Made by a program: the position numbers and the translations under genes. Source: Glycomyces harbinensis (GTDB taxonomy: Bacteria > Actinomycetota > Actinomycetes > Mycobacteriales > Micromonosporaceae). From it: a stretch of 64,000 bases of DNA. This document shows positions 1 through 64,000 of the stretch, piece by piece. Numbering within the stretch: position 1 is the first letter of the stretch; each line of letters begins with the position of its first letter. The stretch is from positions 1 through 64,000 of the forward strand of contig NZ_FNAD01000009.1 in NCBI RefSeq assembly GCF_900101745.1, given 5' to 3'. The notes below the pieces were generated by a model. It saw only the letters and a list, made by a program, of their open reading frames with translations. It had not been told where the DNA came from and ran no database searches.

Positions 1-300
1 GTCGCCGCGTTCACCCAGCTCGGCCTCGCCCGCGCCCTCGCCGCCGACCTTCGCCTGCCCTGGGAGGCCCCGGCGGTCGCGGGCCGACTCACGCCCGCCC
101 GCGTCCGCCGGGACTTTCCGAACCTCCACGCGGCCCTACCCCGCCTGACCAGAGCGCCGAAACCCTCGAAACCCGGGCCCGGACGCCCTGCCGGGCAACG
201 CAATCGACGCAAGGCACCGATCCGCGACCCGGGCAAGAAAGCCAAACGCGAAAAAACCATGAGAGAGCGAGAACAGCACCTGACCAGCACCAAAGGTTAA
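1..300 (+). CDS. Transposase, C-terminal fragment (cut by window edge)
   Basis: Frame 1 is open from the first base to TAA at 298-300 and gives 99 residues with no start, so the gene begins outside the window. The tail is very basic and Pro-rich: an RVRRDFPNL segment, then KPSKPGPGRPAGQRNRR and a Lys/Arg-rich end. This arrangement (RVRR-F-N, then a PKPS-PGPGRP-G-NRR run) is familiar to me from the C-termini of a large putative DDE transposase family of actinomycetes. The catalytic part is not visible, so activity cannot be judged. It marks a mobile element entering the left edge. No inverted terminal repeat can be assigned. Confidence 0.7.
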   Translation, partial: VAAFTQLGLARALAADLRLPWEAPAVAGRLTPARVRRDFPNLHAALPRLTRAPKPSKPGPGRPAGQRNRRKAPIRDPGKKAKREKTMREREQHLTSTKG

Positions 301-615
301 AAATCAAGCTAGGAGGGTTCGGGAATCCCCGGTGACACGCCCTAGCCGGGTGCGACGGCCCCGGACCGTCGCACCCGCCGCGTAGCGTTGAAAACGGGGG
401 TCCCCCGATGTCCGATTCGCCGGGACCCTCCCTTCACGTTTCAGGGCCGCCGGGGCGGTGTTTTCGCCGCCCCCGGCCGGTCTGGACGTCTGTGGCCGTC
501 CTCGCCACCTGATCGAAATCCGATCGTTATCTACGTGAGGCAAGCTGGTCAGCGCCCACCCGGAAGGTCTCGCGTGGGGGCATCTCAGCGGCACGGCGAC
601 GACGGAGGGGCGGCT
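301..615. other. Intergenic region upstream of SGNH hydrolase
   Basis: No convincing gene. It holds the 347-377 hairpin and a second GC-rich hairpin (452-458 with 467-473) whose loop contains TTTT. A possible -10 (TTATCT) lies near 526-531. Frames open through here ahead of the hydrolase lack ribosome binding sites and coding-like base composition. Confidence 0.4.
347..377 (+). terminator. Hairpin after transposase fragment
   Basis: Perfect 12-bp inverted repeat (347-358 with 366-377, core GGGTGCGACGG) around a 7-nt loop, 47 nt after the transposase stop. There is no T-run. It is probably a factor-independent terminator, but it could belong to the element's end. Confidence 0.55.
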
Positions 616-1377
616 ATGGCGGCGGAGTACTCGAGTTTCGTGGCCATCGGCGACAGCTTCACCGAAGGCGTCGGCGACCCCGACCCGAATGGCGGCCGCG
701 ACCGCGGCTGGGCCGACCTGTTCGCCCTCCGCGCCGCCGAGCAGTGGCCCGCCCTGGCCTACGCCAACCTCGCCGTGCGGGGGCGCCTCTTCGACCGCAT
801 CGTCGACGAGCAGGTCGTCCCCGCCATCAAGCAGAGCCCCGACCTGGTCTCCTTCGCCGCGGGCGGCAACGACGCCCTGCGCCCCGGCTTCAACCCCGTG
901 CAGCTGGCCACCCGCGCCCACGAAGTGGTGCGCCTGTTCAAGGCCTCCGGCGCCGAGGTCATCCTCTTCACCTGCGCCGACGTCACCCCGCACATCCCCG
1001 GTATCTCGGTGCTGCGCAAGCGGTTCATCACCACCAACGACGCTTACAAGAAGGTCGCCAAGCGCCACGACGCGATCCTCGTCGACCTGTGGGCCGACCG
1101 GGCCTTCGAAGACCCGCGCCTGTGGTCGCCCGACCGCCTGCACCTCAACACCCTCGGCCACCAGCGGGTCGCCTACGACGTGTGCCGCGCCCTCGACGTC
1201 GAACCCGACCCCGACTGGCTCACCCCGCTCCCGGACCTGCCGCGGCCGCGCCGCGACATGAACGGCGTCCAGTGGGCCGGAAGGCACTTCGCACCATGGG
1301 TCAAGCGCCGCCTCACCGGCAAGTCCAGCGGCGACACCGTCAACCCCAAGCGCCCCGAACTCACCAAGGTGAAATGA
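616..1377 (+). CDS. SGNH/GDSL family hydrolase
   Basis: 253-residue GDSL-type esterase or lipase of the SGNH fold. Visible blocks are GDSFTEG near residue 12 (Ser nucleophile), a Gly in the NLAVRG segment (block II), GGND (block III, Asn) and DRLHLNTLGH near the C-terminus (catalytic Asp-x-x-His, block V). The ATG at 616 was chosen because block I sits about ten residues in, as is usual, and GGAGGGG precedes it at about 604-610. A longer upstream frame is unlikely to be translated. No signal peptide is seen, so it is probably cytoplasmic. The substrate cannot be inferred. A putative 32-codon membrane peptide follows 31 nt later. Confidence 0.9.
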   Translation: MAAEYSSFVAIGDSFTEGVGDPDPNGGRDRGWADLFALRAAEQWPALAYANLAVRGRLFDRIVDEQVVPAIKQSPDLVSFAAGGNDALRPGFNPVQLATRAHEVVRLFKASGAEVILFTCADVTPHIPGISVLRKRFITTNDAYKKVAKRHDAILVDLWADRAFEDPRLWSPDRLHLNTLGHQRVAYDVCRALDVEPDPDWLTPLPDLPRPRRDMNGVQWAGRHFAPWVKRRLTGKSSGDTVNPKRPELTKVK

Positions 1378-1408
1378 TGCGCCGCCCGAACCCTACCGAG
1401 GAGCGCTG

Positions 1409-1507
1409 TTGATTCTCTTGTTCAAACTCCTGGCCGTCATGGTCGTCATCCTGACCTGCGCCTTCTTCTTCGGCATCCTCTTTCGCAAAGGCCGCGGCGG
1501 CCGCTAG
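1409..1507 (+). CDS. Putative small membrane peptide (32 aa)
   Basis: A TTG start six bases after a GAGGAG box opens a 32-residue frame: a short hydrophobic helix (ILLFKLLAVMVVILTCAF) followed by a basic tail (RKGRGGR). This is the topology of a single-pass small membrane protein. It sits just downstream of the SGNH gene, suggesting co-transcription. No family is recognised. The RBS spacing and composition are good, but the rare TTG start and small size keep confidence moderate. Confidence 0.45.
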   Translation: MILLFKLLAVMVVILTCAFFFGILFRKGRGGR

Positions 1508-1675
1508 GCCCCACCCTCCCGAGCGACCTCCCCCGCCCCGCGCCGCGCCCCTCGGGCACGGCGCCGTCGGCGCGTTCCCCAATGGGGGGTCGCGCCGCCC
1601 CGATCCGAAACCTCCGCAAAAGAAACGCCGGGGCGGGGTTCGATCTGTCGCAGGGACAGGGCATCATGGAGAACT

Positions 1676-2833
1676 GTGGGACTTCTCCAGCGTCTGTTGG
1701 GGCGCCGGGACACACCTGATTCAGTGCCAGATCCCGCCGCCCAGCCCCAACCTGCCACCGAGCCTGACAACGCGACCGACAGCGGTCCGTCGTCGGGCGC
1801 CCTCGACGATGCCGCCCCCGAGACCAGCCCGGCACCCTCACCGGATGCTCAGGAGGAGGACAGCATCGCTACCTCGGCGCCCATGACCGGATTGCGACTC
1901 GTGCCCGCACTCGAACCCGAGCCCGACGACGACCCCCCGGTCGCCGCGGCTCCCGAGCCCGACCTCCCCGAGACGTCCGCCCGCGGCCTCCCCGCACCGA
2001 CGGACGACATCTTCGTCCCCGAGCGGCCCCGCCGCGAACTGCTCACACTGGACAAACCCGAACCGCCCCGCCACCCCGGCACCGGCCGCGACGAGATGAT
2101 GCCCCGCATCGACTCCGAGGACCTCGACATCGCCGGCTCGCCCCGCGCTGACCTGCGCGCCGCCGGACTCGCCGTCCCCAAGATGCACCAGCTCGTGCGC
2201 CGCGGCGACACCGCCATGTGGGCCTTCGGCGTCCGCGCCTCCGACGCCCTGCGCTGGTGGCTCGACATCCGCCAGTCCGCCGAGGCCACCGGGTGGATGC
2301 CCGTCCTCCTCGGCGAACCCGGCGAATGGCGCGACAACGGCGAGGCGATCATCCACGAAGGCGACGACGAGCTCACCCGCGCCGAGGAGATGGACGCCGC
2401 CGAACTCCTGCACGACAAGGCCGCCGAAGCCGGCGAACCCGCACGCGGCGTCCCGATCCTGCCCCGCCGCGGCGACTCCGACTTCGCCACGCCCCAGCGC
2501 GAGGGCCTGCTCGGACTCGTCGAGATCGACGCGGGCTGGAAGATCCCGGCCATGTTCCCCTGGAAGGGCTCCACCAACTGGGAGCTGTACGGCGCCGAGC
2601 ACGCCGCCGTCCTGCACAGCTGGCACCGCCGCTTCGAGGCCGAACTCGTCGCCATGACCTACGACGTCATCGAGCTCTACGTCCCCCGCCCGCCCACCGC
2701 AGAAGAGGCCATCGCGGTCGCCGGCGAGGCCTACGCCTACTGCCCCGACCTGCTCGACTCCGGCGTGCCCACCCTCGAAGACCTCGCCGAGCACATGATC
2801 CGCTCCAAGGCCTGGTACTTCAGGTGGGCGTAG
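1676..2833 (+). CDS. DUF4253 domain-containing protein
   Basis: 385 residues. The first ~140 are a low-complexity Pro/Asp/Glu/Ala-rich linker. The C-terminal ~100 match DUF4253: a segment STNWELYGAEHAAVLHSWHR, then EVIELYVPRPP-like strands, an AYCPDLLDSG motif and the closing KAWYFRWA aromatic end. Function of the family is unknown; related domains occur in immunity-like or housekeeping proteins. The GTG start at 1676 follows GGAGA at 1668-1672; the nearby ATG at 1666 is out of frame. No signal peptide is seen. The last codons and stop are duplicated 35 bp downstream (2821-2869). Confidence 0.8.
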   Translation: MGLLQRLLGRRDTPDSVPDPAAQPQPATEPDNATDSGPSSGALDDAAPETSPAPSPDAQEEDSIATSAPMTGLRLVPALEPEPDDDPPVAAAPEPDLPETSARGLPAPTDDIFVPERPRRELLTLDKPEPPRHPGTGRDEMMPRIDSEDLDIAGSPRADLRAAGLAVPKMHQLVRRGDTAMWAFGVRASDALRWWLDIRQSAEATGWMPVLLGEPGEWRDNGEAIIHEGDDELTRAEEMDAAELLHDKAAEAGEPARGVPILPRRGDSDFATPQREGLLGLVEIDAGWKIPAMFPWKGSTNWELYGAEHAAVLHSWHRRFEAELVAMTYDVIELYVPRPPTAEEAIAVAGEAYAYCPDLLDSGVPTLEDLAEHMIRSKAWYFRWA

Positions 2834-2869
2834 CCCTCCTGAACCAGGAGCGCCGCAGGTGGGCGTAGC
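2821..2869 (+). repeat. Stop-codon duplication flanking a small hairpin
   Basis: CAGGTGGGCGTAGC, covering the last sense codons and TAG of the DUF4253 gene, is repeated exactly at 2856-2869, 35 bp downstream and out of frame. Between the copies lies a 6-bp hairpin (CTCCTG-aac-CAGGAG). It resembles other duplications near 40357 and 61721 that also begin at a stop codon. Confidence 0.7.
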
Positions 2870-2890
2870 GCCCATACGACGGGACCCGCA

Positions 2891-3685
2891 CTACTCCAGC
2901 CGGAACCGCAGCCGGAACTCCGTCCCCTTGCGGCGGCTGGCCTCCATCCGCGGGGCCAGCCCGTCGAGGAACCGGGCCACGGCATAGCGCATCGCCTCGT
3001 GCCCGGTGATGTCCCACGCCCCCGGGTCGGCGAACCGCGCGATGTGCCGGTACCGGCCCGACGCCACCGCCCGCTCCAGGTACGGCCCCTGCGCGCGCCA
3101 CCAGTCCTCCTCGGCGGACTCGGGCGCCTCGTCCTCGCTGTCGCCCAGCAGGTACTGGCGCGCCGTCCCCGTCACGAGGTTCATGACGGCCGTGACGATC
3201 AGGTTGATCTCGCGGTCGGGCAGGTCGTGCCCCTCGAACGCCGAGAGCGCGAAGTCGTAGCCCTCCAACGAGTCCGGGCCGAGCACGGGGCGGCGCTGGT
3301 TGATCTCCAGCAGCCACGTGTGGTCGAGGTAGACCTGCCAGGTCCCCTCGCTCAGCATCTCGAGGCCCTCCCGCCAGCCCGCGGCGGCGAGGTCGGGCGC
3401 GTCGGGCCCGAGCTTGGAGAGCCGGTCCACCATGAGGTCGACCAGCTCGCGCTTTCCCGGCACGTACCGGTAGATCGTCATGGCGCCCACGCCCAGCTCG
3501 GCCGAGACCTCGCGCATGCCGAAGCAGCTGCCCTCGCGGTCGGCCACCGCGATGGCGGCCTCCACGATCCGGTCGACCGTGAGCCGGGGCTTGGGCCCGG
3601 GCCTGCTCTGCTGCGGTTCGTACCCGCGCCAGAGCAGTTCGAGACTGCGCTTGGGGTCGCCCGCCCCCGTCTGTGGTGTCGCCAT
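2891..3685 (-). CDS. TetR/AcrR family repressor of the DrrAB-type exporter
   Basis: 264 residues. After a ~30-residue basic leader, an N-terminal TetR HTH spans about 33-80, with the recognition-helix region VGAMTIYRYVPGKRELVDLM. The longer C-terminal ligand domain (about 100-250) resembles those of TetR proteins that control drug exporters. It is transcribed divergently from an ABC exporter pair, and the 86-bp spacer carries a long inverted repeat, the usual arrangement for a repressor controlling itself and its exporter. Ligand unknown. ATG start at 3685. Confidence 0.88.
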   Translation of the reverse strand: MATPQTGAGDPKRSLELLWRGYEPQQSRPGPKPRLTVDRIVEAAIAVADREGSCFGMREVSAELGVGAMTIYRYVPGKRELVDLMVDRLSKLGPDAPDLAAAGWREGLEMLSEGTWQVYLDHTWLLEINQRRPVLGPDSLEGYDFALSAFEGHDLPDREINLIVTAVMNLVTGTARQYLLGDSEDEAPESAEEDWWRAQGPYLERAVASGRYRHIARFADPGAWDITGHEAMRYAVARFLDGLAPRMEASRRKGTEFRLRFRLE

Positions 3686-3710
3686 ATCGGCCTCATACTA
3701 ACGCGCTTGC

Positions 3711-3757
3711 TAATCGGGTACGCTGTATGCTATTACTGGGTACACCGTACCCGATTA
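3711..3757. promoter_or_regulatory. Inverted-repeat operator between tetR and drrA-like genes
   Basis: Arms TAATCGGGTACGCTGTA (3711-3727) and its complement (3741-3757) match at 16 of 17 positions around a 13-bp centre. The right arm ends 14 bp before the ATG at 3772. A plausible promoter for the exporter (TTGCTA at 3707, CTATTA or TATTAC near 3730) lies under the palindrome, so a bound TetR dimer pair would block it. Confidence 0.75.
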
Positions 3758-3771
3758 AGGGAGACCAGTCC

Positions 3772-4728
3772 ATGACCACCACGACCGTCGAGGCCGTCAA
3801 CCTCGGCAAGCGATACAAGGACACCGCAGCCCTGGACGGCTTCGACATCAGCGCCCAGGCCGGCACCGTCCTGGGGCTCCTGGGCCCCAACGGCGCGGGC
3901 AAGACCACCACCGTCCGCATCCTCACCACCCTGCTGCGCTTCGACACCGGCAGCGCCACCGTCGCCGGGTTCGACATCGCCCGCGACGCCCGCCAGGTGC
4001 GCCGCCGCATCGGCCTCACCGGCCAGCAGACCGCCGTCGACGAGGTGCTCACCGCCCGCCAGAACCTCGTCCTGTTCGGACGGCTCTTCCGCCTCACCAA
4101 GGCCCGCGCCCGCGAACGGGCCGATCAGCTGCTCGACCAGTTCGGGCTCCGCGACGCCGCCGACCGCCAGGCCAAGGGCTTCTCCGGCGGCATGAAGCGC
4201 CGCCTCGACCTGGCCGCCAGCATGATCCTCGCCCCGCAGGTCCTCTTCCTCGACGAGCCGACCACCGGGCTGGACCCGTCCGGGCGGCGCGAGGTCTGGG
4301 ACGCCGTCTCCGGCCTCGCCGCCGACGGCACCACCGTCGTGCTCACCACCCACTACCTCGACGAGGCCGACCGGCTCTGCGACCGCATCGCCGTGATCGA
4401 CCACGGCCGCAACCTGGTCGACGACACCCCGGCCGGGCTCAAGCGCCGCATGGGCGCCGACCGGCTGGAGATCGTCGCCGCCGACCCCGCGGACCTCGCG
4501 GTCCTGCACGGCATCGTCGCGGCCGTCGCCGACGGCGAGACCGCGACCGACGAGGGCGCCTCCAGCGTCTCGGCGCCGGTCAAGGAACCGGTCGCCGCGC
4601 TCACCGCCGCCGCCACCGCGGTGCGCGACCAGGGCCTCACCGTCGCCGACATCGGGCTGCGGCGCCCGACCCTCGACGAGGCCTTCCTCGAACTCATCGG
4701 CACCACCCAGAAGGAGGGCCAGCAGTGA
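3772..4728 (+). CDS. DrrA-like drug-efflux ABC transporter ATPase
   Basis: 318 residues. Walker [10 protein letters not shown] near 40, signature [12 protein letters not shown] near 135-145, Walker [12 protein letters not shown] and the switch His in [10 protein letters not shown]. The C-terminal ~80 residues ([14 protein letters not shown]) are the regulatory tail typical of DrrA-family ATPases for daunorubicin and related drug export. The ATG at 3772 follows AAGGGAGA. Its TGA overlaps the GTG of the permease by 4 nt, so the two are translationally coupled. Likely repressed by the divergent TetR. Confidence 0.93.
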
Positions 4729-5561
4729 ACACCCTCGCCCCGCTCCCCGACGAGACCCTCGCCGGGCGCCTGAAATGGACGCTCCACGACTACCGGACCA
4801 TCGTCGGCCAGGAGTTCACCCACCTGTGGCGCCAGCCCGTCAACTTCCTGTGGGCGCTCGGCTTCCCGATCGTCATGGTGCTGTTGTTCGTGTACGTCTT
4901 CGGTTCCGCCATGGACGTCACCGGCGAGGGCGCCGGGGTCGACTACGTCGCCTACGCCATGCCGGGCATGTTCGCCATGACCATGGCCTTCGGCTTCACC
5001 AACACCGCCTGGGCGGTCGCCGAGGCCAAGGAGAAGGGCTTCGTCGACCGGGTCCGCTCCATGCCCATGGCCTCCTCGGCGGTCGTGGTGGGGCGCAACA
5101 TCGCCGACACCATCCACGCCGCCATCGACCTGTTCGTGCTGTTCCTCATCGCCCTCGCCATCGGCTGGCGCAGCGACGGGACGTTCTGGGAGACCTTGGG
5201 CGCCTTCGCGATCCTCCTGTGGCTGCGCTTCGCCCTCATCTGGGTCGGCGTCTGGCTCGGCCTGATGGTCAAGGGCGTCGAGCAGGCCGGGAACCTCTTC
5301 GCGATCGCCTTCCCGTTCGGGATGGTCTCCTCGGTGTTCACCCCGCCCGAGCTCATGCCCGGCTGGCTCGGCGCGATCGCCGCGTGGAACCCCGTGTCGG
5401 CCACCGCGACCGCGATCCGCGAGCTGTTCGGCAACCCGGTCGCCGCCGGGAACTCCTGGCCCGAGCAGCACGCGCTCATGGCGGCCCTGATCTGGCCGGT
5501 GATCATCACCGCGATCTTCCTGCCGCTCGCGGTGCGCCGCTTCCGCAACCTCGGCCGCTAA
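4725..5561 (+). CDS. DrrB-like ABC-2 permease
   Basis: 278-residue inner-membrane subunit of the ABC-2 family with about six helices. An amphipathic N-terminus leads into [21 protein letters not shown], and the family segment near the last helices reads [17 protein letters not shown], close to the DrrB consensus. It pairs with the ATPase just upstream (GTG start inside the overlap GTGA). The complex most likely expels a hydrophobic drug or lipid; the substrate is not evident. A strong bidirectional terminator follows. Confidence 0.92.
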
Positions 5562-5590
5562 GTCCGAGAAAGACCTGCGGGAAACAGGAA

Positions 5591-5628
5591 CGGGCCCGCA
5601 CCGCCACCCGAATTGCGGTGCGGGCCCG
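5591..5628. terminator. Bidirectional terminator
   Basis: Perfect 14-bp stem (5591-5604 with 5615-5628, CGGGCCCGCACCGC) with a 10-nt loop, followed on + by CTTTCCCCC. It sits between the convergent ends of the exporter operon and the beta-propeller lipoprotein gene. Confidence 0.85.
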
Positions 5629-5637
5629 GCTTTCCCC

Positions 5638-7530
5638 CTACTGGAAGCTCACCCAGGCGGTGGTCTCGTAGTCGCCGCCCAGTTCGTTCGCTTGGAGTCC
5701 GGTGTTGGACAGGGTCCAGAGCCGGCCGTCGATCACCATCGCGCGCAGGATCTCGCCCAGGTACGGGTCGCTCTCGTTCGCCTCGGACTGGGTGATCCAC
5801 GCGGCTTCGCTGAGCGAGTCCTCTCCGACTTCCAGCACCACGGCGCCGGTAGCGAACTCGTCGCCGTAGTCGCCCCACTCGGTCGCCGGGACCACCGCGA
5901 TGCCGGTCTCCTCCCAGTACAGGAACGCGTGCGGCTCCCACTCGACGCTCGACTGCGCCCCCTCCCGCTGGTACTGGTCGAGGACCGTCGCTTCGGCTGC
6001 GCCCGTGTCGAACAGGCTCACCTGGAGTCCGGTCGTCTGACCCTCCTCAGTGGCCTCCTGGCCGACGCCGAGCAGCCGGTCGGCCCCGACCGGGTGCAGG
6101 TAGCCCGAGTACCCGGTGATCTTGAGTTCGCCCGTCACGACCGGGTTCGCCGGATCGGACAGGTCCAGGGTGTACAGCGGGTCGGTCTGGCGGAACGTCA
6201 CCACGTAACCGGTGTCGCCGATGAACCTGACCGCGTAGATCTGCTCGTCCACGCCGAGATCGCTCACCGATCCGGTCTCCTCCAGGGAGTCGTCGCCGAC
6301 CGAGAACACCGTGACCGTGGACTTGGAGGGCTCGGCGACCTCGGCGGCGTCGCCGCCCCAGGCGCACATGGCCTCCATCGGGCAGCCCCAGCCCGGGGTC
6401 TCGGTCGTCGCCACCCGCAGGTGCCCGTCGTACTCGCTCAGCGAGTACTGGTTCAAGAGCGACCCGGGGACCGCGGCCTCGCCCGCGAGGCGCGGAGCGC
6501 CGTCCTCGAACGCGAACCGGTAGATCTCCGACTCGGCCTTGGACTCCTCCTCGTCCCACGAGTAGTCGTAGTGCGCCAGGTAGAGGCTGTCGGCGGTGCC
6601 GTGGACCGTCTCGCCGTCGGCCATGATCGTGTGCGGCTCGACCAGCGGCCAGGCGTCCTCGGCGGGGAGGGCGAACACGCTCACCGAGGAGCCGGAGAAG
6701 CGCTCGGGGTGGGCCACGTTCTCGCAGTCGACCTGCCCCGCCTCGTCGTTGACGAAGTACTCGGGCAGCCAGTCCTCGATCTCCGTGTCGCGCACGGCGG
6801 CGGCGATGTCGTCCTCGTCGGCCTCGCCCGACCACATGAGGTCCCACACCGGCTGCATCTGCGGCTGGGAGGACACCGCCAGGCGCACCTCGCCGCCCAC
6901 CAGTCGCGCGTCGACCATGGAGCCCTCCATGGTGAACCGGTCGAGCACGTCCAGGGTCTCGGGGTCCAGGCGCTCCAGCGTGAACTCGCTGTAGTAGGAC
7001 TCGTCGGTCTGCACGTCGTTCGTGTACATCACCATGAGCGAGTGCTCGCTGAGGAACAGCTGGTGGTCCCAGGAGGCGTCGGGCATGCCGCGCTCGGCGA
7101 CCACCTCGGCCGAGCGGGTGTCGACCGCTCGCAGCCGATAGTCCGTGACGCTGTAGACCACGGTCCCGTCGGTCTTGACCACGTCCGGTTCGTCAACGCC
7201 GGCAACGGCGTTGTTCGTCTCGGAGTAGGAGCCGTCGGCGGCTTCGGTCCCGGCGCCCGCGAAGCTGTCCTCCTCCGCCATGGCGCCTTCGTCGCCTCGG
7301 GCGAGCTCTTCGGTTCCGTAGGGGCCGGTGCTCCAGCCGCTGAGGGCGGTGATCGCCGCGTCCTGGATGCCCTCCAGGGCTTCGTCGCAGGTCTGGTAGG
7401 AGGCGAGCTGCGCCGAGACCGGCACCCACTGAACGGGATCGGGCACGGTGTCGTCGTCGGGGGATGCGGTGCACCCGGCGGCGCCGAGGGCGGCGGCCGC
7501 GGCGAGTGCGGTGAGGAGTCTGGTCTTCAT
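5638..7530 (-). CDS. Secreted beta-propeller lipoprotein
   Basis: 630 residues. The N-terminus is a lipoprotein signal (MKTRLLTALAAAAALGAAGC) with lipobox LGAAGC, so mature Cys is residue 20. The body matches the actinobacterial beta-propeller domain family (PF09826-like). Landmarks are GVDEPDVVKTDG near 160, repeated strand blocks, and C-terminal EWGDYGDEFATGAVVLEV then IDGRLWTLSNTGLQAN. Function in the family is unknown; an extracytoplasmic scaffold or binding role is inferred. It ends at the shared terminator and starts 98 bp from the sugar-ABC operon's end, so it may be a separate unit. Confidence 0.85.
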   Translation of the reverse strand: MKTRLLTALAAAAALGAAGCTASPDDDTVPDPVQWVPVSAQLASYQTCDEALEGIQDAAITALSGWSTGPYGTEELARGDEGAMAEEDSFAGAGTEAADGSYSETNNAVAGVDEPDVVKTDGTVVYSVTDYRLRAVDTRSAEVVAERGMPDASWDHQLFLSEHSLMVMYTNDVQTDESYYSEFTLERLDPETLDVLDRFTMEGSMVDARLVGGEVRLAVSSQPQMQPVWDLMWSGEADEDDIAAAVRDTEIEDWLPEYFVNDEAGQVDCENVAHPERFSGSSVSVFALPAEDAWPLVEPHTIMADGETVHGTADSLYLAHYDYSWDEEESKAESEIYRFAFEDGAPRLAGEAAVPGSLLNQYSLSEYDGHLRVATTETPGWGCPMEAMCAWGGDAAEVAEPSKSTVTVFSVGDDSLEETGSVSDLGVDEQIYAVRFIGDTGYVVTFRQTDPLYTLDLSDPANPVVTGELKITGYSGYLHPVGADRLLGVGQEATEEGQTTGLQVSLFDTGAAEATVLDQYQREGAQSSVEWEPHAFLYWEETGIAVVPATEWGDYGDEFATGAVVLEVGEDSLSEAAWITQSEANESDPYLGEILRAMVIDGRLWTLSNTGLQANELGGDYETTAWVSFQ

Positions 7531-7577
7531 GTTCCTTCGGACGCCGGGTGGCCGCGTTCGGTTCCCTCGACGCGAAG

Positions 7578-7611
7578 ACGGGCCCGGGGAGGTCCCGCCC
7601 CCCGGGCCCGT
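7578..7611 (-). terminator. Terminator of the sugar-ABC operon
   Basis: 12-bp perfect stem (7578-7589 with 7600-7611, ACGGGCCCGGGG) 17 bp past the last permease stop on the minus strand, with a 10-nt loop. Confidence 0.75.
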
Positions 7612-7627
7612 GTCGTGTCGGGACGGC

Positions 7628-8470
7628 TCACCCCTTGGTGCCGCCCGAGGTCAGGCCGCTGATGAGGTGCCGTTCGGCGAACGCGTAGAACACCAGCGCC
7701 GGGAGCATCGCCAGCATGACGAACGCCAGCACCTTCGCCGTGTCCGAGGCGTACTGGCCGCTGAACTGGGTGACGCCCAGCGGGAGCGTCCACCAGGTCG
7801 ACTTCTGGAGCACCACCAGCGGCAGCAGGAACGAGTTCCAGGAGCCGACGAGCGCGAGCACCGAGGTCGTGGCGAGCACCGGCCGCGACATCGGCAGCAG
7901 GATGCGGGTGAAGAACAGCCACGGCCCCGCGCCGTCGATGGTCGCGGCCTCCTCCACCTCGCCGGGGATGGAGCGGAAGAACGTGCGCAGGATGATGATC
8001 GTCAGCGGCAGGCCGAACGCGGCCTGCGGCAGGATCACGCCGAGCGGGCTGTTGAGCAGTTCGAAGCTGCGCAGGATGATGAACAGCGGCAGCACCGCCA
8101 CCGCGAAGGGGAACATCATCCCGGCGGCGAAGAGCGTAAACAGCCCCTCGCGGCCCCGGAAGGCGAAGCGGGCGAACACGAACGCGATCATCGCCGAGCA
8201 GGCCACGACGATGAACGTCGTGATGAGCGCGATGAAGATGGAGCTGAAGACCTGCTGCCAGAACGCGCCCGACTCCAGGACGTCGGTGTAGTTCTGGACG
8301 TTCCACGGGTTCGGCAGCCCGAGCGCGTTCTCGCGCAGCTGCTGGTTGTCCTTGAAGCCGCCCAGGAGCGCGAACAGGATCGGCGTCGCCACGAACGCGG
8401 TCGTCAGGAACGCGGCCACGTAGATGCCGGTGTGGCGCAGGAGGCGGGCGCGAGGCGTGTTGACCTTCAT
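7628..8470 (-). CDS. Carbohydrate ABC transporter permease, MalG type
   Basis: 280 residues, about six helices. The ABC-permease coupling motif EEAATIDGAGPWLFFTRI lies near residue 190. Such permeases with a partner and a solute-binding lipoprotein import oligosaccharides; in actinomycetes the ATPase (MsiK type) is usually encoded elsewhere, and none is here. The ATG at 8470 overlaps the previous gene's TGA by one base. The longer open frame across this region is an out-of-frame artefact of the neighbouring permease. Confidence 0.93.
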   Translation of the reverse strand: MKVNTPRARLLRHTGIYVAAFLTTAFVATPILFALLGGFKDNQQLRENALGLPNPWNVQNYTDVLESGAFWQQVFSSIFIALITTFIVVACSAMIAFVFARFAFRGREGLFTLFAAGMMFPFAVAVLPLFIILRSFELLNSPLGVILPQAAFGLPLTIIILRTFFRSIPGEVEEAATIDGAGPWLFFTRILLPMSRPVLATTSVLALVGSWNSFLLPLVVLQKSTWWTLPLGVTQFSGQYASDTAKVLAFVMLAMLPALVFYAFAERHLISGLTSGGTKG

Positions 8471-9456
8471 CAGCGGTTCCCCCCTGCGTTGGTGAGCGAC
8501 CCCTGGAGGTCGCGGTTGAGGACGAAGCGCTGGTAGAGCAGCGCGAACACGAGGCTGATGAGGAACATCGCGATCGACAGCGCCGAGGCGTAGCCGATCT
8601 GGTTGCGCTGGAAGCCCTGCTCGTACATGGTGATCGCGAGGGTCTCGGAGGCGTGGAACGGACCGCCGCCGGTGAGCACGTACACCAGGTCGAACAGCTG
8701 GACGGAGCCGATGATGGACAGGAACACGATCATCCGCACGGTCGGGCCCATGAGCGGCAGGGTGATGCTGCGGAACGCCTGGGCCCCGGTGGCGCCGTCG
8801 ATGGCGGCGGCCTCGTACAGCTCGTCGGGGATGTTCTGGCGCCCGGCCAGGAACAGGATCATGTGGAAGCCGAAGAACTTCCAGGTGAGGATGCCGAAGA
8901 TGACGAACATGACGATGTTGCGGTCCGACAGCCAGCCGATGTGGGTGTCGATGCCGACGGTCGCCAGGAGCGAGTCGGCGAAGCCGCGGTTGGGCGAGAG
9001 CACCAGGCGGAACAGGACGGCCGTGACCGCCTCGGTGAGGACGTACGGCACGAAGAACAGCAGCCGGAACGCGGTGCGCCCGGGGAAGCGCTGGTGCAGC
9101 AGCATCGCGAGCCCGAACGAGAGGGGCAGCTGGACCGCCAGGGACAGGACCACGATGAGGCCCAGGCGCCACAGGTCGCCGAGGAACACCTCGTCCTGGA
9201 GCAGGTTCCGGAAGTTCTCCAGGCCGACGAAGTCGGTCGGCACGCCGCCGAGGCCGTTCCAACGGAAGAACGCGACGTACGCGGCGAACAGCACCGGGAC
9301 GATCACGAACAGCAGGAACAGCATCAGGCCGGGGGCGATGAACGTCGCGAGGGTCCCCGCGCCGGGGCGCCCGGACCGCCGGCGCGGGCTGGTGCCCGCG
9401 CGGCGGTCCGAGCGCCCCGTCACCGGGGAGGCCCCAGGGGACTCCTTGAGTGTCAC
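8470..9456 (-). CDS. Carbohydrate ABC transporter permease, MalF type
   Basis: 328 residues with an Arg-rich cytoplasmic N-terminus and about six helices. The coupling EAA motif reads YEAAAIDGATGAQAFRSITL near 225-245. It forms the translocation channel with the next permease. The GTG start at 9456 overlaps the stop of the binding-protein gene by 4 nt (GTGA). It is the second gene of a three-gene operon. Confidence 0.93.
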   Translation of the reverse strand: MTLKESPGASPVTGRSDRRAGTSPRRRSGRPGAGTLATFIAPGLMLFLLFVIVPVLFAAYVAFFRWNGLGGVPTDFVGLENFRNLLQDEVFLGDLWRLGLIVVLSLAVQLPLSFGLAMLLHQRFPGRTAFRLLFFVPYVLTEAVTAVLFRLVLSPNRGFADSLLATVGIDTHIGWLSDRNIVMFVIFGILTWKFFGFHMILFLAGRQNIPDELYEAAAIDGATGAQAFRSITLPLMGPTVRMIVFLSIIGSVQLFDLVYVLTGGGPFHASETLAITMYEQGFQRNQIGYASALSIAMFLISLVFALLYQRFVLNRDLQGSLTNAGGNR

Positions 9457-10733
9457 GCCTCGGCCGCCCAGGCGTCGTTGACCATCGTCACGAAGTCCTC
9501 AGGGGTGACCTGGCCGAGGAGGAGCCCCTCGGTCGCGTCGTTGATGACGCCGCCGATGGCCGGCGGGTACGCCTGGTCGAGGTAGAGCTGCGTCCCGGTG
9601 GCGGTGGCGAGCGCGTCGACGACCTTCTGGGTGTCCTCGTTCATCTCGGGCGCGACCGACGCGGGGTCGGCGGCCACCGGGGTCAGGTTGCCCTCGGTGA
9701 TGGCGCGGGAGTAGTTCTCGGGCTCCATGAAGTTGCACAGGAAGTCGAGCGCCTCGTCGGGGGCGTCGGCCGCGACCGCGTAGCCGTTGCCGCCGCCGAG
9801 CCACTCGGTGGTGGTGCCGGCGCCGCCCGTGACCGTCGGGAAGGGGAAGAACCCGAGGTTCTCGGGTCCCTCGGTGCCGGAGTTGTCGCGCTGGGCCTGG
9901 GGGGCCCACTGGCCCATCAGCTCCATCGCGGCCAGGCCTTCGCCCATGACCGCGGACTGGCCGTCGGCCTCGCCGTAGACGGCGGATTCGAAGCCGGGCT
10001 GGAACGGTTCCATCGCGGCGAGTTCGGCGACCATCTCGCCGGCCTGGATGAAGCCCTCGTCGGAGAAGTCTCCGGCTTCGGCCGCGGCCTCGAGGCCGTC
10101 GAGGCCGACGGTGCGCATCGCGAGGTAGGTCCAGTAGTAGTGGCCGGGCCACTTGTCGGCGCCGGCGAGGGCGATCGGCGCGATGTCGGCGTCCTTGAGT
10201 GCCTGGACGGCGGTGAGGAACTCGTCCCAGGTGGCCGGGGGCGCGTCGATGCCGGCCTGGGCGAAGAGGTCCATGTTGTACCAGAATCCGACGACGCCGG
10301 CGTCGAACGGCATGCCGTAGAGCTTGCCGTCGATCGTGTAGGGCTCGAGGGCGATCGGGTTGATCTGGTCGATGCAGTCGAGCTTGCCGGTGAGGTCCTG
10401 CACGAGGCCGGCCTCGACCTGCTCGGCGAGGACGCCGCCGCCCCAGGTGTGGAAGATGTCGGGCACGTCGCCGGACTGCGAGGCGGTTCCCATGCGGTCC
10501 TTGAACGCCTGGTTCTCGATGGCCTGCACGTCGATGGTGAGGTCGTTGTCCGCGCTGAAGTCGTCGGCGAACTCCTGCCACGTGGACATGAGCGGGTCCT
10601 GGTTCTGGATGTGCCACCAGGTGATGTCGGCGTCGCTCTCGCCGCTGTCGCCGCACGCGGCGGCGGTCAGCGCGAGAGAGGCGGCGGCGCCGGCGGCGAG
10701 GGCCGCCCGGAGTCGCCTCAAGGGTTTGCGCAT
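9453..10733 (-). CDS. Sugar ABC transporter substrate-binding lipoprotein
   Basis: 426 residues, family-1 extracellular solute-binding protein. The signal peptide ends in a lipobox LTAAAC with Cys near residue 27, followed by GDSGESDADITWW. The fold signature includes GKLYGMPFDAGVVGFWYN (substrate cleft) and AAMELMGQWAP. The ATG at 10733 was chosen because a lipoprotein signal starts there and AAAGGA lies just upstream; the frame extends farther 5' but that part is non-coding promoter DNA. First gene of the importer operon. Promoter boxes hint at xylo-oligosaccharide or another plant-derived sugar, as inference only. Confidence 0.92.
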   Translation of the reverse strand: MRKPLRRLRAALAAGAAASLALTAAACGDSGESDADITWWHIQNQDPLMSTWQEFADDFSADNDLTIDVQAIENQAFKDRMGTASQSGDVPDIFHTWGGGVLAEQVEAGLVQDLTGKLDCIDQINPIALEPYTIDGKLYGMPFDAGVVGFWYNMDLFAQAGIDAPPATWDEFLTAVQALKDADIAPIALAGADKWPGHYYWTYLAMRTVGLDGLEAAAEAGDFSDEGFIQAGEMVAELAAMEPFQPGFESAVYGEADGQSAVMGEGLAAMELMGQWAPQAQRDNSGTEGPENLGFFPFPTVTGGAGTTTEWLGGGNGYAVAADAPDEALDFLCNFMEPENYSRAITEGNLTPVAADPASVAPEMNEDTQKVVDALATATGTQLYLDQAYPPAIGGVINDATEGLLLGQVTPEDFVTMVNDAWAAEA

Positions 10734-10831
10734 CGGAGTCGTCCTTTCGAGGGATGCGTGGTCCGGTAGGAGTCGGGGGCGCCGCCGCCGTTCGCCGGGC
10801 GCGAGGTTCGCCCGGGTACGGCAACGCCACC

Positions 10832-10862
10832 GAAACTTTCGGAACAAGTATCGGAAACTTTC
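10832..10862 (-). promoter_or_regulatory. Tandem LacI-type operator boxes
   Basis: Two copies of the palindrome GAAACTTTC (10832-10840 and 10854-10862) with centres 22 bp apart, each flanked by CG. CGAAAnTTTCG-like boxes are typical of LacI-family sugar repressors in actinomycetes, notably those of xylan and xyloside genes. They lie just downstream of the predicted -10, so binding would repress the importer. No lacI gene is in this window. Confidence 0.65.
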
Positions 10863-10871
10863 GATGCGGTC

Positions 10872-10900
10872 ATAGTACCTGCGACGCCGACGAATGTGAA
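10872..10900 (-). promoter_or_regulatory. Predicted sigma-70-type promoter of the sugar operon
   Basis: On the minus strand TTCACA (10895-10900), 17-bp spacer, TACTAT (10872-10877). Both hexamers are close to consensus and spacing is ideal. A start near 10865 would place both GAAACTTTC boxes in the initially transcribed region. Confidence 0.6.
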
Positions 10901-10999
10901 GAGGGTCTCTCCGCGGCACCCCGGCGGTCAAGCGATCGACGTATCCATGCAGGTCGATGCCAATTCCGGGGGTTTGAAAAAGGGTCCCGAAACGGCGAA

Positions 11000-11027
11000 A
11001 CGGCCGCCCCGGAGCCGGGACGGCCGT
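11000..11027 (-). terminator. Terminator after tRNA-Gly
   Basis: 13-bp stem with one mismatch (11000-11012 with 11015-11027, ACGGCCG core) downstream of the tRNA, followed on the minus strand by TTTCGCCGTTT, close to an intrinsic terminator. Confidence 0.6.
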
Positions 11028-11061
11028 GAAAATTGTTGCGGATCTGCGACGCTTCGCATCC

Positions 11062-11135
11062 TGGAGCGGGTGACGGGAATCGAACCCGCTTCTCAACCTT
11101 GGGAAGGTCGCATTCTACCAGTGAACTACACCCGC
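11062..11135 (-). tRNA. tRNA-Gly (anticodon CCC), CCA encoded
   Basis: Complete cloverleaf on the minus strand: acceptor GCGGGTG/CACCCGC, anticodon arm CGACC-TTCCCAA-GGTTG with anticodon CCC, T-arm GCGGG-TTCGATT-CCCGT, discriminator U and genomically encoded CCA at 11062-11064. It reads GGG glycine codons. A terminator-like hairpin follows. Confidence 0.95.
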
Positions 11136-11176
11136 GCGCTCTGACGAACAGAGCCGCACGAAGTATACAAGGCCGC

Positions 11177-11204
11177 CGCGGCGGGGCATTCCGGCCCCGC
11201 CGCG
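11177..11204 (-). terminator. Terminator of first serine protease gene
   Basis: 11-bp stem (11177-11187 with 11194-11204, GGCGGGGC core) with a 6-nt loop, seven bases past the protease stop on the minus strand. Confidence 0.65.
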
Positions 11205-11210
11205 CGGTCC

Positions 11211-12023
11211 CTACAGCGCGGCCAGGGCGGCCGTGATGTCGTCGTGCAGGAGCCCGACGTTCGCGTAGACGCCCGGGTTGCCGGCCTCGGCGCAGCCGTA
11301 GCCCCAGCTGACGATGCCGACCAGGACGCCGTCGGCGGACACGAGCGGGCCGCCCGAGTCGCCCTGGCAGGAGTCCACGCCGCCGTTGGCGAGGTCGCCC
11401 GCACACAGCATGGTGGCGTCGTCGAACTCGGCGCCGTAGGCCCCGTCGCACTCGCCGTCGGTGACGTAGGGGACGTCGACGTAGAGCAGGTCCTGCGAGG
11501 TCGAGCCGGACTCGGTGGTGCCCCAGCCGGCGACGGTCAGGGTGCCCCAGTCCTTGGTGTCGGCGTCGGCCAGCGGCAGAGTCTCGGCCCCGGTGATCGG
11601 CTCGGCGAGCCGGATGAGCGACCAGTCGTTGACCATGGTCGAGCCGTCGAAGCCGTCGGCGACGACGATCTCGGCGACCTCGTAGACGTCGGTCTGGGTG
11701 ATGTCGGTGCCGCCGTGGCGGATGACCACGTCGGCGGCGGCGGTGCCCTCGGTGCAGTGGGCGGCGGTGAGGACGACGTCCTCGGCGATGAGCTGGCCGC
11801 CGCAGTAGTTGAACGACGGGTCGCCGGCGTCGGCGAGGGCGACGATCCAGGGGAACTGGCCCTCCTCGGCGGGCTGGCCGCCGATGATCTGGGCGTCGAA
11901 GCCGCCCTCGGGGGCGGCCTCTTCGGCGTTCGCGCCGGTGGTGCCGAGCGCCAGTGCCGCGGCGCCGAGGCCGACGGCGGCGAGGGCGCCGATACGGGTG
12001 AGGGTCTTTCTGCGGTTGTACAC
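11211..12023 (-). CDS. Secreted trypsin-like serine protease (S1)
   Basis: 270 residues. Sec signal peptide over about 1-34 (A-N-A cleavage), a short propeptide EEAAPEGGFDAQ, then the mature end IIGGQ as in trypsins. Catalytic triad: His in LTAAHC, Asp in VNDWSLIRL, Ser in DSCQGDSGGPL. The S1 pocket context VSWGYGCAEAGNPGVY has the chymotrypsin-fold disulphide and Gly. The GTG start at 12023 follows GGAAGGAA. It is a tandem paralogue of the next gene with the same propeptide junction. Secreted; probably a nutrient or developmental protease. Confidence 0.95.
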   Translation of the reverse strand: MYNRRKTLTRIGALAAVGLGAAALALGTTGANAEEAAPEGGFDAQIIGGQPAEEGQFPWIVALADAGDPSFNYCGGQLIAEDVVLTAAHCTEGTAAADVVIRHGGTDITQTDVYEVAEIVVADGFDGSTMVNDWSLIRLAEPITGAETLPLADADTKDWGTLTVAGWGTTESGSTSQDLLYVDVPYVTDGECDGAYGAEFDDATMLCAGDLANGGVDSCQGDSGGPLVSADGVLVGIVSWGYGCAEAGNPGVYANVGLLHDDITAALAAL

Positions 12024-12131
12024 GCGCGAGTTCCTTCCGTAAGGGTGGTGAGGAAGCGGCGATGTTGACTGCCTGCCGCCCCAGACCTTACGGGAAAAGC
12101 ACTCATATTTAAATAATCACGACGCAAGCGA

Positions 12132-12145
12132 TATTTCACTGAATA
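12132..12145 (-). promoter_or_regulatory. Shared protease promoter element, copy 1
   Basis: TATTTCACTGAATA followed by A-CGGC, 109 bp upstream of the protease start. The reverse complement of the same 14-mer lies at a similar distance upstream of the second protease (13242-13255). The conserved near-palindrome in otherwise different, AT-rich promoter regions suggests a common regulator. Confidence 0.5.
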
Positions 12146-12232
12146 ACGGCGAATCACCTTGTTGCGGACATCAATGAGGATGGACGTGGTGCAAACGTCC
12201 AATTCGGTCAACGGCACTGAGGACGGAGCGCG

Positions 12233-12268
12233 GCGGGGGCCGGGCGGGATCGGCCGCCCGGCCCCCGC
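12233..12268 (-). terminator. Terminator of second serine protease gene
   Basis: Perfect 15-bp stem (12233-12247 with 12254-12268, GCGGGGGCCGGGCGG) with a 6-nt loop, 37 bp past the second protease stop. No U-run. It separates the two protease units. Confidence 0.8.
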
Positions 12269-12305
12269 GGGAGCGTGTCGGACCGCCGCGAGGGCGGCCG
12301 CGCGG

Positions 12306-13139
12306 CTACTCCCAGCCCGCGAGGACCTCGTCGATCGCGTCGGCGAAGCCGGCGATCTCCGAGTACACGCCCGGGTTGCCGGCCTCGGCGCAGCCGTAGC
12401 CCCAGCTGACGATGCCCACGAGCACCTGCTCGTCGCCGGCGGGGGTCATGATCGGGCCGCCGGAGTCGCCCTGGCAGGAGTCCACGCCGCCGTTGGCGAG
12501 GTCGCCCGCGCACAGCATGGAGGCCGCGTCGACCTCGTCGGGGTAGGCCGCCTCGCAGTCGGCGTCGCTGACGAAGGGCACCTCGACCCATTCGGCGACG
12601 ACCGGGTACTCCTCCCCGGTGTCGCCCCAGCCGGCGACCTCCAGGACGTCGAGCTCGGCCGACTCGGCGCCGAGCGCGATCGGCTCGACGTCGACCGGTT
12701 CGGCGAGCTTGAGCAGCGCCCAGTCGTTCGCGAACGCGACCGGGTCGTTGTAGTCCTCGGCGACGTGCAGGTCGGCCACGGCGGTCTCCACGATCGCGTC
12801 CGACTCGAGGTCGACCGAACCCGAGAAGATCACGAGGTCCTCGGCGGTGGCGTCCTCGACGCAGTGCGCGGCGGTGAGCACGACGTCCTCGGCGATCACC
12901 GAGCCGCCGCAGAACTGGCGCTCCCAGGGGGTGCCCTCGCCGGGCGAGCCGAGGCCCACGAGCCAGGGGAACTGGCCCTCCTCGGCGGGCTGGCCGCCGA
13001 TGATCTGGGCCTCGAAGCCGCCCTCGGGGGTGTTGTCCTCCGCGTTGGCGGCGACGCCGGCCCACGCGATCGCGGCGGCGCCGACGCCGGCCGCGAGGCC
13101 CGCGCCGAGGCGGATCAGGTGCTTCCTATTCCTGTCCAC
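12306..13139 (-). CDS. Secreted trypsin-like serine protease (S1), tandem paralogue
   Basis: 277 residues from the GTG at 13139 (AAAGGA six bases upstream); a longer frame to 13205 would add a non-signal N-terminus. Signal peptide, then AEDNTPEGGFEAQ and the mature IIGGQPAEEGQFPW identical to the upstream paralogue. Triad: LTAAHC, ANDWALLKL, DSCQGDSGGP. It shares VGIVSWGYGCAEAGNPGVY with the other copy but differs in surface loops (for example the GTPWERQ loop). Tandem duplication followed by divergence of loops suggests different specificity. Confidence 0.95.
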   Translation of the reverse strand: MDRNRKHLIRLGAGLAAGVGAAAIAWAGVAANAEDNTPEGGFEAQIIGGQPAEEGQFPWLVGLGSPGEGTPWERQFCGGSVIAEDVVLTAAHCVEDATAEDLVIFSGSVDLESDAIVETAVADLHVAEDYNDPVAFANDWALLKLAEPVDVEPIALGAESAELDVLEVAGWGDTGEEYPVVAEWVEVPFVSDADCEAAYPDEVDAASMLCAGDLANGGVDSCQGDSGGPIMTPAGDEQVLVGIVSWGYGCAEAGNPGVYSEIAGFADAIDEVLAGWE

Positions 13140-13241
13140 TGTGAATCCTTTCGGGATGGATGTGCGGAACGGCCGATTTGGCCTTCCTAGACCGAAAGAC
13201 GCCATGTGCTGGATTGATGGTTGTGCGGGGGTATTGATGAG

Positions 13242-13255
13242 TATTCAGTGAAATA
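13242..13255 (-). promoter_or_regulatory. Shared protease promoter element, copy 2 (inverted)
   Basis: TATTCAGTGAAATA followed by G-CGGC: the exact reverse complement of the element upstream of the first protease, 103 bp ahead of the GTG at 13139. See also a related copy at 37545. Confidence 0.5.
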
Positions 13256-13332
13256 GCGGCAAACGTCTTCAATGCCAGTCGCGTGCGGCACGGGTTGACA
13301 GCCGGCCGCTCCTCTTGTAGGGCACGCGAAAA

Positions 13333-13359
13333 GGACCGGACGGCCCCGCCGTCCGGTCC
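13333..13359 (-). terminator. Terminator after GNAT gene
   Basis: 11-bp perfect stem GGACCGGACGG (13333-13343 with 13349-13359), 5-nt loop, 21 bp past the acetyltransferase stop. Confidence 0.75.
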
Positions 13360-13380
13360 GAAAGTGCTTGCGCCCCTGGA

Positions 13381-13866
13381 CTACGCGTCCGCGGACTGCT
13401 TCGAGCGCAGCTCCTTGCCCAGGTGGAGCGACCCTTCTTCCGACGCGTAGAACCCGAAGGGGGTCACCGGGACGTAGCCCAGGGCGCGGTACATCGCGAT
13501 CGCCTCGGGCTGCTCGGGCCCGGTCTCGAGGATGAGCCGCCTGCGCCCGGCCGCGGCCGCGGAGGCCTCCACCGCCGCCACCAGCCGCCGGGCCAGGCCC
13601 TGCCGGCGGGCGTGCTCGCGCACGTAGACGCGCTTCATCTCGGCGTCGTCCTCGTGCGTCCGCCAGCCGCCGCATCCCAGCGGCTCGCCCGACTCGTCGT
13701 AGGCCACCAGGAAGTCCCCGTTCGGCGGGTCGAAGTCGCCCGCCCCCAGGGCCGTCTCGTCGCCGCCGCCGTAGCGGCGCACGTACTCGGCCTGGATCTC
13801 GTCGCAGAGCGTCTGCGCCACAGGGCTGTCGAAGTGGGTGCGCGCAATCTGGATTTCCACGCCCAC
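13381..13866 (-). CDS. GNAT family N-acetyltransferase
   Basis: 161 residues with the GNAT core: strand EMKRVYVREHARRQGLARRL, with the acetyl-CoA loop RRQGLA, then a helix and LILETGPEQPEAIAMYRALGY. The C-terminal FGFYASEEGSLHLGKEL is common in this subfamily. Transfers acetyl from acetyl-CoA to an unknown small molecule or amine. The GTG at 13866 is preferred since the fold begins right after it; an in-frame ATG at 13911 would add 15 residues and the RBS does not decide between them. Confidence 0.85.
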   Translation of the reverse strand: MGVEIQIARTHFDSPVAQTLCDEIQAEYVRRYGGGDETALGAGDFDPPNGDFLVAYDESGEPLGCGGWRTHEDDAEMKRVYVREHARRQGLARRLVAAVEASAAAAGRRRLILETGPEQPEAIAMYRALGYVPVTPFGFYASEEGSLHLGKELRSKQSADA

Positions 13867-14367
13867 AACTTTCGCACAACCGATGGTCACGGTGCCAGAG
13901 CGCTGCATCACGCACGGCGGGGTCCGCGGCGCGCGAACCGGACCCGCCCCGTCGGGGGGACGGACCGGCGCGACCGTGATGCGGCGCCCAGTTCAGGACG
14001 GTTCGGTACCGTCCGAACAGATGAGGCCGGGGCGGCCCTTTCGTCGCCTCGGGTCGACCGAACGCACAGACTTCGCCCTTACCCGTCCGGCAGGCTCCTC
14101 CACGCCCGGTAGCGCCGCGCGGACCATTACGATCTTCACATCGGCGATGCTCGAATCGGGTCCGGCGCTCCGGGCACCCCATCGACGACGGTCGAAGTCC
14201 GGCGCCCTGATCCCCGCGCCGCTGCGACCGAACCGCTTGCGGGCGAGACGCTCCCTTCCGGCCACGGCAGGGCGCGCCCGCGCCCGAACGGGGTACTCCC
14301 GCTCCGGGTCCGTCTCGAATGCACGGCGACCCGGCCGCGATCCGGTAGGAAGGAGGCATTCGCCCAC
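13867..14367. other. Divergent intergenic region
   Basis: About 500 bp between the GNAT and phosphatase starts. One hairpin or palindrome, GGACGGT-tcggt-ACCGTCC, lies at 13996-14014. Open frames here have mixed third positions and no RBS, so none is called. Presumably it holds the two divergent promoters. Confidence 0.35.
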
Positions 14368-15471
14368 ATGCGCACGACGATGCGTCGCAGGCCCGCCATG
14401 GCCCGCGCTGACCGGTTGAACGGCTGGTCGGCACCTTCGGTGCGGTCGGCGTTCACCGCCGCCTTCGCCGTCGTGGTCGTCCTGGTCGGCCTGCGCCTGA
14501 CCGTGCGCGACGACTCGCACGCCGTCTCGTGGCTGGCCCTGCCTCCGCTGGTGGCCTCGGCGTTCCTGCCGTGGCGCTGGGTGGCCGGGGTCGGGCTGGC
14601 GAGCATGGCGGCCGCCTTCGGGTACCTGTGGATCCTGCACGACTTCGCCGTCTCCAGCGTGGCCGCCTACGGGGTGGACTTCCTGGTCGTGGCCGTGGCG
14701 GTGGTGATCTCGGCGGCGGTGGCGATCGTGCGCGAGCGCGACGACGAGCGGCTCAAGCGGCTGACGCAGCTGGCCTCGGTGGTGCAGCAGGCCATCCTGC
14801 GGCCGATCGGGGAGCGGCTGGGACCCTTCGACATCGCGGCCCGGTACGTCTCGGCGCGCTCGGGCGCGGAGATCGGCGGGGACCTGTACGAGGCCCTGGA
14901 CACCGACTTCGGGGTGCGGATCATCATCGGCGACGTGCGGGGCAAGGGCCTGGACGCGGTGCGGCTCTCCTCGACGGTGCTCGGCTCGTACCGGCACGTG
15001 GCGTTCGAGCGGGCCGACCAGCGGTGCATGATCACCGACCTCGACCACGCGGTGGCCCGCAACGCGGGCGACGAGGACTTCGTGACCGCGATCCTGCTCC
15101 AGGAGCGGGGCGGGACGCTCGAGATCGTCAACTGCGGGCATCCGCCGCCGATGCTGGTGCGCGACGGGGTGGCGACGTATCTGGAGCCCGAGTCGATGGC
15201 GCCGCCGCTGGGGCTCAACCCCACGCCGAGCGAGCTGACGCTGCGGCTCCAGCCGGGGGACCGGATCTTCCTGTACACGGACGGCCTGGCCGAGGCGCGC
15301 AAGGACGGGGAGTTCTTCCCGATCCGCGAGCGGGCCTGGAGCCTCATCGGGCACGGGAACGTGGGCGACGGCCTGGCCTCGCTTGAGTCGGCGCTGCGGC
15401 GCTGGGTCGGCGGCCCGCTGACCGACGACATCGCCCTGCTGCTCCTGGACTACCGGCCCGATTCAGACTGA
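14368..15471 (+). CDS. Membrane-anchored SpoIIE-type PP2C phosphatase
   Basis: 367 residues. Four predicted helices (about 30-120) are followed by a PP2C-like SpoIIE domain (about 140-365). Metal and catalytic motifs: EIGGDLYEAL, IIIGDVRGKGLDAVRL, VNCGHPPPMLV, LYTDGLAEARK and TDDIALLLL. Such RsbU-like enzymes dephosphorylate anti-anti-sigma (STAS) proteins. The ATG at 14368 follows GGAAGGAGG. A STAS protein is encoded at 58364, but partnership is speculative. There is no recognisable ligand-sensing domain besides the membrane part. Confidence 0.92.
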   Translation: MRTTMRRRPAMARADRLNGWSAPSVRSAFTAAFAVVVVLVGLRLTVRDDSHAVSWLALPPLVASAFLPWRWVAGVGLASMAAAFGYLWILHDFAVSSVAAYGVDFLVVAVAVVISAAVAIVRERDDERLKRLTQLASVVQQAILRPIGERLGPFDIAARYVSARSGAEIGGDLYEALDTDFGVRIIIGDVRGKGLDAVRLSSTVLGSYRHVAFERADQRCMITDLDHAVARNAGDEDFVTAILLQERGGTLEIVNCGHPPPMLVRDGVATYLEPESMAPPLGLNPTPSELTLRLQPGDRIFLYTDGLAEARKDGEFFPIRERAWSLIGHGNVGDGLASLESALRRWVGGPLTDDIALLLLDYRPDSD

Positions 15472-15556
15472 GGCCCGGACGCCGTCCGGTTCGTGCTAGT
15501 TCGTCATGCCGTCTGGGCCCGGTCGGGCCCGAAACCGCTGCGCCCGTGCTCATCCG

Positions 15557-15658
15557 TCATGCCGTGCGCCCGACGCGGCAGCGCCTGAGGGCGCGCAGCC
15601 GGGGAGCGGCGCGGCGGCGCTTGGTCAGGCGCACCGGCGGGAACCTGGGAACGCTCAC
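15557..15658 (-). CDS. Putative small basic peptide, coupled second gene
   Basis: GTG at 15658 overlaps the stop of the preceding 46-residue frame as GTGA; a GAGGGGG box lies upstream. It encodes 33 residues, very Arg-rich (VSVPRFPPVRLTKRRRAAPR start). The overlap, RBS and near-complete G/C third positions argue for translation; function unknown. It could be a spurious frame in GC-rich DNA. Confidence 0.35.
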   Translation of the reverse strand: MSVPRFPPVRLTKRRRAAPRLRALRRCRVGRTA

Positions 15659-15795
15659 GAGACGGCCCCCTCTGCGGGGGCGGCGGGCCCGGGCGCGCCG
15701 AAGACGCGCTGGAGCACGGGTCTGGCGCGGCGGTGGCGGCCGACGTAGGCGGGTCGGGCGCGGGCGGCGATGCGGTCGGCGACGGCTCGGATCAT
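15655..15795 (-). CDS. Putative small basic protein (46 aa)
   Basis: ATG at 15795, eight bases after AGGAG (CCAGGAG). 46 residues beginning MIRAVADRIAARARPAYVG, strongly basic N-terminal half that could form an amphipathic helix, then a Pro/Ala-rich tail. Third positions are almost all G or C, matching real genes here. It is convergent with the SpoIIE-type phosphatase. A second 33-residue frame is coupled by a GTGA overlap. No family recognised. Confidence 0.5.
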   Translation of the reverse strand: MIRAVADRIAARARPAYVGRHRRARPVLQRVFGAPGPAAPAEGAVS

Positions 15796-16186
15796 GGGGG
15801 CGACTCCTGGTGTGATCGCACAGGCGGTCTGTTTCCCGGTTCAACGAGGCACGGGTGCGCCGGTTACGGCGGTGCGGAGAAACCCCGGCCCGCTCACCCG
15901 ATCGATGGACGCGTCGCACGCGGGCGGACGTCGGAGGCGGCGATCGGACGCCGATGCCGGACCCCGGGCCCCGATGCCGGAGGCGGGTGCCGGACCCCCG
16001 GCGCACTTCGGCGAACGGGGTCCGCGCGCTGCCCGTTTTGCAGGCTAGAGTCGGTTACGGGCCTTTTCGCGGCTCGGCGGCGTGGCGGAAATCCGACACG
16101 CGCCCCGGCTCCTTGCGCGGGACGCTTGAGCTACCTACTGGCGGGTAATATGATGGTGGTTACCACCGAGTAATGGAGGACCCGCA
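15796..16186. other. Divergent intergenic region upstream of acyl-CoA dehydrogenase
   Basis: About 390 bp with no credible gene. It presumably contains the promoters of the small-peptide pair (leftward) and of the acyl-CoA dehydrogenase (rightward). Two palindromes lie in the last 50 bp and are listed separately. Confidence 0.35.
16136..16167 (+). promoter_or_regulatory. Possible operators upstream of acyl-CoA dehydrogenase
   Basis: Imperfect palindrome TACTGGCGGGTA (16136-16147), followed by TAATAT (16146-16151) that could be a -10, and a perfect palindrome GGTGGT-T-ACCACC (16155-16167) ending 19 bp before the ATG. Fatty-acid degradation genes are often controlled by TetR/FadR-type repressors at such sites; the assignment is inference. 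Confidence 0.4.
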
Positions 16187-18025
16187 ATGACGCACTTCCG
16201 CCACAACCTTCGAGACCTCGAGTTCAATCTCTTCGAGGTCTTCGGAGCGGACAAGATCCTCGAACACGAGGCTTTCGCGGACCTGGACGAGGCCACGGCC
16301 CGCGAGGTCCTGCGCGAGCTCGCGCGCCTGTCCGAGGAGGAGCTCGCCGCCAGCTTCGTCGAAGGCGACCGCAACCCGCCCGTGTTCGACGCCGCCACCA
16401 ACTCGGTGACGCTCCCCGAAGCCTTCAAGAAGTCCTACAAGGCGTTCATCGACGCCGAGTACTGGCGCCTCGACCTCCCCGAGGTCCTCGGCGGCACCTC
16501 CGCGCCCCGCATGCTCTGGTGGTCGCTGGCCGAGCTCGTGCTCGGGGCCAACCCCGCCCTTTGGATGTACGCCGCCGGCTCCTCGTTCGCGCACAGCGCC
16601 TACCGCGAGGGCACCCCGGAGCAGCAGGAGTGGGCGAAGCTCTTCATCGAGAAGGGCTGGGGCGCCACGATGGTCCTCACCGAGCCCGACGCGGGCTCCG
16701 ACGTCGGCGCGGGCACCACCAAGGCCCACCTCCAGCCCGACGGCTCCTGGCACATCGAGGGCGTCAAGCGGTTCATCACCTCGGGCGACCAGGACATGAC
16801 CGACAACATCATCCACTACGTCCTGGCCCGGCCCGTGGGCGTCGAGGGCGTCGGCGGGCCCGGCACCAAGGGCCTGAGCCTGTTCATCGTCCCCAAGTAC
16901 GAGTTCGACCCCGAGACCGGCGAGCTCGGCGCGCGCAACGGCGTCAAGGTCACCAACATCGAGCACAAGATGGGCCTGAAGGTCTCCGCGACAGCCGAGC
17001 TGACCTTCGGCGAGAAGACCCCTGCGAAGGGCTGGCTCCTCGGCGACAAGCACGAGGGCATCCGCCAGATGTTCCTCATCATCGAGTACGCGCGGATGAT
17101 GGTGGGCACCAAGGCGATCGCCACGCTCTCCAGCGGCTACCTGAACGCGCTCGACTACGCCAAGAGCCGCATCCAGGGCGCCGACCTGCTCCAGTCGACC
17201 GACAAGACCGCCCCGCGCGTGCCGATCATCAAGCACCCGGACGTGCGCCGCTCGCTGCTGCTCCAGAAGTCCTACGCCGAGGGTCTGCGCGCGCTCGTGG
17301 CGTACACCGCGTCGTGGCAGGACAAGGCCCTGCTGGCAGAGGCCGACGGCGACGAGGAGGCGGCCGAGACCGCCAAGAAGATCAACGACCTGCTGCTGCC
17401 GCTGGTCAAGGGCTGCGGTTCGGAGCGGGCGTACGAGCTGCTGAGCTCGGAGTCGCTCCAGACCTTCGGCGGCTCCGGCTACCTCCAGGACTACCCGCTG
17501 GAGCAGTACGTGCGGGACGCGAAGATCGACACCCTCTACGAGGGCACGACCGCGATCCAGAGCCTCGACTTCCTGTTCCGCAAGATCATCAGGGACAACG
17601 GCGAGTCGCTCATGGCCCTGGCCGCCGAGATCATGGCGACCGCGCAGGACGGGCACGCGGACCTGGAGGAGACGCGCGGGAAGGTGCTGCGCGCGCTCGG
17701 CGACGTGCAGGGCATCCTCGAGGCGCTCCAGCCCGCGCTGATGGGCCCGATGTCGGGCGAGCCGCGCGAGCTGTACAAGGCCGGGCTGCACTCGCGGCGC
17801 CTGCTGCTGGCCGTCGGCGACCTGATGGTCGGCTGGCTGCTGCTGCGCCAGGGCGAGGTCGCGCAGAACAAGCTCGACGCGGGCGCGGACGACGACTTCT
17901 ACCGCGGGAAGGTCGCCTCGGCGAAGTTCTTCGCCAAGGAGGTGCTGCCGCGCATCACCGCCGACCGCAAGGTCGTCGAGGCCGCCGACCTGGTGCCGAT
18001 GGACCTCCCGGACGGGGCGTTCTAA
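16187..18025 (+). CDS. Acyl-CoA dehydrogenase, FadE5-like long form
   Basis: 612 residues, longer than the usual ~390 because of N- and C-terminal extensions typical of FadE5/AidB-related long acyl-CoA dehydrogenases. FAD and substrate motifs: [15 protein letters not shown] near 160, FITSGDQD near 195, and catalytic-base segment [17 protein letters not shown] (Glu of YEGT) near 450. The C-terminal helical domain (about 490-600) matches the acyl-CoA dehydrogenase C-terminal-like extension. First step of beta-oxidation, FAD-dependent, electrons to ETF. ATG at 16187 follows GGAGG. Monocistronic, with a strong terminator 28 bp after the stop. Confidence 0.93.
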
Positions 18026-18052
18026 AGGCGACACGATCGGGTGAGAACGAGC

Positions 18053-18078
18053 GACCCGGGCCCGGAAGGGCCCGGGTC
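18053..18078 (+). terminator. Terminator of acyl-CoA dehydrogenase gene
   Basis: 11-bp perfect stem GACCCGGGCCC with GGAA loop (18053-18063, 18068-18078), followed by TTGT. Confidence 0.85.
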
Positions 18079-18080
18079 TT

Positions 18081-18158
18081 GTCATACCCCCGCGGGAGGA
18101 TCGAGCGGCGCGACAGTCTTTTCCCCTCCAGTGGTGGGTGGGGGTTTGTGGACGGCCG
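18081..18158 (-). repeat. Dispersed intergenic repeat, long type (partner at 48181)
   Basis: Read on the minus strand it starts GGCCGTCCACAAACCCCCAC, contains GACTGTCGCGCCG and ends CGCGGGGGTATGAC. The same sequence, with a few substitutions and small indels, occurs on the plus strand at 48181-48264. Both copies lie between convergent gene ends. The right end matches the end (CGGGGGTmCGACA) of the shorter repeat family. Confidence 0.8.
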
Positions 18159-18172
18159 TTGCGATGCGGAAC

Positions 18173-18508
18173 TCAAATCTCCGGATCGGTCGGGATCGAG
18201 GCCGTTGTGCCGAACTCCAGGAAGGCCGCGTTGGCCTCCTCCTCGCCGCTCGAGGCCGCGGCCAGCGCCGCCTCCATGCCGTGCAGCGTCCCCCGCAGGT
18301 ACTGCAGGTTCCGCCAGGTCGCGGCGTGGAACTCCAGGTACCGCCCGGCCGCTTCGGGCGCGCCCGGCGCGGTCCCCAGCGCCGGCGCCCGGCTCAGCGT
18401 CCCGGTGCCCAGCACCGGGATCACGTCGTTCTCCAACTCGTCCAGCAGCTCCAGCAGGAGCTGGCGGTACTCCCCGATCGCCGCGGGGTCGAACACTCGC
18501 TCGCCCAT
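18173..18508 (-). CDS. Small alpha-helical protein, type VII-like gene pair
   Basis: 111 residues from ATG 18508 with GAAGGAGG upstream. Two helices (EYRQLLLELLDELENDVIP and ATWRNLQYLRGTLHGMEAAL) separated by a Pro/Gly/Ala loop, an acidic tail and a single Trp in the second helix. This is the size and layout of ESX/WXG100-related or EspC-like partners, though no strict WXG is present. It is the downstream partner of the 517-residue protein 35 bp upstream. Function unknown; inferred from context. Confidence 0.6.
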   Translation of the reverse strand: MGERVFDPAAIGEYRQLLLELLDELENDVIPVLGTGTLSRAPALGTAPGAPEAAGRYLEFHAATWRNLQYLRGTLHGMEAALAAASSGEEEANAAFLEFGTTASIPTDPEI

Positions 18509-18543
18509 GGGTCCTCCTTCGCTCGTGGACCGGCCCGCGCCGG

Positions 18544-20097
18544 TCAGTTGTACGGGTCCTCGTTCGGTTTGACGTAGCCCCAGAGGTTTCCGGTCTCGCG
18601 CCTGGTGAGGTCCTGCGGCCGCTCGTCCTCCTCCGCCTCGTCCTCGTCGTACCGCTTGGCGTCCCTGCCCGCGGCGCCGCCCTGCTGGTGCGCCGGGGCC
18701 ATGCCCGGGCGGACGCCGCCGCCCGCGCCGCCTCCCGCTCCTGCGGGCCCCGCGGTCGGCACCGGTGCGGTGACCGCGGGTCCGAACAGCCCCTGCGGCA
18801 CGCCGCCGGCCCCGCCCGGGCCCATCGCGCCTCCCGCGCGCATCGCGCTGCCGCCGCTGGAGCCGAACGCGCCGCCCGGGCCCGAGCCGAAACCGCCGCC
18901 GGAGGCGAGGCCGCCCGCGACGTCGTCGTCCGCCTCGTCCTCGTCCTGTGGGGCCTGGTCCTCGCGCACCGTCCCGTCGCCGCCGGGCGGGACCGGGCTC
19001 GGGTCCTGCGTCGCCCGCGGGGCGGCCGGCGGCGACGGCCGCTCCGCCTCCGGCGCCGCCAGATCCATATAGGACGTGTCGGCGCCGCCGGGGAGCGGAC
19101 GGTCCTCTCCCGTGGGGCCCAAGGCCGTCAGCTCCTCGCTCTGCCCGTCGCGCTTGGCCGCGATGGCCTCGTCGATCGCCGCCTGCCGTTCGAAGTACCC
19201 CGCCAGCTCGGCGGCGACCCGGTCGGTGAAGAGCTCCTTCGCCTCCTCGCCCGCGAGCGCCCGCACGTCCGCCACGAGCGCCCCGAGTCCCGACAGGGCC
19301 GAGCCGACGCGCTCCTCGATGAACTCCCGCACGTCGGTCGCCAGCCGCGGGTCCGCCCCGGCCAGTTCCATGGCCTTCTCGGCCTCCTCGCAGGTCATCC
19401 GGATGCAGTCGCCGTGCCACCACGCGGGCCGCAGGTGCAGCGAGACGAGGTTCGACCACTCGCCCTCCACGCCGACCATCGGTGCGGGGTAGGGGATCTC
19501 GCCCGAGTCCCCGCCCTGGAGCGTGTAGATCGCCGTCTCGCAGGTCGCCAGTTCGGCGGTGGTCGCGTCGATGTCGTCGATCACGCCCTCCAGGAGCGCC
19601 CGCGCCTCGTCGGCCTGCGCGGCGAACGCCTCGAAGTCCTCTCCGGCCCATCCCTCCGCGAGCGCCGACAGCCGCGACTTCAACCGGTCGGGCCAGGACC
19701 CGATCCGCGCGCCCACCTCGTCGGTCCAGCCGGTGCGCAAGCGCTGCAGGGAGAACGCGTCGGGGTCCTGGGGCCGGACCGCGGTCACCGCGGCCCTGAA
19801 GTCGTCTTCGGTCGGGTAGGCCATGCCCTCGCACCGGGGCTTGAAGCGGTGCAGCTGCCCCTCCGCCGGCACCGCCGACGCCAGCTGCACCCAGTCCTCC
19901 TCGGCGGGGTGCGCGACGGGGTGCGGGCAGGCCGCCGAGGAGCATCCGGCGCGTTCGGCGCCCGAGCCCGCGGTGTCGCCGAAGGCGATCGTGAACTCGA
20001 ACGAGGGCGCCTCCAGCGACGCCTCGAAGTACAGGCCGGCGCCGTCGCCGGCGCCCTCCTCGGCCGCGTCGCCGCTCGCGAACAGGCTGTCGGTCAT
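18544..20097 (-). CDS. Large putative type VII-associated protein with DPY tail
   Basis: 517 residues from ATG 20097 (GGAGGAAGG upstream); a longer frame to 20142 is less likely. Helical middle (about 90-330) with a Trp-rich start (GWTDEVGARIGSWPDRL), then a Pro/Gly/Ala-rich low-complexity region and an acidic stretch. It ends ETGNLWGYVKPNEDPYN. The tail E-x-x-WG-x-x-K-x-x-x-DPY is shared with the 376-residue protein encoded divergently at 20639. No signal peptide or membrane segment. The pair may be cytosolic chaperones, substrates or surface proteins of a type VII system located elsewhere; function is inferred only. Confidence 0.6.
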   Translation of the reverse strand: MTDSLFASGDAAEEGAGDGAGLYFEASLEAPSFEFTIAFGDTAGSGAERAGCSSAACPHPVAHPAEEDWVQLASAVPAEGQLHRFKPRCEGMAYPTEDDFRAAVTAVRPQDPDAFSLQRLRTGWTDEVGARIGSWPDRLKSRLSALAEGWAGEDFEAFAAQADEARALLEGVIDDIDATTAELATCETAIYTLQGGDSGEIPYPAPMVGVEGEWSNLVSLHLRPAWWHGDCIRMTCEEAEKAMELAGADPRLATDVREFIEERVGSALSGLGALVADVRALAGEEAKELFTDRVAAELAGYFERQAAIDEAIAAKRDGQSEELTALGPTGEDRPLPGGADTSYMDLAAPEAERPSPPAAPRATQDPSPVPPGGDGTVREDQAPQDEDEADDDVAGGLASGGGFGSGPGGAFGSSGGSAMRAGGAMGPGGAGGVPQGLFGPAVTAPVPTAGPAGAGGGAGGGVRPGMAPAHQQGGAAGRDAKRYDEDEAEEDERPQDLTRRETGNLWGYVKPNEDPYN

Positions 20098-20310
20098 CGC
20101 CAGCGCCCTTCCTCCGGCCCGGGCGCTCGGCCCGCGCTCCATCGATGCGTGTGCCGCCCATGGAAGACCGCCGTGTCACGAATCCGTCATGCCCCGCGTT
20201 CCACAGAGGCGGGACCGTCCCGTGACGGCGGGCGCGAGAGTATGCGGGACGCCGCCGGGCGTCCGCCCCGACGGGCGTCGACACCTCGAAGACCTCGAAG
20301 GAGGTACCCC

Positions 20311-20628
20311 ATGACCGTGCACATGGACGTTGACGATGTGCGATCGGGCGGCTCCGGGCTCCGCGGCCTCGCCCCCGGCGCGCAGAACGCGTCGCGGAGG
20401 GTGGAGCGCCCGGCGCAGGCCGCGGCCGAGCGCAACCCCGGTTTCGCCACCGGCGACGCGGGCCGCCGGTGGCAGACCGCGCTCGCGGCCTGCACCGCGG
20501 GCATCGAGCGCCGCCTGGACTGGCAGGGCGAGCAGGTGGTCGGCAGCGCCGACGACTTCGACGCCGCCGACCATGCGGCGGGCGACCGCTTCGGCGGCAT
20601 CCACAACGACATTCCCACCGCCGGTTAG
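20311..20628 (+). CDS. EspC-like type VII secretion target
   Basis: 105 residues, ATG at 20311 after AAGGAGG. The layout matches the ESX secretion-associated EspC-like family: MDVDDVRSGGSGLRGLA at the start, central RRWQTALAACTAGIERRL (Trp and Cys region), and a closing DDFDAADHAAGDRFG, with the family's final (A)-x-D-x-AAA-x-F pattern. Small, all-helical, without a signal peptide. The next gene starts 10 bp later and is probably co-expressed as its partner. Confidence 0.75.
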   Translation: MTVHMDVDDVRSGGSGLRGLAPGAQNASRRVERPAQAAAERNPGFATGDAGRRWQTALAACTAGIERRLDWQGEQVVGSADDFDAADHAAGDRFGGIHNDIPTAG

Positions 20629-20638
20629 GAGACCACCC

Positions 20639-21769
20639 ATGCCCAGCTACCAGGAAGCGATGACGGCGGCGCCGTCGGAGTTCCTCGCCTTCGCCGCGGA
20701 GACCACGGCCGCGGCGGGCGACCTCGTCTCCCACCTGGCCGACTACGGCACGAAGGTCGGCGAGATCAACAGCCACTGGAAGGACACCGCGAACGAGGCG
20801 TTCAACGCCGAGGTCACGGCGGTCGTGACCCACATCGGCGATGTCGGGAGCGAGATCGCGGCCGCCTCGACGGTGCTGGACGCGACCGGCGTCCAGCTGT
20901 CCGCCGACTGCACGGCGCTGCAGACCGCCGACGGCGTGCTCAAGGGGCTCGGGTTCGACATCCTGCCCTCGCCGCTGGTGATGCTGAGCGCGGCGCAGCG
21001 CTCGCTCATCGCTTCGGCGGGGCCGCTCGCGGGGCTCCTCGAGGCCTCGCTCCAGGCACAGGCGGCGGCCGGAACGCTGCAGCTGCAGGGGATCCTGGGG
21101 CTGATCAACGCGGCGGACGCGACGTCGGGGGCCGTGCTCGAGTCGATCGCGTCGGTCCTGCAGCCCTTGGAGGACAAGGCGGGCACGGCCCAGGACGATT
21201 CGGCGGGCGCCGGGGACGAGTCGGGCGCCGCGGGTGAGGAGTCCGGCGGCGAAGAGGAAGAAGAAGAGGAGTCCACTGAGGAGGAATCGGAGGAGCCCCA
21301 GGAGGAGGAGCCGGCCGCCTCCGACACGCAGCAGCCGGAGACCCCGCAGGATCCCTCGGCCATGGACGATCTCGCGCAGCCGGAGACGCCGGAGCTGGAC
21401 AATCCTTGGGACGCTTCGGAACTGCCCGACCCCGACGACCTCTCCGGCGGCCTCGCCTCCGGCGGCGGCCTCGGCTCGGGCGGGCTGGGCGGCGGCGGTC
21501 TCGGCGCCGGCGGCCTGGGTTCCGGTGCGGGCGCGGCGACCGCGGGCGGCATGGGAGGCGTGGGCGGTGCGATGAGCGCGCCGGTCGGCGCGGGGGCGAC
21601 CGCCGCGGGCGCCAGGCCGGGCGCGGGCGCCATGACGGGCGCCGGTGCGGGCGGGGCCCGCGGCGGACCCGGCGGCGACGAGGAGACCGGCCGCGAGACG
21701 CACCTGATCGAGGACCCCGAAGAGGACGTGTGGGGCATCGGCAAGGCGGACGACGACCCCTACGCCTGA
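20639..21769 (+). CDS. WXG-like helical protein with Gly-rich and DPY tail
   Basis: 376 residues from ATG 20639. The N-terminal ~100 residues are helical with HWKDTANEAF at the turn, resembling WXG100/PPE-type helical hairpins. A hydrophobic Ala-rich region (about 105-180) follows, then an acidic Glu/Ser/Pro region with a nine-residue acidic run, a Gly-rich region, and the tail EEDVWGIGKADDDPYA. The tail matches the divergent 517-residue protein. This looks like a type VII substrate with a disordered C-terminus; no ESX core gene is in the window. Confidence 0.65.
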   Translation: MPSYQEAMTAAPSEFLAFAAETTAAAGDLVSHLADYGTKVGEINSHWKDTANEAFNAEVTAVVTHIGDVGSEIAAASTVLDATGVQLSADCTALQTADGVLKGLGFDILPSPLVMLSAAQRSLIASAGPLAGLLEASLQAQAAAGTLQLQGILGLINAADATSGAVLESIASVLQPLEDKAGTAQDDSAGAGDESGAAGEESGGEEEEEEESTEEESEEPQEEEPAASDTQQPETPQDPSAMDDLAQPETPELDNPWDASELPDPDDLSGGLASGGGLGSGGLGGGGLGAGGLGSGAGAATAGGMGGVGGAMSAPVGAGATAAGARPGAGAMTGAGAGGARGGPGGDEETGRETHLIEDPEEDVWGIGKADDDPYA

Positions 21770-21795
21770 GGCAGGCGGGCGCAGGGGGAGAGGAA

Positions 21796-21826
21796 GGGAG
21801 TCCGAGCCGGGCGGGCTCGGACTCCC
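21796..21826 (+). terminator. Terminator after type VII-like operon
   Basis: 13-bp perfect stem GGGAGTCCGAGCC (21796-21808 with 21814-21826), 5-nt loop, then TGTC. Confidence 0.8.
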
Positions 21827-22005
21827 TGTCGCTTCGGCCGCTTCCGGAACCGGCCCGTCCCCGGTCCGAGTCGCAGGCGTGGTCGGGATCGGCGGTGCCC
21901 CGCTTCGGCCCGCCCGGTCGCGGTCCGCCGCCGCCTCCTCCGGCGCGTCCCGCGATCTGAGGCCCGCGCCGTTCCTCGCCCGGCGTCCCGTGCGGCTCTG
22001 CGATC

Positions 22006-22320
22006 ATGGGAGCCATGGAAGCAGCGAACCCCCCGATCGAACTGTGCTGCCTGCTCCGGGCCAGGCCCGGAGCGGAGCAGGAGATGACCGCCTACGAGGA
22101 CAAGGTGCTCGCCCTGGTCCCCGAACACGGAGGCGAGGTCGTCTCGCGCGTGATCGGCGACGGCGCCGACGGGCACCCCCACGAGGTCCAGGTCCACCGC
22201 TTCCCCGACCAGGCCGCGATCGACGCCTACATGGCCGACCCGCGGCGCCTCGCGCTCGCGGGCGAACGGGACCGCACCGTCGCCGAGACGATCCTCTTCC
22301 CGGTGTCCATCGCGAAATAA
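22006..22320 (+). CDS. Dimeric alpha/beta-barrel protein, DUF1330-like
   Basis: 104 residues (101 if the ATG at 22015 is used; neither has a good RBS). The pattern IELCCLLRARPGAEQEMTAY, EHGGEVVSRVI, HEVQVHRFPDQAAIDAYMAD resembles small ferredoxin-like DUF1330/antibiotic-monooxygenase fold proteins: strand, helix, strand, then the FP-x-x-x-A-x-x-Y helix. Function unknown. Confidence 0.65.
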   Translation: MGAMEAANPPIELCCLLRARPGAEQEMTAYEDKVLALVPEHGGEVVSRVIGDGADGHPHEVQVHRFPDQAAIDAYMADPRRLALAGERDRTVAETILFPVSIAK

Positions 22321-22334
22321 TCCCCCGGAATCTA

Positions 22335-22363
22335 TTGACTTTCGATAGATATCTATCGAGAAT
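22335..22363 (+). promoter_or_regulatory. Promoter with embedded perfect palindrome (DUF2975-XRE operon)
   Basis: TTGACT at 22335-22340, 17-bp spacer, GAGAAT at 22358-22363. The spacer is almost filled by the perfect 18-bp palindrome TCGATAGATATCTATCGA (22342-22359). The ATG at 22370 is about 7 bp after the -10 with no Shine-Dalgarno box, so the mRNA is probably leaderless. The operon's own XRE protein is the obvious ligand. Confidence 0.65.
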
Positions 22364-22369
22364 CGATCC

Positions 22370-22870
22370 ATGAGTAGTTTCTTCATCGCCGTGCTGCGCC
22401 TCGGCGTCCTCGCGACCCTCCTCGGCGGCCTCTTCGGCCAGATCGTCGTCATCCCGACCACGGCGGCCGACGAGGTCGAGCGGTTCCCGCCCTACGAGCC
22501 CTTCGCCGCCTTCTACGTCACCACGGCGATCCTCGGCATCGTCTGCATCCAGGTCGCGCTCGTCGCGATGTGGATGCTGCTCAACATGATCGACCGCGAG
22601 GCGCTGTTCACGCAGCGGGCGTTCCTGTGGGTCGACACCATCATCGGCGCGTCGGTCGCGGCGACCCTGCTCGCGCTCGGCATCGTCGGGCACCTCCTGT
22701 TCGCGGGCGTTCCCGAGCCCCCCGGCCAGGACATGGCCGCGCTCGGCGCCCTCGGCGGGGCCGTGCTGTGCACCGGGGCCGGCGCCGCGTTCGCGATGCT
22801 CGTGACCATCCTGCGCGGCCTGCTGCGCAAGGCCGCCGACCTCCAGGCCGAGATGTCCGAGGTGGTCTGA
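22370..22870 (+). CDS. DUF2975 membrane protein
   Basis: 166 residues with four hydrophobic segments (about 5-25, 48-70, 87-110 and 122-150). It matches the DUF2975 family: a short loop after helix 2, then NMIDREALFTQRAFLWVD and the final RKAADLQAEMSEVV. Members are usually paired with a small XRE regulator, as here (the TGA of this gene and the ATG of the next share one base). Role unknown. Likely leaderless. Confidence 0.85.
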   Translation: MSSFFIAVLRLGVLATLLGGLFGQIVVIPTTAADEVERFPPYEPFAAFYVTTAILGIVCIQVALVAMWMLLNMIDREALFTQRAFLWVDTIIGASVAATLLALGIVGHLLFAGVPEPPGQDMAALGALGGAVLCTGAGAAFAMLVTILRGLLRKAADLQAEMSEVV

Positions 22871-23079
22871 TGGCGATCATCGTCGACCTCGACCTCCAAC
22901 TGGCCCGCAGCGGCCTGTCGGTGGGCGAGTTCGCCGCCGCCGTGGGCATCACCCCCGCCAACATCGCCGTCCTCAAGAACGGCCGCGCGAAGGCCGTCCG
23001 GTTCACCACCCTCGACGCGATCTGCCGCATCCTCGACTGCCAGCCCGGCGACGTCCTGCGCTGGGTGCCCGACGAATAA
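22870..23079 (+). CDS. Small XRE/Cro-type regulator
   Basis: 69 residues, a complete HTH_3 domain: SVGEFAAAVGITPANIAVLKNGRAKAVRFTTLDAICRILDCQPGDVLRW. Helix 2-turn-helix 3 is AAAVGITPANIAVLKNG. It follows the DUF2975 gene with a one-base overlap and is the standard partner. It probably binds the 18-bp palindrome in the operon promoter. Confidence 0.9.
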   Translation: MAIIVDLDLQLARSGLSVGEFAAAVGITPANIAVLKNGRAKAVRFTTLDAICRILDCQPGDVLRWVPDE

Positions 23080-23100
23080 CGGCGTCCACCGGCACCGAGC

Positions 23101-23131
23101 GGCCCGGCCGCCCCCCGTGGGCCGCCGGGCC
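23101..23131. terminator. Possible bidirectional terminator
   Basis: 8-bp stem GGCCCGGC (23101-23108) with GCCGGGCC (23124-23131) and a 15-nt loop, between the convergent XRE and YbaB-like genes. Confidence 0.45.
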
Positions 23132-23143
23132 GACCGCGCGCCG

Positions 23144-23815
23144 CTACTCGAACGCGTGCGCCAGCAGGGCGCTCAACCGCTCCGCCGCCCGCTCCTGGAC
23201 GATCCGCACCGTCGCCGCCGCCCGCGCCGACAATTCCTCGCACTCGGTGTCGAGCGTCGCGTTCGGCACCAGGAACCTGAACCCGGTCAACCGCCCCTCC
23301 AGGTTCACCTCCGCCGAGCACAGGTCGTCGTCGGTGGTGTGCGCGAACCGCTCGGTGCTCGCGGCGACGAGCTCGCGGATCTCGTCGCCCCGCCGGTCGG
23401 GCACCCGCGCGGCCACGAGGTCGGCGTGCGTCCGCTCCAGGCGCAGCACGTGCTCGGAGCGGGCCGCCTCGGCCGCCGTCCACGCCGCCTCGATCGCGTC
23501 CGCCACCGCCCGGTTGCTCAACCGGTCGATCGTGGGGCTCAACGCGAGCGACCGCAGCCGGCCGGTGTAGTCCAGGCGCAGCCACGCGACCCGGTCGGCG
23601 TCCGAGCCGTCGAAGCCGCGGCCGGTCAAGTCCTCGACCAGCGCCGACGCCCGCTCGGCGAGGTCCGCCGCCCGCCCGTACCGCTCCCGGGACGGGGCCG
23701 CCCCCAGCGCCCGGTCCACCGCGTCCCGCACCGGCCCCGCCGGAAGCCGGGACGCGGCCCGACGCCCCCGGGACACGCGGTCCTCGTAGTCCTCGGGGAA
23801 CTCCATCCGCTCCAT
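23144..23815 (-). CDS. YbaB/EbfC-like protein with two domain copies
   Basis: 223 residues from ATG 23815 (GGAAGG upstream). Two YbaB-like halves can be seen: RVAWLRLDYTGRLRSLALSP followed by ADAIEAAWTAAEAARSEHV, and later CSAEVNLEGRLTGFRFL followed by a long helix to the end. The YbaB fold is a beta-hairpin plus long helix acting as a nucleoid-associated or type VII-cluster protein. The degree of match to each half is partial. Divergent from the AfsR/SARP gene and may share its operator. Confidence 0.65.
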   Translation of the reverse strand: MERMEFPEDYEDRVSRGRRAASRLPAGPVRDAVDRALGAAPSRERYGRAADLAERASALVEDLTGRGFDGSDADRVAWLRLDYTGRLRSLALSPTIDRLSNRAVADAIEAAWTAAEAARSEHVLRLERTHADLVAARVPDRRGDEIRELVAASTERFAHTTDDDLCSAEVNLEGRLTGFRFLVPNATLDTECEELSARAAATVRIVQERAAERLSALLAHAFE

Positions 23816-23864
23816 CGGTCTGCCTTCCACTCCAAGGGGCGCTGACCGAACGATCCTTCGCAAC

Positions 23865-23893
23865 CCGCTCACGGATCGGTCACCGATCGGTCA
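23865..23893. promoter_or_regulatory. SARP-type direct heptamer repeats
   Basis: TCGGTCA at 23876-23882 and again at 23887-23893, an 11-bp period, with a weaker third heptamer CCGCTCA at 23865-23871. Heptamers every 11 bp on the same helical face are the signature of SARP binding sites. They lie 70 bp upstream of the SARP start and 50 bp from the divergent YbaB-like gene. Confidence 0.65.
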
Positions 23894-23963
23894 TGCTTCG
23901 CGTCGAGCGGACCCGCGCGCCCTTGTGGGACACTGGAATCCCCATTCATCGAAGGCGGAGGAC

Positions 23964-26897
23964 ATGGCGACCCTCGACGTGCGGCTGCTCGGGCCCCTTG
24001 AGGTCCGGATCGACGGCGAGAGCGTCGCGGTCCCCCGCGGCAACACCGCCACCGTCCTGGCGATCCTTCTCGACGAGGCCGGCAGCGTCGTCCCGCTGGG
24101 CGACCTCGTCCGCGCCGTCTACGGCCCCGACATCCCCCTGGACCCCGACACGCAGGTCCAGAACACCATCGGGATCCTGCGGCGCAAGCTCGGCGCCGCC
24201 CGCGAACGCCTCGCCACCGTCGGGCGCGCCTACCGCTTCGACGTCGCGACCGATGAGCTGGACCTCCTGCGCTGCAAGGCCAAAGACGCCGAAGCGCGGC
24301 GCCTGCGCACCGAAGGCGACCTCGCCGGGGCCGCCGCCGCCCTGCGCGACGCCCTCGCCGAATGGCGCGGCCCGGCCCTCGCCGACCTGTCCGGCGCCGC
24401 CGTCGAGGCCGTGCGCCGCCGCTACGACGAGCACCGCCTCACCCTCCTGGAGCGGCGCATCGACCTCGACCTCGAACTGGGCCGCCACGCCGAGGTCGTC
24501 GAGGAGCTGCGCCAGATCGTCGCCGTCCACGACACCCGGCAGCGCTTCACCTCCCTGCTCATGCGCGCCCTCCACGCCTCCGGGCGCGCCGCCGAGGCCC
24601 TGGACGCCTATGAGGCCCTTCGGGTCCGCCTCGCCGACGCCCTCGGCGTCGACCCCGACCAGGCCCTGCGCGACCAGCACGTCCGGATCCTGCGCGCCGC
24701 CCCCGCGGACCCCGGCGAGGGCGACCGGGCCCCCGCGGCCGAACCGCCCCGCCGCGTCCCCGCCACCCTCCCGCGCGGCAACACCCGCTTCACCGGCCGC
24801 GACAACGAGACCCGCCTCCTCGACGGCTACCTCGACGCCGCCGACGGCGAAGCCGGCCTCGCCGTCATCACCGGCATGGGCGGCGTCGGCAAGACCTCCC
24901 TCGCCGTGAACTGGGCCCACCGGGTCAAGCACCGCTTCCCCGACGGCCAGCTGTACTTCAACCTGCGCGGCTTCGACCCCGCCGCACCCGGCGTGGAGCC
25001 GGGCGCGGTCCTCGCCGAAGCCCTCGTGGCCCTGGGCGTCGAGACGCAGCAGCTCCCGGTCGGACTCGACGAGCGGATCGGCCTGTACCGCACCGTCCTC
25101 GCCCAGCGCAAGATCCTCGTGGTGTTCGACAACGCCCGCGACGCCGCGCAGGTCCGCCCGCTCCTGCCCGTCGCCCCCGGCAGCTTCACCCTCGTCACCA
25201 GCCGCGACCGCCTCGCCGCCCTCGACGCCACCGAGGGCGCCGACACCGTCCCGCTCGAACTGTTCTCCGAGTCCGAGGCGTGGGCGCTGCTGGTGCGGCG
25301 CATCGGCCTCGACCGGGCGCTCGCCGACGAGGCCGCCGTGCAGCGCATCATCGCCGCCTGCGGCCGGCTCCCGCTGGCGCTCACCCTCATCGGCGCGTGG
25401 ATCGCCGCCAACCGGAGCCTGTCCCTCGCGACCCTCGCCGACCGCCTCGAGCGGGCCACCAGCGTCTTCAAAGTCCTCGCCTCCACCGACCTCGCCTCCG
25501 ACCCCCGCTCGATCTTCGCCTGCTCCTACCAGGCCCTCGGCACCCTCGCGGCCCAGGCGTTCCGCCTCTTCGGGCTCCACCCCGGGCCCGACCTCACGGT
25601 CGCCGCCATGGCGAGCCTCATGGGCGCCGCGCCCGTCGACGCCGAGGCGGCCCTGTCCGAACTCGCCGGCGTCCACCTGATCGACCAGCCCCGCGAAGGC
25701 CGCTACACCATGCACGACCTCCTGCGCGCCTACGCGAAAGAGCGCTTCGCCGAGGAGGTCGCCCCCGAACGCCGCCGCGCCGCCGAGGAGCGCATGCTCG
25801 ACTACCTCCTCCACACCACCCGCGCCGCCGACGAGCTGCTCACCCAGCACGGCGGCGGCCTCGCCTTCGGCGATCCGGCCCCGGGCGTGACCACCGAACC
25901 CGTCCCCGACCTGCGCGCGGCCGCGGCCTGGTTCACCACCGAGTACGACGTGCTTCTCGGGCTGCTGCGGGGCGGACGGGGACTCGACGACACCCGCACC
26001 TGGCGCCTGGCCTGGTGCCTCGCCGAGTACATGATGATCCGCAGCCTCGGACGCGACCTGCGCGAGGCCCAGACGGCGGCGCTCGCCGCCGCCGAGCGCA
26101 GCGGCGACGGATTCGGCCAGGCCGTCGCCCTCGGATACCTCTCGGCGGCGCTGATGCTCGACGGCGACCACGAAGGCGCCGCAGCACTGCTCGAACGGGC
26201 GACCGCGCACGCCGAGGCGACCGACCACCCCTGGGCCCTGGGATTCGTCCACTACGGACACAGTGTGCGGGCCGGGCGGGAAGAGCGCCACGAGGACGCC
26301 TGCGCCGCCGCCGAGACCGCCAGACTCCTCTTCCTCGAGGCCGGCGACCCGTTCTGGGAGTTCCGGGCCATATGGGTCGTCGGCTGGCATGCCGCCCAGC
26401 TCGGCGCGATCGAGGAGGCCTACGCCCGCTTCAACGAGTTCCACGCCGCCGCAAAGGAAGCCGGGTCCCAGCTCGGCATCGCGAACGGCATGCTCGGATT
26501 CGGCTTCATCGCCCAGCTCCGGGGCCGCTTCAACGACGCCCTCGAGTGCTACGCCGACGCCGAGCGCGGCTTCACGGCGATCGGCTACCTCCCCAGCGCC
26601 GCACTGGCCCGGGAGCGGACCGGCGACGCCCGGGCGGCCCTCGGCGACACGGCGGCGGCGCGGCGCGACTGGCTCGCCGCGGAAGCGGTCTACGCCGAAT
26701 TCGGATGCGTCCTCGAACTCGCCCGCGTCCGCACCCGCCTCGCCGACCCCGGCACGGCCCTGAGCGGCCCCGAAGAGGGGCTCATCGTCCTGAGCCCCGG
26801 CAGCGCGCACGAACGGGTCGAAGCCGCGCTCCACAAGGCGCTCAACGCATTCGGATACGACGTACTGGAACCGGCCTCCGACGAGACCGCACGATGA
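23964..26897 (+). CDS. AfsR/SARP-family transcriptional regulator with NB-ARC and TPR
   Basis: 977 residues. Winged-helix DNA-binding domain (about 1-95), BTAD (about 100-245), NB-ARC ATPase (about 270-530) with Walker A VITGMGGVGKTSLA, Walker B KILVVFDNARD and the GRLPLAL motif, then a TPR-like helical region to the end. This is the large AfsR-type architecture that controls secondary metabolism or development. ATG at 23964 follows GAAGG; a longer frame starts at 23925. It overlaps the next gene by 4 nt. No biosynthetic cluster is adjacent; the downstream partner and the divergent YbaB-like gene are the nearest candidate targets. Confidence 0.92.
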   Translation: MATLDVRLLGPLEVRIDGESVAVPRGNTATVLAILLDEAGSVVPLGDLVRAVYGPDIPLDPDTQVQNTIGILRRKLGAARERLATVGRAYRFDVATDELDLLRCKAKDAEARRLRTEGDLAGAAAALRDALAEWRGPALADLSGAAVEAVRRRYDEHRLTLLERRIDLDLELGRHAEVVEELRQIVAVHDTRQRFTSLLMRALHASGRAAEALDAYEALRVRLADALGVDPDQALRDQHVRILRAAPADPGEGDRAPAAEPPRRVPATLPRGNTRFTGRDNETRLLDGYLDAADGEAGLAVITGMGGVGKTSLAVNWAHRVKHRFPDGQLYFNLRGFDPAAPGVEPGAVLAEALVALGVETQQLPVGLDERIGLYRTVLAQRKILVVFDNARDAAQVRPLLPVAPGSFTLVTSRDRLAALDATEGADTVPLELFSESEAWALLVRRIGLDRALADEAAVQRIIAACGRLPLALTLIGAWIAANRSLSLATLADRLERATSVFKVLASTDLASDPRSIFACSYQALGTLAAQAFRLFGLHPGPDLTVAAMASLMGAAPVDAEAALSELAGVHLIDQPREGRYTMHDLLRAYAKERFAEEVAPERRRAAEERMLDYLLHTTRAADELLTQHGGGLAFGDPAPGVTTEPVPDLRAAAAWFTTEYDVLLGLLRGGRGLDDTRTWRLAWCLAEYMMIRSLGRDLREAQTAALAAAERSGDGFGQAVALGYLSAALMLDGDHEGAAALLERATAHAEATDHPWALGFVHYGHSVRAGREERHEDACAAAETARLLFLEAGDPFWEFRAIWVVGWHAAQLGAIEEAYARFNEFHAAAKEAGSQLGIANGMLGFGFIAQLRGRFNDALECYADAERGFTAIGYLPSAALARERTGDARAALGDTAAARRDWLAAEAVYAEFGCVLELARVRTRLADPGTALSGPEEGLIVLSPGSAHERVEAALHKALNAFGYDVLEPASDETAR

Positions 26898-27355
26898 GCG
26901 ACGCGAACGGACGCGGCCCCCAGTGGCGGCGCGAGTTCACGATCGGGCACCAGACCGGCGACTGGACCGGCGGCCTCGACGCCTTCGCGGAAGCCGTCGA
27001 ACGCGGCCTGCGACCGGTCCGCGAGCCGTCCGCCAGGCCCGGACACGGCGGGCCCGGACTCGGTTCGCCCGAGCCCCGCGTTCCCGCCTTCGACAAGGAG
27101 CAGGTCGCAGCGGTCGCCTCCCTGATCGCCGCACTGCGGGACTGCCGCGACGCGGTGGTCAGCCTCGGCCCGCTGGTCGTCGTGAAATCCGGGGACTGGC
27201 TCCGCGTGCACTCCTTCACCCCCGACGAGGAGCGACACCTGCACCCGGCGGTCCTGACCTCGGCACCGGACCTCATGGCCCTGATCGACCGCCTGACCGC
27301 GGCACGCTCGCAGCCGACCGACGCCCGACCCGACGGCAGGCACCGGCGACCCTGA
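26894..27355 (+). CDS. Hypothetical protein coupled to the SARP gene
   Basis: 153 residues, ATG at 26894 overlapping the SARP TGA as ATGA, so translationally coupled. An N-terminal REFTIGHQTGDWTGG, then a Gly/Pro linker and a helical and strand region (VVSLGPLVVVKSGDWLRVHSF). No known domain, signal or membrane segment. Coupling suggests a role with the regulator, for example as an effector or inhibitor. Confidence 0.7.
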   Translation: MSDANGRGPQWRREFTIGHQTGDWTGGLDAFAEAVERGLRPVREPSARPGHGGPGLGSPEPRVPAFDKEQVAAVASLIAALRDCRDAVVSLGPLVVVKSGDWLRVHSFTPDEERHLHPAVLTSAPDLMALIDRLTAARSQPTDARPDGRHRRP

Positions 27356-27376
27356 TCCGCCCCTCCCCGAAACGCG

Positions 27377-27405
27377 ACGGGGCCCCGCCGCCGGCGGGGC
27401 CCCGT
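27377..27405. terminator. Bidirectional terminator
   Basis: Perfect 13-bp stem ACGGGGCCCCGCC (27377-27389 with 27393-27405) with a 3-nt loop, between convergent genes. Confidence 0.85.
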
Positions 27406-27421
27406 TCGACAACGTTGCGGA

Positions 27422-28438
27422 TCAAGCGGTCTCGGCGTCGAAGTCGGTCGCCAGGAGCGCCTCCACCGCCGGAGCGTACGAGGCCGTACCCGACTCCGAG
27501 ACGCTCGCGACCCCGATGAAGCCGTTCACGCCGTCCACGTCGACCACCAGGATCGCCGTGTCCTCGTACAGGTCGTCGGTGTACTGCCCCGCCGACGTCC
27601 ACGAGTTGCGCCATTCGGCCAGCACGCCGGGGCGCCCGTCGACCTCGACCGCCGTGTAGGCGATCTCGCCCTGCGCGTAGCCCTCCGTGGTGTCGAACGC
27701 GCCCTGGAGCCACACCGACGCCGCGCCCTCGGCGCTGGCGTTCAGGTCGGCCGGGTCGAACGCGGCGGCGGTGCTCGCGTACAGGCCCACGCCCAGGTAG
27801 GAGATCCAGTCCGGGGTGTGCTGGATGGTGTAGATCTCGGCGTCGGCCATCAGCTCGTCGCTCGCGCCGGGCCCGGCCGTGTAGATCCACTCCTCGCCGG
27901 GGATCGGCGTGAGCGAGCCCAGGGAGGGCACCGACAGGGCCGTCCCCGACGGGGTCGGCGCGGCCTCTTCCTCGGGCGCGGTCTCCTCGCCGTCGGAGCC
28001 GCCCTCGGGGTCGGACTCCTCGGCGCTCGCGGAGTCGTCGGAGGCGATCGAGCCCTCGTCGCCGTCGCGGCCGAGCAGGAAGTAGCCGCCGACGCCGCCG
28101 GCCGCCATGAGCAGGACCACGACGATGACCAGCAGCACCGTGCCGCCGCTGTTCTTGGTGGTCGCCTGCACCGGCGGCGGGCCGTACTGCCCGTACGGGA
28201 TCTGACCGGCCTGCGACGGGTCGTAGGCCGGCTGCGTGTAGTAGGCCGCGTTCGGGTCGGCCTGGCCCGGGTAGGCGGCAGGGGCGTATCCGGGCTCGTA
28301 GCCGGGTTGGGGGGCCTGGTACGGCGACGCGCCGGCCTGGCCGGGCGCGTAGCCTCCCGCGGGCGGTCCCGCGTTCGGCTGGGACTGCCCGTACGGGTCG
28401 CCTGCCGGCGCGCCGGGGTCTTGCGGGGGGTACGTCAT
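27422..28438 (-). CDS. Membrane-anchored protein with disordered Pro/Gln/Tyr N-terminus
   Basis: 338 residues. N-terminal ~105 are Pro/Gly/Tyr/Gln-rich (YPGQ, GYAPG repeats), as often found on cytoplasmic sides of actinobacterial membrane proteins. One transmembrane helix (about 105-128, VLLVIVVVLLMAAGGVGGYF) is followed by an acidic linker and a C-terminal extracytoplasmic domain of about 150 residues with no clear match (PGEEWIYTAGPGASDEL ... ILVVDVDGVNGFIGVA). Type II topology. Function unknown. Confidence 0.75.
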   Translation of the reverse strand: MTYPPQDPGAPAGDPYGQSQPNAGPPAGGYAPGQAGASPYQAPQPGYEPGYAPAAYPGQADPNAAYYTQPAYDPSQAGQIPYGQYGPPPVQATTKNSGGTVLLVIVVVLLMAAGGVGGYFLLGRDGDEGSIASDDSASAEESDPEGGSDGEETAPEEEAAPTPSGTALSVPSLGSLTPIPGEEWIYTAGPGASDELMADAEIYTIQHTPDWISYLGVGLYASTAAAFDPADLNASAEGAASVWLQGAFDTTEGYAQGEIAYTAVEVDGRPGVLAEWRNSWTSAGQYTDDLYEDTAILVVDVDGVNGFIGVASVSESGTASYAPAVEALLATDFDAETA

Positions 28439-28613
28439 GGACCGATCGTAACCGGCGGATACGAGCCGTGTCCTCCTCGCGTTCCATCAGAAAACGCTAA
28501 ACCGGGACGGGTGCCGCGCCCGCCCCGGCTTCAGGGATCCGATACTGATCCCTAGTATTCCGGGCCTGTCAAGGCTGGATTCGTGAGCGAATCGATACCG
28601 TTCGACGCCCGGT

Positions 28614-28710
28614 TCAGCTCACGAAGACCGCCACCGTCCGGCCCGGCACGGTGAACTCCCGGTCGCGTCGTCGAACGCCGCCCCGGCGGCCGGTGCGGCC
28701 GCCCGCGGGC
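28614..28710 (-). pseudogene. Fossil of a glycosidase C-terminus
   Basis: The minus strand reads AAFDDATG in one frame and then EFTVPGRTVAVFVS plus stop in a shifted frame; restoring one base would give a continuous AFDDATGEFTVPGRT end. That ending is characteristic of the C-terminal beta-domain of pullulanases and related GH13 enzymes. Nothing upstream continues the gene; the 80-residue gene begins immediately. A decayed remnant of a lost glycosidase. Confidence 0.5.
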
Positions 28711-28711
28711 G

Positions 28712-28954
28712 CTAGTGCCGCTCGTCCTCCAGGATGCGCGTGGCGACGGGCTTCGAGGGCTCGTAGTAGATGTCGCCGACCGGCAGCGGGAAGACCGCGC
28801 CGCCGAACGGGGAGGAGGCCCCGATGCGCCCGGAGGTGAACTCGCCGACCTCCAGATGCCCGGGCTTGACCGCGCGAGAGCGGGTCGGTGCGTCGTCGCC
28901 GTTCTCGGCGGGCGCGTTGTCGGACTGCCATTCGGCCAGGTTCGCGTCACTCAT
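28712..28954 (-). CDS. Small acidic hypothetical protein
   Basis: 80 residues from ATG 28954. A charged N-terminal half (EWQSDNAPAENGDDAPTRSR), then VKPGHLEVGEFTSGRIGASS and VFPLPVGDIYYEPSKP, which look like short beta-strands. No signal or membrane segment; no family recognised. The RBS is weak (GGGG). Confidence 0.5.
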   Translation of the reverse strand: MSDANLAEWQSDNAPAENGDDAPTRSRAVKPGHLEVGEFTSGRIGASSPFGGAVFPLPVGDIYYEPSKPVATRILEDERH

Positions 28955-28976
28955 GCCCCGGATTTTATCCGCCGCC

Positions 28977-29423
28977 TCAGGGAGCGGGCACCCGATCACG
29001 GGTGCCGGGCGTCACCCCCGGGCGGCACCGCAGCACCCGGCCCAATGCCAGGCGCCCGCCGACCCACAGGCCGTACCGGGACACCGCCCGGAAGCCGAAC
29101 CCCGAGCAGGTCGGCGTGAACCGGCACTGCACCTGCACGCGCGAGGAGAGGTGGCGCCGGTACCAGGCGATGGCCCGCAGCCCGAACCGCCGCGGCCCGG
29201 GCCGATGCCGTGCCCGGGCGAGGGCCAGGCGCTCGGGCGTCAGCCGACCGAACCCGAAGGCGGCCAGGGCGATCGAATGAAACGGCCCGGGATCGGTGGT
29301 CCCGCCGCAGGCCGCGGCGCAGGTGTTGCAGGGGCCGCCGGGATTGCAGGCGGCGGCGAGGGGCGCGCCGCAGCCGGCCGAACAGCCCGGCTGATAGGCG
29401 CCGGCGCAGGCTGAAACCTCCAC
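28977..29423 (-). CDS. YidD-like membrane-insertion factor with Cys-rich N-terminus
   Basis: 148 residues. The C-terminal ~75 match YidD: YRRHLSSRVQVQCRFTPTCS, then GFGFRAVSRYGLWVGGRLALG and VLRCRPG, including the conserved CRFxPTCS and RCxPG elements. YidD assists Sec/YidC insertion of membrane proteins. The first ~70 residues are unusual: at least seven Cys in ACAGAYQPGCSAGCG, CNPGGPC and CAAAC spacings, absent from classic YidD, possibly metal-binding. Start GTG 29423 is uncertain and lacks a good RBS. It is not beside rnpA/rpmH, so is probably a paralogue. Confidence 0.75.
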   Translation of the reverse strand: MEVSACAGAYQPGCSAGCGAPLAAACNPGGPCNTCAAACGGTTDPGPFHSIALAAFGFGRLTPERLALARARHRPGPRRFGLRAIAWYRRHLSSRVQVQCRFTPTCSGFGFRAVSRYGLWVGGRLALGRVLRCRPGVTPGTRDRVPAP

Positions 29424-29890
29424 AGGACTGTTCTACACGCCTGGCATCGCCGATCGCGCCCGCGCCGGGCCCGCACCTCCCGAGGACTTCACGCGGGCCG
29501 AGGTGTCGATTGGGGATGGTTGATGCCGGGCACGGCCCAATTTGTACACACCGCCCGTTATGGGCCGAACACCCATGTATCAGGGAATTGCCAGGAGCGG
29601 TTCAGGGCCCGCTCAGGCTCGTGTCCCACGGTGGTGGCCTCGGGGAATGAGGGGTTCCCGAGGGGTTATGGACCCGGTGAGGCGGTCTTCGGACTCATCC
29701 TCCACTGACGATCGCCGCTGGCCTGTCTCACCGGGCACCACCAATCCCGCACCACGCCCCGGCCCGAACCAACCCCGAGTTCGACTCACACTCCCCGCCT
29801 GTCACACCTGTATGGCACGGTTATTGAACCGGGGGCCCATCATTCGGAACATATCCGGAATATCCGGATAAAGCACTGCCGTATGCGACC
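29424..29890. other. Intergenic region, no gene; contains an rRNA-like word and a repeat
   Basis: 467 bp. Plus-strand open frames here have mixed third positions and no RBS. It holds TTGTACACACCGCCCGT (29542-29558), identical to a universally conserved segment near the 3' end of 16S rRNA, and an inverted copy of the dispersed hairpin repeat at 29801-29861. Confidence 0.45.
29801..29861 (-). repeat. Dispersed hairpin repeat, copy 1 (minus)
   Basis: On the minus strand: ATTCCGGATATGTTCCG, then TGGGCCCCCGGTTC, loop, AACCGTGCCA and a degraded end ACAGGTGTGACAG. The central hairpin matches copies at 30961, 57961 and others, while the 5' half is that of the 30819 copy. Downstream of larE. Confidence 0.75.
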
Positions 29891-30772
29891 TCAGCGGAAC
29901 CGCTCGGGGTTCGGCAGCAGTTCGTTCATCGCGCCCGAGCGGAAGCCCCGCTCGTCGAGCCGCACCTCCGCGAAGCCCTCCACCGCCGCGAGCACGCTCG
30001 GCCGGGCGGCCACGGCCGCAACGAGGTCGGCGTCGAGTTCGACCTTCGCGGCGTCGCCGCCCATGTCCCGCACCCGCAGGTTCCGCACCGGGATCGCGGC
30101 CGCGGCGAGAGCGCCGCGGAGCGCCTGCTCGGCGGCGGCGACCCGTTCCAGTCCGGTCGAGGTCACCTCGACCCCGTAGGCGATGCGGCTGGCGAGACAC
30201 GCCGCGGCCGGCTTGTCCCAAGTGGCCAGTCCCCACGCCTTGGAGGCGGCGCGGATCTCGGTCTTGGCGAGTCCGGCGTCGGCCAGGGGCGTGAGCGCCC
30301 CCGCGTCGGCGGCGGCGCGGATGCCGGGCCGGAACCCGGCCACGATGTCGTCGGCGTTGGTGCCGGTGGCGACGGCGGCGATGCCGCGCTCGGCGGCGAG
30401 CGGGCCGACGACGCTCATGAGCTCGGTCTTGCAGAAGAAGCAGCGGTCGCCGGCGTTGGCGCGGTAGCCCTCGCGGGCGAGCTCGTCGGTTTCGGGCGCG
30501 TGGTGCGCGACGCCGAGCCCGGTCGCGAACTCGCGGGCGCGGTCGAGTTCGCTGCGCGGCAGGGAGGGCGAGACGGCGGTGGCGGCTTCGACGCGCTCGG
30601 GTCCGAGCGCGCGGACGGCGGCGGCGAGCAGGAACGCGGAGTCGGCGCCGCCGGAGAACGCCACCATGAGCGACGGCAGCGAGCCGAGCCGGTCGAGCAG
30701 ATCACCGACCCGGTCGGAGGGGGTGCCGTCGAGGCCGGCCTCGGTCGCCTGGGGAGTCGCCTGGGAGGTCAC
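29891..30772 (-). CDS. larE: ATP-dependent sacrificial sulfur transferase LarE
   Basis: 293 residues. PP-loop SGGADSAFLL near 42, DRCFFCKTELM (family Cys region) near 110-120, GTNADDIVAGFRPG and KPAAACLASRI. LarE uses its own or a bound Cys sulfur to build the nickel-pincer cofactor of lactate racemase-type enzymes from a pyridinium precursor. The partners larB and larC are not in this window. The GTG at 30772 is inferred. Several Cys are present (two in CFFC, one in ACLAS); whether the sacrificial or [4Fe-4S] type is used cannot be told. Confidence 0.9.
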   Translation of the reverse strand: MTSQATPQATEAGLDGTPSDRVGDLLDRLGSLPSLMVAFSGGADSAFLLAAAVRALGPERVEAATAVSPSLPRSELDRAREFATGLGVAHHAPETDELAREGYRANAGDRCFFCKTELMSVVGPLAAERGIAAVATGTNADDIVAGFRPGIRAAADAGALTPLADAGLAKTEIRAASKAWGLATWDKPAAACLASRIAYGVEVTSTGLERVAAAEQALRGALAAAAIPVRNLRVRDMGGDAAKVELDADLVAAVAARPSVLAAVEGFAEVRLDERGFRSGAMNELLPNPERFR

Positions 30773-30818
30773 CCACTGAGCCTATCCCGACCCGGGCACT
30801 TGACCGATTTCCAGTGAC

Positions 30819-30914
30819 ATTCCGGATATATTCCGAACGATGGGCCCCGGCCTCGGCGACGCTTGCGAGCCGTACGTCAGCGGAGTCGACAACCCAGCCC
30901 TTGGGGTCCGACGG
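30819..30914 (+). repeat. Dispersed hairpin repeat, long-insert type
   Basis: Starts ATTCCGGATATATTCCG, TGGGCCCC, then a ~50-bp insert (GGCCTCGGCGACGCTTGCG ... GTCAGCGGAGTCGACAACC) and ends TTGGGGTCCGACGG. The insert is nearly identical to the inverse copy at 34017-34117, confirming two architectures of one family. It lies 46 bp before the short-type copy at 30961. Confidence 0.8.
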
Positions 30915-30960
30915 TTCCGGGCCCTTCGCCGAAGGCGAGCCGTGCACGCGAATCGACCGG

Positions 30961-31028
30961 CGGGCAGCGCGAAGCGGACGGAAAATCGATGGGCCCCCGG
31001 TTCAAAAACCGTGACACGGGGGTACGAC
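30961..31028 (+). repeat. Dispersed hairpin repeat, short type
   Basis: CGGGCAGCGCGAAGCGG, variable, TGGGCCCCCGGTTC-AAA-AACCGTGACA, CGGGGGTACGAC. Inner stem CGGTT/AACCG and outer stem CCCCC/GGGGG. Forms a two-unit array with the long-type copy at 30819, spacer 46 bp. Downstream of the cold-shock gene. Confidence 0.85.
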
Positions 31029-31090
31029 GTCGTTTTGCCGGGCGGTTTCGAACAGCGGCGCGGGCGGGGCCGCGCCGATGCTCCGCCCGC

Positions 31091-31489
31091 CTATTCGAGG
31101 TCGCTCGCGACGGCGCGGAGCATCTCGGCGATCTTAGCGCCGGTCTTGCGGTCCGGGCGCCGTCCGCGCGAGAGCGGCGGCATGACCTGCTGCTCGAGCA
31201 CGCCGATCATGTCCTGGAGCAGGCTGTTGAGGTCCTCGGGCGAGCGCTTCGACGTGTCGGCCACCGGTGCGGCGCCGACCTGCGGCGCGGCGATCACGTG
31301 GAGGCCCATCGCCTGCACCCCGCGGCGGGTGTCGATGATGCTGTACTCGACCTTCGTGCCCTTGGCGAGTTCTTCGACGCCCTCGGGCAGGGCGTCGCGG
31401 TGCACGAAGACGTCCTTGCCGCCGTCGTCACGGGAGACGAATCCGAATCCCTTCTCGGCGTCGAACCATTTCACTCGACCACTGGGCAC
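31091..31489 (-). CDS. Cold-shock domain protein with C-terminal extension
   Basis: 132 residues. N-terminal cold-shock domain (1-68) with RNP1 KGFGFVS and RNP2 VFVHRDAL, then a ~65-residue extension with a helical region (PEDLNSLLQDMIGVLEQQV) and basic segment (RGRRPDRKTGAK) common to actinobacterial CspB-like proteins. Nucleic-acid chaperone. GTG at 31489 after GAGG. It sits next to mqnD in a conserved actinobacterial neighbourhood. Confidence 0.93.
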   Translation of the reverse strand: MPSGRVKWFDAEKGFGFVSRDDGGKDVFVHRDALPEGVEELAKGTKVEYSIIDTRRGVQAMGLHVIAAPQVGAAPVADTSKRSPEDLNSLLQDMIGVLEQQVMPPLSRGRRPDRKTGAKIAEMLRAVASDLE

Positions 31490-31615
31490 CGCTGAACCTC
31501 GAACTTCTCGTCTACTGGGAACTGATGAGTCCGTCCAGCCTAGCGTGGCACGGACGGAAGGGCTCGGATCGCCCGGGTGACGACGCCGCCACGCGACGCG
31601 GTCGCGGCTCGCTCC

Positions 31616-32434
31616 CTAAGGGATCGGGATCGTGAGCTTCGGGACCAGGCCCAGCTCGGCCGCGCCGCCCAGGAGGCGTTCGACCGCCGAGCGGCCCTCC
31701 TCGCCCAGGTCCCGCGAGAACTCGTTGACGTACAGCTCGATGTGCTTGCGGCACACCTCTTCCGACATCTCCTGCGCGTGCTCGGCCACGTAGGGGCGGC
31801 TCGCCTCGGGGTGGGCCCACGCGTAGTCGAGCGAGGCGCGGATCGCCTCGGTGATCCCGGCCGTGTCGAGATGGGACTTCGCGACGATCGCGCCGAGCGG
31901 GATCGGGCAGCCGGTGCTCGACTCCCACCACTCGCCCAGGTCGACCATGGAGTCGAGGCCGTACTCGCCGTAGGTGAACCGGGCCTCGTGGATGACCAGC
32001 CCCGCGTCGAAGCGCCCCGCCCGGACCGCGGGCATGATCTGGTCGAACGGGACGACCTCCCACGTCACGTCGGGTCCGCCGAGGTCGCGCAGCCACAGGT
32101 TGAACAGCAGGAACGCGGTGCTGCGGTCGGAGGGGACCGCCACGTGCTTCCCGGCCAGGCCGTCGAGGCCGCCGCGGGTGAGCACGAGCGGGCCGCAACC
32201 GCGGCCGAGCGCGCCGCCTGCGGGCAGCAGCCGCCACTCGTCGCCCAGGTGCGGCAGGGCCGCGTACGAGACCTTCGCGACGTCGAACTCGCCTCGCGCG
32301 CAAGCGGTGTTGGTGACGTCGATGTCGGCGAACGTCAGCCGTGTGGCCGGTCCGTCGGTGAGGCCCGAGGTCCACGCGTGGTAGATGAAGGTGTCGTTCG
32401 GGCACGGCGAATGCGCCAGGTGCAGGGCGTTCAT
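31616..32434 (-). CDS. mqnD: 1,4-dihydroxy-6-naphthoate synthase MqnD
   Basis: 272 residues, periplasmic-binding-protein fold family MqnA/MqnD. N-terminal MNALHLAHSPCPNDTFIYHAW with the SPCPNDTF motif is diagnostic of MqnD. Further landmarks are ADIDVTNTACARGEFDVAK and VIHEARFTYGEYGL. Converts cyclic dehypoxanthinyl futalosine to 1,4-dihydroxy-6-naphthoate in futalosine menaquinone synthesis. Four bases after mqnB, an operon. Confidence 0.95.
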   Translation of the reverse strand: MNALHLAHSPCPNDTFIYHAWTSGLTDGPATRLTFADIDVTNTACARGEFDVAKVSYAALPHLGDEWRLLPAGGALGRGCGPLVLTRGGLDGLAGKHVAVPSDRSTAFLLFNLWLRDLGGPDVTWEVVPFDQIMPAVRAGRFDAGLVIHEARFTYGEYGLDSMVDLGEWWESSTGCPIPLGAIVAKSHLDTAGITEAIRASLDYAWAHPEASRPYVAEHAQEMSEEVCRKHIELYVNEFSRDLGEEGRSAVERLLGGAAELGLVPKLTIPIP

Positions 32435-32438
32435 GGGG

Positions 32439-33053
32439 TCACAGCTCCCGGATCGCGGTGGTCAGGGACTTCAGGGCCGCGTCCCAGTCCCAGTTGCCGA
32501 CCTCGCGGTCGCCGATGAAGTTGGAGACGGTGCGGATCTCGGCGAACGGCAGGCCCGCCTGCTGCGCGGCCGTGGCCACGCCGAAGCCCTCCATGGCCTC
32601 GCCGATCGCCTCCGGGTAGCGGTGGGCGAGCTGGGCGGCCAGGCCGTCGGAGCCGGTGATGGAGGCGAGGGTGAGGATCTCGCCGCGTACGCCCTCGACG
32701 GCGACCGTCAGGACCGTGTTGCAGCCGATCCGGTTGGTGCCGAAGCCGATCTCGTCGATCGGCTGGAACCGCCACGGCAGGGCGACGCCGAGCTCGGCGT
32801 GGACCGAGTCGGTGGCGATGAGCACGTCGCCGATCGCGGCGCGGCCCTCGAAGGCGCCGCAGATGCCGGCGTTGACGACCACGTCGTAGGCGCGCCCCAT
32901 GCCGCTGTTGTCGGCGATGGCCCGGGCGGTCGCCGCGGCCGCGGCGGCGGGGCCGACGCCGCACACCAGGACGTCCAGTTCGTGGCGGACGGCACGCCCG
33001 GCCTCGACCGCCTGGGCCTCTTCGGCGACCGCGCACACGACGAGTATTCGCAT
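32439..33053 (-). CDS. mqnB: Futalosine hydrolase MqnB
   Basis: 204 residues of the purine/uridine phosphorylase-like nucleosidase family: VVNAGICGAFEGRAAIGDV, ASITGSDGLAAQL, EAMEGFGVATAAQQAGLPF and EIRTVSNFIGDRE. It hydrolyses futalosine to dehypoxanthinyl futalosine and hypoxanthine. The ATG at 33053 is preferred over 33062. The downstream mqnD catalyses a later step; MqnA and MqnC are not in the window. Confidence 0.93.
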   Translation of the reverse strand: MRILVVCAVAEEAQAVEAGRAVRHELDVLVCGVGPAAAAAATARAIADNSGMGRAYDVVVNAGICGAFEGRAAIGDVLIATDSVHAELGVALPWRFQPIDEIGFGTNRIGCNTVLTVAVEGVRGEILTLASITGSDGLAAQLAHRYPEAIGEAMEGFGVATAAQQAGLPFAEIRTVSNFIGDREVGNWDWDAALKSLTTAIREL

Positions 33054-33193
33054 GGAACCCAACCTACCGGGTGCGCGGCGCCTTCAGCCGGTTGAGCGGC
33101 AGTGGCGCGCGACTCGGGCGCCGGCGGCGGAGTGTGGCGCATCCCGCTCTCCTCGCGGCGCACCGACCGGCGGGTCGGCACCGGCGCTGACCT

Positions 33194-33985
33194 ATGCTTG
33201 AAGGCGTGCCTGACAGCTCTACCGCCACCGCCAAGATCCGCGCCCGGAAGCCGAAACTGGACCGGGTCCTCGCCGATGCCCTCGACCTGGCCCGCGAGGC
33301 CGCCGAGGAGGCCGGCGACGGGATCGGCGATCACCTGAGCGTCGAGGCCGAGACCGACCGGGTCGTCACCCACTACTTCGATTGCTCCCTCGCGGGGTAC
33401 CGCGGCTGGCGGTGGGCCGTCGTGCTCACCCGCGCGCCGCGCGCCCGCGTCGCCACCGTCTCCGAGACCGCGCTGCTGCCCGGGCCCGACGCACTGCGCG
33501 CCCCCGCCTGGGTGCCGTGGTCCGAACGGCTCCAGGGCGGCGAGGTCGGTACCGGCGAAGTCCTCCCCACCGAGGAGGACGACGACCGGCTCATGCCCGC
33601 CTACCAGCTCTCCGACGACGACGCGGTCGATGACCTCGCCGCCGAGCTCGGCGTCGGGCGCACGCGGGTGATGAACCGCGAGGGCCGCGCCGAGACCGCG
33701 CAGCGCTGGTACGACGGCGACCGGGGCCCGACCGCGCCGATCGCCGAGGCCGCCCCCGCGCCGGCCCGCTGCGGCACCTGCGGTTTCTTCATGCCCCTGG
33801 CCGGCTCGATGCGCCTGGCCTTCGGGGCCTGCGCGAACCTGTACTCCTCGGAGGACGCCAGAGTCGTCTCGGCCGACCACGGCTGCGGCGCCCACTCCCA
33901 GATCAGCGAGTTCGTCGACACCACGCCCCAGGGCGTGGAGAAGTCCGAGATCATCTACGACGACGAAGGCTCAGAACTCCTCTAA
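33194..33985 (+). CDS. DUF3027 domain-containing protein
   Basis: 263 residues. The DUF3027 signature is clear: HLSVEAETDRVVTHYFDC, GYRGWRWAVVLTRAPRA, LLPGPDALRAPAWVPWSERL, ending with RCGTCGFFMPLAGS ... ACANLYSSEDARVVSADHGCGAHS. The C-terminal Cys set resembles a small zinc-binding domain. Function unknown but conserved beside sepH and mqn genes. Starts: ATG 33194 (no RBS, leaderless?) or GTG 33206 (GAAGG too close). It is convergent with DUF2530, with a repeat between. Confidence 0.9.
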   Translation: MLEGVPDSSTATAKIRARKPKLDRVLADALDLAREAAEEAGDGIGDHLSVEAETDRVVTHYFDCSLAGYRGWRWAVVLTRAPRARVATVSETALLPGPDALRAPAWVPWSERLQGGEVGTGEVLPTEEDDDRLMPAYQLSDDDAVDDLAAELGVGRTRVMNREGRAETAQRWYDGDRGPTAPIAEAAPAPARCGTCGFFMPLAGSMRLAFGACANLYSSEDARVVSADHGCGAHSQISEFVDTTPQGVEKSEIIYDDEGSELL

Positions 33986-34016
33986 ACCCCCAGGTCACAA
34001 CCCGCACAACCCGAAT

Positions 34017-34117
34017 TGTCGGACCCGTGTGGGATGGTTTTTGACTCTGCCGAATTACGGCTCGCAAGCTTCGCCGAGGCCGGGGCCCAGTGTTTCCGCA
34101 CCCGCTTCGCGCTGCCC
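34017..34117 (-). repeat. Dispersed hairpin repeat, long-insert type (minus)
   Basis: Minus strand: GGGCAGCGCGAAGCGGGTGC, then TGGGCCCC, the same ~50-bp insert as the copy at 30819 (GGCCTCGGCGAAGCTTGCG ... GGCAGAGTC), closing CACGGGTCCGACA. It has the left end of the short type and the insert of the long type, so it links the two. It lies between convergent DUF3027 and DUF2530. Confidence 0.85.
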
Positions 34118-34135
34118 TCGAAGCAGCGCCGCGGA

Positions 34136-34465
34136 TCAGGCGCCGTCGTGCTCGGGCCTGGAGGCGTGCCGCTTGTCGGCCACCGCCATCGCGGCCGTAC
34201 CGATCAGGCCGAGGATCACACCCGTCAGCGCGCAGGCGGCCCACCACTCGCGGCCAGCGCCGGACAGGTCGTCCTTGAACAGCTGCGTCAAGATCAGCGC
34301 GACCGTCCACAGCAGAGTTCCAGCGGCGGCGATCGGCGTCATTCGCAGCTTCGCCGAATCGGGGGCCGGAAGCTCGGGGGACCGCTTCACCCTCTGGTAG
34401 GCCTCGCGCGGGGTCGCCGACGAGCCGGACGCGGCCGGGGGCTGGGAAGTTCCGTCGGTGGACAC
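34136..34465 (-). CDS. DUF2530 membrane protein
   Basis: 109 residues. Two helices (about 44-62 and 75-95) with ILTQLFKDDLSGAGREWWA between them and a charged tail, matching DUF2530. The N-terminal ~40 residues are Ser/Pro-rich. GTG at 34465. Always found near sepH in actinomycetes; role unknown. Divergent from sepH. Confidence 0.85.
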   Translation of the reverse strand: MSTDGTSQPPAASGSSATPREAYQRVKRSPELPAPDSAKLRMTPIAAAGTLLWTVALILTQLFKDDLSGAGREWWAACALTGVILGLIGTAAMAVADKRHASRPEHDGA

Positions 34466-34688
34466 GCAGCCAATGTACGCTGCGTCAGTCCCTGCGACAA
34501 TCGGTCACGCTGACACGAAAATGTGTCGCATCACCGGCAACGCAGGCACCACGAGTCGTTCACCGGTTCGTGCGAGGGCGATCCGTTATCGGCACCCCGC
34601 CGGTTGTGGTCCGCCGGTAGGGTTGGGCGTACGCTCGAATGAGCTGGCGATGCGGCGCTGACTGAAGACACGCGAGGGGTGGAAAGGT

Positions 34689-35708
34689 ATGAGGCCGGTA
34701 CGGTTCGTAGCCCTCTCAGAGGACGGTCATGCGCTGGTGCTCGCCGACGAACTCGGGAGGCTGCTGGCGCTGCCGCTGGACGAGCGCGTCGCGGCCGTGG
34801 TCGACGTTCCCGAGAGCGGCAAGGCTCTCAGGGCCAAAACCGAAGGCGCGCAGAGCAAGTCCGAGACGCCCCGGCGTCCGGCCCCGCAGCGCCCCGTCGC
34901 CGTCAACCTCTCCCCCCGCGACATCCAGACCCGCATCCGCGCCGGTGAGAGCGCCGAGGACATCGCCGCGTCCGCTCAGGTCGCGGTCGACCGCGTCCTG
35001 CGCTACGCCGGGCCGGTGCTCCAGGAGCGCGCCATGCTCGCCCAGGCCGCCCGCCGTTCGCGGCTGGCGACCTCCGAGCGCGGCGAGCGAATGTCCAATG
35101 TGGTCGACGTGAAGCTCGGAACGCACGGGGTCGATCCCGAGGCGGTCTCGTGGGACGCATGGCGCACCGAGGACGGCTCGTGGCTCGTGCAGGCCTCGTG
35201 GTCCTCGGGCAAGACGACCGCGAGGGCCCTCTGGAAGCTCGACCGCGCCCGCCAGACGGTGACGCCGGACGACGAGATGGCGCAGTTCCTCTCGACGCCG
35301 CTGCCGCAGCAGGTGCCCGGCCCGAAGGAGCCGATTTCCGACACCGGGATGCGCGCGGGCGATCCGGTGCGGCCTTCGCGCGACCCGATGCACGGCCTGC
35401 GCGAGCAGGACGAGATGGGCCGGCCCGACCCGCTGCGGCGCGACCGCCTCCGGGAGGTCCTCGAGCGCCCGCTCGACGACATGCAAAGCCGCGGGAAGCG
35501 GACCTCGTCGTTGGGCCTGCCGGGCACGACGGCGCAGGAGCAGCGCGAGACCCCCGAGGTCCCGTCGCTGGCGGTCCTGCGTCCTGGCAAGCGCTCGGTC
35601 GCAGACGACGACCTGAACAACCAGCCGCTCGCCGCGGCCGGATCGAAGCCGCGCAACCAGCTCCCGGGCTGGGACGACGTCCTGTTCGGGACCTCCGGCA
35701 AGGACTAG
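34689..35708 (+). CDS. sepH: Cell division protein SepH (DUF3071)
   Basis: 339 residues. N-terminal DUF3071 domain: MRPVRFVALSEDGHALVL, then the helix-turn-helix LSPRDIQTRIRAGESAEDIA ... VDRVLRYAGPVLQERA. A disordered basic middle and a C-terminal PGWDDVLFGTS motif follow. SepH stimulates FtsZ assembly and Z-ring stability. ATG at 34689 after GGAAAGG. A strong terminator with a TTCG loop follows, then two hairpin repeats. Confidence 0.95.
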   Translation: MRPVRFVALSEDGHALVLADELGRLLALPLDERVAAVVDVPESGKALRAKTEGAQSKSETPRRPAPQRPVAVNLSPRDIQTRIRAGESAEDIAASAQVAVDRVLRYAGPVLQERAMLAQAARRSRLATSERGERMSNVVDVKLGTHGVDPEAVSWDAWRTEDGSWLVQASWSSGKTTARALWKLDRARQTVTPDDEMAQFLSTPLPQQVPGPKEPISDTGMRAGDPVRPSRDPMHGLREQDEMGRPDPLRRDRLREVLERPLDDMQSRGKRTSSLGLPGTTAQEQRETPEVPSLAVLRPGKRSVADDDLNNQPLAAAGSKPRNQLPGWDDVLFGTSGKD

Positions 35709-35728
35709 CGGCGCACAGTGCTCAAGCA

Positions 35729-35758
35729 GCGGGGCGGGCCTTCGGGCCCGCCCCGCTC
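35729..35758 (+). terminator. Terminator of sepH
   Basis: 13-bp perfect stem AGCGGGGCGGGCC with stable C(TTCG)G tetraloop (35729-35741 with 35746-35758), 20 bp after the stop. Confidence 0.85.
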
Positions 35759-35799
35759 TGCTGCCGCGCTCGGCGGGAAAGCGGGCCGCTGAGGGTTTT

Positions 35800-35868
35800 C
35801 GGGCAGCGCGAAGCGGGTGCGGAATCGATGGGCCCCCGGTTCAACGACCCTGACATACGGGTCCGACA
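35800..35868 (+). repeat. Dispersed hairpin repeat, array unit 1
   Basis: GGGCAGCGCGAAGCGGG, TGGGCCCCCGGTTC-AAC-GACC, CATACGGGTCCGACA. First of two units after sepH; the second begins at 35924 after a 55-bp spacer. The inner stem uses a G-U pair. Confidence 0.8.
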
Positions 35869-35923
35869 TTTTCGCGGGGCCGCAGCGGGCCCGGGTGTTC
35901 GAAGGCGGCGCTCGGGAGTTCGA

Positions 35924-35991
35924 GGGCAGCGCGAAGCGGGTCGCAGATCGATGGGCCCCCGTTCGACAACCCTGACACGGGGGTCCGACAG
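35924..35991 (+). repeat. Dispersed hairpin repeat, array unit 2
   Basis: GGGCAGCGCGAAGCGGG, TGGGCCCCCGTTC, CACGGGGGTCCGACAG. Inner stem is eroded but the outer CCCCC/GGGGG remains. Both units are followed by TTTTCGcGGGG-like sequence. Confidence 0.8.
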
Positions 35992-36072
35992 TTTTCGGGG
36001 CACTGGGGGCGGCGCCGGGGTTTTCGGGGTGGTGGCGAGGCGGCTTCGAATTTTGGGAGAAGTCGGTCTCAG

Positions 36073-36094
36073 TTACTGGCTTGCCGACCGGTAA
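36073..36094 (+). promoter_or_regulatory. Imperfect inverted repeat upstream of MFS gene
   Basis: TTACTGGC (36073-36080), 6-bp centre, ACCGGTAA (36087-36094); six of eight pairs match. It is followed by AT-rich GTAAGTAAATAT just before the start, resembling a TetR-type operator over a promoter. The regulator is not identified. Confidence 0.45.
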
Positions 36095-36113
36095 GTAAAT
36101 ATCATTGAATGCG

Positions 36114-37376
36114 ATGTCCCCGGTCATTGCCTCCCAGCTGCAGCGCACGTTCCGTGCCCTCGCCTATCCCGGATTCCGCGTGTACGCCGCCGGGCAGCTC
36201 ATCGGTACCCTCGCCTTCTGGCTCCAGACCACCGCCGTCAGCTGGCTCGTGCTCGAGCTCTCCGGCAACTCCGGCACCGCCCTCGGCTGGACCCTCGCCC
36301 TCCAGTTCGGCCCCTACCTCCTCTTCGGCCTCCAGGGCGGCAAGATCGCCGACAGCTTCGACAAGCGCCGCATCCTCCTCCTGTGCTCCCTCGGCTCGGC
36401 CACCGTCACCGCCACCCTCGGCGCGGTCGTCCTCACCGGGCACATCGAGCTGTGGATGGTCTACGTCGGCATGTTCGCCTTCGGCTCCGTCGCCGTCGTC
36501 GAAGGCCCCGCCCGCCAGGCCTTCTACTCCGAACTGGTCGACATCGAAGCCCTCCCCAACGCCGTCGGCCTCGGCAGCGCCATCTTCAACACCAGCCGCA
36601 TCGCCGGCCCCGCCCTCGGCGGCCTGCTCATCGCGCTCACCTCCACCGGCGCGGTCATCCTCACCTGCGCCGTGGTCTTCCTCGGCCCCGCGCTCGCGTG
36701 CGCCGTGCTCCTGCGCCGCCCGCTCACCAACCCCGTGCACCGCGCCGCCGACGCCGGCGGCATCCGCGAGGCCCTGCGCTACACCGCCGCCCGCCCCGAC
36801 ATCATCGCCGTCCTCGTCGTCTCGCTCCTGGTCTCGGGCTTCACCTTCAACTTCGCCCTGACGCTCTCGATGCTCGCCCGCACCGAGTTCAACACCGGCG
36901 CCGACAGCTACGGCCTGCTCCTGACCGCCCTCGCGGTCGGCGCGCTCGCCGGCTCGCTCGCCTCCGGCCGCCGCTCGGGGCGCCCGACCCTGAACACCAT
37001 GCTCGTCTCCTCGGGCCTGCTCGGCGTCGGCACGCTGCTCGTCGGCCTCGCCCCCACCATCTGGGGCGCCATGATCCTCCTCGGCCCCACCGGCTTCGCG
37101 ATGGTCTACTACGCCCAGGCCGCCAACCAGCGCGTCCAGATGGGCGTCCGCGCCGACTACCGCGGCCGGGTGCTGAGCCTCTACATGCTCGTCTTCCTCG
37201 GCTCGACCGCGGTCTTCGCGCCGCTGGTCGGCTGGATCATGGAGCAGTACGGCGCCCGCACGGGCCTGTGGCTCGGCGGCCTCGTCGCCATCGCGACGCC
37301 CATCGCGCTGGCCTTCGCCAAGCGCGCCCAGATCCGCCGCCGCGCCACCGCCCTCACCGGCAAGGCCATGCCCTGA
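36114..37376 (+). CDS. MFS transporter, DHA3/EntS-like
   Basis: 420 residues, about 12 helices, the MFS_3/EntS-like family: RALAYPGFRVYAAGQLIGTLAFWLQ, GRSGRP-type loop replaced by GGKIADSFDKRRILL, and EGPARQAFYSELVD (family E-x-P-A-R-x). Typical substrates are siderophores or macrolides; not specified here. ATG at 36114; a TTG at 36105 would add three residues. No strong RBS. Preceded by an inverted repeat. Confidence 0.88.
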   Translation: MSPVIASQLQRTFRALAYPGFRVYAAGQLIGTLAFWLQTTAVSWLVLELSGNSGTALGWTLALQFGPYLLFGLQGGKIADSFDKRRILLLCSLGSATVTATLGAVVLTGHIELWMVYVGMFAFGSVAVVEGPARQAFYSELVDIEALPNAVGLGSAIFNTSRIAGPALGGLLIALTSTGAVILTCAVVFLGPALACAVLLRRPLTNPVHRAADAGGIREALRYTAARPDIIAVLVVSLLVSGFTFNFALTLSMLARTEFNTGADSYGLLLTALAVGALAGSLASGRRSGRPTLNTMLVSSGLLGVGTLLVGLAPTIWGAMILLGPTGFAMVYYAQAANQRVQMGVRADYRGRVLSLYMLVFLGSTAVFAPLVGWIMEQYGARTGLWLGGLVAIATPIALAFAKRAQIRRRATALTGKAMP

Positions 37377-37680
37377 GCGGGCGCTCCCTTTAAACCGTTG
37401 ATTCCCACTGGTTGAACCGTGTCACTCACGTGGTTCCCACGACTCGTCCGGGTCCTCCCGAACTGCCGGGAAACTCCTGCGCCACGCGTGTCTCCCCAGT
37501 GCACTCGAGCGTTACTTCCGCGAAATTACTGTCCCGTCCCTTGGGATTTCACTGAATTAACTCTATTGGTTGCTGCGAGGATAGGTCACATCGTGACAGC
37601 CCCCGACCACGCCGCGACGACACACCATTCGCCGCGGACGCGTGTCACTCACCCCGAGTAGAGCCCCTGGAGGGAATCCA
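37377..37680. other. Intergenic region with promoter of thpR
   Basis: No gene seen. A possible promoter TTGGGA (37541) and TATTGG (37564), 17-bp spacer, contains ATTTCACTGAATTAA, similar to the element upstream of both proteases. Confidence 0.4.
37545..37558 (+). promoter_or_regulatory. Third copy of the ATTTCACTGAAT element
   Basis: GATTTCACTGAATT shares 12 identical bases (ATTTCACTGAAT) with the protease promoter elements at 12132 and (inverted) 13242. Located in the spacer of a predicted promoter, 123 bp before thpR. Confidence 0.4.
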
Positions 37681-38349
37681 GTGAGTGCCTCCGCCACCGC
37701 AGTCCAGCACGCCGCACCCCAAGTGCGGACCGAGCGCCTTTTCGTCGCGCTCCCGCTCCCGGACAACGCCGTCGCCGATCTCGCAGAAGTCGTCTCCGAC
37801 CTCAACATCGCGCGGCGCGGCGCGACCTCCAGCAGACCGGGAGCGGTCGGCCGCAGGCCCTCCACCGGGCGGCTCGTCCGCTCCGAGAACTGGCACCTGA
37901 CCCTCGCCTTCCTCGGCGAGGTCCCCGTCGACCGGTGCGCCGACACCGCCGAGGCCATCGCGGCCGCGGCCGGCGAGTCCGATCCGATGCGGCTGTGCGT
38001 CTCCGGCGGCGGCAGGTTCGGACGCGGACGCTACTCGGTGGTCTACGCGGGGCTCGACGGCGACGTCGCGGCCCTCGTCGGCCTCGTCCACCGCATCCGG
38101 GCGGGCCTCATCGCGAGCGGGCTGCCCGTGGACCAGAAGCAGTACCGCCCCCACGTGACGCTCGCCCGTCCCGGCGACCGCGTCACCAACCAGCAGGCCG
38201 CGCAGGACCTGCTGACCCTGCGCCGCTACTACGGCCCCAGCTGGACGGCGAACGAGGTCGTGCTCTACAAGTCCGACTTCGGCAAGGGCCCGGTCGGCGT
38301 GCAGCCCGACTACACGCGCATGGCGGCCGCGCCGCTCGGCGGCGCCTGA
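37681..38349 (+). CDS. thpR: RNA 2',3'-cyclic phosphodiesterase ThpR
   Basis: 222 residues of the 2H phosphoesterase family with both His-x-Thr/Ser-x motifs: NWHLTLAFLGEV and RPHVTLARPGD. The N-terminal RLFVALPLPD strand is typical. Cleaves 2',3'-cyclic phosphates to 2'-phosphates, related to LigT. An internal basic insert (ARRGATSSRPGAVGRRPSTGR) before motif 1 is longer than usual. The GTG at 37681 follows GGAGGG. Confidence 0.92.
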   Translation: MSASATAVQHAAPQVRTERLFVALPLPDNAVADLAEVVSDLNIARRGATSSRPGAVGRRPSTGRLVRSENWHLTLAFLGEVPVDRCADTAEAIAAAAGESDPMRLCVSGGGRFGRGRYSVVYAGLDGDVAALVGLVHRIRAGLIASGLPVDQKQYRPHVTLARPGDRVTNQQAAQDLLTLRRYYGPSWTANEVVLYKSDFGKGPVGVQPDYTRMAAAPLGGA

Positions 38350-38438
38350 CGGCCGCGGGACCGGCCTCAAGGGAGAAACCGGCTCGCGATCTGCGCGAAA
38401 GCCCGGAAGGCGGCGGTGGCGACCGGTAGAAAGAGGTC

Positions 38439-40358
38439 ATGTCCCACAGCGCCTCCGGCACCGGCCGCCGCCACACCGACGCCGCCCCTGCGCATTCGCG
38501 GCGCGCGAAGACGCCGACAGGGCGCCCGCTCGCCCGCGTCTTCCTGCGGACCGCGGGGCTCACGTCCCTGGTCTGCTGGGCGGTGCTGCTGGTGTGGGCC
38601 TCGTTCGGCACGGGCGCGAGCTCGGGGTCGTCGGGCCTGTACATGATCATCGGGACCGTGGCCTCGGTGCTCACGGTCGCCGTCGTCATCGCGACCGCCG
38701 CGAGCTACCCGGGCCTGCGCACCATCATCGGGGCGCTCATCGCCGCGGTCTTCGCGGCCGCGGCCGGCTGGGCCGTCTACTCGTCGATGCCCGAGGCCGG
38801 ACCCGGGCAGTTCATCACGCACCGCGCCGGGGTCGCGGCCCTCGCCTACGGTTTCGGCGTGGTCGGCGGCGGGCTCCTGGCCCTGTCTGAGTTCGTCGTC
38901 GAGGGCTACGCGGGCGGCCGTGCCCCCGCGCCGAAGCCGCTGCGCCGCAAGGTCGCCGTGCTCGCCGCGGCCATCGTGGTCATGCTCGCGGCCGCGCTCG
39001 CCCCGGCCATGTCGCGCTGGGCCGAACTGGCCAACCAGGACGTCCTGGTCGCCGACGCGGCCGCCAGCGAGACCGCACTGGACGGCATGGCCGCGCTCGC
39101 CGGCGTCGAGCGCTTCACCGACACCCCGTACGGGCTCCTGCGCACCGACCACCCCACCGAGCGGACCCCGCAGGCGGTCACCATGCTCGACCCGGCCACC
39201 GGCGCCGCGGTCTGGTACCACCGCCGCTGGAACTGGCTCGCCTCCCAGCAGCCGGTCCTGTCGCACGCCCAGGACCTGGTCGCGCTCACCGGCCCGCGCG
39301 CCGACAACGCCGACGACTACCAGACCCGCGTCCTGCGCTCGCGCGACGGCAGCGAGGTCGCCACCGCCGGGTTCGACGGCGACCCGGGCGTCCTGCTCGC
39401 CCTCGCCGAGGACCGCCTCCTCTACGCCGAGGACGACAGCGAGGCCTTCCACGTCTACGACTTCGACGGGGAGCTGCTGTGGGACGCGGAGATGCCCGCG
39501 GGCTGCGAGGGCACGGCCGCCCAGATCGCCGACTCGCGCGTGCTCCTGCTCGCCGACTGCGTGCCCGCGCCCGACCGGCCCGTCGCCCGCGACTACGTGC
39601 TCGCCTTCGACCTGGACGACGGCGACGCCGCCTGGCAGCGCGAGCTCGACATCCGCGCCGTGGTCCTCCCCGAGTCGTTCCTGGTCACCGAGGACTCGGT
39701 GATCGTCGACAGCCGCATCGAGCACCGCGTGACCGACGGCCCGTTCTCGGCGCGCCGCTTCGAGCACAAGCTCATCTCGTATTCGGCCGCCGACGGGTCC
39801 AAGCGCTGGCACATGAGGGACCAGAGCTTCGGTTCGACGAACTCCTCGGCGTGCGGCGGGACGCTGCACCTGTCGCAGCCGACGGCGAAGCCGGCCGCGG
39901 GGGTCTCGGCCGCCGGGGACGCGAAGGCGCAGGTGTCCGAGGCGCAGCGGCGGACCGTGCAGATCATCGAGTGCTACTCGGCGAAGGACCGCGAGGGGTC
40001 GTGGCTGGGCGTCATGTCCTACGACGCGGACTCGGGCGAGCGGCTCCACCGCGAGTCCGTGCGCCTGGGCTACGCGCCCCTGGACCCCGAGGTCGCGCGC
40101 GGCTGGGGGACGGTGCTGCCGGACAACCGGGCGCTGCTGGCCACCGACCTGTCGCTGGACCCGACCCGGCCCGACTGCCGGCTCTACCAGGTCGACGGCG
40201 GCAAGCCCGAGCGCGTGGAGTTCGCGACCGAGCACGCCGACGGCACGCGGATCCCGGAGGACTGGTGCCACGACGCGCAGTTGAGCGCGGTCGGCACGGG
40301 CGCGGCCGTCAGCTACGTGGACGACGACGGCACACGCGGCATCGCCGTCGTCTCCTGA
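38439..40358 (+). CDS. Membrane protein with PQQ-like beta-propeller domain
   Basis: 639 residues. Cytosolic N-terminus, about five helices (about 38-180, including LTSLVCWAVLLVWASF and VAVLAAAIVVMLAAALAP), then a ~430-residue extracytoplasmic PQQ-like propeller (TMLDPATGAAVWYHR, VYDFDGELLWDAEMP, AFDLDDGDAAWQRELD repeats: strand-turn-W). Likely binds ligands or other membrane proteins; no catalytic motif. The stop is overlapped by a duplication. Confidence 0.75.
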   Translation: MSHSASGTGRRHTDAAPAHSRRAKTPTGRPLARVFLRTAGLTSLVCWAVLLVWASFGTGASSGSSGLYMIIGTVASVLTVAVVIATAASYPGLRTIIGALIAAVFAAAAGWAVYSSMPEAGPGQFITHRAGVAALAYGFGVVGGGLLALSEFVVEGYAGGRAPAPKPLRRKVAVLAAAIVVMLAAALAPAMSRWAELANQDVLVADAAASETALDGMAALAGVERFTDTPYGLLRTDHPTERTPQAVTMLDPATGAAVWYHRRWNWLASQQPVLSHAQDLVALTGPRADNADDYQTRVLRSRDGSEVATAGFDGDPGVLLALAEDRLLYAEDDSEAFHVYDFDGELLWDAEMPAGCEGTAAQIADSRVLLLADCVPAPDRPVARDYVLAFDLDDGDAAWQRELDIRAVVLPESFLVTEDSVIVDSRIEHRVTDGPFSARRFEHKLISYSAADGSKRWHMRDQSFGSTNSSACGGTLHLSQPTAKPAAGVSAAGDAKAQVSEAQRRTVQIIECYSAKDREGSWLGVMSYDADSGERLHRESVRLGYAPLDPEVARGWGTVLPDNRALLATDLSLDPTRPDCRLYQVDGGKPERVEFATEHADGTRIPEDWCHDAQLSAVGTGAAVSYVDDDGTRGIAVVS

Positions 40359-40400
40359 AGCACGGCCGACCGAAGCATGGCCGACCGAAGCGCCGCTTCG
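40357..40400 (+). repeat. 15-bp tandem repeat at stop codon plus palindrome
   Basis: GAAGCACGGCCGACC then GAAGCATGGCCGACC (one mismatch) beginning on the last two bases of the TGA, then CGAAGCG-C-CGCTTCG palindrome (40386-40400). Another case of sequence duplication anchored at a stop. Confidence 0.7.
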
Positions 40401-40627
40401 TGAAGAGCGGCCTCCGGGAACGCGCCTTTCCATAGCGCCGCTTCCGGAACGCCGACGACCGCGGGGCCGCTTCCCGGCCCCCGCGCCGGGCGGACGACGC
40501 GGGCATCGCGAACGCGCGGTGTCCGTGCGGTGAACGGCGCCCCAACGACGACAATGATCAATCGGTGTGATCGATTACCCGGACTCTGATCATGAGCGAT
40601 GCGCGAAACTGCGGTAGGGTTCTTCGC

Positions 40628-42481
40628 ATGTGTGGAATCGTTGGATACGTCGGCCGCCGCGGCGCCGTCGACGTCGTGCTCGACGGCCTTCGCCGTCTCG
40701 AATACCGCGGCTACGACTCGGCGGGCGTCGCGCTCGTCCACGGCGGCGGCCTCGAAGTCGACAAGCGCGCCGGGAAGCTCGCGAACCTCGAAGCGGCCCT
40801 GGCCGACCACCCGCTCCCGGAGTCGTTCTGCGGCATCGGGCACACCCGCTGGGCCACGCACGGCGTGCCCTCGGACCGCAACGCCCACCCGCACCGGTCC
40901 TCCGACGAGCGCATCGCGCTCATCCACAACGGCATCATCGAGAACTTCGGGCAGCTGCGCGCCGAGCTCGAGGGCGAGGGGATCGAGTTCTCCTCCGACA
41001 CCGACACCGAGGTGGCCGCCCACCTCCTGGGCCGCGAGTACGCGGTCGACGGGGACCTCACCGAGGCCATGACGCGCGTGTGCGCGCGCCTCGAAGGCGC
41101 CTTCACGCTCCTGGCCGTCGCCGCCGACGACCCCGACACGGTGGTCGGCGCCCGCCGCAACTCCCCGCTCGTGGTCGGCCTGGGCGAGGACGAGTACTTC
41201 CTCGCCTCCGACGTGGCGGCGTTCATCGCCTACACGACCGAGGCCATCGAACTGGGCCAGGACCAGATCGTGACCATCGGCCGCGAGGGCGTGTCGATCC
41301 GCGGCTTCGACGGCGTCGCCTGCGAGGGCAAGCACTTCAGCGTCGACTGGGACATCGCCGCCGCCGAGAAGGGCGGCTTCGAGACCTTCATGCGCAAGGA
41401 GATCCACGAGCAGCCCGCCGCCGTCGCCGACACCCTCCGCGGGCGCATCGACGAGACCGGGCAGATCGTCCTCGACGAGGTCCGCATGTCCGACCAGGAC
41501 TTTCGCGACGTCGACAAGGTCTTCATCATCGCGTGCGGCACCTCCTACCACGCCGGGATGGTCACCAAGTACGCCATCGAGCACTGGACGCGCATCCCCT
41601 GCGAGGTCGAGCTCGCCAGCGAGTTCCGCTACCGCGACCCCGTGCTCGACCGGTCCACGCTGGTCATCGCGATCTCCCAGTCCGGGGAGACCATGGACAC
41701 GCTCATGGCCGTGCGCCACGCGAAGGACCAGAAGGCCCGCGTCCTGTCGATCTCGAACACGGTGGGGTCGACGATCCCGCGCGAGTCCGACGCGGTGCTG
41801 TACACGAGGGCCGGCATCGAGGTCGCCGTCGCCTCCACGAAGGCGTTCCTCACCCAGCTGGCCGCGTGCTACCTGGTGGGCCTGCACCTCGCGCAGGTGC
41901 GCGGCATCAAGTACGCCGACGAGGTCTCGGCCGTGCTCGACGAGCTCGTGGCCGCGCCCGGCAAGATCGCCAAGGTCATCGAGCACCTCGACCCGGTGCG
42001 CCAGATGGCGCGCGACTGCGCGGCCGCCGGGACCGACCGGGTCCTGTTCATCGGCCGCCACGTCGGCTACCCCGTCGCCCTCGAAGGCGCCCTCAAGCTC
42101 AAAGAGCTCGCGTACCTGCACGCGGAGGGCTTCGCGGCCGGGGAGCTCAAGCACGGCCCGATCTCGCTCATCGAGGACGGGACGCCCGTGATCGCGATCG
42201 TGCCGAGCCCGCGCGGGCGCTCGCTCCTGCACGACAAGATCATCTCCAACATCCAGGAGGTCAAGGCCCGGGGCGCGAAGGTCATCGCGGTCTGCGAGGA
42301 GGGCGACCGGATCACCTCCGCGCACGCCGACCTCGTCATCGAGACCCCGGCCTCGCCGACGCTGCTCGCACCGCTGCTCACCGCGGTCCCGCTCCAGGAG
42401 TTCGCGGCCGAGCTGGCCACGGCCCTGGGCCGCGACATCGACCAGCCGCGCAACCTCGCCAAGTCCGTTACGGTCGAATAG
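40628..42481 (+). CDS. glmS: Glutamine-fructose-6-phosphate transaminase GlmS
   Basis: 617 residues. The N-terminal glutaminase starts MCGIVGYVGRR, so catalytic Cys follows the Met; GHTRWATHG near 75 is a class II signature. Two SIS domains (about 290-610) with ISQSGETMDTL and AEGFAAGELKHGP. Makes glucosamine-6-phosphate for the cell wall. The ATG at 40628 was chosen since the Cys must be N-terminal. Start of the glmS-dacB-acpS-nnr cell-wall/lipid cluster. Confidence 0.97.
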   Translation: MCGIVGYVGRRGAVDVVLDGLRRLEYRGYDSAGVALVHGGGLEVDKRAGKLANLEAALADHPLPESFCGIGHTRWATHGVPSDRNAHPHRSSDERIALIHNGIIENFGQLRAELEGEGIEFSSDTDTEVAAHLLGREYAVDGDLTEAMTRVCARLEGAFTLLAVAADDPDTVVGARRNSPLVVGLGEDEYFLASDVAAFIAYTTEAIELGQDQIVTIGREGVSIRGFDGVACEGKHFSVDWDIAAAEKGGFETFMRKEIHEQPAAVADTLRGRIDETGQIVLDEVRMSDQDFRDVDKVFIIACGTSYHAGMVTKYAIEHWTRIPCEVELASEFRYRDPVLDRSTLVIAISQSGETMDTLMAVRHAKDQKARVLSISNTVGSTIPRESDAVLYTRAGIEVAVASTKAFLTQLAACYLVGLHLAQVRGIKYADEVSAVLDELVAAPGKIAKVIEHLDPVRQMARDCAAAGTDRVLFIGRHVGYPVALEGALKLKELAYLHAEGFAAGELKHGPISLIEDGTPVIAIVPSPRGRSLLHDKIISNIQEVKARGAKVIAVCEEGDRITSAHADLVIETPASPTLLAPLLTAVPLQEFAAELATALGRDIDQPRNLAKSVTVE

Positions 42482-42716
42482 GAACTGCCGAACAGGCGCG
42501 TTCGACCAGGCAGGGGCGAAGCAGCACCGTCGCATAAGGACAATTGAGCAACGTTGGGGCGGTCGCGCGCGGCGCGGCCGCCCGTCTCCCTGGGCCGCAA
42601 GGGCCCGCCTGACCGAATACGCCGCAACGGCACGAATCGGTTGCATTCAGTGAGGGCGATATTGGACACTTCTGTGCGAACTCCCGCAAGCGGCACGAGG
42701 CGTTTATGCTCGCGCT

Positions 42717-44285
42717 GTGAAGAAGCGCACCCTGATTTCGAGCGCCGTGGCCGTCACCGCCGCAGGCGCCATCACCCTAGCGGGCACGGTCGTCGCCCAG
42801 GCCCAGGAGACCGGCGACGAGGCCCTGGCCGCCGCCATCGACGCGGTCCTGGACGATCCGAAGCTCGCCGACTCCCAGTCCGGCGTCATGGTGAAGGACG
42901 CCGATACCGGTGAGGTCATCTACGACCACAACGGAAACCAGCGCGCCATCCCCGCCTCGAACAACAAGCTCGCCACCGTCGCGGGCGCCCTCGAAGTCCT
43001 CGGCGAGGACTACACCTTCAGCACCGAGGTCATCGGCGACAGCCCTGAGAACGGTTCGATCGAAGGCGACCTCTTCCTGCGCGGCAACGGCGACCCGTCG
43101 CTCCTCGAAGCCGACTTCGATGCGCTCGCCGCCGACCTCGCCGACCTCGGCGTGACCAAGGTGGAGGGCGACCTCGTCGCCGACGACACCGCGTTCGACA
43201 CGGTTCGGCACGGCAGGGAATGGGCCTGGGAGGACCTCGTGTACGCGTACGCGTCCGAGATCTCCGCGCTCTCCATCGGCTCCGGCGACGACCACCTGGC
43301 CGGTTCGGTGCGCGTGTTCGTCGAACCCGGTGCCGCCGCGGGCGACCCGGCGGTCGTCGAGACCGTGCCCGCGACCGATTACGTGACGATCGAGAACACC
43401 GCCGCCACCGGTTCCTCGACGAACGTCTCCATCGTCCGCGACCAGCACTCGAACACGATCCGGGTCTCCGGGACCGTCGCCGCCGGCTCCTCCGGCACCC
43501 TCGGGACCCGCGCCGTGATCGACCCGACCGGGCTCGTCGCCGACGTCTTCGCCGACGCGCTCGCCGCCGAGGGCATCGAGCTCGAAGGCGACGTGCGCCT
43601 GCACGAGGCCGCGCCCGAGGACGGTGAGGTCCTCGTCTCGCACGAGTCCGCGACGCTCGCCGAGCTCACCGTCGACCTCCAGAAGCCCTCGAACAACCTT
43701 TACGCCGAGGCGTTCCTGAAGGCCGCCGGCCACGCCCGGACCGGCCTGGGCACCGTGGACTCGGGCAAGGCCGCCGTCTACGACGCGATCGAGAAGTACG
43801 GCGTGGACACCGGCCCGATCCGCCTGTCGGACGGCTCCGGACTGTCCCGTTGGGACGAGCTGACGCCGGACATGGTCACCGACCTGCTCATCGGCGTCCA
43901 GGACGCGCCCTGGTACGAGACGTACTACAACGCGCTGCCGGTCGCCTGCGTCGACGGGACCCTCGCGAGCCGCATGTGCGGCACCGCTGCCGAGGGGAAC
44001 GTCCACGCCAAGACCGGATCGCTCACGTCCGTGTCCGCCCTCTCGGGGTACGCCACCGACGCCGACGGCCGCGAGTATGTTTTCAGCGTCGTGTTCAACG
44101 ACTTCCTGACCAGCAGCGTCAAGGGCCTGGAGGACCAGATCGCCGCCGCGATCGCCGGGCAGAGCTCGGAGGCCACCGAGGCCGACATCGCGACGCTCAT
44201 GTCCGAGGCCGAGGAGGCCGCAGAGCCCGCCGAGGAGCTCCCGGCCGACCTCGAGTGCTCCTGGTACGAGCCGGCCATCTGCTAG
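42717..44285 (+). CDS. dacB: D-alanyl-D-alanine carboxypeptidase/endopeptidase (PBP4 type)
   Basis: 522 residues with N-terminal signal peptide (VKKRTLISSAVAVTAAGAITLAG). Class C penicillin-binding protein, S13: SxxK in IPASNNKLATV, SxN in KPSNNLYAEAF, KTG in HAKTGSLTSV. The middle ~170 residues are the typical domain II insert. Trims peptidoglycan stem peptides. GTG at 42717, no strong RBS. The symbol follows the family; substrate preference is inferred. Confidence 0.9.
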   Translation: MKKRTLISSAVAVTAAGAITLAGTVVAQAQETGDEALAAAIDAVLDDPKLADSQSGVMVKDADTGEVIYDHNGNQRAIPASNNKLATVAGALEVLGEDYTFSTEVIGDSPENGSIEGDLFLRGNGDPSLLEADFDALAADLADLGVTKVEGDLVADDTAFDTVRHGREWAWEDLVYAYASEISALSIGSGDDHLAGSVRVFVEPGAAAGDPAVVETVPATDYVTIENTAATGSSTNVSIVRDQHSNTIRVSGTVAAGSSGTLGTRAVIDPTGLVADVFADALAAEGIELEGDVRLHEAAPEDGEVLVSHESATLAELTVDLQKPSNNLYAEAFLKAAGHARTGLGTVDSGKAAVYDAIEKYGVDTGPIRLSDGSGLSRWDELTPDMVTDLLIGVQDAPWYETYYNALPVACVDGTLASRMCGTAAEGNVHAKTGSLTSVSALSGYATDADGREYVFSVVFNDFLTSSVKGLEDQIAAAIAGQSSEATEADIATLMSEAEEAAEPAEELPADLECSWYEPAIC

Positions 44286-44297
44286 GGCGAGTTGAGC

Positions 44298-44331
44298 GCG
44301 CAGGGCCCGACCGGAAGGTCGGGCCCTGCGC
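44298..44331. terminator. Bidirectional terminator
   Basis: 15-bp perfect stem (44298-44312 with 44317-44331, GCGCAGGGCCCGACC) with GGAA loop, between dacB and the convergent DUF418 gene. Confidence 0.88.
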
Positions 44332-44335
44332 CGTG

Positions 44336-45502
44336 TCAGGGCTTCCGGTAGGTGAGGCGCCGCAGCAGCACCTCGAACGGGCCGCGCACCCCGGCCCGGG
44401 CCATCCAGGCCGCGAGCGCCACGGTCGCCGCCCAGATCAGCACGGCGATCCCGGAGGCCGCCGCATCGCCCACCCGCGCGCCGAGGTTCCCCAGCTGCGG
44501 CGTGAACAGCAGCGTGAACGCCACCGACTGGAGCAGGTAGCACGTCAGCGACCGCTGCCCGCAGGCCGCGAGGGCGTTCGCCACGGGCCCCTCGGCCCGG
44601 CCGGGGCGCGCGGCGACCAGCGCGATGAGGGCCGCGTAGCCGAGCCCGGCGGCGAGGCCGGTGACGCTGTGGAGGGCGTACAGGGCGACGCCGGCGACGC
44701 CCCCGGGGTGCCACAGCTGCGTGTCGACGAGCATCAGCGGCAGTCCGCCGGCGACGCCGATCCCGATGCCCCACAAGGCGGTCCGCCGCAGCAGCGGCAG
44801 GTGGCGCGCGGGCTCGTCGAGGAGGCGCCGCCGCGCCGCCCAGATGCCGAACGCGAACGCGGGCAGGACGCTGACGATGTAGAACGTGGAGGTCAGGGCG
44901 CTCCAGACCATGATCCTCGCGAGCGCGGCCTCGAGCGGGTCGCTGATGATCGTCGGCATCGCGTTGGCGTGGCCGGCGGCCTCGGCGGAGGCGCCGAGGG
45001 CGGCGACGACGAGGACGTGCGCGGCGGCGGCGATCCACGCGGTGCGGATCAGGACGCGGTCGCGGCTCCACAGCAGCCCGGCGAAGAGGAGGCCGATGAG
45101 GCCGTAGGCGGCGAGGATGTCGCCGAAGAACAGCAGGAGCGCGTGGGCGAAGCCGAAGGCGAGGAGCCAGGCGGAGCGGCGGCGCACGAGCCGTTTCACG
45201 GTGCGCGGTTCGACGCCGGCGCGCAGGCGGCGGTCGGCGAGGCGGGCGAGGCCGTATCCGAAGAGGGCGGCGAACATCGGCAGGGCCCGGCCGTCGACGA
45301 GGAGGACCTGGAGTCCGGCGACGGTCCGGTCGAGGGCGGTGCCGTCGACGGCGTAGCCGCGAAAGCCGGTGGTCGGGTGCGCGAGGAACATGTGCGCGTG
45401 GGCGAGTGCGATGAGCAGGAGCATGAGGCCCCTGGCCAGGTCGGGTGCGAGCGAGCGTTCGCGCAGGGGCGTGCTCATAATGGCGGGCGGGGCGAGTGAC
45501 AT
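44336..45502 (-). CDS. DUF418 family membrane protein
   Basis: 388 residues, about ten helices, DUF418 family: DLARGLMLLLIALAHAHMFL near the start and the family motif FTPQLGNLG plus SLTCYLLQSVAF near the end. Acyltransferase-3-like fold but with a conserved, uncharacterised role. ATG at 45502 with GGAG five bases upstream is preferred over 45478. Divergent from the TetR gene across an operator. Confidence 0.85.
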   Translation of the reverse strand: MSLAPPAIMSTPLRERSLAPDLARGLMLLLIALAHAHMFLAHPTTGFRGYAVDGTALDRTVAGLQVLLVDGRALPMFAALFGYGLARLADRRLRAGVEPRTVKRLVRRRSAWLLAFGFAHALLLFFGDILAAYGLIGLLFAGLLWSRDRVLIRTAWIAAAAHVLVVAALGASAEAAGHANAMPTIISDPLEAALARIMVWSALTSTFYIVSVLPAFAFGIWAARRRLLDEPARHLPLLRRTALWGIGIGVAGGLPLMLVDTQLWHPGGVAGVALYALHSVTGLAAGLGYAALIALVAARPGRAEGPVANALAACGQRSLTCYLLQSVAFTLLFTPQLGNLGARVGDAAASGIAVLIWAATVALAAWMARAGVRGPFEVLLRRLTYRKP

Positions 45503-45517
45503 CTCGTCTCCAGATTT

Positions 45518-45566
45518 TTAGGTACACGACTGTATCTAAAACTTTAAGATACACGACTGTAGCTAA
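45518..45566. promoter_or_regulatory. Two 22-bp operator sites between DUF418 and TetR genes
   Basis: Site 1 TTAGGTACA-N4-TGTATCTAA (45518-45539) and site 2 TAAGATACA-N4-TGTAGCTAA (45545-45566), the same CGAC centre, spaced 27 bp. Each is a near-perfect palindrome. They sit in the AT-rich divergent promoter and are the likely TetR targets. Confidence 0.75.
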
Positions 45567-45582
45567 TCAACGGGGGTCGTTC

Positions 45583-46209
45583 ATGTCCGCAGAGACAGGC
45601 GCTGACGCAGCCGAGACCGCGGGCCGCACCCGCCGCCGCGGCCAGGCGCTGCTCGACGCGATCTACACCGCCGCCGTCGAAGAGGCCGCCGCCGCCGGGC
45701 CCGGGCGCCTCACCATGGACGCCATCGCCAAACGCGCCGCCACCGCCCGCTCCACCCTCTACCGCCGCTGGGCCGACCCCGTCGACCTCCTCCTCGACGC
45801 CCTCGCCGCCCTCCACCCCGTCGAGCAGCCCGCCCCCGGCGCCGACGACCTCCGCGGCGACCTCGTCGCCTCCCTGCGCCTCATGGCCGACTGGGCCTTC
45901 AGCCCCGCCGGACGCGCGGTCATGGCGATCGTCGCCGACCCCGGCCGCGACCCCGCCGCCGTCGAAGCCCTCTTCGAACGCGTCTTCGCAAGGCGCGGCG
46001 GCACCTTCACCAAGACCGTGCTGCACCACTACGCCGAGCACGGCCGCATCGACGCCGCCCGCCTCACCCCCGTCGTGCTCGACATCGGCGAAGCCCTGGT
46101 CACCAAGCGCATGATGGACACCGGCGCCGACCCCGGCGACGACTACCTCGCCGCCATCGTGGACCAGGCGATCCTCCCCGCCGTCGGCCTCACCCCGGAC
46201 ACCGCCTGA
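45583..46209 (+). CDS. TetR/AcrR family regulator of DUF418 gene
   Basis: 208 residues from ATG 45583 (GGGGG upstream); an upstream frame is unsupported. HTH (about 20-66) DAIAKRAATARSTLYRRWADPVDLL. The C-terminal domain resembles TetR_C_11-like. Divergent from the DUF418 gene with two operator sites in the spacer. The pair appears inserted between dacB and acpS. Confidence 0.88.
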   Translation: MSAETGADAAETAGRTRRRGQALLDAIYTAAVEEAAAAGPGRLTMDAIAKRAATARSTLYRRWADPVDLLLDALAALHPVEQPAPGADDLRGDLVASLRLMADWAFSPAGRAVMAIVADPGRDPAAVEALFERVFARRGGTFTKTVLHHYAEHGRIDAARLTPVVLDIGEALVTKRMMDTGADPGDDYLAAIVDQAILPAVGLTPDTA

Positions 46210-46297
46210 CCCCAAGGGGGACGGGCGAATCGTCACCCGCGGCGGTGAACCGTCCTGAAAGAGGGCGGTACGCCCGATCCCGTGGCACTCTTGACGG

Positions 46298-46669
46298 GTG
46301 ATCGTCGCCGTGGGCATAGACGTAGTGGCAGTGGACCGCTTCGAGCGCGTGCTCGAACGCACCCCCCATGTCGCCGACAAACTCTTCACCGAGGCCGAGC
46401 GGCTCGCCCCCGACGGACGCGCCCGCCGCACCGAATCGCTCGCCGCCCGCTTCGCCGCCAAGGAAGCCGTCGCCAAAGCACTCGGCGCGCCCGGCGGCAT
46501 GCACTGGGCCGACTGCGAAGTCCTCTCCCTCCCCGACGGCCGGCCCTCCCTCTCCATCACCGGAACGGTGGCCGCCGCCGCCGCACAGCGTGGCGTCTCC
46601 CGCTGGCACGTGTCGCTGTCGCATGATGGCGGTATCGCGACAGCGGTGGTGATCGCCGAGACGGCATGA
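46298..46669 (+). CDS. acpS: Holo-[acyl-carrier-protein] synthase AcpS
   Basis: 123 residues: [19 protein letters not shown] (GIDVV at start), [17 protein letters not shown] (metal-binding Glu/Lys region) and [15 protein letters not shown]. Transfers phosphopantetheine to acyl carrier protein. GTG at 46298. Next to nnr, as in many actinomycetes. Confidence 0.95.
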
Positions 46670-46697
46670 CGGCCTTCGGGGCCTGAGAGGGACAGCC

Positions 46698-48146
46698 ATG
46701 AACGGTGCCTGGTCAGCAGCGGCGATCCGCCGCGCCGAAGCCCGACTCATGTCCCTGCTCCCGCCCGGGGCCCTCATGCAGCGCGCCGCCGCCGGACTCG
46801 CCGCCGCCTGCGCCCGCATCCTGCGCCAGCAGCACCCCGAACGCCAAGGGGGCGTGTACGGTTCGACCGTGATCGTCCTGGCCGGACCCGGCGACAACGG
46901 CGGCGACGCCCTCTACGCCGCGGCCCGCCTCGCCGACCGCGGCGCCCGCGTCTTCGCCGTCCCCGTCATGGGCGAGCGCGTCCACCCGCTCGCCGCCGCC
47001 GCGCTCACCCGCGCCGGAGGCCGCCTCGTCGCCCAGCCGCCCGACCACTGCGACCTGCTCCTGGACGGCGTCCTCGGCATCGGCGGGCGCCCCGGGCTCC
47101 CCGGCCGCGCCCTCGACCAGCTCGGCCGCATCCACGCGCGGGCCGTCGTCGCCGTCGACGTGCCCTCCGGAGTGGACGTCGACACCGGCGCCGTCCCCGC
47201 CAGCGCCGTGACCGCCGACGTCACCGTCGCCTTCGGCGCCCGCAAACCCTGCCACGTGCTCGGACGCGCCGCGCTGCTCACCGGCCGGCTCGAACTCGTC
47301 GACATCGGACTCGCGCCCTACCTCGACCCGCACCCGGCCGTCAGCGTCGCCGACGAGGCCGACATCGTCGGCTGGTGGCACCGGCCCGGGCCCGACGACG
47401 ACAAGTACACGCGCGGCGTCGTGGGCGTCGCGGCCGGCTCGGAGCGCTACCCGGGCGCGGCCGTGCTCGCCACCGCCGGCGCCCTCGCGGGACCGGCCGG
47501 GTACGTGCGCTACGCCGGGGCCGCGGCCGAAGCGGTGCGCCGGCGCCACCCCGAGGTCGTGTGCACCCCGACGGTGAAGGAGGCCGGTCGCGTCCAGGCC
47601 TGGCTGGCCGGTCCCGGCTTCGGGACCGACGAGGCCGCGCTCGCCGAGCTGCGCGACGCGCTCGTCTCGCCCGCGCCGGTCGTCCTGGACGCGGACGCGC
47701 TGACGCTCATCGGGGAGTATCCGTCGGTGCTGAGCCGGCGGGAGGCGCCGGTGGTGCTGACGCCGCACGACCGCGAGTACGAGCGGCTGTACGGCTCGCC
47801 GCCGCGCGAGGACCGCGGCGCGGCCGCGGCGGCGCTGGCGAAGCGGCTCAACTGCACGGTGCTGCTCAAGGGCCACCACACGGTGGTCGCCGGGAGCGAC
47901 GGCGCGGTGTGGGCGAACCCGACGGGTCGCCCGCAGTTGGCGACGGCCGGGTCCGGGGACGTGCTGGCGGGGTTCATGGCCTCGCTGCTGGCCTCGGGGA
48001 TGGACGGGGTGCGGGCGGCGGTGGCGGCGGCGTTCGTGCACGGTCGCGCGGGCGGCATCGCGGCGGCCGGCCACCGGACCGTGACGGCCTCCGACGTGGC
48101 CCGCGCCCTGCCGGGCGCGGTGGGCGCGGTGCTGTCGCGCGCTTAG
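46698..48146 (+). CDS. nnr: Bifunctional NAD(P)H-hydrate epimerase/dehydratase
   Basis: 482 residues. N-terminal YjeF_N (NnrE) with GPGDNGGDALYAARLA-like motif and VDVPSGVDVDTG; C-terminal carbohydrate-kinase fold NnrD (about 225-480) with VLDADALTLIG, VVLTPHDREYERL, LLKGHHTVVA and TAGSGDVLAG. Repairs hydrated NADH/NADPH. Third positions become more G than C toward the 3' half. Followed by a hairpin repeat. Confidence 0.93.
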   Translation: MNGAWSAAAIRRAEARLMSLLPPGALMQRAAAGLAAACARILRQQHPERQGGVYGSTVIVLAGPGDNGGDALYAAARLADRGARVFAVPVMGERVHPLAAAALTRAGGRLVAQPPDHCDLLLDGVLGIGGRPGLPGRALDQLGRIHARAVVAVDVPSGVDVDTGAVPASAVTADVTVAFGARKPCHVLGRAALLTGRLELVDIGLAPYLDPHPAVSVADEADIVGWWHRPGPDDDKYTRGVVGVAAGSERYPGAAVLATAGALAGPAGYVRYAGAAAEAVRRRHPEVVCTPTVKEAGRVQAWLAGPGFGTDEAALAELRDALVSPAPVVLDADALTLIGEYPSVLSRREAPVVLTPHDREYERLYGSPPREDRGAAAAALAKRLNCTVLLKGHHTVVAGSDGAVWANPTGRPQLATAGSGDVLAGFMASLLASGMDGVRAAVAAAFVHGRAGGIAAAGHRTVTASDVARALPGAVGAVLSRA

Positions 48147-48180
48147 CGCCCGTTGCAGAATCTTTCGGCGCGTTGCAAAT

Positions 48181-48264
48181 CGGCCGTCCACAAACCCCCA
48201 CCCTCCCGAGAGGGGAAAGGAAGGACTGTCGCGCCGTTCGATCGTTCCGCGGGGGTCCGACAGG
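48181..48264 (+). repeat. Dispersed intergenic repeat, long type (partner at 18081)
   Basis: CGGCCGTCCACAAACCCCCA, GGACTGTCGCGCCGTTCGAT and CGCGGGGGTCCGACAGG. Read in the same direction it aligns with the 18158-18081 copy over its whole length, with a few indels. Lies between convergent nnr and the cysteine dioxygenase gene. Confidence 0.8.
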
Positions 48265-48344
48265 AATCGGGCCTTCGAGGGGCCGCGGGCGCGAATGTCA
48301 CCCGAACGGGTGCAGCGCGACCGGCAGGCGTTGCTCGGCCGGGC

Positions 48345-48932
48345 CTACCAGTCCTCGCCGGCGCGTTTGATCCGGGCCGGGGCCAGGCCGGTCTCGTCGA
48401 GCAGGTAGGTGCGCATGGCCTCCAGGCCGGGCGAGTACACGTGCAGGCTCACCGCCGGAGCGTCGGAATCGTTGCGCATGGCGTGGACGGTCCGGTCGTC
48501 GACGGCCGAGACCTCTCCGGCCGCGAGCGGCCTGCGGCGCAGGCCCGGGAAGTCGCCGGGCCGCACCGTGTACTCCGTGAGGCTCCCCGACACGACCGCG
48601 ACGGCCGCCGCGGCGGGACGGGCGACGCCGCCGTGGTCGTGGAGTTCGGTGCCCTGACCGGGCAGCCACGCGAGCAGCCAGGCCTCGTGGTCGGGCCCGG
48701 CCAGGACCCGGCGGGCCCACCGGCTGCCCCTGGTGAAGCGCGGGCGCAGCGTGAGGTTCGCGGCGTAGAACCCCGCGAGCGCCTCGAGCCGGTCGCCGCC
48801 GAGAACGGCGCTGCTGGCAACAGCGCTGTCGGCAACGACGCCAACGGGAACGGTGCGGCCGGAAGCAGAGCCGGCGGAAACGGGGTGTGCGGGCCCGGCC
48901 GGGAACGGCGCGGCCGTGGTGACAGTGCTCAT
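48345..48932 (-). CDS. Cysteine dioxygenase
   Basis: 195 residues, cupin-fold cysteine dioxygenase: AWLLAWLPGQGTELHDHGG (metal-binding His in HDHG), then TVHAMRNDSD (third His) and SLHVYSPGLE. Oxidises cysteine to cysteine sulfinate, controlling free cysteine. The N-terminus is Ala-rich and shorter than mammalian forms. ATG at 48932 with GAAGG upstream. A Cys-containing leader ORF precedes it (49001-49045). Confidence 0.88.
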   Translation of the reverse strand: MSTVTTAAPFPAGPAHPVSAGSASGRTVPVGVVADSAVASSAVLGGDRLEALAGFYAANLTLRPRFTRGSRWARRVLAGPDHEAWLLAWLPGQGTELHDHGGVARPAAAAVAVVSGSLTEYTVRPGDFPGLRRRPLAAGEVSAVDDRTVHAMRNDSDAPAVSLHVYSPGLEAMRTYLLDETGLAPARIKRAGEDW

Positions 48933-49000
48933 GGAGCTGCATACCTTCGGTGTGTCGGAACGGTCGTCGGAACTGGGCGCGCCGAGCGGCGACGAGCGGC

Positions 49001-49045
49001 TCAGCGCTGGTGACAGCGGCGACGGGGACACGACGTGAAGGTCAT
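49001..49045 (-). CDS. Possible leader peptide with two Cys codons
   Basis: MTFTSCPRRRCHQR and stop, ATG at 49045, about seven bases after a TAGTAT hexamer, so could be leaderless. It ends 68 bp before the cysteine dioxygenase start. Leader peptides with Cys/Arg codons precede sulfur-metabolism genes in several actinomycetes and act by attenuation. Here this is inference. Confidence 0.35.
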   Translation of the reverse strand: MTFTSCPRRRCHQR

Positions 49046-49304
49046 GCCGCGATACTACCAATTCCCAGGCAACTCACAGGAGTGACACACCTTCGGTGGA
49101 ATGCTCGCTACGCTGCGAATTTGTCACGTCCGGGGTCTACCGGTGCGAAATCCCGCGCGCTAGGCTCATGTTCGGCCTCCCGGCGCCCCGGGTCCGCTCG
49201 CCCCCCGGCGAAGTCGCGGACCGCGTTCTGTCGAGGGGCCTCGTGCCTGAACCGCAGCGCGGTGCGCACCCCGACCTCCCGGAATTCGAAGGAGCACTCT
49301 CCTC

Positions 49305-50264
49305 GTGAAGCAGTCGTCTGTTCGACGCAAGTGGACGTCCGCCGCAGTCATCGGCGGTCTCATGGTCGCCTCGGTGGGCTCCGCCCCCGCATGGGCGCAG
49401 CGCGACACCTCCGAGATCAACGACGAGATCGACGCGGCCGACGAGGACCTGGCCGCCGCCGTCGAGGAGTACAACCAGCTCGCGGAGCAGGTCGACGACA
49501 ACAAGGCGCTCATCAGCGAGACCGAGGAGTCCCTGGAGACGGCCGAGGTGGAACTGGACGCCTTGCGCGACCAGCTCTCCGACTACATCAACACGACCTA
49601 TGTGGAGCAGGGGATCGGCGACGCGGCGATGCTGCTCGAGTCGGGCTCCCCGGACGCGTTCGTCGAGCGCCTCGACCGGCTCAACTCCGCGAACCTCTAC
49701 AACTTCGCCCTCATGGACGAGCTGAAGGACGCCTCCGAGGAGTACACGACCCAGCTCGAACTCCTCACGGCCCTCCAAGCGGACCTGGAAGCCGAGGAGG
49801 CCGAACTCGACGCGACCGCCGAGGAGCTCTCCACGCGCATGGAGGACCTCGAGGAGGAGTGGAAGACCGCCGCGGGCGAGGAGGTCGTCGAGTACGACCT
49901 GCCGCACATGACCGACGACCAGTGGACCGTCGTCGACTTCGCCCTCGACCAGATCGGCGAGCCGTACGTGTGGGGCGCGGGCGGACCGAACTCGTGGGAC
50001 TGCTCGGGCCTCATCATGGGCGCCTACGCCCAGCTCGGGATCAGCCTGCCGCACAACGCCGCCGCCCAGTACAACTCGACCGCGAGCATCAGCCGCGACG
50101 AGCTGCAGCCGGGCGACCTGGTCTTCTACAACGGCCTCGCGCACGTGGGCATGTACATCGGCAACGGGTACATCGTGCACGCCCCCAACTCGACCACCGT
50201 GGTGAAGGTCGTCGAACTCGACCACGGCAACGTCTACTACGGCGCGACCACGATCCTGCACTGA
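49305..50264 (+). CDS. Secreted NlpC/P60 peptidoglycan hydrolase (RipA-like)
   Basis: 319 residues. Signal peptide about 1-31 (SAPAWAQ), a long coiled coil (about 35-195, heptad-rich Glu/Leu), then NlpC/P60 domain with catalytic Cys in NSWDCSGLIMGAYAQLG, His in LAHVGMYIGNG and the third residue in YIVHAPN. Cleaves D-Glu-meso-DAP bonds, probably in septation. GTG at 49305 with GAAGGAG upstream. Strong terminator follows. Confidence 0.93.
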   Translation: MKQSSVRRKWTSAAVIGGLMVASVGSAPAWAQRDTSEINDEIDAADEDLAAAVEEYNQLAEQVDDNKALISETEESLETAEVELDALRDQLSDYINTTYVEQGIGDAAMLLESGSPDAFVERLDRLNSANLYNFALMDELKDASEEYTTQLELLTALQADLEAEEAELDATAEELSTRMEDLEEEWKTAAGEEVVEYDLPHMTDDQWTVVDFALDQIGEPYVWGAGGPNSWDCSGLIMGAYAQLGISLPHNAAAQYNSTASISRDELQPGDLVFYNGLAHVGMYIGNGYIVHAPNSTTVVKVVELDHGNVYYGATTILH

Positions 50265-50275
50265 CGCAGCAGCAC

Positions 50276-50305
50276 GAAGGCCCCGCGAGCGATCGCGGGG
50301 CCTTC
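50276..50305 (+). terminator. Terminator of NlpC/P60 gene
   Basis: 13-bp perfect stem GAAGGCCCCGCGA with GCGA loop (50276-50288 with 50293-50305), followed by GGTCG. Confidence 0.88.
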
Positions 50306-50433
50306 GGTCGCCTCACGGCCGCATCCGGGAACCGCCGGGCCGTGCCTCCGGCGAAGCCGGCGTCGCCGGGCCGGCCGGACTCGGTCGATCGCCTTCGCCC
50401 GGTCCCGTCCGGTCGGCCCTGTCCGGTCAGTCG

Positions 50434-52461
50434 TCAGTGCGGGTCGCAGCGGACCACGAGGATCGCGATGTCGTCGCGCGGGGACTCCGGCGAGAACGCC
50501 TCCACGGCCTCTAGGAGCGACGTGGCGACCTGCCGGGCGCTCTTGCCCGCCGCGTCCCGCACCGCCCGCTCGATGCGGTCGTGGCCGAACATGGCGGCGC
50601 CGTCGCGGCGCTCGGTCACCCCGTCGGTGAAGAACACCAGGGCGTCGCCGGGGTCGAGCAGGATCTGCACGGGGTTGACCTTGACCTCGGGGAAGAGCCC
50701 GACCGCGGTGCCCTCCTTGCCGACCCAGGAGGTCTCGCCGCCCGCGCGCAGCAGCAGCGGGCGCTCGTGGCCCGACAAGCACAGGGTCGCGGCCAGCGAC
50801 CCGTTCGCGTCGCGCTCCATCAGGGCCGAGGCGATCGTCGCGTAGCGCATGTCGCCGGGCTGCTCCAGCAGCGTCGCGTTCAGCAGTTCCAGCGCGCGCG
50901 GCAGCGGGCGGCCGTCGCGGGCCATGACCCGCAGGACGTCCCTGACCACGCCGGTGACGGCCGCGGCCTGGGCGCCCTTGCCGCACACGTCGCCGATCGC
51001 CACCCACAGGCGGTGGTCGGGCAGCTCGGTCGCGTCGTAGAAGTCGCCGCCGACCTCGGTGCCGATCACCGGGCCCGGGCCCGACCCGGGCAGGCGCCGC
51101 GCGGTCGCGGGCAGGTACTCGGCCGCGAACGACACCCCTGCGACGTCGGGCAGGCTGCCCGGCATCAGCGCGGCCTGGAGTTCATGCGCGACCGCCTGGC
51201 GCTCGGCGTGGATGCGGGCGTTGTCGAGCGCCAGCGCCGAGCGCTTGGCGAGGTCGGCGACGACCGCGCGCTCCTCGGAGGAGTGGTTGCGTTCGAGGTG
51301 GCGCCCGACGGTGAGGACGCCGATGGTGGACCCGCGCGCCGACAGGGGGACGGCGATGCCGTCGAGGCCGCGCGGGACGGGCAGTTCCATGCCGGTCCAC
51401 CCGTCGGTGGCGAGGGAGGCGGCGAGCGGCGGGGCGGCGCTTTCGAGTTTGCGGCGCAGGTGCTCGATCTCGGACTCCTCGACGTGGGTGAGGGCCGCGG
51501 CGCGCAGCTCCCCGGCGTCGCCGGTGAGGTGGACGGCGGCCCAGCGGCCCAGTTGCGGGACGATGAGCTGCGGGATGAGGGCGACGGTGAGGTGCTCTTC
51601 GAGGGAGTGGGCGAGGAGTTCCCCGGCCTCGGCGAGGTAGGTGAGCCAGCCGGAGCGGCGCTGCTCGTCGGTGCGCATGCGGTCGATCTGGACGGCCAGG
51701 GCGATGCGCTCGGCGACGAGTTCGGCGAGGGGCCGCCAGGAGGGCAGGGTGTCGCCGGCGAGGAGGAGCTTGCCGGTGGCGGGGGCGGTGAGGGGCAGGG
51801 GGACGGCGAGGGCGATGTTGCCGACGTCGCCGAACTTGGCGATGATCTGCGTCCCGGTGCCGTCGCCGGCGTCGTATTCGATGGCGCCGCCGCCGGCGGC
51901 GGTGGCGTCGTGGCAGCGGGCGAGGAGTTCGGTGACGAGCTGGTCGAGCGGCAGCCGGGACTGGAGGGCGGGGGCGACGGTGAGGAGCGCGGCGAGCTGG
52001 GCCAGGTCGGGGAGGGCCGTGTCGGCGTCGGCGTCGACCGCGGGGCGGGGTGCGGGCGGGGCGTCGGGGTCGCGATCGATGCGGAACCAGATGGACTTGC
52101 CGGTGGCGTCGTGGGTGGTGCCCCAGGAGGACGCGAAGCGGTCGACCAGGAGGAGGCCGCGGCCGCCTTCGGCGGTGACCTCGGGCATGGCCGCCTCGAG
52201 GGGGTCGATGCCGCCGGAGCGGTAGTCGGTGACCGTGACGCGCACGCCGATCGAGTCGGCGGCGACGGTGAGGTTGATGTCGGTGCCGGCGTGCACGACG
52301 CCGTTGGTGGCCAGCTCGGTGGTGAGGAGGAGGGTCTCGTCGAGCAGTTCGCTGAGGCCGGCCTCGGCCAGGACGGCGCGGACGGCGGCGCGTGCGGCTG
52401 CGGGGGAGCGGTCGTCGGCCGGCAGACGCAGCCGACGGGCGGCCCTCTCGGGGTACGTCAC
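50434..52461 (-). CDS. SpoIIE-family phosphatase with kinase-like and GAF domains
   Basis: 675 residues. N-terminal HATPase_c anti-sigma-like (about 15-135): LLLTTELATNGVVHAGTDI and GGRGLLLVDRFASSWG. Two GAF-like segments (about 160-400), then SpoIIE/PP2C (about 430-670): VGGDFYDATELPD, IGDVCGKGAQAAAVTG, LSGHERPLLL, FFTDGVTERRDG, PRDDIAILVV. A fused RsbW-like plus RsbU-like regulator that can both bind and dephosphorylate STAS proteins. GTG at 52461 (alternative GTG 52500). Preceded by a 28-residue basic peptide frame. Confidence 0.9.
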   Translation of the reverse strand: MTYPERAARRLRLPADDRSPAAARAAVRAVLAEAGLSELLDETLLLTTELATNGVVHAGTDINLTVAADSIGVRVTVTDYRSGGIDPLEAAMPEVTAEGGRGLLLVDRFASSWGTTHDATGKSIWFRIDRDPDAPPAPRPAVDADADTALPDLAQLAALLTVAPALQSRLPLDQLVTELLARCHDATAAGGGAIEYDAGDGTGTQIIAKFGDVGNIALAVPLPLTAPATGKLLLAGDTLPSWRPLAELVAERIALAVQIDRMRTDEQRRSGWLTYLAEAGELLAHSLEEHLTVALIPQLIVPQLGRWAAVHLTGDAGELRAAALTHVEESEIEHLRRKLESAAPPLAASLATDGWTGMELPVPRGLDGIAVPLSARGSTIGVLTVGRHLERNHSSEERAVVADLAKRSALALDNARIHAERQAVAHELQAALMPGSLPDVAGVSFAAEYLPATARRLPGSGPGPVIGTEVGGDFYDATELPDHRLWVAIGDVCGKGAQAAAVTGVVRDVLRVMARDGRPLPRALELLNATLLEQPGDMRYATIASALMERDANGSLAATLCLSGHERPLLLRAGGETSWVGKEGTAVGLFPEVKVNPVQILLDPGDALVFFTDGVTERRDGAAMFGHDRIERAVRDAAGKSARQVATSLLEAVEAFSPESPRDDIAILVVRCDPH

Positions 52462-52628
52462 CGGCCCAGTGTATGCCCGTGCCGCCGGGGCCCGCCGCAC
52501 CCGTTCGAGGGGTGCGACCTGGCCCGGGGGCCGGGACGGGAGCGGCCGCCCCGGCCTTGGGCGGGCCGGGGCGGCCGTGGTTTACGCGGCGGGGCGATCG
52601 TGTTGCGGCGCTTGCCGAACGGGTCGGG

Positions 52629-52715
52629 CTACTCCCAGTTTCGGGCGATTCTGCGGCGGGCCGCCGCGGCCGGGGCCGCCGCGAGGCGCAGGCGGTGCTT
52701 CCTGTGCATGGTCAT
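52629..52715 (-). CDS. Putative small basic peptide upstream of phosphatase
   Basis: ATG at 52715, four bases after GAGGAG; 28 residues MTMHRKHRLRLAAAPAAAAR and RRRIARNWE, basic and amphipathic. Strong RBS. It lies 168 bp upstream of the SpoIIE phosphatase on the same strand. Function unknown. Confidence 0.5.
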   Translation of the reverse strand: MTMHRKHRLRLAAAPAAAARRRIARNWE

Positions 52716-52961
52716 CCGTCTCCTCGGGGGTCTTCGTCGGGGTGCGGCGTCTCCGCGGTCCTCCACTGCGAGCACTCTCCCGCGGCGACGCCGTCATGGT
52801 GCACACGTGCCCCAGTGGTCGCCGGTTGCGGGATTCGACCAGTTTTCTTCCGGTCACGTCGAGTGATCGAACGCAATGCCTTGAGTAACCTGCCTTCACG
52901 TTTGCCCGTCCGGTGTGACAACCTTTAGGCAAGCCTGTCTCCGCAGCTGAGGAACCACGCC

Positions 52962-57403
<4,442 letters not shown>

Positions 57404-57407
<4 letters not shown>

Positions 57408-57958
57408 GTACCGCCCGCGTCCTGCTCGTTGACGACCGATCCGAGAACCTCCTCGCGCTCGAAGCGATCCTCCAGGGGCTGCCGGTCAACACCATCGCGG
57501 TCACTTCGGGCGAGGAGGCGCTCAAGCGGCTCCTGTCGGAGGACTATGCGGCGATCCTCCTCGACGCGCAGATGCCGGGCATGGACGGGTTCGAGACGGC
57601 GCGGCACATCAAGCAGCGCGAGAAGACCCGCCACACGCCGATCATCTTCCTGACGGCCGCCGACCGGGACGCGCACCTGGCGATGCGCGGGTACTCGGTG
57701 GGCGCGGTCGACTACATCACGAAGCCGTTCGACCCGTGGATGCTGCGCACGAAGGTGAAGGTCTTCATCGACCTGTGGGCGCAGGGCCAGGCGCTGCGCC
57801 AGACCTCCGAGCGCACCAAGGACCTGCGCGAGCGGGAGGGGCTTTTGACGCGGCGCCTCGACGAGGTCCGCGACGCCCTCGCCTCCTGGCAGGACGGGCG
57901 CGACGCCGACCCCGAGATCGAGCGCATCCTCTCGCTGCTGGAGCCGGGCCCGGCGTAA
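57404..57958 (+). CDS. Response regulator with coiled-coil tail
   Basis: 184 residues. Receiver (about 1-120) VLLVDDRSENLLALE, phosphoacceptor near 54 in ILLDAQMPGMDGFET, K in YITKPFDPW; then a coiled coil (about 125-175, LRQTSERTKDLREREGLL) but no output domain. Likely the partner of the hybrid kinase (shared ATGA). A hairpin-repeat array begins directly after the stop. Confidence 0.93.
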
Positions 57959-57960
57959 TC

Positions 57961-58030
57961 CGGGCAGCGCGAAGCGGGTCGTTTTTCGATGGGCCCCCGG
58001 TTCAATAACCGTGCCATGGGGGTACGACAG
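57961..58030 (+). repeat. Hairpin-repeat array, unit 1 of 3
   Basis: CGGGCAGCGCGAAGCGGGTC, TGGGCCCCCGGTTC-AAT-AACCGTGCCA, TGGGGGTACGACAG. Begins two bases after the response-regulator stop. Period to the next unit 117 bp. Confidence 0.85.
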
Positions 58031-58077
58031 TTCCACGATCCCACATGAAGGCGAGTTTGCTTCGGGTTCTTGGGGTT

Positions 58078-58146
58078 CGGGCAGCGCGAAGCGGGCGGCG
58101 GATCGCTGGGCCCCCGATTCAAGAATCGTGCCACGGGGGTACGACA
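58078..58146 (+). repeat. Hairpin-repeat array, unit 2 of 3
   Basis: CGGGCAGCGCGAAGCGGGCG, TGGGCCCCCGATTC-AAG-AATCGTGCCA, CGGGGGTACGACA. The inner stem is CGATT/AATCG where other copies have CGGTT/AACCG: both sides changed, so base pairing is conserved. Confidence 0.85.
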
Positions 58147-58193
58147 ATTCGGGACCAAGCGTGGAAAGCGAATGAAACCCGCAAATCGGTGTG

Positions 58194-58263
58194 CGGGCAG
58201 CGCGAAGCGGGTCGCGGATCGCTGGGCCCCCGGTTCAAAAACCATGACATGCGGGTACGACAG
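58194..58263 (+). repeat. Hairpin-repeat array, unit 3 of 3
   Basis: CGGGCAGCGCGAAGCGGGTC, TGGGCCCCCGGTTC-AAA-AACCATGACA, TGCGGGTACGACAG. Spacers between units are 47 bp and unrelated. After it comes GGCGGA...TCCGCC, a small hairpin. Confidence 0.85.
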
Positions 58264-58363
58264 CGTGTTCGGGGCGGATTCGAACAGCAGGTCCGCCAAT
58301 GATGCGGGTTCGTGCTGTCGCCTGGACTCCTGCGGCTCGCGAATACCGGTTAGGGTTGGTTCC

Positions 58364-58813
58364 GTGGCGCACCAGAAACTCGACATCTCGGTCCACCGTG
58401 AAGCGAACGAGACGATCGTGGTGCTGACCGGCGAAATCGACCTGCACACCGCACCGCGGCTCACCGTCGCCGTCGACGAGGCGCTCGCGGCGGACCCCGT
58501 CCGCGTCGTGCTCGACATGAGCGGCGTGACCTTCTGCGACTCCCGCGGCCTGGGCACCCTCGTCATCCTCGCCCGCGCCGCCGCCCGCTCCCGGGCCGTG
58601 CTCGTCCTCGCCAACCTCGGCGACTTCCTCAAACGCCTCCTCGCCGTCTCCGGCATCGGCGAGCACTTCGTCATCCGCGAACCCGCACCCGACCCCGAGG
58701 ACGACGCCGCCCTCGGCCTCAGCGACGTCGAAGAGTACGGCGTCGACAGCACCGAGGCCATCGGCTCCGAGCGCTCCGGGACGGAAGGCCCCGACCAGGA
58801 GCGCCCCCGATGA
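58364..58813 (+). CDS. STAS-domain anti-anti-sigma factor
   Basis: 149 residues, STAS domain (about 5-110): TIVVLTGEIDLHTAPRLTVA, then VVLDMSGVTFCDSRGLGTLV with the phosphorylatable Ser in CDSRGL. An acidic C-terminal extension (about 112-149) is atypical. Likely target of SpoIIE-type phosphatases. GTG at 58364. Overlaps the next ATG by 4 nt. Confidence 0.9.
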   Translation: MAHQKLDISVHREANETIVVLTGEIDLHTAPRLTVAVDEALAADPVRVVLDMSGVTFCDSRGLGTLVILARAAARSRAVLVLANLGDFLKRLLAVSGIGEHFVIREPAPDPEDDAALGLSDVEEYGVDSTEAIGSERSGTEGPDQERPR

Positions 58814-60168
58814 CCGACGCCGTCTCCACCACCGTCGTCCTGACCCTCGGCGCCGCAGGCCTCCTCGCGGCCGCCGGCATCGCCCTCGGCTGGGTCGGCC
58901 TCGCCAAGCGCCTGCGCCCCCTCATCGTCACCGGCTCCCTCCTGCTCTTCGCGGGCGGCGGCACCGTCCTCGCCTGGGCCATCATCGAAGGCGCCGGCGC
59001 CCGGGCCGCCGCAGTCGGCCTCATCGCCGCGCTCTTGCCCGCCCCGATCCTCGTCGGCACGTTCCTGTGGCTCGGCCGCTACCGGCGCCGCCCCTGGCTC
59101 GTCCTCGCGTTCTGCTTCGGCTGGGGCGCCTGCGTCGCCACCGCGATCTCCCTGGCCGTCAACACCTACGCCGCCTACCTCCTCGACAGGAACGACCTCG
59201 ACCAGAACCTCGCCGCCGTCGTCTCCGCCCCCGTCATCGAGGAAATCGCCAAACTCCTCGGCCCCCTCATGGTCTTCTGGTTCGCCCGCCGCCACCTCAC
59301 CGGCACCCTCGACGCCATCGTCTACTGCGGACTCGCCGGGGCCGGCTTCGCCGTCGCCGAGAACGTCCTCTACGCCTCCGGCGCCTACGTCATCGGCGCC
59401 CAGTCCCTCGACGACGCCGCCGGCATCGCCCAGGTCACCCTCCTGGTCGTCGTCCGCGGACTCGCCACCATGTTCGCCCACCCGCTCATGACCGGCCTGA
59501 CCGCCATCGGCCTCGGCAAGGCCGCCCGCCGCCCCGGACGCAAGGGCCGCCAAACCGCCTGGATCATCGGCATGCTCCTGTGCGGCATGGGCCTGCACGC
59601 CCTGTGGAACGGCTCCTCCGTCCTCGGCGTCGCCCTCGACCTCCCCGGCCTCTGGTTCGCCCTCTACCCGGCGTTCCTCGCGCCCCTGTTCTTCACCATG
59701 GTCGGCGCGGCCCTGTGGCTGCGCTCGGCCGACGCCCGCCGCACCCAGACCGCCCTCGCCCCCATGGTCGCCGCCGGGCAGCTCTCCCCGCCCGAACTCG
59801 CCTCCCTCGCCAGCTTCTCCCGCCGCAGCGCCGCCCGCGCCTGGGCCCGCCGCCACGCCGGGAAGCCCGGCGAGACCGCCATGCGCGACTTCCAGCGGGC
59901 CGCCTCCGACGTCGCCGAGCAGTACGACCTCGCGAGCATCGGCGGCACCTGGGACGGTCGCGCCGCCGAACACGGCGCCCACCGCATGAACGCCGCCCGC
60001 GCCGCGTACATCGGACGCGATCCCCGCACGCCCCAGGCGCTGTGGGACGGCCGCCGCTACCACGTGGTCTTCCCCGACGGCCAGATGCGCCCGGTCGAGG
60101 CGCCGATCCAGCCCGTCATGCCGCTTCCCCTGCCGCCGCCTCCTGCGTACCCTGTCACGTATGCATGA
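58810..60168 (+). CDS. PrsW family intramembrane metalloprotease
   Basis: 452 residues, about 8-9 helices. PrsW motifs: APVIEEIAKLLGPL (glutamate pair), GFAVAENVLYASG and MGLHALWNGSS (His). Such proteases cleave membrane anti-sigma factors (site 1). A ~140-residue C-terminal extension, Pro-rich at the end, is beyond the core. ATGA overlap with the STAS gene suggests a shared stress pathway. Confidence 0.88.
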   Translation: MTDAVSTTVVLTLGAAGLLAAAGIALGWVGLAKRLRPLIVTGSLLLFAGGGTVLAWAIIEGAGARAAAVGLIAALLPAPILVGTFLWLGRYRRRPWLVLAFCFGWGACVATAISLAVNTYAAYLLDRNDLDQNLAAVVSAPVIEEIAKLLGPLMVFWFARRHLTGTLDAIVYCGLAGAGFAVAENVLYASGAYVIGAQSLDDAAGIAQVTLLVVVRGLATMFAHPLMTGLTAIGLGKAARRPGRKGRQTAWIIGMLLCGMGLHALWNGSSVLGVALDLPGLWFALYPAFLAPLFFTMVGAALWLRSADARRTQTALAPMVAAGQLSPPELASLASFSRRSAARAWARRHAGKPGETAMRDFQRAASDVAEQYDLASIGGTWDGRAAEHGAHRMNAARAAYIGRDPRTPQALWDGRRYHVVFPDGQMRPVEAPIQPVMPLPLPPPPAYPVTYA

Positions 60169-60622
60169 GGGACCCATCGGGCCCACCTCCTGGACCGGAC
60201 CCGACGCGCCGCCGCGGCGCACCGGCCGACCCCACTGGAGGGAGCCCCACCCCGTCCGCGTCGGCCCCGCCGCCGCCGGCTCGGTCCTGAGCGCCGTCTG
60301 GGCGCTCATGTGGCTCCTGGCCTACGCCAGGAGCACCGGCGACACCCCTCCCACCGGAGCGGGCTTCGCCTGGGTGACTTTGGCCGCGAGTACGATCGGG
60401 CTGGTCGCCGCAGCCGCGCTGGCGCGCTACGGTGACCGCGGGGCCGCGGTCGGCGTTGCGGCGGTCGCAGGGACGGCCGCTGGGGTCGCGGGGCTCTCGT
60501 GCGAGCTGTATCTTTTCCTGACCGGCGATTGGATCCTGTGGTTACATCAACCGCGGGTCGCCACATCCTTCAGTAGTTCGTATCGAACGGCTGCCCATCG
60601 GGCCGCTGGTTCCATTGATTGA
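60161..60622 (+). CDS. Small membrane protein
   Basis: 153 residues. Cytosolic Pro-rich N-terminus, then three helices (about 38-55, 67-88 and 95-120). No family recognised. ATG overlaps the end of the PrsW gene by 8 nt, so likely in the same operon. Confidence 0.6.
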   Translation: MHEGPIGPTSWTGPDAPPRRTGRPHWREPHPVRVGPAAAGSVLSAVWALMWLLAYARSTGDTPPTGAGFAWVTLAASTIGLVAAAALARYGDRGAAVGVAAVAGTAAGVAGLSCELYLFLTGDWILWLHQPRVATSFSSSYRTAAHRAAGSID

Positions 60623-60639
60623 GAAGACGGGGACGGATC

Positions 60640-61146
60640 GTGTCGTATTTCGCTGTGGCTGTGGGCCGCGAGGGCGACGATTGGGAGGCCGCGGAGGTCG
60701 ACCTCGACGCTGTTGCCGATGTCGAGGACGCGGCCGAGGTCATGCGTGAGGCTTTCCCTGACGCCGACCTGACGCTGCTGTTCGTCGACGCCGACGACGA
60801 GTACCTGACGGTGATGCGCCTCGACAACGGGGACGACCTGCGCACCTTCGGCTCCGACGCCGAGTACGCGTCGCAGTCGCGCCTGGGCGAGGCCCTCCTG
60901 GGCGACCTCGAGCCCGAGGACACCGAGGAGATCGACACCGAGGACGAGGAGTCGATCTCGGCCCGCCCGACCGAGCTCGACGCCGAGCCCGTCGGTGAAG
61001 CGGACCTCCTGGGCGACCTGGGCGTGCCCGGTTCGACCCTGCTGGCCCTGTGCGCCAAGGAGGGCATGATGCCCTCCGACGTGGTCTCCGAGGTCGCCGG
61101 CTCCATCGGCTTCGCCGAAGCCCTGGAAGACGCCACCGGCGCCTAG
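60640..61146 (+). CDS. tRNA adenosine deaminase-associated protein
   Basis: 168 residues: SYFAVAVGREGDDWEAAEVDLD, highly acidic middle (EPEDTEEIDTEDEE) and C-terminal DLLGDLGVPGSTLLALCAKE then PSDVVSEVAGSIGFAEALE. This matches the conserved actinobacterial protein that always precedes tadA. Starts at GTG 60640 (VSYF); a TTG seven codons earlier is less likely. 13 bp from tadA. Confidence 0.88.
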   Translation: MSYFAVAVGREGDDWEAAEVDLDAVADVEDAAEVMREAFPDADLTLLFVDADDEYLTVMRLDNGDDLRTFGSDAEYASQSRLGEALLGDLEPEDTEEIDTEDEESISARPTELDAEPVGEADLLGDLGVPGSTLLALCAKEGMMPSDVVSEVAGSIGFAEALEDATGA

Positions 61147-61159
61147 AAGCCCGTCCCCC

Positions 61160-61741
61160 ATGCAGTCTCGCCGCGAGGTCCACGAAGACTGGATGCGCCG
61201 CGCCCTCGAGGTCGCGCGCACCGCAGGCCTCCCGGCGGGCGAGCCGCCCCGGCCCGGCAACCCGGCACGCCAGGTCGAACGCCATGAGCCGGCCGCCGGT
61301 GCGGCCGGTACGCCCCGACCGGAACCGAACCGCGAGCCGCGCACCGACCTGCCGGTCGGCGCCGTCGTGATCGGCCCGGACGGCCGCGAACTCGCGGCGG
61401 CGGCCAACGCCCGCGAGGCCCTGGGGGACCCGACCGCGCACGCCGAGGTGCTCGCGCTGCGGGAGGCCGCCGCCGTCCACGGGGACGGATGGCGGCTCGA
61501 GGACTGCACGCTGGTGGTGACGCTGGAGCCGTGCACGATGTGCGCGGGGGCGGCCGTGCTCGCACGGGTGGGTGAAATCGTGTTCGGCGCTTGGGAACCC
61601 AAGACCGGCGCGGTCGGCTCGCTGTGGGACGTGGTGCGCGACCCGAGGCTCAACCACCGGCCCGACGTCTACGGCGGCGTACTCGAAACCGAATCGGCGG
61701 CGCTCCTGCGCGGCTACTTCGGGCGGAGCCCGAACCAATAG
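61160..61741 (+). CDS. tadA: tRNA-specific adenosine deaminase TadA
   Basis: 193 residues. Zn-binding HAEVLALREAA (HAE) and PCTMCAGAAVLARV (PCxxC), plus LPVGAVVIGPDG. Converts wobble A34 to inosine in tRNA-Arg(ACG). A ~45-residue Pro/Arg-rich insert (RPGNPARQVERHEP ... PNREPRTD) separates the first helix from the first strand, longer than usual. ATG at 61160. The 3' end is embedded in a 27-bp tandem repeat. Confidence 0.93.
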   Translation: MQSRREVHEDWMRRALEVARTAGLPAGEPPRPGNPARQVERHEPAAGAAGTPRPEPNREPRTDLPVGAVVIGPDGRELAAAANAREALGDPTAHAEVLALREAAAVHGDGWRLEDCTLVVTLEPCTMCAGAAVLARVGEIVFGAWEPKTGAVGSLWDVVRDPRLNHRPDVYGGVLETESAALLRGYFGRSPNQ

Positions 61742-61855
61742 TGCAGCGGGCGGATCCCGAACCAGTAACACAGCGGGCGGAGCCCGAACCGATAGTGCAG
61801 CGGGCGGATCCCGATCGAGCAGCGCAGCGACCGGTACTTGAACGCCTAACACTTG
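61721..61855 (+). repeat. 27-bp tandem repeat containing the tadA stop codon
   Basis: About four copies (61721, 61748, 61775, 61802) plus a degenerate fifth. Unit: GGGCGGAGCCCGAACC then AATAGTGCAGC with variants. The unit encodes the last residues GRSPNQ and the stop; copies 2 and 3 again carry TAA or TAG in the same frame. Each unit can form a small hairpin (CGGGC-GGA-GCCCG). Confidence 0.85.
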
Positions 61856-61894
61856 GGCGTTTCCCGGCGCCAGCCTTCAAAACGGACAAATGCA

Positions 61895-61930
61895 GGACCC
61901 CCGATACCAAGGGTGGCACGGGGGTCCGAC
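61895..61930. repeat. Hairpin related to the dispersed repeat; probable terminator
   Basis: GGACCCCCG (61895-61903) and CGGGGGTCC (61919-61927), perfect 9-bp stem, followed by GACA, the same CGGGGGTCCGACA end as the repeat family. Lies between convergent tadA and the Fe-S oxidoreductase gene. Confidence 0.7.
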
Positions 61931-61942
61931 ACGTCTTGCGGC

Positions 61943-64000
61943 CTAGTCGCTCGCCGCGGCCGCTTCGGCTCGCTTCTCCTGAGTCCTCGCCAGCAGCTGC
62001 GCGATGTCGATGACCTCGACGTCCTCGCGGCCCGCGTCGGCCACGCCGTCGCGCAGCATCGTCGAGCAGAACGGGCAGCCCACGGCCACCGTGTTCGCCC
62101 CCGTCGCCACCGCCTCGTCCGCGCGCTCCCGGTTGACGCGCTTGCCGATCGGCTCCTCGAGCCACATCCGGGCCCCGCCGGCGCCGCAGCAGAACGACTT
62201 CTCGTTGTTGCGGGGCATCTCGGTGACCTCCGCGAACGAGCCGATCAGCTCCCTCGGCGGCGTGAAGATCCGGTTGTGCCGGCCCAGGTAGCACGGGTCG
62301 TGGTAGGTCAGCTTGCCCTCGTGCTGCTCCACCGGCGTGATCTTCCCGGCGTTCACCAGGTCGTTCAGCAGCTCCGTGTGGTGCACGACCTCGTACGTGC
62401 CGCCGAGCTCCTCGTACTCGTTGCCGATGGTGTTCAGGCAGTGCGGGCAGGTCGCGACGATCTTGACCGCGCCGACCCCGTTCAGCGTCTCGACGTTCTG
62501 CTCGGCGAGCATCTGGTACATGAACTCGTGCCCGATGCGCCGCGCCGAGTCGCCCGTGCAGGTCTCGGCCTCACCGAGCACCGCGTACTTGACGCCGGCG
62601 TCGTGCAGCAGCGTCGCCACCGCGCGCGAGGTCTTCTGCGCCTTGGGGTCGTACGCGCCGGCGCAGCCGACCCAGTACAGGTACTCCCAGTCGCCGCCGG
62701 ACTCGGCGATCGGCATCTCGAAGTCGAGCGGCTCGGCCCACTTCAGGCGGTGGGCCGGGTTCTCGCCCCAGGGGTTCCCCTTGTTCTCGAGGTTGCGCAG
62801 CATCGTCTGCGCCTCCTCGGGGAAGTCCGACTCCATCATCACCATGTTCCGGCGCAGGTCCAGGATGTGGTCGACGTGCTCGATGTCGACCGGGCACTGC
62901 TCCACGCACGCACCGCAGGTCGTGCACGCCCACAGCACGTCGGGGTCGATCACCGAGCCGATGATGTTGATCTTCTCGTGCGGGTCGGCCTCGCCGCCGC
63001 GCTCCTTGGCGAGGGCCGCCGCCTTCAGGTACGGCGCCTGCTCGTAGAGGTGGTCGCGCAGGTCCGTCACGAGCTTCTTGGGCGACAAGGGCTTGCCGGT
63101 GTTCCAGGCGGGGCACTGCGACTGGCAGCGACCGCACTCGGTGCACGTGGAGAAGTCGAGCAGGCCCTTCCAGGAGAAGTCGGCGATGGTCGCGACGCCG
63201 AACGGCTGCGTCTCGGGGTCGGCGGTCTCGAAGTCGGCCGGCACGCCGTCGATGAGCATCGGCTTGGCCGCGCCCAGCGAGACGGCGCCGTCGGCGTGGC
63301 GCTTGAAGTAGAGGTTGAAGAACGCGGTGACCCGGTGCCAGCCGATGCCCATCGACGGGATCAGCGCGAGCATGAGGAAGAACGTCCACGACACGAGGAT
63401 GTCGAGGCCCGCGACCAGCGTGACGGCGGTGTGCAGGGCCTCGTCGGAGACGCCGCTCCACGCGTTCGCGATGAGGACCGAGACCGGCGAGGTCCACTCC
63501 TGGCCGATCTCCCCGAGTGCGACCTTGAACGACCGGATCGCCATGTGGGAGAGGACGATCGTGAAGATCGTCGCCTCGATGTAGAAGGCCATCCACTGCC
63601 GGGAGCCCTCGAACCTGGACGAGGAGCGCCGCTGGCCGGCGTCCGAGGCGGTGCCCTGCGGCGGGACCCGGTGCGCCCGGGGCTGCCTGAACATCCGGAT
63701 GCCGAAGAGCGTGAGGATGGCCACGCCGGTGAGCACGGTGAGGATCTCCGAGCCGAGCAGCCACAGCCCCCAGTGCCCGATGATCGGCAGGCCCCATTCG
63801 GGGTTGAGGACCTCGAAGTACGACTGGGCGAGGGCCGGGAACAGCAGGAAGAACCCGAAGAACACCGCCCAGTGCGCGAGTCCGACCCAGGTCCACTGCA
63901 GCATCCTGGTGTGCCCCAGGGATTCCCGGAGCATGGTCTTGACCCGGGCGCCCCGGTCGCCCTTGCGTGTCAGGTCGGGCGCGCCGAGCCGGACGAGTTC
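61943..64000 (-). CDS. 4Fe-4S (heterodisulfide reductase-like) oxidoreductase, partial
   Basis: At least 685 residues; frame open to the window edge with no start. N-terminal region has about five helices in a NarI-like arrangement, then two 4Fe-4S sites (CTECGRCQSQCPAWN and CTTCGACVEQCPVDIEH) and two CCG domains (CPHCLN ... and FCCGAGGARMW, HDPCYLGRHN). Related to GlpC/HdrD-like membrane oxidoreductases with large actinobacterial homologues. Physiological donor unknown. The ATG at 63934 is internal; upstream 22 codons also read in frame. Confidence 0.9.
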   Translation of the reverse strand, partial: ELVRLGAPDLTRKGDRGARVKTMLRESLGHTRMLQWTWVGLAHWAVFFGFFLLFPALAQSYFEVLNPEWGLPIIGHWGLWLLGSEILTVLTGVAILTLFGIRMFRQPRAHRVPPQGTASDAGQRRSSSRFEGSRQWMAFYIEATIFTIVLSHMAIRSFKVALGEIGQEWTSPVSVLIANAWSGVSDEALHTAVTLVAGLDILVSWTFFLMLALIPSMGIGWHRVTAFFNLYFKRHADGAVSLGAAKPMLIDGVPADFETADPETQPFGVATIADFSWKGLLDFSTCTECGRCQSQCPAWNTGKPLSPKKLVTDLRDHLYEQAPYLKAAALAKERGGEADPHEKINIIGSVIDPDVLWACTTCGACVEQCPVDIEHVDHILDLRRNMVMMESDFPEEAQTMLRNLENKGNPWGENPAHRLKWAEPLDFEMPIAESGGDWEYLYWVGCAGAYDPKAQKTSRAVATLLHDAGVKYAVLGEAETCTGDSARRIGHEFMYQMLAEQNVETLNGVGAVKIVATCPHCLNTIGNEYEELGGTYEVVHHTELLNDLVNAGKITPVEQHEGKLTYHDPCYLGRHNRIFTPPRELIGSFAEVTEMPRNNEKSFCCGAGGARMWLEEPIGKRVNRERADEAVATGANTVAVGCPFCSTMLRDGVADAGREDVEVIDIAQLLARTQEKRAEAAAASD

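What the first reader, a model, noticed from the sequence alone, without database searches (positions are those of the whole stretch)
18173..21769. Divergent type VII-like cassettes sharing a WG...K...DPY tail
The 517- and 376-residue proteins differ in body but share the terminal E-x-x-WG-x-x-K-x-x-x-DPY motif after acidic, Gly/Pro-rich regions. Each is paired with a small helical protein. A shared C-terminal motif suggests recognition by the same secretion or assembly partner. No ESX core genes are nearby, so this may be an orphan secretion-substrate locus or a different complex.
Basis: partly seen in the sequence, partly recalled or inferred. Interest (0 to 1): 0.6.

Follow-up and report, generated by a model that had tools for sequence, protein, structure and literature searches.

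The report
Tailed type VII secretion substrate pairs
Two neighbouring gene pairs in a soil actinomycete most likely encode proteins exported by its type VII secretion machine, and both long proteins end in a conserved tail that elsewhere sits on proteins encoded beside that machine, so the tail may be an overlooked address label.

Summary
Four genes form two divergent pairs, and the 517- and 376-residue proteins share a Gly-rich module and a near-C-terminal tail. The genome is a Glycomyces. It carries nine such tails, all on WXG/PPE-like proteins; the profile's next hit there is E = 0.2. The four-gene cassette is duplicated on another contig and recurs at 16 of 16 tailed P0003 loci from other Glycomyces. 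Both bodies carry a WXG-type hairpin and resemble PPE41 and EsxB in predicted structure. One ESX machine is encoded on another contig.

Decisive evidence: outside this genome, 44 of 394 genomes of the class have the tail (consensus TWLxEDExVWG). In 37 of the 44 it lies 5.6-10.4 kb from the ESX ATPase gene eccC; in the other seven the best tail hit lies near a contig end.

Best reading: ESX substrates, each long protein with a small partner, whose tail is a shared machine-recognition (or surface-assembly) element. It may stand in for the usual YxxxD/E signal, which is not conserved here. Secretion and tail binding are inferred, not shown. My paper searches found no description of the tail. I rate this a new variant of a known kind: a dispersed, genus-wide expansion of tailed substrates.

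The parts
18173..18508 (-). P0001, 111-aa small partner of P0002; probably helical (not modelled); invariant W, N, Q, L, R in a W-x-N-x-Q-x-L-R block
   Evidence: a same-strand family member lies within four genes of 77 of 80 P0002-family genes
18544..20097 (-). P0002, 517-aa tailed WXG-type protein; W150-x-G152 at a helical turn; C52, C57, H221, C231 nearly invariant
18643..19092 (-). Gly/Pro-rich acidic linker of P0002 (aa 336-485)
   Evidence: less conserved than body and tail over 11 sequences (0.66 against 0.85 and 0.76)
18547..18642 (-). near-C-terminal tail of P0002 (aa 486-517, ...RRETGNLWGYVKPNEDPYN)
20098..20310 (.). intergenic region between the two divergent gene pairs, probably with both promoters (inferred, not scanned)
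   Evidence: gene positions
20311..20628 (+). P0004, 105-aa small partner of P0003; no Pfam or NCBIfam family; likeness to EspC is my impression only
   Evidence: family member directly upstream of 17 of 18 P0003-family genes
20639..21769 (+). P0003, 376-aa tailed PPE-like protein; W47-x-D49 at the hairpin turn
21179..21670 (+). acidic then Gly-rich linker of P0003 (aa 181-344)
   Evidence: conservation 0.63 against 0.76 in body and 0.76 in tail, 11 sequences; composition
21671..21766 (+). C-terminal tail of P0003 (aa 345-376, ...LIEDPEEDVWGIGKADDDPYA)
23144..23815 (-). neighbour of about 224 aa, no Pfam family; role unknown
   Evidence: a like-placed gene stands next to the C16 cassette and relatives beside several cassettes elsewhere
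23964..26897 (+). BTAD/NB-ARC regulator (AfsR/SARP type, name recalled), possible regulator of the cassette
   Evidence: PF03704, E = 7e-37; like-placed gene beside the C16 cassette and relatives beside several cassettes elsewhere

Best explanation
The locus encodes two pairs of type VIIa (ESX) secretion substrates: P0001 with P0002, and P0004 with P0003. In each pair a small protein is made with a long protein that has an N-terminal WXG/PPE-like helical domain, a Gly-rich acidic linker and a conserved near-C-terminal tail. I propose that each pair forms a heterodimer in the cytosol, and that the ESX machine encoded elsewhere in the genome exports it folded. The shared tail would dock these substrates onto the machine, most likely onto EccC, and so do the job that YxxxD/E and the EsxB C-terminal peptide do in mycobacteria. 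Shown: the tail family, its restriction to WXG/PPE-like proteins in this genome, its close linkage to eccC in other families, the conserved pairing, and the predicted fold. Inferred: heterodimer formation, export, and the binding partner of the tail.
For: (1) In this genome the tail profile finds nine proteins, seven of the P0002 family and two of the P0003 family, and nothing else credible. (2) Over 394 genomes of the class, tails occur in 38 (37 besides this one), or 45 with a wider profile (44 besides this one). In 37 of those 44 a tail lies 5.6-10.4 kb from a TIGR03924 EccC on the same contig (positions; distances computed). Of the seven genomes found only with the wider profile, none of which contributed to it, six lie 6.5-10.4 kb from EccC. 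(3) In 17 stretches fetched around such hits, 13 hold a gene with a tail-profile match and 12 of these 13 also hold Ecc genes. Five of ten tailed proteins scanned have a WXG100 or PPE match, all below the Pfam cut-off. (4) The P0003 N-terminal model (pLDDT 87) aligns with PPE41, 2g38_B: 159 residues, rmsd 2.5, Z 10.1; and with EsxEF: 76 residues, rmsd 1.3, Z 11.6. The P0002 body model (pLDDT 87) has PPE41 as its top three Foldseek hits, and the three best EsxB rows align at rmsd 1.6-2.0 over 86-91 residues. (5) Conserved pairing. (6) An ESX set is present: EccC over cut-off, EccB, EccD, EccE, two S8 proteases, two WXG100 proteins. (7) No long hydrophobic stretch by hydropathy (no signal-peptide predictor was run). 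(8) A C-terminal EsxB peptide binds the EccC ATPase3 domain in M. tuberculosis and T. curvata, with different sequences in each (PMC6954902, passages read).
Against: No secretion data exist. None of the four proteins reaches a Pfam or NCBIfam cut-off. The best Foldseek E-values are weak (0.031 and 0.060), and BAR-domain proteins tie with the T7SS proteins in the structural Z-scores. The tail is not strictly terminal: 5 of 91 Glycomyces proteins have 46-49 residues after WG, and 8 of 17 tails from other genomes have 42-79, unlike the EsxB peptide. None of the genomes of the same order outside the family matched, although 38 of them have EccC, so the tail is not needed for ESX export as such. 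A P0003 relative in L089 has no tail. Some second hits are not tied to a listed EccC: G332:C358 (9e-9), G346:C60 (2.8e-9) and C46 (3e-4), G196:C3 (6e-5), G123:C22 (7e-4). EccC docking was not tested.
Confidence: 0.6

Rival explanations
1. They are ESX substrates, but the tail works outside the cell: it anchors, oligomerises or is trimmed after export (for example by one of the two subtilisin-like proteases of the ESX locus), building a surface assembly like that proposed for EspB (recalled).
For: The Gly-rich linker plus distal tail looks like a surface-assembly module. Two S8 proteases are in the ESX locus. Some proteins carry 42-79 extra residues after the motif, as an assembly site would tolerate. 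C-terminal processing of PPE68 at the cell surface is reported (PMC9765416, passages read).
Against: No cleavage site or surface data. The YxxxD/E signal is not conserved in these proteins, which leaves the targeting role unfilled unless the tail or another feature does it.
Confidence: 0.22
2. The tail recruits a co-secreted substrate rather than the machine, as the last ten residues of PPE68 are needed for EspE export.
For: PPE68 precedent: deleting its 10-residue charged C-terminal tail blocks EspE secretion (PMC9765416, passages read). The two tailed proteins are encoded together at 16 of 16 tailed P0003 loci.
Against: The tail sits on dissimilar bodies in five families of the class, this one included, so a common partner such as the machine is more economical than a specific co-substrate.
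Confidence: 0.1
3. The proteins are not secreted; they are cytosolic or membrane-edge scaffold proteins that only share WXG ancestry.
For: No direct secretion evidence; acidic, Gly-rich composition; no hydrophobic N-terminal stretch.
Against: Linkage of the tail to eccC in 37 of 44 genomes and the PPE/Esx-like predicted folds.
Confidence: 0.08

Closest known systems
PE/PPE heterodimeric substrates of mycobacterial ESX systems (PPE41, PPE15, PPE4)
   Same: Helical domain of about 180 aa with a WXG-type turn, a small partner encoded next to it, a C-terminal extension; predicted fold match
   Different: No Pfam PF00823 match in P0002 or P0003, the small partners match no PE or other family, YxxxD/E not conserved in the partners, EspG not found but that search had no positive control
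WXG100 proteins (EsxA/EsxB)
   Same: W-x-G (P0002) or W-x-D (P0003) at the turn of a helical hairpin; the hairpin superposes on EsxB/EsxEF
   Different: 376-517 residues instead of about 100; below Pfam and NCBIfam cut-offs
EspB of ESX-1 (compared from passages in PMC11217815)
   Same: Helical N-terminal domain with a WXG motif, substrate class
   Different: EspB is said there to carry a signal sequence and to have no apparent partner; here each long protein has a conserved small neighbour. EspB was not compared by sequence here
Tailed proteins near eccC in other actinomycete families (one matches NCBIfam 'AAWKG family' below cut-off)
   Same: The same tail, mostly after a Gly-rich stretch
   Different: One to three hits per genome, in 37 of 44 genomes near eccC, and V-[ILV]-G follows in 16 of 17 tails read; in Glycomyces up to nine, away from the ESX locus in this genome, usually ending [DN]P[YF]
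EsxB C-terminal signal peptide that binds EccC ATPase3 (PMC6954902, passages read)
   Same: Short C-terminal sequence recognised by the machine; sequence varies between systems
   Different: That peptide is strictly terminal and on a 100-aa protein; tail binding to EccC is untested here

Membership tests
Type VIIa (ESX) secretion substrate | helical hairpin / PPE-like fold with WXG-type turn | tested here: met
   Predicted models and matches to PPE41, EsxB, EsxEF; W150 and G152 in 79 of 79 P0002-family bodies; W-x-D in 18 and W-x-G in 2 of 20 P0003-family rows. Caveat: weak Foldseek E-values, BAR domains tie
Type VIIa (ESX) secretion substrate | YxxxD/E signal in the pair | tested here: not met
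   Present in 4 of 79 P0001-family, 0 of 18 P0003-family (first 190 aa) and 4 of 17 P0004-family members, the last as YMEVE near the N-terminus. The pattern occurs somewhere in the first 340 aa of 71 of 80 P0002-family members, but at one alignment column in at most 23 of 79 bodies
Type VIIa (ESX) secretion substrate | an ESX machine in the same genome | tested here: met
   EccC over cut-off; EccB, EccD, EccE, two S8 proteases, two WXG100 proteins, on contig C33
Type VIIa (ESX) secretion substrate | export dependent on EccC | not testable with these tools
   needs a mutant and proteomics
WXG100 family (PF06013 / TIGR03930) | score above the curated cut-off | tested here: not met
   PF06013: 20.9 (P0002) and 17.5 bits (P0003) against 27.3; TIGR03930: 18 bits for P0002 against 44.85, P0003 not listed
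WXG100 family (PF06013 / TIGR03930) | about 100 residues | tested here: not met
   517 and 376 aa
PPE family (PF00823) | profile match | tested here: not met
   PF00823 not listed for P0002 or P0003 at E <= 10
PPE family (PF00823) | PPE-like fold of about 180 residues | tested here: met
   P0003: 159 residues on 2g38_B, rmsd 2.5, Z 10.1; P0002: 161 residues, rmsd 3.5, Z 7.8; same caveat as above
PPE family (PF00823) | EspG chaperone in the genome | tested here: inconclusive
   no PF14011 match, but no control genome rang either
EspC family (PF10824) | profile match of the small partners | tested here: not met
   P0001 and P0004 have no Pfam match; the genome's four PF10824 hits, three over the cut-off, lie elsewhere

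The most novel reading that the evidence does not exclude
The tail (LxEDxxVWG plus a variable end) is a recognition signal of many non-mycobacterial actinomycete ESX systems that replaces YxxxD/E. It lets dissimilar bodies be exported by one machine, and Glycomyces has used it to build a dispersed repertoire of up to nine substrates per genome away from the ESX locus.
Probability: 0.35. Interest if true: 0.75.

Novelty: new variant of a known kind. Interest (0 to 1): 0.55.

Why it matters
How ESX machines outside mycobacteria choose their substrates is, as far as I know, poorly understood. A short tail that tracks the ESX locus across families would let substrates be predicted from sequence alone, and gives one directly testable signal. 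Glycomyces could serve as an organism in which one machine serves many paired, tailed substrates. The conserved Cys/Cys/His/Cys set in the P0002 family also hints at a metal-binding or redox-sensitive substrate body.

Tried and rejected
A first DNA pattern for the tail had one base too few and found nothing; corrected. The corrected pattern with one mismatch also hit C12:264264, which the tail profile did not confirm and I take as chance.

Pfam and NCBIfam give no family above cut-off for the four proteins. Sequence searches of solved structures gave nothing significant (best E 0.11 and 0.31), though EsxA or ESAT-6-like chains are among the eight listed for P0003. No plasmid record gave a tblastn match to P0003, and no viral contig a relative of P0002 by the patterns used, so a mobile or phage origin has no support here.

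Relatives of P0002 in the 84,980-species collection: 73 loci, 72 titled Glycomyces and one an unassigned MAG contig. This search used one peptide pattern, so a wider spread is not excluded. Polymorphic toxin was considered: no toxin domain was recognised in either long protein (PADLOC and PHROGs were not run).

Paper searches that could have shown a description of the tail gave none in the listings. Searches searched sequence words: 28 found nothing, 75 five papers of which the three listed are unrelated. Figures are not held. Passages were read in PMC9765416, PMC11217815 and PMC6954902; of other papers only the listing was seen.

Limits: my gene caller is home-made and split or missed genes in places (three tailed fragments; P0002 of L067). 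P0002-family members were found with a P0002-based query, so their presence is guaranteed; what is informative is the tail, the partner and the P0004-P0003 pair beside them. Class searches score at most about 20 candidates per genome, so copy numbers outside Glycomyces are lower bounds. The EccC table was cut, so unlisted second copies exist. Seven genomes have no listed EccC on the contig of their best tail hit: G181, G189, G224, G251, G330, G346, G362. In all seven that hit lies within 6.4 kb of a contig end (six within 1.7 kb; positions), so the linkage cannot be judged; G224 has no EccC at E <= 1e-100.

Full report
What is there. The four genes sit as stated: P0001 (18173-18508, -) and P0002 (18544-20097, -) diverge from P0004 (20311-20628, +) and P0003 (20639-21769, +). 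P0002 and P0003 each have an N-terminal body, a Gly-rich acidic C-terminal part (22% and 24% Gly; 15% and 23% Asp+Glu) and a tail. Hydropathy shows no long hydrophobic stretch in any of the four (maximal 19-residue mean 1.37); no signal-peptide predictor was run.

The tail is real and specific. A profile built without the window rows recovers both window tails from 700 six-frame ORFs of the window, with the next hit at 0.88. If the close C16 cassette is also left out, P0002 is lost, so its tail is a diverged version; this is a weakness of the 'same motif' claim for P0002 taken alone. In the genome (6.17 Mb, 35 contigs) the nine tailed proteins stand at E <= 4e-12 and the next hit is 0.195.

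Family and cassette. Besides the window, tailed P0002 relatives lie on C16, C12 (three), C34 and C13, each with a P0001-like gene nearby. The complete divergent four-gene cassette recurs on C16. The window is from a Glycomyces: 72 of 73 relative loci bear that genus name. Among 1102 genes called in these loci, the tail profile finds 91 at E <= 1.2e-5, the next at 0.78. Of 86 proteins matching the P0002 profile (six of them also P0003-family), 78 have the tail, 7 end with the locus and 1 has a variant tail. Of 18 P0003-family proteins 16 have it; the two without are in L089, one running to the locus end and one a 173-aa relative. All 16 tailed P0003 loci show P1-P2 diverging from P4-P3 (in L067 only a fragment of P2 was called). 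Of 80 P0002-family genes, 77 have a same-strand P0001-family gene within four genes. All 91 tails contain WG; 86 end 8-12 residues after it, 5 have 46-49 more; DPY follows in 65, NPY in 8, DPF in 5. Tail copies per genome in the genus: 1 to 9, median 7, present in 22 of 22 genomes.

Link to the ESX machine. The genome has an ESX locus on C33: EccC, EccB, EccD, EccE, two subtilases and two WXG100 proteins. It also holds a 421-aa protein with a sub-threshold WXG100_2 match whose C-terminus contains RETWLREDDVDW, which looks like a degenerate tail, though the tail profile did not pick it up; its relative in G196 has the full tail. In 394 genomes of the class, tails besides this genome's occur in 37 (profile A1) or 44 (profile A7). 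EccC at E <= 1e-100 occurs in 225 of the 394. In 37 of the 44 a tail lies 5.6-10.4 kb from an EccC on the same contig; the other seven are told under Tried and rejected. Of seven genomes that only A7 found, and that did not contribute to it, six are 6.5-10.4 kb from EccC and one (G346) is at a contig end. Of 17 stretches fetched, 13 hold a called gene with a tail-profile match, 12 of these together with Ecc genes. In L167, L172, L175 and L176 no called gene matched the profile; in L172 a tail was picked up by pattern. None of the 38 EccC-bearing genomes of the same order outside the family matched, so many ESX systems do without this tail.

Fold. AlphaFold models of the P0002 body (aa 45-335, 49 sequences) and the P0003 N-terminus (aa 1-190, 20 sequences) have mean pLDDT 87. 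In P0003 the W47-x-D49 turn separates helices 13-46 and 50-103. Of 20 rows, 18 have W-x-D and the two from L089 W-x-G. Structural neighbours are PPE41, PPE15, PPE4, EsxA, EsxB and EsxEF. Foldseek E-values are weak (best 0.031 and 0.060), and BAR-domain proteins score equally in the Z ranking, as helical bundles often do, so the fold claim leans on the top Foldseek ranks and on the WXG-type turn. In the P0002 family C52, C57, H221 and C231 are conserved in 76, 76, 79 and 79 of 79.

Signal. YxxxD/E, described as required for known mycobacterial substrates (PMC6954902, passages read), is not conserved in the P0001, P0003 or P0004 families, while an Esx protein of the core locus has YQEVE near its C-terminus (sequence). 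In the P0002 family such patterns are common but at one alignment column in at most 23 of 79 bodies. Together with the tail's link to eccC this suggests, but does not show, that the tail targets these pairs. Precedents: the EsxB C-terminal peptide binds EccC ATPase3 with system-specific sequence (PMC6954902), and the last ten residues of PPE68 are needed for EspE secretion (PMC9765416, passages read).

Judgement. That these are ESX substrates I hold at about 0.85; that the tail acts in recognition before export at about 0.5-0.6; surface assembly and co-substrate recruitment are the main rivals. The kind is known (type VII substrates). What is new, as far as my searches show, is the tail, its spread across actinomycete ESX loci, and its multiplication on paired, dispersed substrates in Glycomyces.

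Noticed in passing
window 18547-19965 (P0002 family): C52, C57, H221 and C231 are nearly invariant in the P0002 family (76, 76, 79, 79 of 79): a possible metal-binding or redox site in a WXG-type substrate.
   Followed up: partly
window 23144-23815 and 23964-26897: A protein of about 224 aa without a Pfam family and a BTAD/NB-ARC regulator lie near both cassettes of this genome and beside several in other Glycomyces; in the window three small genes stand between them and the cassette.
   Followed up: partly
L029 (C12:95001-115000): A large cluster with two tailed proteins, a PPE-like 315-aa protein (PF00823, E = 1e-4, below cut-off) and several unassigned proteins, away from the ESX core.
   Followed up: no
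C12:154281, C12:167606, C14:35670, C29:82723 (L001-L004): EspC-family genes (three over the cut-off) next to helical-looking proteins and unassigned genes that look like polymorphic-toxin loci, perhaps another set of type VII substrates.
   Followed up: no
L029:12502-13245 and L034:7346-8056: Lipoprotein-like genes of 236-247 aa encoded between P0001-like and P0002-like genes at two of the paralogous loci.
   Followed up: no
L089:11772-17093: Two P0003-like proteins with a true W-x-G and no tail seen, one beside a P0004-like gene and cut by the locus end; an older form of the pair may exist.
   Followed up: no
window 11211-13139: Two adjacent, similar proteins that look like secreted trypsin-like proteases (by eye).
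   Followed up: no
L182:9622-11694: A tailed protein of another genome matches NCBIfam 'AAWKG family' below its cut-off, so part of that annotated family may carry the tail.
   Followed up: no
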